Origin: Deltaproteobacteria bacterium
GTDB taxonomy: Bacteria; Myxococcota; Myxococcia; Myxococcales; SZAS-1
DNA: 36,625 nt
Direction: 5' to 3'
Assembly (NCBI GenBank): GCA_018266075.1
Contig: JAFEBB010000074.1
Location: 1-36,625, forward strand
In this document: positions 1 to 36,625 of the stretch, in pieces
Layout of the letters: each line of letters begins with the position of its first letter
How positions within the stretch are numbered: position 1 is the stretch's first letter
Translations under genes and position numbers: made by a program
Notes under the pieces: generated by a model
What the model was told of the DNA's origin: nothing
Databases searched by the model: none
The model's input: the letters and a program-made list of their open reading frames with translations, nothing else

Positions 1-49
1 GCCAACGTGCGGGCGTCGATCGCTTGCTGGCTGTTACCCGGACAGGCTC

Positions 50-1666
50 CTAGCGCTGGCGACCGCTCCGAAGCGCGAGCGCCGCGAGGAATAGTCCGAG
101 CAACGGAATCGGCGAGGAGCCCGCGCTGCTGCACGAGCTGCCCGTGACCGACGTGGGACCGTGCCCTGAGGTGGTCTGCGAGCCCGTGCTGCCGGTACCG
201 GTCGTGCCACCTGTGCTGGTCGTGCCGCCCGTGCTGGTCGTGCTGGTGGCTCCGCCGGTGCTGGTCGTGCTGCCCGTGCTCGTCGTTCCGCCCGTGCTGG
301 TGGAGCTGTCCGTGGTCGTGCTGCTCGTGGTGCTCGCGCCGGTCGTGGTGGTCGAGGTCCCGGGCGGCGGCCCGTTGACGACGAGCAGGTGCGGCCCGAG
401 CGCGCAGCCGCCGCTCTGGCTGGAGTAGAAGTGCGCGCCGTCGGAATCGGTCGAGACCAGCGCGAAGCTGGGCGCCGCGCCCGAGGCGAGCAGCGCGGTC
501 ACGTCGAAGGTCACGTCCTCGTCGGGCGTGACCGAGCGCGCCCCGCCGGAGCATGTGCTGGTCACCGCGGGCCGGCTCGTCCACGTCAGCGTGCTCGGAT
601 CCCAGCTCCCGGGCACGACGAGGCACACCTGGCCCGAGCCGCCCGCACTCGACGCGTCCGTGTGCGTGTGCAGCGTGAGCGTGGCCTGAGCCACCGGCGC
701 CGAGAGCGGCGGGAACTCCATGTACACGATCGCGTCGGGATTTCCCGACGCATCTGCCTCGACGTTGAGGTCGGTCGGATCGTTGAAGACGCCCTGGAAC
801 CAGCTGGCCGCGGTCTCGTCGGCGGACGCGCCCACCGAGCCGTCGGTGCACGGCATGTCCACGGGCGGGCCCGCGTCGACCGGAGGAGTCACCACGGCCG
901 CATCGCACGCGGGCGTGGGCGAGCCCTCGGTGCCGCTCACCACCAGGTTCGCGAACGTCGCGCCAATGGCCATCGACGAGCCGCCCACGTCGCCGTTTCG
1001 CGGCGAGCCCAGGTGCACCACCATCGGGCTGGGCGCGAACGTGCTCGGGTAGCCCACGGCGCCGAGCGCCACGCCGTCGCGGAAGTACGTCATCGTGCCG
1101 CCGCCCCAGTCGAGCTCGAAGTGGTAGGTGTGGGTGGCGTCCCAGCCGCAGTCGCTCATCTGGCCGTTGCAGTAGGCGATGCCGTCGAGCGTGCTGCAAT
1201 CCGCGGGGCAGGTGTTGTTGTAGTAGGGCGCGCCCACGGGACAGCCGGCGAGCTCCAGCTTCATCGCGCCGGTGAGCGGATCGCCGGCGCCGTTCTGGAA
1301 CATGCGCACGAACGCGCGCTGGTCGTTGTTGCGAAAGCCCGGCGAGTAGTCGATGGGCTCCGCGAGTCCATCCGGCGCCTGGTAGAAGGTGAAGAGGTCC
1401 ACGTCGCCGCCGCAGTTGCTCTGGCAGAGCCCGATGCCGGTGACGTCGAAGCTGATCGAGCCCGACTCCAGCGCCGCGTTGATGGTGAACCAGAGGGTGT
1501 CGTTCGCGCCCGTGGCCGTCCAGCCCGAGGGAGAGAAGCTGCCGCCGCGCACGCCCAGCCCCGGCGAGCCGGGATCGGTGAGGGGATCGTTCACGTAGTC
1601 CGTCGCGGCCGCGCGAAGCGGTAACGCGAAGGCAAGCATCACGCTCCAGACCAGGACTCGACGCAT
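50..1666 (-). CDS. Secreted DNRLRE-like protein with Thr/Ser-rich stalk and MYXO-CTERM-like tail
   Basis: Predicted 538-residue exported protein, probably anchored at the cell surface. The N-terminus (MRRVLVWSVMLAFALPLRA) is a signal peptide. The first half resembles a LamG/concanavalin-like beta-sandwich. Next comes a DNRLRE-like segment containing the phrase WDPSTLTWTSRP, typical of that family of secreted modules. A long Thr/Ser/Gly linker built on TSTTST and TGGTTS units follows. The end has a Cys, a hydrophobic stretch (PLLGLFLAALAL) and basic residues, as in MYXO-CTERM sorting signals, which are thought to be cut by a myxosortase. The reading frame extends 16 codons upstream of this ATG, but only this start begins with a signal peptide; AAGG lies about 10 nt upstream. 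The substrate or ligand is unknown. Domain assignments are from pattern recognition only. Confidence 0.8.
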   Translation of the reverse strand: MRRVLVWSVMLAFALPLRAAATDYVNDPLTDPGSPGLGVRGGSFSPSGWTATGANDTLWFTINAALESGSISFDVTGIGLCQSNCGGDVDLFTFYQAPDGLAEPIDYSPGFRNNDQRAFVRMFQNGAGDPLTGAMKLELAGCPVGAPYYNNTCPADCSTLDGIAYCNGQMSDCGWDATHTYHFELDWGGGTMTYFRDGVALGAVGYPSTFAPSPMVVHLGSPRNGDVGGSSMAIGATFANLVVSGTEGSPTPACDAAVVTPPVDAGPPVDMPCTDGSVGASADETAASWFQGVFNDPTDLNVEADASGNPDAIVYMEFPPLSAPVAQATLTLHTHTDASSAGGSGQVCLVVPGSWDPSTLTWTSRPAVTSTCSGGARSVTPDEDVTFDVTALLASGAAPSFALVSTDSDGAHFYSSQSGGCALGPHLLVVNGPPPGTSTTTTGASTTSSTTTDSSTSTGGTTSTGSTTSTGGATSTTSTGGTTSTGGTTGTGSTGSQTTSGHGPTSVTGSSCSSAGSSPIPLLGLFLAALALRSGRQR

Positions 1667-1925
1667 GGGCCACCCGCCTTGAGTGCAGCGAGAGGTTGTC
1701 GCCGGTGCGGTCAAGAAGGTTGTCGATCGTGGGCCGGGGAAATAAGTCCACGGATGGTCGAAGTAAGAGAGCTACTCATGAGCACGCGTGAATCCGTGTC
1801 CTGGACCACCTGCGACGTGCTCGGCGCTGGAGCCGACGCGGGCCTCAGCTTCGACTTCGCCGACATGGCGTCGATGACCGTCACGCAGTAGCCCGTCGCC
1901 CGCGATCGGTGTAGCAACGAGGCCC
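1667..1925. other. Divergent intergenic region with a 9-bp direct repeat
   Basis: This gap separates two divergently transcribed surface-protein genes, so it should hold both promoters. AGGTTGTCG occurs twice, at 1693-1701 and 1717-1725, 24 bp apart, upstream of the minus-strand gene; it could be a regulator site, but this is speculative. A 37-codon frame at 1778-1891 is preceded by an AGAGAG purine run. I see no homology or second line of evidence that it is a gene. No convincing -35/-10 pair was found. Confidence 0.3.
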
Positions 1926-2885
1926 ATGAAACGCCTCGTCCTGGCCGTCGCGGTCTTGCTCGCGGGCTGCAACGGCAGCTCGTCGAGCAGCAGCTCGGGC
2001 TCCAGCGGCCACGGCTCCTCGGGCGCCGCGTCGACCGGCGGCACGGGTGCCTCGAGCGGAACCGGCTCCACCGCGAGCAGCTCCAGCGGCAGCACGGGCA
2101 GCAGCGCGGCCTCGACGGCGAGCTCGAGCTCGACAGCGAGCGGGGGCAGCTCGGGCTCCAGCGGCACCTCCGGGAGCTGCACGGAGATCACCCTCGGAAC
2201 CTGGCAGGCCGCGGCCGAGAACGCCACCGGCGGCGCCGCCCCCACCGCGTTCCAGGCCCTGGCCTCGCCGGACCTCGGCGCCGACGGCGTGCCCGATGTC
2301 GCGCAGATCGAGCTCTACACCGACGACGTCGACACCTTCGATCTCTCCCAGTACCCCAACGACAACGACGCCACCTGCGAGCAGTGCGTGCGCCTCTTCC
2401 AGGATCTGCGCGCCGACGGTGGGCTCGCGCGGCAGTTCTTCCAGTCGCGCGGCACGTTCGCGATCACCGCAGCCGACAGCGTCGCTGGCCTGCTCGAGGG
2501 CTCGCTCTCCGATGTGACGCTGGTCGAGGTCACGGTGGATCCCACGACCTCCGTGTCGGAGCCGGTGCCGGGCGGGAGCTGCCTGCACATCGCCTCCTCC
2601 AGCGTGAACGTGGTGCCGCCCGGTACCACCAGCGCGAGCAGCAGCAGCGCCAGCGCGTCGGCGGCGGCGAGCTCCAGCGGTTCGACTTCGGGCTCGAGCT
2701 CGAGCGGCAGCGGCAGCGGATCCGGATCCGGCTCCACGTCGAGCAGCGCCAGCGGCTCCGGCTCGGACTCGACTGCGAGCAGCGACAGCGGCAGCGGATC
2801 CGGATCTGGTTCGACGGCGAGCAGCGCCAGCAGTTCGGGTTCGGGTTCGACGGCGAGCGGCAGCGGCTCCGGCTCGACGGGCTAG
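1926..2885 (+). CDS. Ser/Gly-rich lipoprotein of unknown function
   Basis: Predicted 319-residue lipoprotein. MKRLVLAVAVLLAGC is a signal peptide ending in a clear lipobox (LAGC), so the mature protein would begin with a lipidated Cys. Residues about 18-85 are a Ser/Gly/Ala/Thr tether. Residues about 85-240 form the only complex region. It carries an IELYTDDVDTFDLSQYPN segment and a CEQC pair, and looks like an extracellular beta-rich domain seen in myxobacterial lipoproteins of unknown role. After that, about 80 residues are almost pure Ser/Gly/Ala repeats encoded by AGCAGC, GGATCC and TCCGGC units. There is no MYXO-CTERM tail. The stop codon overlaps the stop of the convergent gene by four bases. 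No function is proposed. Confidence 0.75.
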   Translation: MKRLVLAVAVLLAGCNGSSSSSSSGSSGHGSSGAASTGGTGASSGTGSTASSSSGSTGSSAASTASSSSTASGGSSGSSGTSGSCTEITLGTWQAAAENATGGAAPTAFQALASPDLGADGVPDVAQIELYTDDVDTFDLSQYPNDNDATCEQCVRLFQDLRADGGLARQFFQSRGTFAITAADSVAGLLEGSLSDVTLVEVTVDPTTSVSEPVPGGSCLHIASSSVNVVPPGTTSASSSSASASAAASSSGSTSGSSSSGSGSGSGSGSTSSSASGSGSDSTASSDSGSGSGSGSTASSASSSGSGSTASGSGSGSTG

Positions 2886-3622
2886 CGCCGGCGGCTCACG
2901 GCGACGATCGCTGCGCCGACCACGACCGCCCCGGCCACCCACGCCAGACCGCGCTGCAGCCGCGCCGCCGTAGGCTTCAGTTCGTCGCCGAGCTCGGTCA
3001 CCACGCTGTGCACCGCCGATCTCGACAGCGTCTGCAGCTCCGGCGCGTGCAGTTGAAGGCCCCGCACCACGCCGGTCACCATCGCCGTGGCCGCGCGCTC
3101 GCCCGCTTGCATTCGCCCTTGGCGCCTGTCGCGGAGGCTCTGCGCCTCTTCTTCGCGCTGTCGAACCCCGCTGTGGATCAAGCGGATCAGATCCTCGATG
3201 AGGGCCTCGACACGAGGAAGCGAGCGCTTCAGCTCCGAGACGCCGCCCGCCACGGCGCCCTGGGCCGCCTTGCGTCCGAGCTCTTCGGCGAGCGCGCCGG
3301 GCCCCTCTGCCGCGTCGCTGGCGAATCGACCGAGCGCACGAACCGACGCCGAGAGCAGCGCGTGCAGCTCGTCGTCAGAGAGGGCCTCCAGTTCGTCGGC
3401 CGCTCCCTGCACCGCGCCGCTCGCCAGCCCAGCCGCCGCCCGCTTCTCCAGCGCGAGCGCCGCCCGGCGCAGGCGCGAGGTCAGCCTTCCTTCATCGTCG
3501 GCGCGCATCCCCCGCAACATCCGCATCCACGCAGCCGTCGAGAAGGCCCGCTCGCCCGCGGAGCGCGCGACCCGTCGATCGAATGCGTCGGATTTTGTTG
3601 ACGCGTCGGATTTATCCGACAT
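2882..3622 (-). CDS. Hypothetical protein with C-terminal membrane anchor
   Basis: Predicted protein of up to 246 residues, not recognised. It is Ala-, Arg- and Glu-rich and mostly helical in character, with no signal peptide. A single C-terminal hydrophobic segment (WVAGAVVVGAAIVAV) is followed by SRRR, as in tail-anchored membrane proteins, so the bulk would face the cytoplasm. The start is uncertain. The ATG at 3622 lies inside the likely promoter of the divergent arsR gene and encodes a repetitive KSDA-containing start that may simply be translated operator DNA. An internal ATG at 3526 (MRMLRGM) is a plausible alternative. Neither has a strong ribosome binding site. The frame reads cleanly through about 245 codons in this strand's usual codon style, which supports a real gene. 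Confidence 0.6.
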   Translation of the reverse strand: MSDKSDASTKSDAFDRRVARSAGERAFSTAAWMRMLRGMRADDEGRLTSRLRRAALALEKRAAAGLASGAVQGAADELEALSDDELHALLSASVRALGRFASDAAEGPGALAEELGRKAAQGAVAGGVSELKRSLPRVEALIEDLIRLIHSGVRQREEEAQSLRDRRQGRMQAGERAATAMVTGVVRGLQLHAPELQTLSRSAVHSVVTELGDELKPTAARLQRGLAWVAGAVVVGAAIVAVSRRR

Positions 3623-3633
3623 ATTGTGCTCGC
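3598..3633 (+). promoter_or_regulatory. arsR promoter with palindromic operator in the spacer
   Basis: A -35-like TTGACG (3598-3603) and a -10-like TATTGT (3622-3627) are separated by 18 bp. A perfect 7-bp inverted repeat fills the spacer: GTCGGAT at 3605-3611 and ATCCGAC at 3614-3620 with a TT centre. The 11-mer GCGTCGGATTT also occurs just upstream (3585-3595), giving a second half-site 18 bp away. A repressor on the palindrome would block polymerase directly, which is the standard layout for ArsR-family autoregulation. The -10 ends 6 nt before the ATG at 3634, so transcription would start at or next to the start codon (leaderless message). The hexamers and palindrome are read directly; their function is inferred. 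Confidence 0.6.
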
Positions 3634-3957
3634 ATGCGCGACGTCGACGTCTTTGCCGCGCTGGCCAATCCCGTGCGGCGCGAGATCCTGAAGAAGCTGC
3701 GGCGCGGGCCCCGGGGCGTGAGCGATCTGGCGAGCGGCTTCTCCCTTGGGCGGCCGGCCGTCTCCGAGCACCTCCAGGTGCTGCGCAAGGCGCGCCTCAT
3801 CCGCGAGGAGCCGCGCGGCCGCGAGCGCTACTACCACCTCGATCCCCGGCCGCTGGCCGAGGTCACCACCTGGCTCGAGGCGTTCTCCCGCTACTGGGAG
3901 GACCGCCTCGACGCCCTCGATGAGCTCCTCGATCGCGAAGCTGGAGAACGTCGATGA
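3634..3957 (+). CDS. ArsR/SmtB-family winged-helix transcriptional regulator
   Basis: 107-residue DNA-binding regulator. The opening VFAALANPVRREILKKL and the recognition-helix region RPAVSEHLQVLRKARLI, followed by a basic wing (EPRGRERYYHLDP), are classic for the ArsR subgroup that partners with AHSA1/SRPBCC proteins. The metal-binding ELCVCDL-type motif is absent, so this is not a metal sensor of the classic type. The ATG at 3634 was chosen because the family starts at this point; the longer frame would run back through the operator. The SRPBCC gene overlaps by ATGA, so the pair is translationally coupled. Likely autoregulated through the palindrome at 3605-3620. Family assignment is firm; the inducer is unknown. 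Confidence 0.9.
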   Translation: MRDVDVFAALANPVRREILKKLRRGPRGVSDLASGFSLGRPAVSEHLQVLRKARLIREEPRGRERYYHLDPRPLAEVTTWLEAFSRYWEDRLDALDELLDREAGERR

Positions 3958-4358
3958 CCGACACCCCGAAGATCCAGGTGGACCGCCTGTTCACGCACCC
4001 ACCCGCGGCCGTGTGGCGCGCGCTCACGTCGCCGGAGCTGATCGCGCGCTGGTGGGCGCCGGGCGACGTGCGCGCCGAGCTCGGCCACCGCTTCACCCTC
4101 GACATGGGCCCGTGGGGCGTGCAGGCCTGCGAGGTGACGGCCGTCGAGCCGGAGCGGCTGCTCCAGTACAAGTACGCCATCGGCGTGCTGGACACGCTCA
4201 TCACCTGGCGGCTCGCGCCCGAGGGAAAAGGCACGCGGCTCACGCTGGTGCACGAGGGCTTCAAGCTGGACACGCCGATGGGCAAGCGCGCCTTCGAGGG
4301 CATGAAGCCGGGATGGCCGGGCGTGGTGGGCGCGATCGAGCGCGTGCTGAACGGCTGA
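3954..4358 (+). CDS. SRPBCC/AHSA1-domain protein
   Basis: 134-residue cytoplasmic protein of the START-like SRPBCC fold, AHSA1 branch (activator of Hsp90 ATPase homologue domain). Diagnostic features are the early PPAAVWRALTSPELIARWWAP segment, the central beta-strands (LGHRFTLDMGPWGVQACEV) and TRLTLVHEGF before the C-terminal helix. Length is normal for a single-domain member. The start overlaps the arsR stop (ATGA), so both proteins are made from one message. In many bacteria this gene pair encodes an ArsR repressor and a hydrophobic-ligand-binding partner whose ligand is not known. The gene ends 4 nt before the stop of the convergent desaturase-family gene. Confidence 0.88.
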   Translation: MTDTPKIQVDRLFTHPPAAVWRALTSPELIARWWAPGDVRAELGHRFTLDMGPWGVQACEVTAVEPERLLQYKYAIGVLDTLITWRLAPEGKGTRLTLVHEGFKLDTPMGKRAFEGMKPGWPGVVGAIERVLNG

Positions 4359-4362
4359 TCCG

Positions 4363-5304
4363 CTAGGCGGGCCGTGTGTCGCCCCTGGGATCGGTCTGAT
4401 CCGGCGCCACCAGCTCCTGCCAGAGGCTCCGCGGCCCCACCGGCGCCACGCCGATCTCGAGGGGCTGCACCGGCGCGGACCGGAAGGTGCCGAAGACGCG
4501 ATCCCAGAGCACCGTGTGGCAGCCAAAGTTCGACTTGCTCTCGCTCACCACCGCCGAGTGGTGCACCTGGTGGTAGCCGGGGAAGTTGATCACCCAGCCG
4601 AGCACGCCCTCGGACACGCGGATGTTCGCGTGCGCGAGGATGCTCAGCACGCTGCCCAGATACACGACCGCGTTCACTTCCTCGAGCCCGGCGCCGAGCA
4701 GCAACAGCGGCGTGCTCCGCGCAATATGAAAGAAAAGGTTATCGACCGGGTGGGTGCGGATGGCCTTGATGCCCGTGAGCTCGGTGATCACGTGGTGGGT
4801 GCTGTGAAAGCGCCACAGCAGCCGGAAGTGGTGCGCCGCCCGGTGCATCCAGTACGACATCAGCTCCACCAGCAAGAACGCGAGCGCCACCCGGAGCCCC
4901 AGCGGCAGCGCGGTGGGCCAGAGCGTCGGCCGGTCGTAGCCGAAGCCGTGCGCGAGCAGCGCCTCCTGGATCCGCCCGAAGCCGAAGGAGATGAGCAGCG
5001 CGCTGCCGAGCGTCACGAAGGTCAGGTAGAAGAGGTCGCGGCCGAAGCGCGAGATGGCGCGCGGCGCGTCGGCGGCGAGGTTGTAGTTCCACGCCGGGTT
5101 CGCCGGGAACAGCTGCTCCACGATCCAGATCAGCGCGATCGACGCGAGCAGCGCCGCGGTGGTGAAGCCCAGCCCCAGCTTCGACGCGGTGAGCGCCCGC
5201 TCCAGCCCCGCGCGCGCCGCCCACCCGCCAATGGCGAGCGCGAGCAGCAGGGGCACGAACGCGTGCCGGAAGATCGCGTGCCCCAGGCCCTGCGGACGTT
5301 CCAT
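4363..5304 (-). CDS. Sterol desaturase / fatty acid hydroxylase family membrane protein
   Basis: 313-residue integral membrane di-iron enzyme candidate. The histidine clusters that bind iron in this superfamily are all present: H154-x3-H158 (HRAAHH), H167-x2-HH (FHSTHH, to residue 171) and H245-x2-HH (YHQVHH, to residue 249). Several hydrophobic helices precede and separate them. The family hydroxylates or desaturates sterols, fatty acids or carotenoids; the substrate here cannot be told. The reading frame runs open for another 297 codons upstream, but that part is antisense to the neighbouring lipoprotein linker and is not real. The ATG at 5304 follows the upstream gene by 14 nt with GAGCG at SD distance, suggesting co-transcription. 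Confidence 0.87.
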   Translation of the reverse strand: MERPQGLGHAIFRHAFVPLLLALAIGGWAARAGLERALTASKLGLGFTTAALLASIALIWIVEQLFPANPAWNYNLAADAPRAISRFGRDLFYLTFVTLGSALLISFGFGRIQEALLAHGFGYDRPTLWPTALPLGLRVALAFLLVELMSYWMHRAAHHFRLLWRFHSTHHVITELTGIKAIRTHPVDNLFFHIARSTPLLLLGAGLEEVNAVVYLGSVLSILAHANIRVSEGVLGWVINFPGYHQVHHSAVVSESKSNFGCHTVLWDRVFGTFRSAPVQPLEIGVAPVGPRSLWQELVAPDQTDPRGDTRPA

Positions 5305-5318
5305 GAAGCGCTCGACGG

Positions 5319-6485
5319 CTACGGCACGGTGAAGGTGAAGACCTTGCCGCTGGGGCAGCTGTTGGCCGACGCGCACGTGTCCTGGTCCGACGCGAGCAGC
5401 GTGCCGCAGTGCTCGGTGACCACGCCGTTCACCCGTACCTGCACCGCGAAGTTGAACGAGGTCGAGGCGTCGCAGTGCTCGTACTCGTCCACGATGACGG
5501 AGTACGTCCCGGAGGGCACGCCGCTGCTCGGGCAGATCACGTTCTCGATGTTGATCCCGTCGGTTTGGCAGCCGGCGTTGCTGTCGCGATCGAGCGAGCC
5601 CGAGGCGGAGCACTGGCTGGTGCCCGTCGGCCGATTCGTGTTCCCGTACCAGATGGCGCAGCCGTTGGGCTCCACCACGTGCACGTCGAGATCCTCGAGG
5701 GCGTCCCAGCTCAAGGTCACCTGCACCTCGCCCGCTGCGCCGTTGAGAACGCACGCGTTGTTCACGCAGGTGTAGCCGGTGGCGCACGCGCCGTTGTTGC
5801 ACGGGCCGTTGGTCTGACCATCGAGGATGTCCGGCACGTTGCTGGGGCAGGTGCCGCCGGTGGTGGTCCCCGTGCCGCTGGTGCCCGTGGTGCTGGTCGC
5901 GCTCGTGCCCGTGGTGCTCGACGACGAGGTGCCCGTGGTGCTCGTCGCGCTGCTCGACGACGTGCCCGTGGTGGTCGTGCTGCTCGACGACGACGCGCCC
6001 GTGGTGGACGAGGCGCTGATCGAGCCCGACGTGCCGCCGGTCCCCGTCGTCGACGCGGCGGCGCTGCTCCCGCCGGTGCTCGAGACCGTGTTGGCCGAGC
6101 CCTCGGTGGTGCCGGTGCTGGAGGCGGTGCTGCTCGAGCCCTGGGTGGTGGAGCTGGTGCCGGTGGAGCCCGTCGAGGTGCCGCAGTTGGTGCACGTCGT
6201 GCCGCTGCTGGCGCCCGTGCCGCTGTTGTTCCCGCTGCCGGTGCCGGTGCCGTTCCCGTTACCGCCCACGAACGAGCAGGTGCCGAGCACGCATTCCTGG
6301 GCGGCGACGCAGGTCTCGCACGCCGCGCCGTTGACGCCGCAGTGGGCCACGGACGCGCCCTGGCAGACGCCGGCCGCATCGCAGCAGCCCGCGCAGTTGC
6401 TGGCGCTGCAGCTCGAGCCGCAGCCGCTCAGGAGCCAAGCGGAGAACACGCCCGCGAGGGCGAGACCAATGATCCGTGCGTTCAT
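5319..6485 (-). CDS. Lipoprotein with Cys-rich head, Ser/Thr linker and DUF2135/YfaP-like domain
   Basis: 388-residue predicted lipoprotein. The signal peptide ends in LLSGC, a good lipobox. A small Cys-rich module follows (CSASNCAGCCDAAGVC and CETCVAAQEC), then a long Ser/Thr/Gly linker made of TSTTGTSSSS-type repeats. The C-terminal part has a short Cys motif (CNNGACATGYTC) and a domain with DLDVHVVEPNG and YSVIVDEYEHC, the pattern of DUF2135/YfaP-like beta domains. That domain is found on bacterial surface proteins and its function is poorly known. The ATG at 6485 is preceded by GAGG with 5-nt spacing. The desaturase-family gene follows by 14 nt. Role unknown; surface location is well supported. 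Confidence 0.8.
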   Translation of the reverse strand: MNARIIGLALAGVFSAWLLSGCGSSCSASNCAGCCDAAGVCQGASVAHCGVNGAACETCVAAQECVLGTCSFVGGNGNGTGTGSGNNSGTGASSGTTCTNCGTSTGSTGTSSTTQGSSSTASSTGTTEGSANTVSSTGGSSAAASTTGTGGTSGSISASSTTGASSSSSTTTTGTSSSSATSTTGTSSSSTTGTSATSTTGTSGTGTTTGGTCPSNVPDILDGQTNGPCNNGACATGYTCVNNACVLNGAAGEVQVTLSWDALEDLDVHVVEPNGCAIWYGNTNRPTGTSQCSASGSLDRDSNAGCQTDGINIENVICPSSGVPSGTYSVIVDEYEHCDASTSFNFAVQVRVNGVVTEHCGTLLASDQDTCASANSCPSGKVFTFTVP

Positions 6486-6594
6486 CGAATCCTCGGGATG
6501 CGCTCTCGCCAGCGGACCGGCCGGGCCGCGACGGGGAACGCGCAACCAACGTACCACGGGCTGTCCTCGGAGCCATGCAAGCGAGCCGGCAGCC

Positions 6595-6640
6595 TTGCCG
6601 AACGCACAGCCGGCCCGTAGAACACGGCCCTTCGCGAGGT
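6595..6640 (+). promoter_or_regulatory. Candidate promoter and ribosome binding site of the carboxylase operon
   Basis: TTGCCG (6595-6600) and TAGAAC (6618-6623) are spaced 17 bp apart, each matching four of six bases of the housekeeping sigma consensus. Transcription would begin near 6630. GAGGT (6636-6640) is the ribosome binding site 4 nt before the ATG at 6645. The rest of this 159-bp divergent gap holds the promoter of the minus-strand lipoprotein, which I could not locate. Confidence 0.4.
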
Positions 6641-6644
6641 CCAA

Positions 6645-8162
<1,518 letters not shown>

Positions 8163-8170
8163 GGATCACC

Positions 8171-8680
8171 ATGCGCTACTTCGCGACCATCACTGGCGAG
8201 AAGAACCCCAAGGCCATCGACGTGGAGCCCCTGCCCGGCGGCCGCTACGCGGTCACGCTCGACGGCACCCGCCACGAGCTCGACGTCATCCACCCCGAGC
8301 CGGGCGTGGTCTCGCTCTTCATCGACGGCGAGAGCTACGCCATCGACATCGAGGACGCGCAGGACAACGTCCTCGTGCAGGTGCGCGACGAGATCTTCAA
8401 CGTCGACGTGGCCGACGAGCGCAAGCTGCGCATGCGCCAGGCCAACCGCGCCGCCACCGCCGAGGGCAAGCAGCTGGTGAAGGCGCCCATGCCCGGCAAG
8501 GTCGTTAAGATTTTGGTTAAGATCGGCGACGAGGTGGCGCAGGGGGCAGGGCTGGTGGTCGTCGAGGCCATGAAGATGGAGAACGAGCTCAAGAGCCCCA
8601 AGGCCGGGAAAGTGACCGAGCTGCTGGTTAAGGAAGGGCAGGCAGTCGAGGGCGGCGCGCCGCTGGCCACCGTCGAGTAA
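8171..8680 (+). CDS. Biotin carboxyl carrier protein
   Basis: 169-residue carrier of the biotin cofactor for the upstream biotin carboxylase. The biotinylation motif EAMKMEN places the target Lys at residue 135, 35 residues from the C-terminus, as in the family. The lipoyl/biotinyl fold spans about residues 95-169, starting at KAPMPGKVVKILVKIGDEV. The first about 90 residues are a beta-rich domain (GGRYAVTLDGTRHELDVI) resembling those of carriers in propionyl-CoA and acyl-CoA carboxylases, and unlike the Pro/Ala-rich N-terminus of E. coli AccB. The ribosome binding site GAGG overlaps the accC stop codon, indicating coupled translation. The coding sequence contains one exact TTAACC-N6-TTAA motif, which creates the unusual GTT codons of VKILVK. 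Confidence 0.9.
   Translation: MRYFATITGEKNPKAIDVEPLPGGRYAVTLDGTRHELDVIHPEPGVVSLFIDGESYAIDIEDAQDNVLVQVRDEIFNVDVADERKLRMRQANRAATAEGKQLVKAPMPGKVVKILVKIGDEVAQGAGLVVVEAMKMENELKSPKAGKVTELLVKEGQAVEGGAPLATVE
8505..8520 (-). other. Bipartite motif TTAACC-N6-TTAA, copy 1
   Basis: On the minus strand this reads TTAACCAAAATCTTAA, an exact copy of a motif found three times in the window. It lies inside the carrier protein gene. A lone TTAACC follows at 8626-8631 (minus strand) without a second half. Function unknown. Confidence 0.5.
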
Positions 8681-8702
8681 CCCGCTGCCGGCCGAGGCGC
8701 CG

Positions 8703-9782
8703 ATGACCGAACTCCCGCTCCACGCGTTGCACCAGGCCGAGGGCGCCGCTTTCGCCGAGCGCAACGGCCGCGAAGTGCTCGTCACCCAGGGCGCGTCCGC
8801 GGATGCCTTCTGGGCCCTCAAGCGCACGGCTGCCTTGCAGGACCGAACCGGTCGCGGGCTGCTCAAGCTCACCGGACCGGATCGCGAAGAGTTCTTGCAC
8901 GGCCAGACGACGAACGACGTCGAGGGCCTCGCGGTCGGCCACGGCAACGGCGCCGCGCTGCTCACCGCCAGGGGCAAGATGCTGGGCGAGGTGCGGGTGC
9001 TCAAGCGCGCCGAAGATCTCCTCGTCGAGACCGAGCTCGGCTTCGCGGGCGCGGTGAAGCAAGCGCTGGAGCGCAACTGCATCTCGGAAGAGGTCGAGTT
9101 CGCGGATCTCACCGCCGACTACGGGCAGCTCGGGCTCTACGGTCCCGAGGCGCACGCCATCCTCACCGCCGCCCTCGACGCGCCAGCCCCCGGCGTGACC
9201 GAGCACGAGCACCAGACCATCGTCCTCGCGGGTGCCGAGGTGATCGCCATTGGCGCCTGGGGCCCGGGGGCCCCCGGCTACGATCTGCTGGTGCCCGTGG
9301 CCGCGCTCGAGCACGTGTGGAAGGCGCTGCGGGCCGCGGGCCAGGCGAAGAACCTGGTGGTCCTCGGCGAGGAGGCCTACGAGCTCGCGCGCGTGGAGGC
9401 CGGCCTGCCCCGCTACGGCGTGGACATGACCGAGGAGACCAATCCCCTCGAGGCCAACCTCGAGCGCGACATCTCCTACAAGAAGGGCTGCTACGTCGGT
9501 CAGGAGGTCATCGCCAAGGCCACCTTCCGCGGGCACGTGAACAAGAAGCTGGCCCGGCTCTCGTTCGCGGCCGAGCTGCCCGCGCCCGGCGTGGAGCTGC
9601 AGCTCGACGGCCGCGTCGTCGGGAAGGTCACCAGCGCCGCGCAGCTGCCCGACGGTCGCAAGCTCGGCCTCGGCTACGTGAAGCGCGACCTGGCCAAGGC
9701 CGGCGTGGCCCTGACGGTCGCGGGCGGCGGCGTGGCCGAGACGCTGGGCCTGGCTCAGCCCGTCGAGCTCCAGCGGCCATGA
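8703..9782 (+). CDS. ygfZ: YgfZ/GcvT-like folate-binding protein
   Basis: 359-residue cytoplasmic protein of the YgfZ branch of the aminomethyltransferase family. The signature K-G-C-Y-x-G-Q-E is at residues 261-268 with the conserved Cys at 263. Members bind folate and support assembly or repair of certain iron-sulfur enzymes. The N-terminal GcvT-like region (LHGQTTNDVEGL, near residues 65-75) and a C-terminal barrel are both present, so it looks complete. The start is an ATG with GAGG at 5-nt spacing. It sits 22 nt after the biotin carrier gene and overlaps the next gene by ATGA. The link to the carboxylase is positional only. Confidence 0.85.
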   Translation: MTELPLHALHQAEGAAFAERNGREVLVTQGASADAFWALKRTAALQDRTGRGLLKLTGPDREEFLHGQTTNDVEGLAVGHGNGAALLTARGKMLGEVRVLKRAEDLLVETELGFAGAVKQALERNCISEEVEFADLTADYGQLGLYGPEAHAILTAALDAPAPGVTEHEHQTIVLAGAEVIAIGAWGPGAPGYDLLVPVAALEHVWKALRAAGQAKNLVVLGEEAYELARVEAGLPRYGVDMTEETNPLEANLERDISYKKGCYVGQEVIAKATFRGHVNKKLARLSFAAELPAPGVELQLDGRVVGKVTSAAQLPDGRKLGLGYVKRDLAKAGVALTVAGGGVAETLGLAQPVELQRP

Positions 9783-10102
9783 TCCTCATCGTCGGCGCGA
9801 ATCTGATGTTCGCCTCCAAGATCCTGGAGACCGCGCGCGCGCTCGGGCTCTCGGCAGCTCAGGCTGCGCCGGACTCCGCCGAGCTCGGCAACGCCAAGCT
9901 GGTGCTGCTCGATCTGGAGAAGCTCGGCGCCGACGGCGTGCGCGCCCTGCGCGAGCGCACCAAGGCGCGCCTCGTGGGCTACGCGAGCCACGTGGCCGAC
10001 GACGCCCTCTCGGCGGCGCGCGCAGCCGGCTGCGACGAGGTCCTCACCCGCGGACAATTCTCCGCTCGCTTACCGCAGCTGCTCTCCGGAGCCACCGCGT
10101 GA
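9779..10102 (+). CDS. Receiver-like small protein lacking the acidic pocket
   Basis: 107-residue cytoplasmic protein, recognised only as a fold. The layout follows a CheY-like receiver: strand 1 MILIVGANLMF, strand 3 KLVLLDLEKLG, strand 4 RLVGYASHVADD and strand 5 DEVLTRGQF. The usual strand-1 acidic pair is missing (GAN instead). D45 could be the phospho-acceptor or a remnant, S70 sits where Thr/Ser is expected, and R91 replaces the conserved Lys. A pseudo-receiver that does not rely on normal phosphorylation is therefore likely. It overlaps ygfZ by ATGA and the next gene by GTGA, so it is translated with the operon. No partner kinase or output domain is nearby. Fold assignment is moderate; function is unknown. 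Confidence 0.6.
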   Translation: MILIVGANLMFASKILETARALGLSAAQAAPDSAELGNAKLVLLDLEKLGADGVRALRERTKARLVGYASHVADDALSAARAAGCDEVLTRGQFSARLPQLLSGATA

Positions 10103-10536
10103 AGCCCGGCTACCCCGACCAGCTTCTGACACGCGCGGGCGAGGCCTTCCACCACCTCCACCTCCTCCGCGACGCGGATTCGCACACCGGCGTGCTGGGG
10201 GTGGCCGCGATTGGCGTGTTCTCGCTGTCGGTGGGGCTGATCCTGGCGAGCCGGATCTTCGCGCAGGTGAGCACGGGCGTGCTGGTAAGCCTGGCGCTGG
10301 TGATGGTGGGCGTGCCCGTGCTCTTCGACGCCATCCGCTTCCAAATCGGGCCCGTACCGCCCGTGGGACAGCTCGCGCTCATCCTGGCGCCCGCAGGGAT
10401 CGTGGTCTACGTGGCCAAGGCGATGCTCGACACCGGCACGCCGCGCGCCCTGGGCGTGATGGCCGTTGGCTCGTTCTTCGGCGGGCTCATCGCGACGCTC
10501 TTGGCGCTCGCGGTGCAGCTCAGCGACGCGATTTAG
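10099..10536 (+). CDS. Small integral membrane protein
   Basis: 145-residue protein of unknown function. After a hydrophilic start (MKPGYPDQLLTRAGEAFHHLHLLRD) there are about four hydrophobic segments: GVAAIGVFSLSVGLILAS, GVLVSLALVMVGVPVLF, LALILAPAGIVVYVA and AVGSFFGGLIATLLALAVQL. No enzymatic motif is visible. The start codon is GTG, overlapping the previous stop as GTGA, with GGAG 7 nt upstream. It is the last gene of the carboxylase operon. Its 3' end overlaps the convergent exonuclease gene by 17 bp. Confidence 0.7.
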   Translation: MKPGYPDQLLTRAGEAFHHLHLLRDADSHTGVLGVAAIGVFSLSVGLILASRIFAQVSTGVLVSLALVMVGVPVLFDAIRFQIGPVPPVGQLALILAPAGIVVYVAKAMLDTGTPRALGVMAVGSFFGGLIATLLALAVQLSDAI

Positions 10537-11413
10537 TTAACGCTTTGGTTAACGTTCGCGACGCAGCCACGGCCACCTCGGGTGCGTGTGCGGCGCGCTT
10601 GGGGAGCTGGCCCACCGGGCGCAGCGAGCGGATGCGATCGAGCCGGAACTGCTTCTCCCGCTTGTCGCGGTGGCAATAGGCGATGAGGTAGCTCGCCGGG
10701 CCGATGCGCGTGAGCCCCTTGGGCGTCACCGGGCGCGGCAGCTCGCCCTGGGTGCCGCCGTCGTACTCGATGTTCACGCGGTGCCCCAGCTCGATGAGCT
10801 CGGGCAGGCTGCTGAGCGTGCGCGGGAGCTGCACTGCGCCCACCGCGCACATCGAGAGCGGGAACGGCGACGCGGCCTTGGCCAGCGTGCGCCAGTCGGT
10901 CGCGCGCGCCCGCTGCGAGAGCGCCAGGAACACGCCCATGGCCGTATTGGCGTCGAGCGCGGCCCGGTGCGCGCCCTTGGGCCGCAGGTGGAAGTAGCGC
11001 GCGACCGTCGTCAGCCGGAAGTCGCGCAGCCGCAGCACCGAGCGCGCCCAATCCAGCGTGTCGATCATCTGCAGCTCGGGCAGCTTGTTGCGCCCGCGCT
11101 CGAGCTCGGCGGCCACGAAGCTGCCGTCGAAGAGCGCGTTGTGGGCCACCAGCACGGCGCCGTCCACGAACTCCAGGAAGCGCTCGATGACCTCACTGGC
11201 CGGCGCGGCGTGCGCGACCATGGCGTCGGTGATGCCGGTGATCTCGGTGACCTCGGAGGGAATGGGGTGGCCGGGCGAGCAGAGTTCCTCGAAGCGCGCC
11301 TCCACGGTCCCGTCGATCCGGAACGCCACCCCCGCGATCTCCGTGAGCCGACAACCCTCGGGGGAGAGCCCCGTGGTCTCGACGTCGAACGCAACGAAAC
11401 GCTCCCTCACCAC
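10520..11413 (-). CDS. DnaQ-like 3'-5' exonuclease fused to a WYL-like domain
   Basis: Up to 297 residues. Residues 5-168 are a DEDDh exonuclease with all catalytic residues: D10 and E12 in FDVETTG, D96 in HNALFDG, and H149 and D154 in GAHRAALDA. Residues about 208-270 look like a WYL ligand- or nucleic-acid-sensing domain, ending in KQFRLDRIRSL, which is typical for WYL; the core triplet is SYL. Such a fusion suggests a nuclease whose activity responds to a ligand. The start is GTG-GTG; GGGAGG lies 3 nt before the first and 6 nt before the second (11410), so the second is preferable. Two rare TTA Leu codons near the 3' end belong to a TTAACC-N6-TTAA motif. Confidence 0.82.
   Translation of the reverse strand: MVRERFVAFDVETTGLSPEGCRLTEIAGVAFRIDGTVEARFEELCSPGHPIPSEVTEITGITDAMVAHAAPASEVIERFLEFVDGAVLVAHNALFDGSFVAAELERGRNKLPELQMIDTLDWARSVLRLRDFRLTTVARYFHLRPKGAHRAALDANTAMGVFLALSQRARATDWRTLAKAASPFPLSMCAVGAVQLPRTLSSLPELIELGHRVNIEYDGGTQGELPRPVTPKGLTRIGPASYLIAYCHRDKREKQFRLDRIRSLRPVGQLPKRAAHAPEVAVAASRTLTKALTKSRR
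10537..10552 (-). other. Bipartite motif TTAACC-N6-TTAA, copy 2
   Basis: The minus strand reads TTAACCAAAGCGTTAA, an exact copy. It begins one base after the stop of the small membrane protein gene and lies within the last codons of the exonuclease gene, where it encodes LTKALT using two TTA codons. Confidence 0.5.
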
Positions 11414-11565
11414 AGCCCTCCCGAGCCGCGGTCACTCTAGAGGCCCCCTCTGACATCGCCCGCGATCCCGGCCGATCTCGCCGCGCGTTGATCGCGTGAG
11501 CGCCGTGAGCCTTGGTTTTCGCGGGGTTGCGGGGTGGTTCTGATCGCGCCGCCGAGCGCGACTTC

Positions 11566-11589
11566 AGATCAGCGATCCGATCGCGATCT
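11566..11589 (-). terminator. Inverted repeat downstream of the M1 peptidase gene
   Basis: AGATC-A-GCGATC and GATCGCGATCT form a stem with one bulged A, starting 10 nt past the peptidase stop codon. On the minus strand the T-run expected of an intrinsic terminator is absent; TTTT instead follows on the plus strand (11589-11592), where no gene is being read. It may stabilise the 3' end. The rest of the 185-bp gap (11414-11598) shows nothing recognisable. Confidence 0.3.
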
Positions 11590-11598
11590 TTTCGGCGG

Positions 11599-14199
11599 TC
11601 AGGGCGCGAGGAATGCGCGCACCGCGGCCTCGTTGCGGGCGCGGTTGGCGATGCACACGTCCATGGCGTCGAGCATGTTCTCGAGCGTCATCGGCCCGCC
11701 GTCGATCTTCTTCACCCGCTCGCGGAAGAACCCGTCGGCCTGGGTGCGGCGCGCGGCGTTGCAGGCCATGCCGCCGAGCGCGATGAGGCCCTGCACCTCG
11801 TCGTCGCGCATGCGCGGGCGCCAGGTGTCGAAGCCCTGCTGCAGCGCGGTCCAGGCGAGCTCGCGCGTCTCGCGGGTGGTCGCCACGGCCCAGCCCGCGC
11901 TCAGCGACTCGCGCAGATCGAACGCCGGAATCTGCGCCAGCGCGCGCTGCGCCAGCGCGGCTTGCTTGAACGAGCCCAGGGCCATGAAGAGCCGCGAGCG
12001 ATCGCGCCGCTCGAGCTCGGGCTTCTGCAGCGTGGACAGGATTCGCGCGAAGAGCGCAGCGTCGCCGTGGCGCGCGGCCACGCGGAGCAGCACGTCGACG
12101 AGGTCGTCGTTCACGCCGCTCCGGGTGCGGATCCAGCCGTCGGCCAGCTTCTGCGCCTCGGACACGAGTTGGGGATCTTCGCCGACGGCTGCCGCCAACC
12201 CGACGATCATCGGCCGCAAGAGCGCATCGTCGGTGCTCTCGCCGGCGCGCGGCGTCCAGCCCAGGGCACGCGCGCGCGGCGCGTAGGTCTTCTCCACGAA
12301 CGCGGCGTAGCGCGCGTAGTGCGCGTCATCGAGCTCGGTCGGATTGAGCTCACCGAGGATGTCCAGCGAGGCAGAGATCGCGTGGCGCTCGCCCGTCGCG
12401 GCCAGCGGCGTCACCAGCGCGAGCGCATCGGCGAGGCCCAGTCGGCCCGCGCGAACCTGCGCGACGGTGTCATCGGCGAGCTGCGCCCGCTCGGCGGGGT
12501 CGAGGTGCGGCAAGAGCTTCTGCGCCGCCGCGGCCGGCAGCGCCGAGCGGTAGTAGCCGAGCGCGCCTGCATTGGGCACGAGCCAGGCAGGACAGCTCGC
12601 GAGTGGCACCTCGGCGTGCGCGCTCTCGAGCAGCGTGCAGTTGCGGCCGGCTTCGGTCCGCCAGCAGACGGGGATCTTCCAGAGCGCGTCGGGAACGTTC
12701 TGACCCAGCGGCTTGTCACGCGTCTGATCGAGCACGAGCTTCGGCGAGACTTCGCAATGCACCTCCGCGTGCACCACGGGGATGCCCGGCTGCGCGAGGA
12801 ACGTCTTGAACGCGTCGGCCACTCGCGGCGAGAGCGACTCGGACATCTTCGACAGAAAATCTCCGGCGGTCGCATTTCCCCACGCGTGCGCCGCGAGGTA
12901 GCTGCGGATGAAGGCGCGCCAGCGATCCTCGCCGACCCACTCCTCGAACATGCGCAGCACCGAGCTGCCCTTCATGTACGTGAGCTCGCCGTCGAAGGCG
13001 CTCTCGATGGCGACCTTGGTGTCCACGGGCTGCTGGATCGACTTCGCCGACGCGAGGCCGTCCTTGTCGCGCGCGCCCTCGGTCTCGACGAGGCGGTCGG
13101 TCATGAAGTTCCAGCTCGGATCGAACGTGGACGTCAGCTTGGCGTCGAGCCACTCGCCGAGCGCCTCGTTGAGCCAGGTGTCGTCCCACCAGCCCATGGT
13201 GACGTAGTCGCCGAACCAGTAGTGCCCGAGCTCGTGCCCACCGATGTTCACGTAGAACTGCTGCCGCGCGACGGTGAGGTCCTCGGGCTTGATGAGGGCG
13301 AGCGTCTGTCCCACGGCCACCAGCCCCGGGTGCTCCATCGTTCCCCAGTAGCGCGGCACCACGAGCACATCGAGCTTCTCGTACGGGTACGGCATCCCGA
13401 AGTAGTCCTCGAGAATGCCGATGACCCTGGGCGTGGCCTGGAGCGCGTACTTCGCCTCGCCCGAGCGCCCGCGCGGCACGGCCACGCGGAACGGCGTCTT
13501 GAAGTGACCGGCGGTTCCGCCGTCGAGCAGCTCGAACGGCCCCACGCCGAAGGCCACGAGGTAGCTCGGCATCGGCTTCGACGCCGCGAACTGCACGGTC
13601 TTCGTTCCATCGCCCTCGTCGTGCTCGCCGGTCGACGGCGAGTTCGCGAGCGCCACGTCGTCCTTCGGCACGCGCAGCGCGAGCGTCCAGGGGATCTTGA
13701 AGCCAGGCTCATCGAAGCATGGGAACGCACGCCGCGCGTCGATGGCTTCGAAGAAGGTGAACAGGTACGCGTCCTGGCCTTCGTCGCCGCGGTAGACGCC
13801 GCGGCTGCGCTCCTTGTCCACCTTGCCGGTGAAGTCGAGCTGCAGCGTCACCGCGCCGGGGCCGATTGGGCTGCTCGGCGCGATCCCGACGTAGTCCTCG
13901 TCACCGGGCACGACCTTCGCGGGCTGGCCGCCGAGCGTGGCGCTGGTGACCGTGAGATCGGTGGCGTTGATCCAAACGATCGACTCCGCGCGCGCGAGCT
14001 CGAGCGCGTAGGTCGCCGTTCCCGACGTGGTGTCCTTCTTGGGATCGAGCCGCAGCGCGAGCACGGCCGACTTCGGCTTCACGTTCTGCGAGAGCCGCAA
14101 GCTGGGCTTCGGCGCGTTCTCGACGTCGGCGGTGGGCGCGGGCGCGCGGGTGGCGCACGCCGAGACGGCCAGCAGCAAGGCGATCGACGCTCGGTTCAA
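11599..14199 (-). CDS. M1-family metallopeptidase (aminopeptidase N-like), predicted lipoprotein
   Basis: 866-residue zinc aminopeptidase predicted to sit on the outside of the membrane. MNRASIALLLAVSAC is a signal peptide with a lipobox (VSAC). The zinc site is complete: HELGH at residues 322-326 and the third ligand E345, exactly HExxH-x18-E. The substrate-recognition motif is GTMEH where E. coli PepN has GAMEN. The beta-sandwich N-domain, thermolysin-like domain and a helical ERAP1-like C-terminal region (to the end) are all present, so it appears intact. The start is TTG, supported by GGGAG 7 nt upstream and by the signal peptide. It follows yhbY by 40 nt and may be co-transcribed with it. 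Confidence 0.9.
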   Translation of the reverse strand: MNRASIALLLAVSACATRAPAPTADVENAPKPSLRLSQNVKPKSAVLALRLDPKKDTTSGTATYALELARAESIVWINATDLTVTSATLGGQPAKVVPGDEDYVGIAPSSPIGPGAVTLQLDFTGKVDKERSRGVYRGDEGQDAYLFTFFEAIDARRAFPCFDEPGFKIPWTLALRVPKDDVALANSPSTGEHDEGDGTKTVQFAASKPMPSYLVAFGVGPFELLDGGTAGHFKTPFRVAVPRGRSGEAKYALQATPRVIGILEDYFGMPYPYEKLDVLVVPRYWGTMEHPGLVAVGQTLALIKPEDLTVARQQFYVNIGGHELGHYWFGDYVTMGWWDDTWLNEALGEWLDAKLTSTFDPSWNFMTDRLVETEGARDKDGLASAKSIQQPVDTKVAIESAFDGELTYMKGSSVLRMFEEWVGEDRWRAFIRSYLAAHAWGNATAGDFLSKMSESLSPRVADAFKTFLAQPGIPVVHAEVHCEVSPKLVLDQTRDKPLGQNVPDALWKIPVCWRTEAGRNCTLLESAHAEVPLASCPAWLVPNAGALGYYRSALPAAAAQKLLPHLDPAERAQLADDTVAQVRAGRLGLADALALVTPLAATGERHAISASLDILGELNPTELDDAHYARYAAFVEKTYAPRARALGWTPRAGESTDDALLRPMIVGLAAAVGEDPQLVSEAQKLADGWIRTRSGVNDDLVDVLLRVAARHGDAALFARILSTLQKPELERRDRSRLFMALGSFKQAALAQRALAQIPAFDLRESLSAGWAVATTRETRELAWTALQQGFDTWRPRMRDDEVQGLIALGGMACNAARRTQADGFFRERVKKIDGGPMTLENMLDAMDVCIANRARNEAAVRAFLAP

Positions 14200-14239
14200 G
14201 TCGCAGCTCCCGAAGAGAGGCCGCGACTCTAGCGCGCGG

Positions 14240-14530
14240 TCAGATCTGGATCTTCGGCTTCTCGGGATGCGGCCGGTAGAGCAGCAGCGTGCGCCCGAGG
14301 ACCTGCACCAGCTCGCTCTTTGTCTTCTCCGCGAGCAGCTCGCCGATCTCGTCGCGCTCGCCGGAAGCGCCCTCGCCGATCTTCACCTTGATGAGCTCGT
14401 GGGCGACCAGCTGCTCGTCGACGGCGGCGATCACGCCCTCGGTGACGTCGTCCTGGCCGACCTGGACCACGGGCTTGAGGTGATGACCGATGGCGCGGAG
14501 CGCGCGTCGCTGCTTGCCGGTGAGGGACAT
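14240..14530 (-). CDS. yhbY: YhbY-family RNA-binding protein
   Basis: 96-residue single CRM-domain protein that associates with pre-50S ribosomal particles. The N-terminus LTGKQRRALRAIGHHLKPVVQVG is the family signature, followed by ELIKVKIGEGASGERDEIGELLAEKT and a terminal strand ending GRTLLLYRPHPEKPKI, all at the expected spacing and length. The GxxG-like loop of CRM domains corresponds to the GASGE region, slightly altered. AAGGGTG lies 6 nt before the ATG. It stands 33 nt downstream of the J-domain protein gene on the same strand, consistent with one transcript. Confidence 0.92.
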   Translation of the reverse strand: MSLTGKQRRALRAIGHHLKPVVQVGQDDVTEGVIAAVDEQLVAHELIKVKIGEGASGERDEIGELLAEKTKSELVQVLGRTLLLYRPHPEKPKIQI

Positions 14531-14563
14531 GGGCGCACCCTTACCACCCGAAGCGCGCGGCGC

Positions 14564-16678
14564 CTACTTCATGTAGCGCAGCTCGCGCTCGGCCTCGGCG
14601 TTCTTGGGATCGAGCTCGATCGCCTTCGTCAGCCACTTCGTCGCGTTCGCGTTGTCGCCGAGCAGCTTGTACATCTGCCCCGCGAACTGCGCGGCCGGCG
14701 AGCAGCGCGGCAAGAGCTTGAGCGCCTTCTCGATGCCCTGCATGGCCGGCCCGAGCGCGGCCTTCTTGTCCGGCGCGGCCATGAACTCGGTGAAGGCCAG
14801 CCAGGCGTGGAACTCGGCCTCGGTGTCGTTGAGCTGGATGGCCTGCTTGAACATGGCCACCGCCTCGACGTACTTGCGCGCCTTGGCGGTGATGCAGGCC
14901 TTGGTGAAGAGCTCCTCGGCCTGGAAGATGCGCGCCATGTCGACCTTCTCGTCGCCGCCGCTCTCCAGCTCCTCGAGGTAGGTCTTCTTCGTGCCCTCGT
15001 CGGAGAGCATGGTGTTCGCGTCGTTGATGCGCGCGAAGATCTTCTCGCGCAGCGGGCGAACCTGGGGATCTGCGTCGGCGGGCGTGGTGTCCGGGTGGAA
15101 GGACTTCACCAATTGGAGGTACGCCATCTTCACCTGGCTGGCGTTGGCGTCCTTCTTCAGCCCCAGCACCTCGAAGTGGTTCGCCTTCTCGATCTTCACG
15201 ATCGCCGCCTGCAGCGCGGCCGGTTCGGTGCTGGCCACGCCCGAGAGCGGCCCCGTGCCCTGCGCCGGCGGCGCAGCCGGCTTCGCGGCGACCACCGCTG
15301 GCGGCGGCCTCGGGACACCCGCGGGCGCAACCGTCGGCGGCGGACGCGGCGCAGCGGCCGGCGTGGGCGGCGCAGCAGGCTTCGGTGCCGGCGCGGGCTC
15401 CGGCGGCGCGGCCTTCTGGCTCTCGGGCCGCGCCAGCTTCACGTTGGTGGCGAAGCCCGCGAGCTCCAGCTCCCCGAGCACATAGCCCACACGCGCCACC
15501 AGATCCGCGTCGCCCATGGCGTCGGCCAGCTGGGCCAGGCTGCGCACGCCGTCGAAGGCCGCGGCCACGCGCGCTTCCTGCGCGTTGAGCGCCAGCTCCT
15601 CCTGCGTGACCAGGTTGCCGCTCTTCATCACCGGCGAGTCGAGCTTGTCACCCAGCCGGCGGCGGTATTCGTCGCCCTTGAGGGTGCGCGCGGCTTGAAT
15701 CAGGAGCGCCCACTTGTTGCCCAGGGCCTGCGCGGTCGGCGGCGCGGGCGCAGAGGGATCGAAGGTGTAGTTGCCCTCGTTGAGCTCGAAGAGCTTGCGA
15801 AGCAGGCCCACGCTGTGGCCGGTGAGCGCGGACACGAACTCGCCCGGGTTGGTGACCAGCCCGAGCGCGAACGCGGCGCCCACGGCGTCGTTGCCGAACT
15901 GCGGCGCGCTCGACTCGGCCTTGGCCACGGCGTCGGCGGTGAGCAGGCCCTTCTCGCCCATGTACTGCAGCACCGAGTCCTGCGGGGCGCTGGAGCGCAC
16001 CTGGTGGGGCACGCCCTTCTTGAGCGAGAGGTCGTAGGTCACGCCGCCCGCGGTGACGCTGAGCTGGCCCGCCACGTTGGCGGCCGCCAGCCGGTAGTAG
16101 ATGCGGAAGATGCTCTCGGCGCCGATGGTGCCGGTGGTGACGGGCGAGTCGGCGGAGGCGACGGGCTTCGCGTCCACGAGCGGCGGCGCGTCGACGACCG
16201 GCGTGGCATCCACGATCGGCGTCGCGTCCACGATCGGCGGGGCCGCTGGCCTCTGCGCGCTGGGCTGCGAGGCAGGTTTTGCCGGAGCCACCGTCGGCGG
16301 GCCCACGGTGGGGGGCGGTCGGGCGGCGGGCGTCGCCCCCGAACCCGGTCGCGCGCCCGGGACCACGCGGTTCATCACCGGCGGCGCGCGGCCGCGGTCG
16401 ATACCGGGGATCGGCCTTCCGCCGGGCGTGACCACCGGCGCTGGGGGCTCCAGGCCAGGCAACGGCTCGGTCGAGCCCCAGAGCTCTTCGGGGAAGGCCT
16501 CGCGCGCGTCGGGGAAGCGGCCCGGATCTGCGAAGCGCTGGCCGTCGGCGGAGATCTGGCACTTGCCCTGGATCACCTTGTTGGCGACGAACAGGTCGAG
16601 CGTGGAGATGGTGAGCGGCCCGTAGGTCTTGCCGTTCTCGCTGCGGACCCAGAACGTCCGGGGCTCGAGGTCTGCCAT
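14564..16678 (-). CDS. GYF/DUF4388 (PATAN)/J-domain/TPR multidomain protein
   Basis: 704-residue cytoplasmic scaffold-type protein. Order: GYF_2-like domain (about 5-50; FWVRSENGKTYGPL, FADPGRF); Pro/Ala-rich linker (about 70-185); a DUF4388/PATAN-like region (VAGQLSVTAGGVTYDLSLKKGVPHQV, then helices to about 310); a second low-complexity Pro/Ala linker; a J domain with HPD at 528-530; and C-terminal TPR-like helices (about 580-704; AMFKQAIQLNDTEAEFHAWL). The J domain implies cooperation with an Hsp70. DUF4388/PATAN regions are common in myxobacterial signalling proteins. The frame is open for 64 codons upstream, but only MADLEPRTFW begins at the domain edge. No Hsp70 gene is nearby. Confidence 0.82.
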   Translation of the reverse strand: MADLEPRTFWVRSENGKTYGPLTISTLDLFVANKVIQGKCQISADGQRFADPGRFPDAREAFPEELWGSTEPLPGLEPPAPVVTPGGRPIPGIDRGRAPPVMNRVVPGARPGSGATPAARPPPTVGPPTVAPAKPASQPSAQRPAAPPIVDATPIVDATPVVDAPPLVDAKPVASADSPVTTGTIGAESIFRIYYRLAAANVAGQLSVTAGGVTYDLSLKKGVPHQVRSSAPQDSVLQYMGEKGLLTADAVAKAESSAPQFGNDAVGAAFALGLVTNPGEFVSALTGHSVGLLRKLFELNEGNYTFDPSAPAPPTAQALGNKWALLIQAARTLKGDEYRRRLGDKLDSPVMKSGNLVTQEELALNAQEARVAAAFDGVRSLAQLADAMGDADLVARVGYVLGELELAGFATNVKLARPESQKAAPPEPAPAPKPAAPPTPAAAPRPPPTVAPAGVPRPPPAVVAAKPAAPPAQGTGPLSGVASTEPAALQAAIVKIEKANHFEVLGLKKDANASQVKMAYLQLVKSFHPDTTPADADPQVRPLREKIFARINDANTMLSDEGTKKTYLEELESGGDEKVDMARIFQAEELFTKACITAKARKYVEAVAMFKQAIQLNDTEAEFHAWLAFTEFMAAPDKKAALGPAMQGIEKALKLLPRCSPAAQFAGQMYKLLGDNANATKWLTKAIELDPKNAEAERELRYMK

Positions 16679-16757
16679 GGCGCCGCGAGCGTAGTACGAA
16701 TGGTCCCCTGCTGCACGCGCGCTTGAGGCGCGGGGGAAGTTGCGCCTTGATGGGCCC

Positions 16758-18053
16758 GTGAAGCGGCTTCTTCGAGCTCTGGCGGTGCTCGCGCTGGCGG
16801 CGCTGCTCGCGCTGTTCACGCTGGATCTGCGGCAGACGCCGGTCGACACCGGTCCGAAGATCTCCTTCACCGCCGAAGGCCACGGGCCGCTGCTCGCGGG
16901 CGCGGGTCAGGCCGAGATCCACGTGCCGTATCCGGTGGTGCCCGCGGGCTACGGGCCGAAGGATCGACACGAGGTCACGAGCGCGGCGCAGCCGCAGATG
17001 GCGCGCGCGATTGCGCTGCAAGTGGGCGACGCGAAGCTCACGTTGGTGAGCGTGGATCTGCTGGAGATCGATTCGCAGCTGCTCGAGGACTTGAAGCCGC
17101 GCTTGCCAAAGGACGCGGGCGACGTTTGGGTCTGCGCCACGCACACGCACTCGGGGATGGGGAATTACGACCCGAACTTGCTCGCGCAGATTGCGGGCAC
17201 GGGGCGGTTCAAGAGGGAGGCGAGAGAGGCGTTGCTGGATGCGATCGCGTCCGCCGTCTCCTTGAGCGCCGGAAGCCGCGCAGGGGCGAAAGCCCACGTT
17301 GACGAGTACGACTTTCTCGACAAGGTCCGAGATCGGAGCGCCAGCGACGACCCACCCGATGCCGTCCTCCGCGCGCTTGGCTTTCAGACGAGCTCTTCCG
17401 CAATCGGCCTCGTCGACCTGGCGGTGCATCCCACCACCTGGCCGCGGCCAGCCACCATGTTGAGCGCCGACTTGCCCGCGCTTTTCACGCGGAACAATCA
17501 GCGACCGGGCTATGCCTGGGCTGCTTTCTTCCAAGGCGCAGTGGGAAACGTCGCGGTGCGGGAGCCGCTGTCGCCCGAGGTCGCGACGCCCAGCCTCGGC
17601 GCGACTGGACGCCACCGCGAAATTCTGGTCGACGCTCTGGCAACGGCCGAGGTCGACGCGCCGCTGCCGTCCGTCGAGATTCATGCGGGACCAGGATCCG
17701 CACGCCGCGCAGCCTCCAACCTCGTCGATCACCTCGCCGCGCCGCACTGGGCGACGCTCTCCGTCGCGCACCTCGGCTCGCTCACGCTGATCGCCGTTCC
17801 CGGTGAGCCCACTGCCGCCGCAGGTCGCGCGCTTCGCGAAGCCGTGGGCGACAAGGACGCGCTCATCCTCGGCCTGTGCAACGGCTACGTCGGCTACATC
17901 GAGACGCCCGATCGGGTCGAAAAAGGCATCGGCGAGTCTCCCCGGCAGTACTACGACTCCAGCTTGCTCAGCCGCTTCACGAGCGCCGCCTCACTCGCCG
18001 GCCAATCCCTCGGGCTCCCAACCAGGAACCAGGAACCAGGAACCAGGAACTGA
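16758..18053 (+). CDS. Neutral/alkaline ceramidase-like membrane-anchored protein
   Basis: 431 residues. An N-terminal hydrophobic segment (LLRALAVLALAALLALFTL, about 4-22) acts as signal anchor. The remainder resembles the catalytic N-terminal domain of neutral ceramidases: AGAGQAEIHVP near the start, THTHSG at 128-133 (zinc-site region), PGEPTAAAG and a CNGYVGYIET segment late. Full ceramidases are about 650 residues, so the C-terminal domain is missing; related short proteins are of unknown substrate. The start is uncertain: GTG at 16758 places KR before the membrane segment, while TTG at 16740 adds six residues and sits immediately behind the only purine-rich stretch. The last codons (NQEPGTRN) come from a heptamer repeat at 18020-18047. 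Confidence 0.78.
   Translation: MKRLLRALAVLALAALLALFTLDLRQTPVDTGPKISFTAEGHGPLLAGAGQAEIHVPYPVVPAGYGPKDRHEVTSAAQPQMARAIALQVGDAKLTLVSVDLLEIDSQLLEDLKPRLPKDAGDVWVCATHTHSGMGNYDPNLLAQIAGTGRFKREAREALLDAIASAVSLSAGSRAGAKAHVDEYDFLDKVRDRSASDDPPDAVLRALGFQTSSSAIGLVDLAVHPTTWPRPATMLSADLPALFTRNNQRPGYAWAAFFQGAVGNVAVREPLSPEVATPSLGATGRHREILVDALATAEVDAPLPSVEIHAGPGSARRAASNLVDHLAAPHWATLSVAHLGSLTLIAVPGEPTAAAGRALREAVGDKDALILGLCNGYVGYIETPDRVEKGIGESPRQYYDSSLLSRFTSAASLAGQSLGLPTRNQEPGTRN
18020..18047 (+). repeat. Heptamer tandem repeat AACCAGG, four copies
   Basis: Four exact copies of AACCAGG followed by AAC and the TGA stop of the ceramidase-like gene. The repeat supplies that protein's final residues, so the original stop codon was probably upstream or replaced. 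It has the same unit length as the CGTGGGT repeats at 20351 and 24386. Confidence 0.85.
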
Positions 18054-18152
18054 CTGTCGTCAGCTGTTCTCGTTCCAGGGCGTCAGCGTGGCGCCGAGCG
18101 CGGCCGGCCGACTATGTTGTAGGGGTCGGCCGTCGAAAGGATCCGGATCCGT

Positions 18153-19838
18153 TTGAACGAAATCTTCGGCAACACGCTCGGCCTCAAGTCGAGCCACATG
18201 CAGCGCCTGCAGAACACCTATCGCCGCCGCGTGGGCACGGGTGAGGTCGTGACCGCCGAGCTGGCGCGTCACCTCACCGAGCTCAGCAAGGAGACCAAGC
18301 GCCAGGTGGGCGTGCTCATCAGCCGCAAGGGCGAGATCGAGCACGTGATCGTGGGCAACGCGCACAAGCTCGAGCTCCCCGACATCGGCCGCGCGCGCGC
18401 CGGCCAGGCCCGCCTCCGCGGCCTGCGCCTCGTGCACACCCACCTGCACGACGAGCCGCTGACGAAGGACGACCTCACCGACCTCGCGCTGCTGCGGCTG
18501 GACGTGGTGGCGGCGATCAACGTGCTCGACGACGGCCTGCCCGGCGCGCTCCACGTGGGCCACCTGGTTCCCGAGGGCGACGGCGGCTCGCTCTGGACGA
18601 CCGAGACCTTCCGCGACGTCTACGGCGATCAGCCGCACGTGCCCGAGCTCTGCGCGTCGCTCGAGGACGAGTTCGCGCGCAAGGTCTCGGCCAAGCGCGT
18701 GCGCGGCCAGACCACGGCCATCCTCGTGAGCGTGGGCCTCGGCGACCGCTACTCCGCCGAGTGGAGCCAGAGCGAGCTCCGCGAGCTGGCGCGCACCGCG
18801 GGCCTCACCGTGCTCGACGAGGTGCTCCAGATGCGCCGCGAGGTGGATCCGCGCTACCTCATCGGCCGCGGCAAGCTCGACGACCTGGTGCTCCGCTCCA
18901 TGCAGCTCATGGCGGACATGATCGTCTTCGACAAGAACCTCTCGCCCAGCCAGGCGCGCCACATCGCCGACGTGACGAGCTTGAAGATCCTCGACCGCAC
19001 CCAGCTCATCCTCGACATCTTCGCGCAGCGCGCGCAGAGCGCCGAAGGCAAGCTGCAGGTCGAGCTGGCGCAGCTCAGGTACCTCTTGCCGCGGCTCGCA
19101 GGCAGCGACGACTCGCTCTCGCGCTTGGCCGGCGGCATCGGCGGACGCGGCCCCGGCGAGACCAAGCTGGAGATCGACCGCCGCCGCGTGCGCGAGCGCA
19201 TCAACTCCCTCGAGCGCAAGATCGACCAGCTCGGCAACGACCGCGCGGTGCGCCGCAGCAAGCGCAACCGCGAGGGCCTGCCCATCATCTCCATCGTCGG
19301 CTACACCAACGCGGGCAAGAGCACCTTGCTCAACCGGCTCACCAAGAGCTCGGTGCTCGCCGAGAACGCGCTCTTCGCCACGCTGGATCCCACGAGCCGC
19401 CGGCTGCGCTTCCCGCGCGAGCGCGAGGTGATCATCACCGACACCGTGGGCTTCATCCGCGATCTGCCGCCGGATCTGGTGACCGCCTTCCGGGCCACCC
19501 TGGACGAGCTCGCCGACGCGGATCTGCTCCTGCACGTCATCGACGCCGCGGATCCGGATCAGCAGAACCAGACCCACGCCGTCGAGCGAATCCTGGGCGA
19601 GCTGAACTTGATGGAGAAGCCGCGCCTCAAGGTCTTCAACAAGGCCGACGCCCTCCCGCCGATGCAGGCCGAGAACCTGGCGCGCGTCTCCAACGGCGTG
19701 GCCATCTCCGCCACGAGCGGCGAGGGGCTCCAGGAGCTGCTGGCGCGGGCCGAGCGCGTGCTCTGGAGCGAGGGCAAGGTGGCGGAGCTCCCGCGCCCTG
19801 CTTCCGCTGCGCCTGAGGCCGAGCACGACGTGGCGTAG
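18153..19838 (+). CDS. hflX: GTPase HflX with N-terminal extension
   Basis: 561-residue ribosome-associated GTPase that splits stalled or stressed ribosomes. GTPase motifs: G1 GYTNAGKST from residue 383, the [10 protein letters not shown] switch region, G3 DTVGF from residue 430 and G4 NKAD from 496. The HflX domain (nucleotide-binding alpha/beta plus coiled coil, [13 protein letters not shown]) precedes it. About 190 extra N-terminal residues ([31 protein letters not shown]) mark the long form of the family. The start is TTG, with AAAGGAT 10 nt upstream, and no nearer in-frame start keeps the extension. The preceding 99 bp hold no obvious hairpin. Assignment is firm; the role of the extension is unclear. 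Confidence 0.92.
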
Positions 19839-19898
19839 GCAGAACCTTCGACAAGTTGGTGCTACGCTGCAGGGCGAACCGCCCCCAGGAGATTCGCC

Positions 19899-20309
19899 GT
19901 GTGGCACTGGCTCCCGCTTCTCGGACCCCTCTTCGACGAGACCCCGGTCACCGAGGGCAACTACCAAGAGGCCGAGTGGTTCACGCCGCTCATGCAGATC
20001 AACGATCGCTTCGGCTTCATCCTCTGGCCCACACTGGGCCTGCTGGTGATCGGCGCGATCGTGATGGCCGTGCTCAAGAGCGCCACGCACAAGACCATCC
20101 CCGGCGAGGACCGGCTGCGCGTGAAGAAGGAGATCGTCCAGGAGCTGCGCCGCAAGCTGCACGGCCAGAGCCTGGAAGAGCTCTGCAAGCTGGTGGGCCA
20201 CGCGCCCGGCCCGCTCACCGAGCTCGTGGACGAGATGGTCAAGGACGGGATGATCAAGCGCGACGTGAACTCCAAGGGCGCGCAGCTGTTCAAGCTCCCG
20301 GGAATGTAG
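19899..20309 (+). CDS. Membrane-anchored winged-helix protein
   Basis: 136 residues, not assigned to a named family. A first aromatic/hydrophilic stretch (WHWLPLLGPLFDETPVTEGNYQEAEWF) is followed by one transmembrane segment (FILWPTLGLLVIGAIVMAVL, about 40-60). A cytoplasmic part (about 75-136) reads as a small winged helix: EIVQELRRKLHGQSLEELCKLVGHAPGPLTELVDEMVKDGMIKRD. It could be a membrane-tethered DNA-binding or protein-binding domain. The start is GTG with AGGAGA at 19887-19892, 6 nt upstream, which settles the start. It lies 60 nt after hflX on the same strand. The 87 bp after the stop hold an AT-rich hairpin and a repeat. Confidence 0.65.
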   Translation: MWHWLPLLGPLFDETPVTEGNYQEAEWFTPLMQINDRFGFILWPTLGLLVIGAIVMAVLKSATHKTIPGEDRLRVKKEIVQELRRKLHGQSLEELCKLVGHAPGPLTELVDEMVKDGMIKRDVNSKGAQLFKLPGM

Positions 20310-20313
20310 TCGC

Positions 20314-20331
20314 GCTATATCGAGATATAGC
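20314..20331. terminator. AT-rich perfect inverted repeat between convergent genes
   Basis: GCTATATC and GATATAGC are separated by GA. As RNA this can form a 7-bp stem with a CGAG loop, beginning 5 nt after the winged-helix gene stop. It stands out in GC-rich surroundings. With no T-run it is a weak intrinsic terminator; its symmetry also suits a protein-binding site. Confidence 0.4.
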
Positions 20332-20350
20332 TAAATCTGGTCGGCTCACT

Positions 20351-20393
20351 CGCGGGACGTGGGTCGTGGGCCGTGGGTCGTTCGGAGACGCCC
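20351..20393. repeat. CGTGGGT heptamer element, copy A
   Basis: Starts with CGCGGGA, then CGTGGGT, CGTGGGC and CGTGGGT, and ends with CGTTCGGAGACGC. Copy B at 24386-24428 shares this architecture nearly base for base. Copy A lies 4 nt beyond the stop codon of gpsA (read on the minus strand), and similarity between the copies runs almost to the stop codons. Confidence 0.8.
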
Positions 20394-20396
20394 GGC

Positions 20397-21395
20397 CTAG
20401 AACTCGGCCTTGAGATCGCGCGTCATCAGCTCGAAGACGGCCTGCTTTGCGGGCTTGTCCTCGTGGGCGATCTTGTAGACCTGCTCGCAGATGGGCAGCT
20501 CCACGCCGGTGCGCGCCGCCAGGTCGTGCGCGCTCACCGCCGTCTTCACGCCCTCGGCCACCTGGTTCATCTCGGCCACGATGTCCTTGAGCTTGCGGCC
20601 CTTGCCGAGCGCCATGCCCACGGTGCGGTTGCGCGAGAGCTCACCGGTGCAGGTGAGCACCAGGTCGCCCATGCCGGCCAAGCCGCTGAGGGTGAGCGGG
20701 TTGGCGCCCTTCTTCACCGCCACGCGGGTGATCTCCGCCAGGCCGCGGGTGATGAGCGCGGCGCGGGTGTTGTGGCCCAGGCCGAGGCCGTCGGCGGTGC
20801 CCGCGGCGATGGCGATGACGTTCTTCAGCGCGCCGCCGAGCTGAACACCGACCACGTCGCGCAGCGTGTAGGCGCGGAAGTACTCCGTGCCGAACGCCTT
20901 CTGCGCGGCCTGCGCCACCTTGTCCCAGTTGGCGGCGATGGTGACCGCCGTGGGCAGCTTCTGGACGATCTCCTTGGCGAACGACGGCCCGCTCAGCACG
21001 CCGATGTACGGGTGGTACGGCTCCGGCAGCGCCTCCTCGAGCACCTCGGTCATGGTCATCAAGGTGCCGTTCTCGATGCCCTTGGCCACCGAGATGATGG
21101 GCACGTGCAGCGGGATGTAGGGCGCCGCGTCCTTCATCACCGCGCGCGCGGTCTGGCTGGGCGTGGCGTGGACCACCAGCTCAGCCTTGTCGAGGGCCTC
21201 GGCGAGCACGCCGGTGGCGGTCAGCGTGGGCGCGAGCGTGAAGCCCGCCATGTAGCGCGTGTTCTCGTGCTTCTCGTTCACGTCCTTCACGAGCTCGGGC
21301 TCGCGCATCCAGACGCGGGTGTCGTAGCCCTTGCCCGCGAGCAGCTGGGCCATGGCCGTACCAAAGGAGCCGCCGCCGATGACGCACACGCGCAT
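20397..21395 (-). CDS. gpsA: NAD(P)-dependent glycerol-3-phosphate dehydrogenase
   Basis: 332-residue enzyme converting dihydroxyacetone phosphate to sn-glycerol 3-phosphate, the first step towards phospholipids. It starts with the dinucleotide-binding loop VIGGGSFGTAMAQLLAGKG. Further signatures are SVAKGIENGTL, LSGPSFAKEI, GGALKNVIAIAAG (catalytic Lys), the GLAGMGDLVLTCTG block and the substrate-binding SRNRTVG. Length is normal. The ATG start has GGGGA about 7 nt upstream. Its neighbours on both sides run in the opposite direction, so it is probably transcribed alone. The repeat copy A lies just past its stop. Confidence 0.96.
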   Translation of the reverse strand: MRVCVIGGGSFGTAMAQLLAGKGYDTRVWMREPELVKDVNEKHENTRYMAGFTLAPTLTATGVLAEALDKAELVVHATPSQTARAVMKDAAPYIPLHVPIISVAKGIENGTLMTMTEVLEEALPEPYHPYIGVLSGPSFAKEIVQKLPTAVTIAANWDKVAQAAQKAFGTEYFRAYTLRDVVGVQLGGALKNVIAIAAGTADGLGLGHNTRAALITRGLAEITRVAVKKGANPLTLSGLAGMGDLVLTCTGELSRNRTVGMALGKGRKLKDIVAEMNQVAEGVKTAVSAHDLAARTGVELPICEQVYKIAHEDKPAKQAVFELMTRDLKAEF

Positions 21396-21486
21396 TGAAC
21401 ATTCCCCGGTGGGAGGTGCTTCAAACTACCCCCGAGTGCGCTTAGTTCGCGACTAGGATCGGGCTGGGGATTGGAAAGGCTGCAAC

Positions 21487-22467
21487 ATGCGCGCGGTGGT
21501 GATGAGCGGTCGCGGCGGGCCGGAGGTGCTGCGGCTCGACGAGGTCCCGGATCCAGTGGTCGGCCCCGGCCTGGTGCGGGTGCGGGTGCGCGCCGCGGGA
21601 ATGAACCGCGCCGACCTGCTCCAGCGCATGGGCCAGTACGGCGCGCCGCCCGAGCGCGGGCCTGAAATCCCCGGGCTCGAGTTCGCGGGCGTCATCGACG
21701 CACTCGGCGAGGGCGTGAGCAGCCTGAAGATCGGCGACCGCGTCTTCGGCATCACCAGCGGCGGCGCGCAGGCGGAGCGCCTCGTGGTTCCCGAGCGCGG
21801 CGCGGTGAAGATCCCCGACGCGCTCGACGACGTGGCCGCCGGCGGCGTGCCCGAGGCCTTCGTCACCGCCCACGACGCGCTCTTCACCATCGGTCAGCTC
21901 CGGCCCGGCGAGCGGGTGCTGGTCCACGCGGTGGGCTCGGGCGTGGGCCTCGCCGCGCTGCAGCTGGCGAAGGTGGCGGGCGCGGTGGTGCTGGGCACCT
22001 CGCGCACGCCGGGCAAGCTGGAGCGCGCCGCCGAGCAGGGCCTCGACGTGGGCATCGACTCCAGCGAGGGCAAGTGGGCGGGCCGCATCCGCGCGACGAC
22101 CTCGGGTCGCGGCGTGGACCTCATCGCCGACTTCCTCGGCGGCAGCGCGCTGGCCGAGAACCTGGCCTCGCTCGCCGAGCGCGGGCGGCTGGTGGTGATT
22201 GGCCTTCTCACCGGCGGGCACGCCGAGCTGGATCTGAACCAGGTCCTGGTGCGGCGGCTGCGCATCCAGGGCACGGTGCTGCGCGCGCGGCCGCTGGAGG
22301 AGAAGCTGATGGCGGTGCAGGCCTTCGCGCGCGAGGTGGTGCCGTTGCTGGCTGCGGGGCGCATCAAGCCGGTGGTGGATCGCGTCTATCCGGCGCAGGC
22401 GATTCAAGCCGCGCACATGGAGATGGCCGCGAACGAGAACTTCGGAAAGATCGTCCTCACCTTCTAG
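21487..22467 (+). CDS. NAD(P)H quinone oxidoreductase, PIG3-like (zinc-independent MDR family)
   Basis: 326-residue cytoplasmic oxidoreductase of the medium-chain dehydrogenase/reductase superfamily. GMNRADLLQRMGQYGAPP and IPGLEFAGVI are typical of the PIG3/quinone reductase branch. The NADPH-binding loop is AVGSGVGLAALQLAK, with Ser/Gly replacements common in this family. Zinc-binding Cys residues are absent, as expected. Length fits. The final VYPAQAIQAAHMEMAANENFGKIVL is the family C-terminus. It is divergent from gpsA across 91 bp and ends at a hairpin. The natural substrate is not predictable. Confidence 0.9.
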   Translation: MRAVVMSGRGGPEVLRLDEVPDPVVGPGLVRVRVRAAGMNRADLLQRMGQYGAPPERGPEIPGLEFAGVIDALGEGVSSLKIGDRVFGITSGGAQAERLVVPERGAVKIPDALDDVAAGGVPEAFVTAHDALFTIGQLRPGERVLVHAVGSGVGLAALQLAKVAGAVVLGTSRTPGKLERAAEQGLDVGIDSSEGKWAGRIRATTSGRGVDLIADFLGGSALAENLASLAERGRLVVIGLLTGGHAELDLNQVLVRRLRIQGTVLRARPLEEKLMAVQAFAREVVPLLAAGRIKPVVDRVYPAQAIQAAHMEMAANENFGKIVLTF

Positions 22468-22473
22468 ATGCGA

Positions 22474-22503
22474 CGGCCGGCGGATCCGAAGATCCACCGG
22501 CCG
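22474..22503 (+). terminator. Strong GC-rich hairpin after the quinone oxidoreductase gene
   Basis: CGGCCGG-C-GGATC, loop CGAA, then GATCC-A-CCGGCCG: 12 base pairs with a single C/A mismatch and a tetraloop, starting 7 nt after the stop codon. No T-run follows. It lies between convergent genes and would form in either transcript. Confidence 0.6.
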
Positions 22504-22508
22504 CGCGA

Positions 22509-22525
22509 CTTCACTCCGGGTGAAG
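22509..22525 (-). terminator. Small hairpin after the Cys-rich gene
   Basis: CTTCAC, loop TCCGG, then GTGAAG: a 6-bp stem just past the stop codon of the minus-strand gene. Together with the larger hairpin at 22474-22503 it gives each convergent transcript a nearby structure. Confidence 0.45.
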
Positions 22526-22526
22526 A

Positions 22527-24191
22527 CTACGGATACATGCAGTTCACCTGGATGACGCTCCCGCTGCAGTCGGTGGTGGCGGCGGTGTCGCTGCTGCCGC
22601 AGATCTGGGTGCCCACGCAGCCGCAGGTGGAGAGGTTGCCGCACGCCGAGGGGAACGGCACGCACTCGGGCGTGTTGCGCGCGCCGCCGTAGAACACGCA
22701 GACCTCATCCACGCCGCAGGTGTTCGCGCCGCAGTTGGGCGGCGTGCTCGGCTCGCAGACGCCGTAGCCGCCAGGGGCGCACAGGCACTCCGCGCCGGGC
22801 GGGCAGTCCGGGCACGTCTCGCAGTACTCGCCGGAGGGGCAGTCGCTGTCCTGAGTGCAGCCGCCGTTCGGCGCCACGCACTGGCCGCCCTGGCAGACCT
22901 GGCCGCTGGCGCAATCGGCGTCGCTGCGGCAGGTGGTGGGATCGGGCAGGCACACGCCCGAGTAGCCCGCGGCGCCGCCGCAGTTCGTGCCCGGGCCGCA
23001 GTTCATGTACGCGCAGTAGTCACCCGACGGGCAGTCGCTGTCGGTGTTGCAGCCGGAGGGCGCCACGCAGACGCCGAAGCAGCTGCAGACGCCGCCGTCG
23101 ATCGTCGCGCAGTTGGGGCAGGCCTCGATCTGGCAGACCTGGCCGCCGGTGCAGTCGGCGTCGGTGGTGCAGGTGGTCTGCTTGGGCACGCACTGGCCGC
23201 TGGTGTCGCAGCAGGGCAGCTCCTCGCCGGGCGGAACCTGGTCGCAGGTGATCATCCCCGCCGGGCACGCGGAGAGCTCGCACTGCTCGCCGCTGCGGCA
23301 GTCGCTGTCGGCGGTGCAGCTCTCGGGGACGCACTGGTTCAGCGGCTGCGCGCACTCGCAGGTGGGATCGTTCGACGGGCAATCGCAGATGGCGCCCGGC
23401 TCGCAGCGCGAACCCGCGGGGCAGTCGCTGTCGCTCTGGCAGCCGCTCTGCGCGGGCTGGCAGGTGAGCACCTCGGCGCAGTCGCAGGCGTAGCCGGCGG
23501 GGCAGTTGCAGCCGGTGTTCGGATCCGGGAGGCACTGCTCGCCGGCGGCGCAGTCGGCGTCGCTCGAGCAGGTCTGCACGCAGGTGCAGACCGGGCAGCC
23601 GTCGGGGCCGGTGGTGGTGGTGCAGAAGTCGCTCGGGTCGCTCGGCGCGCAGGCGATCTGCGGGCAGACGGTCCTCGGCTCGCAGGTGCCCGTGTCGGGG
23701 CAGTTCAGCGAGTTGCAGAGCTCGATCTGGCAGTACTCATTGCTCGGGCAGTCGCTGTCGCTGGTGCAGCTCTGCGGCTGGCACTCGCAGGTGGCGCAGC
23801 CGTTTGCGTCGAGGACGGGCACGCAGCCGGTGGGCTGCATGGGGCACGCGTACGCGGGGCAGGTCAGCGCCTGGCAGTGATCGAAGCTCAGCACGCAGCC
23901 GTCGCCCGTGTAGATCGCCTGGCAGTCGCTGCGCGCGGTACACGCGGCTTCGTCGAGGCCGCCGCAAGGTCCTGGACCCGCGTCGCTGTCGCCCGTGGAG
24001 CCGGTCGTGCCGCTGGTGCCGCTCGTGGCGCCGGTGGTGCCGCTCGTGCCGCTGGAGCGACCGCTGCTGCCGCCGGTGGCGCCGCTGGTCCCGGGCGGAA
24101 CCGGCGGAGGACCGCCGCAGCCGCGCGAGTCCGCGCCCATCAGGCCGACGAACGCGAAGCCAAGAAGGAGAAGTGAAGCTGACCGTGCCAT
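22527..24191 (-). CDS. Cys-rich exported protein with eight CxxDxDC repeats
   Basis: 554 residues. The signal peptide (MARSASLLLLGFAFVGLMGA) is followed within ten residues by SRGCGG, which is not a standard lipobox, so secretion or unusual lipidation are both possible. A Gly/Ser/Thr linker follows. The rest is disulfide-rich. I count eight units of the form CxxDxDCxxGxxC (for example CTSDSDCPSNEYC and CSSDADCAAGEQC), interleaved with antistasin-like segments such as CPVCTC and CATCEC. This pattern is common in myxobacterial surface proteins and suggests an extended, oxidised stalk or protease-inhibitor-like modules. GGAG stands 7 nt before the ATG. The open frame extends 64 codons upstream but without signal-peptide character. 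Confidence 0.82.
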   Translation of the reverse strand: MARSASLLLLGFAFVGLMGADSRGCGGPPPVPPGTSGATGGSSGRSSGTSGTTGATSGTSGTTGSTGDSDAGPGPCGGLDEAACTARSDCQAIYTGDGCVLSFDHCQALTCPAYACPMQPTGCVPVLDANGCATCECQPQSCTSDSDCPSNEYCQIELCNSLNCPDTGTCEPRTVCPQIACAPSDPSDFCTTTTGPDGCPVCTCVQTCSSDADCAAGEQCLPDPNTGCNCPAGYACDCAEVLTCQPAQSGCQSDSDCPAGSRCEPGAICDCPSNDPTCECAQPLNQCVPESCTADSDCRSGEQCELSACPAGMITCDQVPPGEELPCCDTSGQCVPKQTTCTTDADCTGGQVCQIEACPNCATIDGGVCSCFGVCVAPSGCNTDSDCPSGDYCAYMNCGPGTNCGGAAGYSGVCLPDPTTCRSDADCASGQVCQGGQCVAPNGGCTQDSDCPSGEYCETCPDCPPGAECLCAPGGYGVCEPSTPPNCGANTCGVDEVCVFYGGARNTPECVPFPSACGNLSTCGCVGTQICGSSDTAATTDCSGSVIQVNCMYP

Positions 24192-24430
24192 GTGCCGCTC
24201 CGATTGCGTGGGTGCGGGCTGCCCTAGGCAACGCCCGTGCCCAGCGGACGCGAGGTCGTGCAAGTGCGCGAGAAACCGCGCGTCCGGGCCGGATCCGGCC
24301 GGATCCGAGCGGGCCGAACATCGGAAATTCGAGGCGTGCCCAGGTGGGATCTCAGAAGCCTGAGCGCAGATCTCTGCGGCCAAATCGCGGGTCGTGGGTC
24401 GTGGGTCGTGGGTCGTTCGGAGGCGCGCGG
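24192..24430. other. Intergenic region with palindrome and repeat copy B
   Basis: Lies between two minus-strand genes. It contains a perfect 14-bp palindrome (GGCCGGATCCGGCC, 24287-24300), a further GGATCC immediately after it, and the heptamer element at 24386-24428. The promoter of the Cys-rich gene should be here, but no clear hexamer pair was found. Confidence 0.4.
24386..24428. repeat. CGTGGGT heptamer element, copy B
   Basis: CGCGGGT, three exact CGTGGGT units, then CGTTCGGAGGCGC. It matches copy A (20351-20393) at all but a few positions. It lies 3 nt past the stop codon of the kinase-like gene, the same relative position and orientation as copy A to gpsA. Confidence 0.8.
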
Positions 24431-26389
24431 CTACGGCCAGTTCGACGACTTCGGCTGCTGCGGGACCACCTTTCCGGAAGCGCCGATCGCGCGATGCACC
24501 GTCTTGCCGGACTCCACGTGCACCGACTCTTCCTTCACCGCGCCCGACGGCAGCACCACCTTGAGATCATGCACGCCTGCAGTCAGCGACACGCTGAGTG
24601 AACCCGCGCCGTGCTGCTGCTTCTTGTCGATGAAGACGCGCGCGCCCCGCGGCGCGTCCACGCGCAGTGTGCCCGTGCCGTGCTCCGTTTGAGCGCTGAG
24701 CTGCAGCTCGTCGTTGATGTGTGCGGGCGCGACAGGTCCCGTGGGCCCGGTCGGCGCCGGCGCGACAGGCCGCGGCGCCAGCGGCGCAATCGGAGCATCG
24801 AGCGCGGCGAGCGGCGGACCACCCGCTGGCAGCGGCTCGAGCGCGACCTCGGCGGGCCCGGACGACCGACCCGCAGCGAGCCCCAGCAGCAGCGCCACCA
24901 GCGCCGCGAGCGGATACACGATCGGATTCAGGCCGCGCTCGGTGACCAGCTTGAAGCGCACGCGACGCTTCTTCGAACCGCGGCGCTCCGGCACCTCCGG
25001 CTTCGGATCGGGCGTGGACTCCGGTCGAGGCACCGATGCGCGCGGCGCCTCGGGCATGTGCCGCACCACCGGCACCGGCGGCTCGGGCGTGTGCTCGGGA
25101 GGCAGCGGCGGACGTTCCGGACGGAAGCCATCGCTCGGCCGCCGATCCGGATCCGGCAGCGGCGTGCGCGCGGAGTCCGTCGACGGATCCAGCGGCGAAG
25201 CGGCGAAGGCGGTCTCCTGCTGCGCGCGCTCGATGGGCGCCGGCGCCGGCACGGGCGCAGCTCGCGGCGGCGTCCGCGGCAACGGCAGCGACGTGCTGTC
25301 GGTGTTCGCCAGCGAGGTGCGCTCCGTGCTCGCCGGCTGCTCGGTGGGCGCGCTCGGGCGCTCGCGACGCGCGGGCTTCGCCTCGGGCTCCGGCTCGCCA
25401 AGCACCTCGCCCCCCGCGAGTGCGAGCATGGTGGTGAGGCTGGCCTCACCTGCCATCGCCTCGGCCAGGTGCGTGCCCAGGGCGCTCGAGAAGAGCCGCG
25501 CCACGTGCTCGGCGACATCGTCCGGGTTCGCGAGGCCGCCGATCTTCTCCAGCGCCGCGTGCATCTCCGCCGCGCTGCTGAAGCGCTGCTCGCGATCTTT
25601 CGCGAGCGCCTTGGCCATCACCGCGTCAAGCGCTGCGGGAAGCTCGGCGCGCAGCTCCGATGGCGGCTTGGGATCTTCGTCGCGGATCGCCTTGAGGACG
25701 TGGAACTCGCCCTGGCGGTCGAACGGCAGCGCGCCCGTGAGCAGTTGATAGAGGAGCACGCCCGTGGACCACAGGTCGGTGCGCGCATCGAGCTCGCCCA
25801 CGCGCAGCTGCTCCGGCGACACGTACGCGAGCTGCCCGCGAACCACGCCGAAGCTGGTGTGCTCGCTGCGCTCCTGGTGCTTGGCGAGGCCGAAGCCGGT
25901 GAGCTTGATGCGGCCGTCGTAGCCCACGAGCACGTTGCGCGCGGACACGTCGCGGTGCACGAGCTGCAGGGGCGAGCCGTCGTCGCCCACCGCGGCGTGC
26001 GCGTGCTCCAGCGCCTCGAGCACCGTCACCACCAGCCGCAACGCGATGGGAATGGGCAGCTTTCCCTTCCGCTCCTTCTCGAGGAGCTTCTCCGCATCGA
26101 CGCCGAAGAGGTGCTCGAAGACGGCGACGTAGGTGCCGCCGTCCTCGCCCACGTCGAGCACCTGGGCGATGGCCGGGTGCTGCAGCCGCGCGGTGGTGCG
26201 GGCCTCGTCGAGGAAGCCGCCCACGGTGGGCTTGTTCTTCGCGAGTGAAGGCGGCACCCGCTTCACCATCACCGCCTGCCGCGGCGAGCGGGTGGCGCCG
26301 AGGTAGACCTCGATGTGGCCCGCGTCGGCGAGCTTGCGGAACAGTTGGTATTTGCCCTGGAGCACCAGGGTCGACGCGGAGGTGGCCAC
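24431..26389 (-). CDS. Membrane Ser/Thr kinase-like protein, probable pseudokinase, with PEGA-like domain
   Basis: 652 residues. Residues about 10-285 have the eukaryotic-like kinase fold: the ATP-anchoring Lys is K43 (VMVKRV), E62 lies in helix C, the catalytic loop is H145-R146-D147 with N152, and SPE at 191-193 replaces APE. Two key elements are degraded: the metal-binding DFG is GFG (G165), and the glycine loop reads LADAGHIEV without the GxGxxG pattern. Activity is therefore doubtful. A Pro-rich region, a transmembrane helix (about 488-506) and an external PEGA-like beta domain (about 565-635; GTLRVDAPRGARVFID) follow. The start is GTG without a clear ribosome binding site. Divergent from the short-chain dehydrogenase by 93 bp. 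Confidence 0.85.
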   Translation of the reverse strand: MATSASTLVLQGKYQLFRKLADAGHIEVYLGATRSPRQAVMVKRVPPSLAKNKPTVGGFLDEARTTARLQHPAIAQVLDVGEDGGTYVAVFEHLFGVDAEKLLEKERKGKLPIPIALRLVVTVLEALEHAHAAVGDDGSPLQLVHRDVSARNVLVGYDGRIKLTGFGLAKHQERSEHTSFGVVRGQLAYVSPEQLRVGELDARTDLWSTGVLLYQLLTGALPFDRQGEFHVLKAIRDEDPKPPSELRAELPAALDAVMAKALAKDREQRFSSAAEMHAALEKIGGLANPDDVAEHVARLFSSALGTHLAEAMAGEASLTTMLALAGGEVLGEPEPEAKPARRERPSAPTEQPASTERTSLANTDSTSLPLPRTPPRAAPVPAPAPIERAQQETAFAASPLDPSTDSARTPLPDPDRRPSDGFRPERPPLPPEHTPEPPVPVVRHMPEAPRASVPRPESTPDPKPEVPERRGSKKRRVRFKLVTERGLNPIVYPLAALVALLLGLAAGRSSGPAEVALEPLPAGGPPLAALDAPIAPLAPRPVAPAPTGPTGPVAPAHINDELQLSAQTEHGTGTLRVDAPRGARVFIDKKQQHGAGSLSVSLTAGVHDLKVVLPSGAVKEESVHVESGKTVHRAIGASGKVVPQQPKSSNWP

Positions 26390-26482
26390 CGGGGCCGATC
26401 GTTTGGCGTGGAGCGGCTGCCGTCAAGCGACCTGCCCCAGATGCGCTTGCGCTCGACGGGCGAACCGAGCAGACAAGTCGGC

Positions 26483-27301
26483 ATGATCTCTCCCATCGAC
26501 GGCGACCTCACCGGCAAGCCGGCCATCGTCACCGGCGCGAGCGCGGGCATCGGCCTGGAGACCGCGCGCGATCTGGCGAAGCTGGGCGCGGAGGTGGTGC
26601 TCGCGGTGCGCGACGTGAAGCGCGGCGAGGCGGCCAAGGCGAGCATCGAGAAGAGCGTGAAGGGCGCGAGGCTGCGCGTGATGCAGGTGGAGCTCTCGAG
26701 CCAGAAGTCGGTGCGCGCGTTCTGCGCGAAGGTTCTGAGCGAGACTCCGAAGCTTCACATTCTGGTTAACAACGCGGGCGTCTTCCCCCAGAAGCGCGAG
26801 CAGAGCGTGGACGGCATCGAGCTCACCTGGGCCACGAATGTGCTGGCCTACTTTCTGACCACAGAGCTCTTGCGGCCGCGCATCGCCGAGACAGGCGGAC
26901 GAATCGTGAACGTCGCTTCGGGCTACGCGTTCGGCCTGGAGCTCGACGACGTGGAGTTCAAGCGGCGCGCCTGGAGCGGCAGCTCGGCCTACGCGCAGAG
27001 CAAGCAGGCCAACCGGATGTGGACCTGGGCGCTCGCGCGGCGGCTGCCGGAGAACGTCACCGCCAACGCGATGCACCCGGGAGCCGTTGATACCAATTTG
27101 TTGAGGAGCGGCTGGGGCGGTGGCGGGCGGCGTCCGGAGCACGGCGCGGACACGGTGAGCTGGCTCGCGGCTGCGCGCGAGGTCGAAGGCAAGACCGGCA
27201 AGTTCTGGATGGACCGCCACGAGCGCAAGTGCGAGTTCCGCGGCGAAGAGGATGAAGAGGCGCTCTGGGCGCTGTGCGCGAAGATGACGGGGCTGGGTTG
27301 A
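26483..27301 (+). CDS. Short-chain dehydrogenase/reductase, retinol dehydrogenase-like
   Basis: 272-residue NAD(P)-dependent oxidoreductase of the classical SDR family. It has the cofactor motif T17-G-x3-G-I-G24, NNAG at 96-99, catalytic S146 and the Y170-x3-K174 pair. The sequence style (LAVRDVKRGEAAKASI, TWATNVLAYFLTTELL, MHPGAVDTNLL) matches the retinol dehydrogenase/WWOX-like subgroup, which acts on diverse alcohols and ketones. The frame opens 56 codons earlier, antisense to the kinase gene, but the ATG at 26483 starts at the family's usual point. The ribosome binding site is weak. Its stop codon abuts the stop of the convergent gene with no gap. The coding DNA holds a near-match to the TTAACC motif at 26754-26769. 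Confidence 0.88.
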   Translation: MISPIDGDLTGKPAIVTGASAGIGLETARDLAKLGAEVVLAVRDVKRGEAAKASIEKSVKGARLRVMQVELSSQKSVRAFCAKVLSETPKLHILVNNAGVFPQKREQSVDGIELTWATNVLAYFLTTELLRPRIAETGGRIVNVASGYAFGLELDDVEFKRRAWSGSSAYAQSKQANRMWTWALARRLPENVTANAMHPGAVDTNLLRSGWGGGGRRPEHGADTVSWLAAAREVEGKTGKFWMDRHERKCEFRGEEDEEALWALCAKMTGLG

Positions 27302-28348
27302 TCAGCCGATCACTTCGATCACGTTCTTCCGCTCGCCATCGAGGATCTCGATGGGAATCACGCGAATGATGAGCTTGCCCGACGGCAACGGGTAGTCGCC
27401 GCGCTTCACGGGGATCGCGAGGATCGCCTTGCGGTCCTCGGGCGAGAACGCGATGCGCGCTTCGCCCTCGGCGCTCGTCGAGAGCTCGGTTTGCTTTGCC
27501 GCGGCCAGCATCACCACGCCTTCCGGCCCTGCGAGCCGCGTCTCGCGCCCGAACTCGAGCCGCCGGCGCACCACGCGACGAATGTCTTCGATCGTGTTCG
27601 CGGCCACGCCCAGCACGGCACCCGTGAGCTCGCGCTCGAAGCCGCCCTTGGTGGTGAACACCGCACCCATCGACGAGCCGTCGCGCGCCGCGCCTTCTTC
27701 GGCGATGCGCTTGAAGTCCTTGTCGGCGAGCCAGCTCGCACGGTCGAGCACGGTGAGCATGGCGGCGTCGCGCTTCGCCGCGGCGAGCAAGAACTTCTCG
27801 GAGTCCCAGTCGCGGATGGCGTCGTATTCGTTCTGCGTGAGCCCCACGAGCTGCACGAACTTAACCTTTCCGTTAACGGTGTTCATCTCCGGCAGCTGCG
27901 GATCCGCCACGAACGCCGCGGCCACCAACTCCGTCTTGCGCCCGAGCGCGATGGGGCCATTCAGCGTGGTGTAGTGCCCGGGCTCGAAGACGTTCCCCGT
28001 TCGAAACACGTAGCGCGCGAGGTTCTGCAGCATCGACATCACCCAGGTCGGCGGCTTGTCGTCGAAATCGGGATCCAACACGCGCACCGTCATCTCGAAG
28101 CCGAAGCCGCTCACGTTCGGATCTTCGGTTTCCTTGTCGTAGAGCTCGCTGAAGCCATAGGTGACGAAGTGCCAGTGCGCGCGGCCGCCGAAGGTGCTCC
28201 GGTACGCGCTGACGCCTTGCAAGAAGTCGTCGCCGCCGATCTCGGCGTGGAGCGATGGCGTCCAGTGCAGCGGTTGCACGTCGCCGTAGAGCTTTCGCAG
28301 CGCCGCGTCGATGGCATCCCAACCGGGAACCTTCGTGTCCTGGTCCAT
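27302..28348 (-). CDS. Suppressor-of-Fused (SUFU) domain protein
   Basis: 348 residues. The N-terminal half carries the SUFU domain: WHFVTYGFSELYDKE (from residue 59) and VSGFGFEMTVRV (from 79) match the pattern of animal Suppressor of Fused (HWHYxSFGLSDLY and SGFGFELTFRL, recalled from family knowledge). In bacteria the family occurs as stand-alone proteins and as immunity proteins of polymorphic toxins. No toxin, Rhs or secretion gene is adjacent, so a stand-alone role is likelier. The C-terminal about 170 residues (from about 180) are less recognisable. The stop codon forms TGATCA with the opposing gene's stop. One exact TTAACC-N6-TTAA motif lies inside, encoding VNGKVK. Confidence 0.87.
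   Translation of the reverse strand: MDQDTKVPGWDAIDAALRKLYGDVQPLHWTPSLHAEIGGDDFLQGVSAYRSTFGGRAHWHFVTYGFSELYDKETEDPNVSGFGFEMTVRVLDPDFDDKPPTWVMSMLQNLARYVFRTGNVFEPGHYTTLNGPIALGRKTELVAAAFVADPQLPEMNTVNGKVKFVQLVGLTQNEYDAIRDWDSEKFLLAAAKRDAAMLTVLDRASWLADKDFKRIAEEGAARDGSSMGAVFTTKGGFERELTGAVLGVAANTIEDIRRVVRRRLEFGRETRLAGPEGVVMLAAAKQTELSTSAEGEARIAFSPEDRKAILAIPVKRGDYPLPSGKLIIRVIPIEILDGERKNVIEVIG
27861..27876 (+). other. Bipartite motif TTAACC-N6-TTAA, copy 3
   Basis: The plus strand reads TTAACCTTTCCGTTAA, an exact copy located within the SUFU gene, antisense to it. Confidence 0.5.
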
Positions 28349-28383
28349 GGCGAGACTCTACGCCCACTGACATAGTTCGCGTC

Positions 28384-29616
28384 GTGAACCGCTTCCCGCT
28401 GCGCCTCTACCTCTTCGCCCTGCTCGGCTGGACGTTCGACTTCTACGACCTGGCGCTGCTCGGCTTCGTGAAGCAGCCCGTGGGCGAGACGCTGCACCTC
28501 ACCACCAGCGCCGAGACGTGGATGCTGGGCATCGCGCTCGGGACCTCGGGTCTGGGCGGCATCGTCGCGGGCGCGCTCGCGGATCGCTTCGGCAAGCGCG
28601 ATGTGCTCGCGGCCACCGTGCTGCTCTACTCCGCGGGCTCGCTCATCGCCGGGCTCGCGCCGAACTTCGTGGTCTTCGCGATCGGCCGCGGCATCGTGGG
28701 GCTCGGCGTCGGCGGCGAGTGGGCGACGGGGCACGGCATGCTGGCGGAAGCCGTCGAGGCGAAGTTCCGCGGGCGCGCGTCGGCGCTCTTGCAAGCGGGC
28801 GAGCCGCTGGGTGTGGCCATCGCCGCGTTCGCGGGCTACGTGCTGGTGCCGATCATCGGCTGGCGCATCGTGATGATGGGCTCGAGCGCCACGGCGATCC
28901 TGGCCTTCTTCATGCGGCAGTCGCTGCACCTGCCCAACACGCCCGGCGAGGCGTGGCCCGGGCCGGAGATCCTGCTCCAGGCCAAGGTGCTGCCGCGCAT
29001 GGTGCTCGCGTGGGTCCTGGGCGTGCTCAAGCTGGGCACGTACTGGAGCTGCTACACCTGGCTCCCCACGTTCTTAACCACCCTGTTACACCAGAGCTTC
29101 AGCCGCTCGCTGGCGTGGACGCTCACCGCGCAGACCGGCCAGTTCCTGGGGATGCTGAGCTTCGGCCAGGTGTCGGACCGGCTGGGGCGGCGACCGGCAT
29201 TCACGATCTACTCGCTGCTCACCGGCGCGGCGCTCACGCCGCTCGCGTTCGCGAGTGGGTTTCTCACTGCGCACCTGGCGCTCTTCTGGGTCTCCATGTT
29301 CGCGCTGGGCGTGGGCTCGGGCTGCACTGCGGGTTTCGGGGCGCTGCTCGCGGAGCTGTTTCCCAACGAGGTGCGCGGGCTGGCCATGGGCACCGTGTAC
29401 AACTGCGCGCGCACGGCCCAGCTGGTGATGCCGCCGCTGGTGGCGACGATGGTCGGGCTCTACGGGCTCCAGGGCGGGCTCGGCGTGCCGCTGGCGCTGG
29501 CGCTTGGAACCGCGAGCTGGGTCTGGGTGCTCCCGGAGACGCGGGGCATCGCGCTCACCTCGCTCGCCGGCTCGGCCGATCCTGCGCCGCCGCCCTCGCC
29601 CGTCGACGCCTCCTGA
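28384..29616 (+). CDS. MFS transporter, sugar/organic acid:proton symporter type
   Basis: 410-residue inner-membrane transporter with twelve hydrophobic segments by eye. GTSGLGGIVAGALADRFGKRDVLAATVLLYS carries the Major Facilitator loop-2 motif, with the pattern repeated in the second half (FGQVSDRLGRRPAFTIYSLLTG). The start FALLGWTFDFYDLALLGF and GLGVGGEWATGHGMLAEA resemble the sialic acid/carboxylate symporters (NanT/JEN-like), so a small organic acid is a likely substrate. The start is GTG at 28384; the frame upstream overlaps the divergent SUFU gene. Two TTA Leu codons occur together at 29074 and 29086 as part of a near-copy of the TTAACC motif. Confidence 0.87.
   Translation: MNRFPLRLYLFALLGWTFDFYDLALLGFVKQPVGETLHLTTSAETWMLGIALGTSGLGGIVAGALADRFGKRDVLAATVLLYSAGSLIAGLAPNFVVFAIGRGIVGLGVGGEWATGHGMLAEAVEAKFRGRASALLQAGEPLGVAIAAFAGYVLVPIIGWRIVMMGSSATAILAFFMRQSLHLPNTPGEAWPGPEILLQAKVLPRMVLAWVLGVLKLGTYWSCYTWLPTFLTTLLHQSFSRSLAWTLTAQTGQFLGMLSFGQVSDRLGRRPAFTIYSLLTGAALTPLAFASGFLTAHLALFWVSMFALGVGSGCTAGFGALLAELFPNEVRGLAMGTVYNCARTAQLVMPPLVATMVGLYGLQGGLGVPLALALGTASWVWVLPETRGIALTSLAGSADPAPPPSPVDAS
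29074..29089 (+). other. TTAACC-N6-TTAA motif with one mismatch
   Basis: Reads TTAACCACCCTGTTAC; only the last base deviates. Other one-mismatch copies are at 26754-26769 (minus strand) and 35471-35486 (plus strand). Confidence 0.4.
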
Positions 29617-29655
29617 ACGGTTGCGCGCCGCCCGCGGCGACGGTAGGCACCGCGC

Positions 29656-32592
<2,937 letters not shown>

Positions 32593-32616
32593 GTTACTTT
32601 CTAGTTACTTAGTAAC
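32593..32616. other. AT-rich repeated/palindromic junction
   Basis: GTTACTT occurs at 32593-32599 and 32604-32610, and the second copy forms a 13-bp palindrome with what follows (GTTACTTAGTAAC, 32604-32616). It spans the stop codon of the LysM gene and follows the SNF2 stop directly. Possible convergent transcription end; no firm call. Confidence 0.3.
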
Positions 32617-33379
32617 CCACGTACCCGCGGCCTTCCTTCACGTCGACCACACCGGGGACGTTCGAGATCGACCCATAGCGCGAGATGGCGTAGCGCACGC
32701 CGGCGATGATGTTGTCCACCGGGTTCCAGATGTTGCCGTGGCCGGGGAGCGCGTAGGCGTTGAACGTGGGGCCGATGGTCTGCATGAGGCCGATCGACGG
32801 GTGGCCTTCCTGCCAGTTGATGTCCCACTTGTTCTCGGCGTTGGGGTTACCGCTCGACTCGTGCTGAATGATGATGTTGATGTCCGAGGCGTTCATCTTC
32901 GAGTACGGCACGCCGGCCGCCGCGAGGATCTGCTGCGCCTGGGCGATCCACTGGCCCACCGAGCCGCCCACGGTGTTCGTCGGCGGGGGCCCGCTCACGC
33001 TGCCCGAGCCGCCGCTGCTGTGTGAGCCGCCGGGCAGGTTCAGCTTCTGGCCCACGTAGATCATGTTCGGGTTGTGCACCTGCGGGTTCGCGGCCTCGAG
33101 CGCGCCCAGCGAGACCCCGTGGCGCGAGGCGATGCTGCCCATGGTGTCGCCCGAGCGCACGATGTAGCTGCCGCCGCTGGCGCCACCCGACGACGAAGCC
33201 TTCTTCGGCGCGGCGGGCGTGAAGCTGTCGCTCGAGCCGGGGATGTTCAGCGCCTCGCCCACATAGATCATGTTGGGGTTCTTCACCTGCGGATTGGCGC
33301 GCTCCAGCGCGGCCAGCGACAGGTGGTACCGCGAAGCAATCCCCGACATCGTGTCACCACTGCGAACCCGGTAGCTCAT
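32609..33379 (-). CDS. Two-LysM lytic transglycosylase without signal peptide
   Basis: 256 residues. Two LysM peptidoglycan-binding repeats (3-48, YRVRSGDTMSGIA; 72-116, YIVRSGDTMGSIA) are joined by Ser/Gly linkers to an SLT-type transglycosylase domain (about 140-256). The catalytic Glu is E174 in IQHESSGNP, and GLMQT at 197-201 is the second family motif. It would cleave the glycan strand of peptidoglycan. The protein begins directly at the first LysM with no signal sequence, although the open frame extends upstream. GAGG 5 nt before the ATG supports this start. Export may be non-classical, or the protein may act after lysis. The SLT style resembles phage tail-associated enzymes, but no phage genes are near. 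Confidence 0.87.
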   Translation of the reverse strand: MSYRVRSGDTMSGIASRYHLSLAALERANPQVKNPNMIYVGEALNIPGSSDSFTPAAPKKASSSGGASGGSYIVRSGDTMGSIASRHGVSLGALEAANPQVHNPNMIYVGQKLNLPGGSHSSGGSGSVSGPPPTNTVGGSVGQWIAQAQQILAAAGVPYSKMNASDINIIIQHESSGNPNAENKWDINWQEGHPSIGLMQTIGPTFNAYALPGHGNIWNPVDNIIAGVRYAISRYGSISNVPGVVDVKEGRGYVGY

Positions 33380-33581
33380 GGCACCCTCGGAAGCGGAAAG
33401 TGAAACCATTGTCGGAGGCTGCCGCAACGAGTTGCGCATGGGCTGTCGATCCCGAATTACCCAGCGATCCGGACATGTTGACCACTCCAAGAGAGCTCTA
33501 CAGCGCGATCTTTGCTGGCGCCGATTGCAAAGTACCTTGGCATCTGGCGCCTGCCTTCTCGCGCGGCCATAGAATGCGCCG
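33380..33581. other. Divergent intergenic region
   Basis: Separates the LysM transglycosylase and methyltransferase-like genes and is less GC-rich than its surroundings. TAGAAT (33570-33575) ends 6 nt before the ATG at 33582, the same distance as in the arsR promoter, so a leaderless message is possible; a matching -35 was not found. Confidence 0.3.
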
Positions 33582-34151
33582 ATGAGCTTCTCGTTCGTAC
33601 TTCCGTACGCGCTTCTGGCGCTGCTCGGCCTGGTGGAGCTGCCCGCGCTGGGTCGAAAGCGGCCCGAGAGTGAGCGCCGCGATGCGGGCTCGTTCTGGGT
33701 CTTCAACCTGGTCGTGGGCGGCGCGTTCTTCGTGGCGTTCTTCGTGGCCAACACCACGCGCATCGGCGCCATGGACGAGCCGCTCGCCACGCTCGCGCGG
33801 GCGCTCGCGATCGTGCTCGGCGTGGCCGGCGCAGCGGTGCGCACCTGGGCCATCTCCACGCTGGGCCGCTACTTCACGCGCACCGTTCAGGTCTCGAGCG
33901 ACCAGCCGGTGATCGAGAACGGGCCGTACAAGCTCATCCGACACCCGTCGTACACGGGGCTCGGCTTCCTCTTCATCTCCATCGCGCTCGCGCTCACGAA
34001 CTGGATCTCGCTCGCGCTCTGCGTGGTGTCGTCGGTGATCGCGGCGGTCTATCGGATCCGCGTGGAGGAGGCGGCGCTGGTGCAGGCCATCGGCGCGCCG
34101 TACGCGGAGTACATGAGGCGCACCAAGCGGCTCATCCCCTATATTTTCTAA
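33582..34151 (+). CDS. Isoprenylcysteine carboxyl methyltransferase (ICMT)-family membrane protein
   Basis: 189-residue integral membrane protein with about five hydrophobic segments. The C-terminal half shows the family core ENGPYKLIRHPSYTGLGFLF and the closing RIRVEEAALVQAIGAPYAEYMRRTKRLIPYIF, which bind S-adenosylmethionine in ICMT and phospholipid methyltransferase relatives. Bacteria lack prenylated CaaX proteins, so the acceptor is probably a lipid or small molecule and is not known. Length is typical. The gene ends 3 nt before the stop of the convergent yqhA gene. Confidence 0.87.
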   Translation: MSFSFVLPYALLALLGLVELPALGRKRPESERRDAGSFWVFNLVVGGAFFVAFFVANTTRIGAMDEPLATLARALAIVLGVAGAAVRTWAISTLGRYFTRTVQVSSDQPVIENGPYKLIRHPSYTGLGFLFISIALALTNWISLALCVVSSVIAAVYRIRVEEAALVQAIGAPYAEYMRRTKRLIPYIF

Positions 34152-34154
34152 ACA

Positions 34155-34601
34155 CTATGGGTGGGGCCTGCGCATCATGAGCACCACCAGGGCCACCGAG
34201 ACCATGGAGATGGCGATGCCGCGGTAGAGGATGTCGCGGGAATCGCCCTGCGTCTCCAGCTTCTCGAGGAACGAGACCGCCATCACCATCACCACCACGC
34301 CCACCACGCGGCTCTTGAGGCCGTCGAGGTCCTTGATGATGAGCCACTCGGGCAGCGTGGTGCCGCCGATGAAGAGCTCGTACATGCCGAGCGAGAAGAT
34401 GAGCAGGCCCGCGCCGATGAGCAGGCCGTCGAGCACCTTCACCAGCGCCACGGCCATGCCCTCGCGCTCGCCGTGGAAGAGCGCCTCCACGAGCGCGAGG
34501 GTGCCCAGGCCGCTCCAGCAGAACGCGGCCAGGCTGGTGATGAGCCCGAAGAACACGCCCACCAGGGCGAAGTAGCGCGCCGAGGCGAAGAGCTTGCCCA
34601 T
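34155..34601 (-). CDS. yqhA: YqhA/UPF0114-family membrane protein
   Basis: 148 residues with four hydrophobic segments. The stretch LVKVLDGLLIGAGLLIFSLGMYELFI and the conserved PEWLIIKDLDGLKSRVVGVVVMVMAVSFLE are hallmarks of the UPF0114/YqhA family, inner-membrane proteins of unclear function that share distant similarity with ion channel folds. The ATG at 34601 is preferred over the TTG two codons earlier, since neither has a ribosome binding site and family members start at this point. It is downstream of the thioesterase gene on the same strand (58 nt). Confidence 0.87.
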   Translation of the reverse strand: MGKLFASARYFALVGVFFGLITSLAAFCWSGLGTLALVEALFHGEREGMAVALVKVLDGLLIGAGLLIFSLGMYELFIGGTTLPEWLIIKDLDGLKSRVVGVVVMVMAVSFLEKLETQGDSRDILYRGIAISMVSVALVVLMMRRPHP

Positions 34602-34659
34602 GCGCAACGGTAGGTCGCGCTTGCTCGCTTGGCCTGCGTCCGTTCCGCGCCCGACAACC

Positions 34660-35460
34660 TCAGCGGATGATGCAGAACGTCTGGGGATTCAACGCCACCA
34701 GCCGCCCGTCGATCGTCCACAGCTCGCGCAGCTCCGGTGCGTAGCCCGCGTGCGAGGCCAGCCCACGCGCGCGGTGGAAGAGCGGCGCGTCGGTGGGAAC
34801 CTCGGCGAGCTCCATGCAGCGCTGGAAGGAGAAGGCCACCGTGGCCATGGGCCTCGGCGCATCCTCGAGGGTCCAGGCGGTGGGCCACCAGGCGTCCACG
34901 TACGCGAGGAGCTCCGCGGCGCCAAAGCGCGCGGGCCGCTTTCGCAGCCACACGAACCCCTCGGTCAGCGGCTCGCCCTTGCCGCTGAAGGGCAGCGGGC
35001 CGGTGTTGCGAAGCTCGAAGCCGCCGAGGAACGGCGGCGCCATGGCCGGATCGAAGTCCAACGGCTCCACGCTCCGCCAATCCGGAATCGACGGCTTGGG
35101 CAGGCTCGTGCGCTCGCGATCGGCCACGCGCACCTTGCCGAAGATGGCGCTGGCGTGGGCGCGGAGCTCGCCGTCCTGGCGGAGGCGGGCGGCCACGGAG
35201 GTGAGCCCGCTCCCGCGCCGCAGGAGCTCGACCTGCACCTCCGCTGCGCTCGCGAGCACCGGCGCCACGATCTCGCCCGAGAGCGACTGCAGCGGACGCT
35301 CGGGATCGGGCTCGGCCTGCTCCATGGCGCGCGCGAGCAGCGCGAGCACCAGCCCGCCGAAAGCGCCGCGGCCCTGCTGCCAACCATCGGGGAGGTTCGC
35401 CGCGAAGCGGAGCTCGCCCTGCTTCTCGAGCTGCAGCGCGGCCTGGAGGTCGTGGTTCAC
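34660..35460 (-). CDS. Acyl-CoA thioesterase-like, double hot-dog protein
   Basis: 266 residues of the TesB-like thioesterase superfamily, hydrolysing acyl-CoA or related thioesters. The first hot-dog carries GRGAFGGLVLALLARAMEQ and SLSGEIVAPVL; the second carries AYVDAWWPTAWT, ATVAFSFQRCMELAEVP and the ending GRLVALNPQTFCII. Both halves are complete. The start is GTG at 35460 with no clear ribosome binding site. An AT-rich near-copy of the TTAACC motif (35471-35486) sits 11 nt upstream of the start codon, the only copy lying in a promoter-like position. The physiological acyl chain is unknown. Confidence 0.85.
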   Translation of the reverse strand: MNHDLQAALQLEKQGELRFAANLPDGWQQGRGAFGGLVLALLARAMEQAEPDPERPLQSLSGEIVAPVLASAAEVQVELLRRGSGLTSVAARLRQDGELRAHASAIFGKVRVADRERTSLPKPSIPDWRSVEPLDFDPAMAPPFLGGFELRNTGPLPFSGKGEPLTEGFVWLRKRPARFGAAELLAYVDAWWPTAWTLEDAPRPMATVAFSFQRCMELAEVPTDAPLFHRARGLASHAGYAPELRELWTIDGRLVALNPQTFCIIR

Positions 35461-35470
35461 GCCGCGAGAT

Positions 35471-35486
35471 TTAACCGGGTTGTTAT
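35471..35486 (+). promoter_or_regulatory. TTAACC-N6-TTAA motif with one mismatch, upstream of thioesterase gene
   Basis: Reads TTAACCGGGTTGTTAT. It occupies most of the 33-bp gap between the partial Cys-rich gene and the thioesterase gene, just before the latter's GTG start. If the motif binds a regulator, this is where it would affect transcription. Confidence 0.35.
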
Positions 35487-35493
35487 GCGCCCG

Positions 35494-36625
35494 CTACTCG
35501 CGTCGACGCCGTCCGAGGAGCGCGAGGGCCAGCGCGAGCGCGCCCCACGCGCCGAGGCTGCCGCTGCCCGCGCGGGCGCTGCACGCGCAGCCGCCGCCCT
35601 CGAGCGTCCCCGGGTTCGCGCCGAGGTTGCCGCCGGCGCTGCCGCTCGCACCGCCCGACGCCGCGCCGCTCGACGCGCCGTGGCTGGAGCCGCTGGTGCC
35701 GCCGCTGCTGCCGCTGCCCACGCTGCCGCTGGAGCCGCCCGAGCTTCCCGACGCGCCCGCGCTGCTGCTGCTCGCGCCCGTCGATGCCGTGGAGCCGGTC
35801 GATACCGTGGAGCCGGTCGATCCAGTGGAGGACGTGACGCTCGACGAACTGCTGGTTCCGCTCGATGCCGCGGTGCTCGACGTGGATCCCGATCCGGATC
35901 CGGATCCGGATCCGCTGGTCGAGGTTGCCGTGCTGCTCCCGGACGTGCCCGTGCTCGCGCTGCTGGACCCGGAGCTGCTCGCGGTGGTCGCGGGCGTGCA
36001 CGTGCCGCCCACGCAGGTGCCGCCGGTGCACGCGGTGCCGTCTGGCGCGGTGGGGTTGCTGCACGTTCCGCTCGCGCTGTCGCAGGAGCCTGCGGTGTGA
36101 CACGCGTCGGTCGGGTTGCACGTCGCCGCCGTGCCGCTCTGGCACGCGCCACCCTGGCAGCTGTCGCCGGAGGTGCACGCGTCGCCGTCGTCGCAGCTCG
36201 TGCCGTCCTGCTTGGCGGTGTCGCTGCAGACGTGGAACGTGGGGTCGCACGTCGCCACGTGGCAGCTGTTGCTCGCGGTGCAGTCGGAGTCCTGGTTGCA
36301 CGAGACGCAGGTGCCGCTGAGCACGTTGCACAGCGGGATCGCGCCGCCGCACTGGCTGGTGTTGAGGAGGTTGCACTGGTTGCAGCTTCCGTCGGGCTGG
36401 CAGGCCGGGGTCGAGCCGCTGCAGTCGTTGTCGCTCGTGCAGCCGCGGCAGCTTCCGGCCCCGGTGTCACAGACCGGCGTGGTGCCCGTGCACTTCGAGG
36501 TATTCGTCGCGCTGCACTGGCCGCAGCTGCCGTCGGATTGGCACGCGGGCGTCGAGCCGCCGCAGTCCGAGTCGCTGGTGCAGCCGGTGCACGTGCCGCT
36601 GCTGGTGTCGCACACGGGCGTGGTG
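35494..36625 (-). CDS. Cys-rich surface protein with MYXO-CTERM tail (5' end outside window)
   Basis: At least 376 codons; the frame stays open to the right edge, so the N-terminus and signal peptide lie beyond the window. The GTG near 36615 is internal: the preceding codons (TTP) continue the repeat TTPVCDT. Disulfide-rich units such as CTSDSDCGGSTPAC and CTSDNDCSGSTPAC come first, then further Cys-rich segments (CDDGDACTSGDSC). A long Ser/Thr/Gly linker follows, including SGSGSGSGS coded by tandem GGATCC units at about 35888-35912. The end CACSARAG, hydrophobic ALALALALL and GRRRRE form a clear MYXO-CTERM signal. It is likely attached to the outer surface. Similar in plan to the Cys-rich gene at 22527. 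Confidence 0.85.
   Translation of the reverse strand, partial: TTPVCDTSSGTCTGCTSDSDCGGSTPACQSDGSCGQCSATNTSKCTGTTPVCDTGAGSCRGCTSDNDCSGSTPACQPDGSCNQCNLLNTSQCGGAIPLCNVLSGTCVSCNQDSDCTASNSCHVATCDPTFHVCSDTAKQDGTSCDDGDACTSGDSCQGGACQSGTAATCNPTDACHTAGSCDSASGTCSNPTAPDGTACTGGTCVGGTCTPATTASSSGSSSASTGTSGSSTATSTSGSGSGSGSGSTSSTAASSGTSSSSSVTSSTGSTGSTVSTGSTASTGASSSSAGASGSSGGSSGSVGSGSSGGTSGSSHGASSGAASGGASGSAGGNLGANPGTLEGGGCACSARAGSGSLGAWGALALALALLGRRRRE

Follow-up and report, generated by a model that had tools for sequence, protein, structure and literature searches.

RecL, a stand-alone pseudo-receiver encoded next to ygfZ in Myxococcota, and its possible part in Fe-S cluster maturation

Introduction

Which protein does the small receiver-like product of recL serve, given that its gene stands in a row with genes for a biotin carboxylase, a biotin carboxyl carrier protein and YgfZ? 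The window, by which we mean the whole 36,625-nt stretch of DNA analyzed here, contains five plus-strand genes separated by small gaps, in the order biotin carboxylase, carrier, ygfZ, recL and a gene for a 145-aa protein (Table 1). YgfZ is a bacterial IBA57-like factor that helps to put [4Fe-4S] clusters into client enzymes. The initial annotation had proposed a regulatory or chaperone-like partner of acyl-CoA carboxylase, while the comparison of loci described below suggests that RecL helps or tunes the making of Fe-S proteins, and not a carboxylase.

The recL locus

Judged from sequence comparison, recL is a genuine gene beyond chance, since homologues at 31–46% identity were found in two phyla. 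Among the relatives, 28 pairs from one family have a median dN/dS of 0.23, and 105 pairs from a second family have a median of 0.49, with some values close to 0.9. As annotated initially, recL overlaps its neighbors by 4 bp on both sides: an ATGA is shared with ygfZ upstream, and a GTGA (10099–10102) joins the recL stop to the start of the unnamed downstream gene. The window YgfZ passes the NCBIfam model TIGR03317 (82.2 bits, cut-off 49), matches PF01571 (GCV_T, 1.3e-39) and carries the KGCYVGQE motif. The 145-aa protein has no Pfam or NCBIfam match, is probably a membrane protein (a label given by eye), and has homologues in only 1 of 60 related genomes, namely that of the window itself. A convergent gene follows it (10520–11413, minus strand), encoding RNase_T exonuclease and WYL domains in one 297-aa protein.

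Table 1. Features of the window around recL (all on the plus strand).
Feature	Position	Strand	Description	Basis
biotin carboxylase subunit (accC-like)	6645-8162	+		NF006367, 643.5 bits
biotin carboxyl carrier protein	8171-8680	+		PF00364, 2.4e-21
ygfZ	8703-9782	+	CAF17/IBA57-like Fe-S cluster assembly protein, upstream of recL	
ATGA, ygfZ/recL stop-start overlap	9779-9782	+		sequence
recL (name coined here)	9779-10102	+	stand-alone pseudo-receiver, 107 aa	ORF and translation, model, PDB matches
unnamed protein	10099-10536	+	145 aa; GTG start; 4-nt overlap with recL stop	

Distribution of the RecL family

The stand-alone pseudo-receivers to which RecL belongs form an unnamed family. With the A2 profile the family was identified in 38 of 195 Myxococcota genomes (9.0e-32 or better), clearly set off from the next Myxococcota match (7.2e-14), which was read as ordinary receivers. 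It was also found in 14 of 199 Planctomycetota genomes at E 1e-18 and in 51 of 392 at E 1e-16, the larger set including the first 199. A peptide pattern scan reaching beyond these two phyla, which responds only to peptides almost identical to those of the window protein, returned 14 loci labeled Myxococcota, Planctomycetota or, once, Deltaproteobacteria.

The 102 loci obtained yielded 91 distinct sequences, and addition of the window copy and removal of L068 left 91 for the conservation count. L068 (G059, matched at E 9.2e-5) is a separate receiver-like protein that still stands in the tree, where a very long branch joins it to the window sequence as a pair; the exact tree place of the latter is therefore not relied on. 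Tree support is modest for a 107-aa protein. L050 and L066, the pair from f6, are placed among Planctomycetota at a low support of 0.45.

Pairing of recL with ygfZ in Myxococcota

Conserved gene coupling, by which a YgfZ-associated protein would be recognized, was found in 16 of the 38 Myxococcota genomes with recL, in none of the 20 f5 genomes and, outside this phylum, in G398. In the 16 genomes (the window, G003, G005, G006, G008, G012, G013, G018, G019, G026, G029, G035, G038, G041, G044, and G047), ygfZ lies directly upstream of recL on the same strand; these pairs are counts of related genomes and not independent, as the five families concerned (f1, f4, f6, f7, and f9) may share one ancestral pairing. 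In one further genome (G032), recL stands behind a ygfZ and is cut by the contig end. Neighboring genes were delimited with a simple script based on codon usage, which could miss several short ones, and TIGR03317 independently places ygfZ at the recL-adjacent sites. The 4-nt overlap, ATGA or GTGA, recurs in 13 of the 16 pairs (12 of 15 without the window), the remaining pairs being separated by 54 nt (L050), ~68 nt (L067) or a larger distance (L054).

The pair persists in three different outer contexts. An isocitrate-dehydrogenase-like gene (a label by eye) precedes it in f6 and f9; another common upstream gene and a downstream gene flank it in f4 and f7; and the window has neither of these contexts, its pair being accompanied by the carboxylase genes. 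Genes for YgfZ were detected by the curated model in 55 of 60 relatives, mostly as a single copy and with or without recL; thus, the link between the two genes is one of position and not of joint presence. Nearly all f3 genomes have ygfZ and lack the recL family, which counts against RecL being an accessory of YgfZ. Likewise, G014 (L121) keeps ygfZ without recL, so recL is dispensable; its relative G019, of the same genus, has the pair. Either recL was cleanly lost from G014 or its absence is due to a gap in the assembly.

None of the 20 f5 genomes has ygfZ beside recL, nor do two others (G070 and G183), which also counts against RecL being an accessory of YgfZ. The f5 family was labeled Anaeromyxobacteraceae by eye, a label supported by the named loci L003, L005–L007, and L009, which lie in the same contigs. 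Its genomes were counted by genome handle, and for neighboring genes the following loci are duplicates: L002 and L053, L003 and L090, L005 and L058, L006 and L062, L007 and L071, L009 and L087, L010 and L065, L012 and L088, and L013 and L073. In three f5 genera the next gene after recL encodes either a glutaredoxin or a thioredoxin (L002, 6404–6679; L005, L010, L012, L013, L061, and L069).

Contexts of recL in Planctomycetota

Only 2 of the 55 Planctomycetota loci have ygfZ adjoining recL, and one of these ygfZ genes is a remnant, which again speaks against a YgfZ accessory. In G398 the order is reversed, with ygfZ downstream of recL and the two genes overlapping by 11 nt, an order seen in none of the Myxococcota loci read. 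A SUF operon begins 0.45 kb past this ygfZ, after one opposite-strand gene, and comprises the SUF regulator, sufB, sufC (by eye), sufD, sufS, sufU, an unnamed gene, and sufT. In G478 (L139, 1848–2207) the order is recL-ygfZ, the latter reduced to a 119-aa remnant with its central part missing. The recL genes of both genomes group beside the Myxococcota clade (tree support 0.89), which may reflect transfer from one phylum to the other or an ancient origin.

The genes lipA and bioB directly precede recL in two loci, in the orders lipA-bioB-recL (L120) and bioB-lipA-recL (L172); the two recL copies form a sister pair with a tree support of 1.00 and are therefore counted as one event. In L118, lipA is one gene further from recL. 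SUF genes near recL were found in only 1 of the 102 loci, a scarcity that weighs against an Fe-S accessory, and SufC matches in L002, L005, L053, L055, and L058 were read as generic ABC ATPases.

The second recurrent pairing of the family is with P-II, whose gene lies directly upstream of recL in 14 of the 55 Planctomycetota loci (L001, L004, L008, L011, L014, L119, L142, L144, L147, L148, L152–L154, and L160), with a 4-nt overlap in L014 (5651–5998). An unnamed gene encoding 128 aa occupies the same position in 11 loci (L108, L112 at 4527–4913, L113, L140, L141, L146, L149, L155, L158, L161, and L167); it has no NCBIfam match and looked SnoaL-like by eye. These other neighbors, too, weigh against a YgfZ accessory. 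In the remaining 26 loci, L118 included, none of the seven gene types checked stands directly beside recL.

This variety could mean that RecL is a generic small adaptor that takes a different partner in each operon, YgfZ in the window and P-II or others in Planctomycetota, with no common role in Fe-S chemistry, the conserved coupling then reflecting slow operon decay. The upstream P-II gene, once with its 4-nt overlap, the 128-aa gene and the varied contexts of f5 all agree with such an adaptor. We nevertheless hold it to be rather unlikely, since recL is found paired with ygfZ in two phyla and in either gene order, other recL loci contain lipA/bioB and SUF genes, and the ygfZ-recL pair stayed together while its outer neighbors changed.

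Predicted fold and altered active site

The predicted fold of RecL is that of a receiver. The AlphaFold2 model, computed from an alignment of 14 sequences, has a pLDDT of 92.5 and a pTM of 0.85 and follows the (beta-alpha)5 order of receiver elements, and its list of Foldseek matches in the PDB is filled by receivers. By VIA-align the best match is Spo0F (6ifh; Z 14.2, rmsd 2.1, 107 residues aligned), with NtrC4 (3dzd) at Z 13.9, rmsd 2.1 and 106 residues; the best 50 rows all have Z of at least 12.6 and are nearly all response-regulator receivers. This bears out the receiver likeness suggested initially. The 20-member family profile (A2) matched NtrC1 at 6.1e-8 together with many receivers of the PDB, two designed proteins that topped this list being uninformative. 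The window RecL itself has no Pfam or NCBIfam match; in particular, Pfam Response_reg does not match it at E 1 or 0.1, and matches 12 of the 20 A2 members, the best at 5.6e-9.

Active-site positions were assigned by profile alignment to NtrC1. In the window RecL the acidic-pair positions hold Gly6-Ala7, with Asn8 next to them, Ala69 takes the place of the Ser/Thr and Arg91 that of the Lys, and the phospho-acceptor Asp45 is retained; both replacements reported at the outset, of the strand-1 acidic pair by GAN and of the conserved Lys by Arg, were thus recovered. With differences at four of the five receiver catalytic residues, RecL is a pseudo-receiver as the term is used in PMC12632262. It keeps Asp45 alone out of the acidic pair, Asp, Ser/Thr and Lys that a phosphorylatable receiver needs all together, and it is not an aspartate-less receiver, the family having Asp (87/91) or Glu (4/91) at this position. 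The model places N8, D45, H71, and R91 at the ends of strands 1, 3, 4, and 5 or immediately beyond them, where the phosphorylation site of a receiver sits.

Two positions are invariant in the 91 family sequences, His71 and Gly84 (91/91 each), and Asp8 is nearly so (89/91), Asn at position 8 being confined to the window copy. Arg or Lys at position 91 is found in 79 of 91 sequences and Gly at 92 in 74, whereas the acidic-pair columns are mostly non-acidic. The 91-sequence count is a fairer measure of conservation than alignment A1, in which the invariance of DEVLTRGQ is partly a search artefact, such a peptide being among the search patterns. Since the family keeps a residue set of its own (Asp8, Asp45, His71, Gly84, and Arg/Lys91-Gly92), the altered site is maintained and not decaying; it is a family trait that is not tied to a carboxylase.

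RecL might still work as an ordinary response regulator of a single domain, with Asp45 phosphorylated by a kinase encoded elsewhere in the genome. This would be allowed by the Asp (87/91) or Glu (4/91) at position 45 and by the gene immediately ahead of recL in some f5 loci (L010, L013, L061, and L069), which by eye resembles one for a response regulator. The active-site residues disfavor this reading, and we regard it as quite improbable: the window copy has none of the acidic pair, Ser/Thr and Lys, whose loss argues against phosphorylation of RecL, and non-acidic residues prevail in the pair columns across the family.

Carboxylase genes of the window

The carboxylase and carrier genes are separated from each other by 8 nt and the carrier gene from ygfZ by 22 nt, with no overlaps among them. 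Given the common strand, these short gaps and the two overlaps farther on, the genes probably form one operon with recL in this genome, which would suit a regulator or chaperone-like partner of a biotin-dependent acyl-CoA carboxylase. Tight overlaps do couple recL to its neighbors, as had been claimed; however, those neighbors are ygfZ and the downstream gene, not the carboxylase genes. Moreover, no biotin carboxylase or carrier homologue was detected in 80 other loci, these being recL and/or ygfZ neighborhoods of Myxococcota and Planctomycetota, mostly ~6 kb on each side, of which some are cut by contig ends and some represent the same genome twice. In the same tblastn search (E 0.01) the downstream and exonuclease proteins of the window were likewise unmatched. 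Conservation of the five-gene order across Myxococcota, the check set beforehand, was not found, and only ygfZ stays with recL. A carboxylase partner is therefore rejected by gene order as very improbable.

Proposed role of RecL

The location of recL with ygfZ, once with suf genes, once with lipA/bioB and, in f5, with glutaredoxin or thioredoxin genes points to Fe-S maturation, and a link between RecL and YgfZ in this process is likely. With a probability that we put somewhat below one-half (about 0.45), RecL is a single-domain pseudo-receiver serving as a phosphorylation-independent accessory of YgfZ in Fe-S maturation. The evidence for the link is positional; binding and sensing are proposed in addition. 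RecL may bind YgfZ or a YgfZ client, and translational coupling would keep the amounts of the two proteins in step. The set of Asp8, Asp45, His71, and Arg/Lys91-Gly92 at the C-terminal ends of the strands could form a pocket for a small ligand, or an interface, and RecL might read a ligand at the former phosphorylation site. It would tune how clusters are transferred or repaired, perhaps in enzymes that insert sulfur, LipA and BioB among them.

A bolder version of this accessory role, which we consider improbable as a whole, is that the family has left two-component signaling and is now a dedicated part of Fe-S maturation, docking on YgfZ or on clients of the LipA/BioB type and reading a metabolite or metal through the Asp-Asp-His-Arg set, so that cluster insertion or repair would be coupled to the state of the cell; in Planctomycetota, this input would be read together with P-II.

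As described in PMC10002905, IBA57 promotes [4Fe-4S] assembly and insertion, YgfZ is needed for the activity of MiaB and RimO, and the working of YgfZ in bacterial Fe-S metabolism is called uncharacterized. A review of pseudo-receivers discusses protein contacts and ligand binding as alternative means of control and calls their switching a mystery (PMC12632262). With a stand-alone pseudo-receiver translationally coupled to ygfZ, both questions meet in a small system of two proteins that is open to testing.

Comparison with known systems

The closest folds to RecL, receivers of the Spo0F/NtrC type, share only 16–17% identity with it. These receivers carry the catalytic residues, unlike RecL. 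Caulobacter FixT (PMC7078487) resembles RecL in being a single receiver domain that acts as an auxiliary protein with a tie to Fe-S chemistry, and differs in having a 4-Cys Fe-S motif and in inhibiting a histidine kinase; no conserved kinase neighbor was seen in the recL loci read. That RecL is a redox or Fe-S sensor binding a cluster of its own, as FixT does, would suit neighbors tied to Fe-S and thiol chemistry, but is hardly tenable and is rejected by cysteine counts, as cysteines are not conserved in the family, 57 of its 91 members contain one at most, and the window copy has a single Cys and no 4-Cys motif.

Our literature search of open-licence PMC papers found no prior report of a receiver-like partner of YgfZ, and a word search of PMC12632262 returned neither "iron" nor "Fe-S". 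The bacterial pseudo-receivers treated there (Bourret et al., 2025) are like RecL in having a receiver fold with an incomplete set of the five catalytic residues and in possibly acting through protein contacts or ligands. RecL is set apart from them by its own Asp8/His71/Arg91-Gly92 set and by the coupling of its gene to ygfZ.
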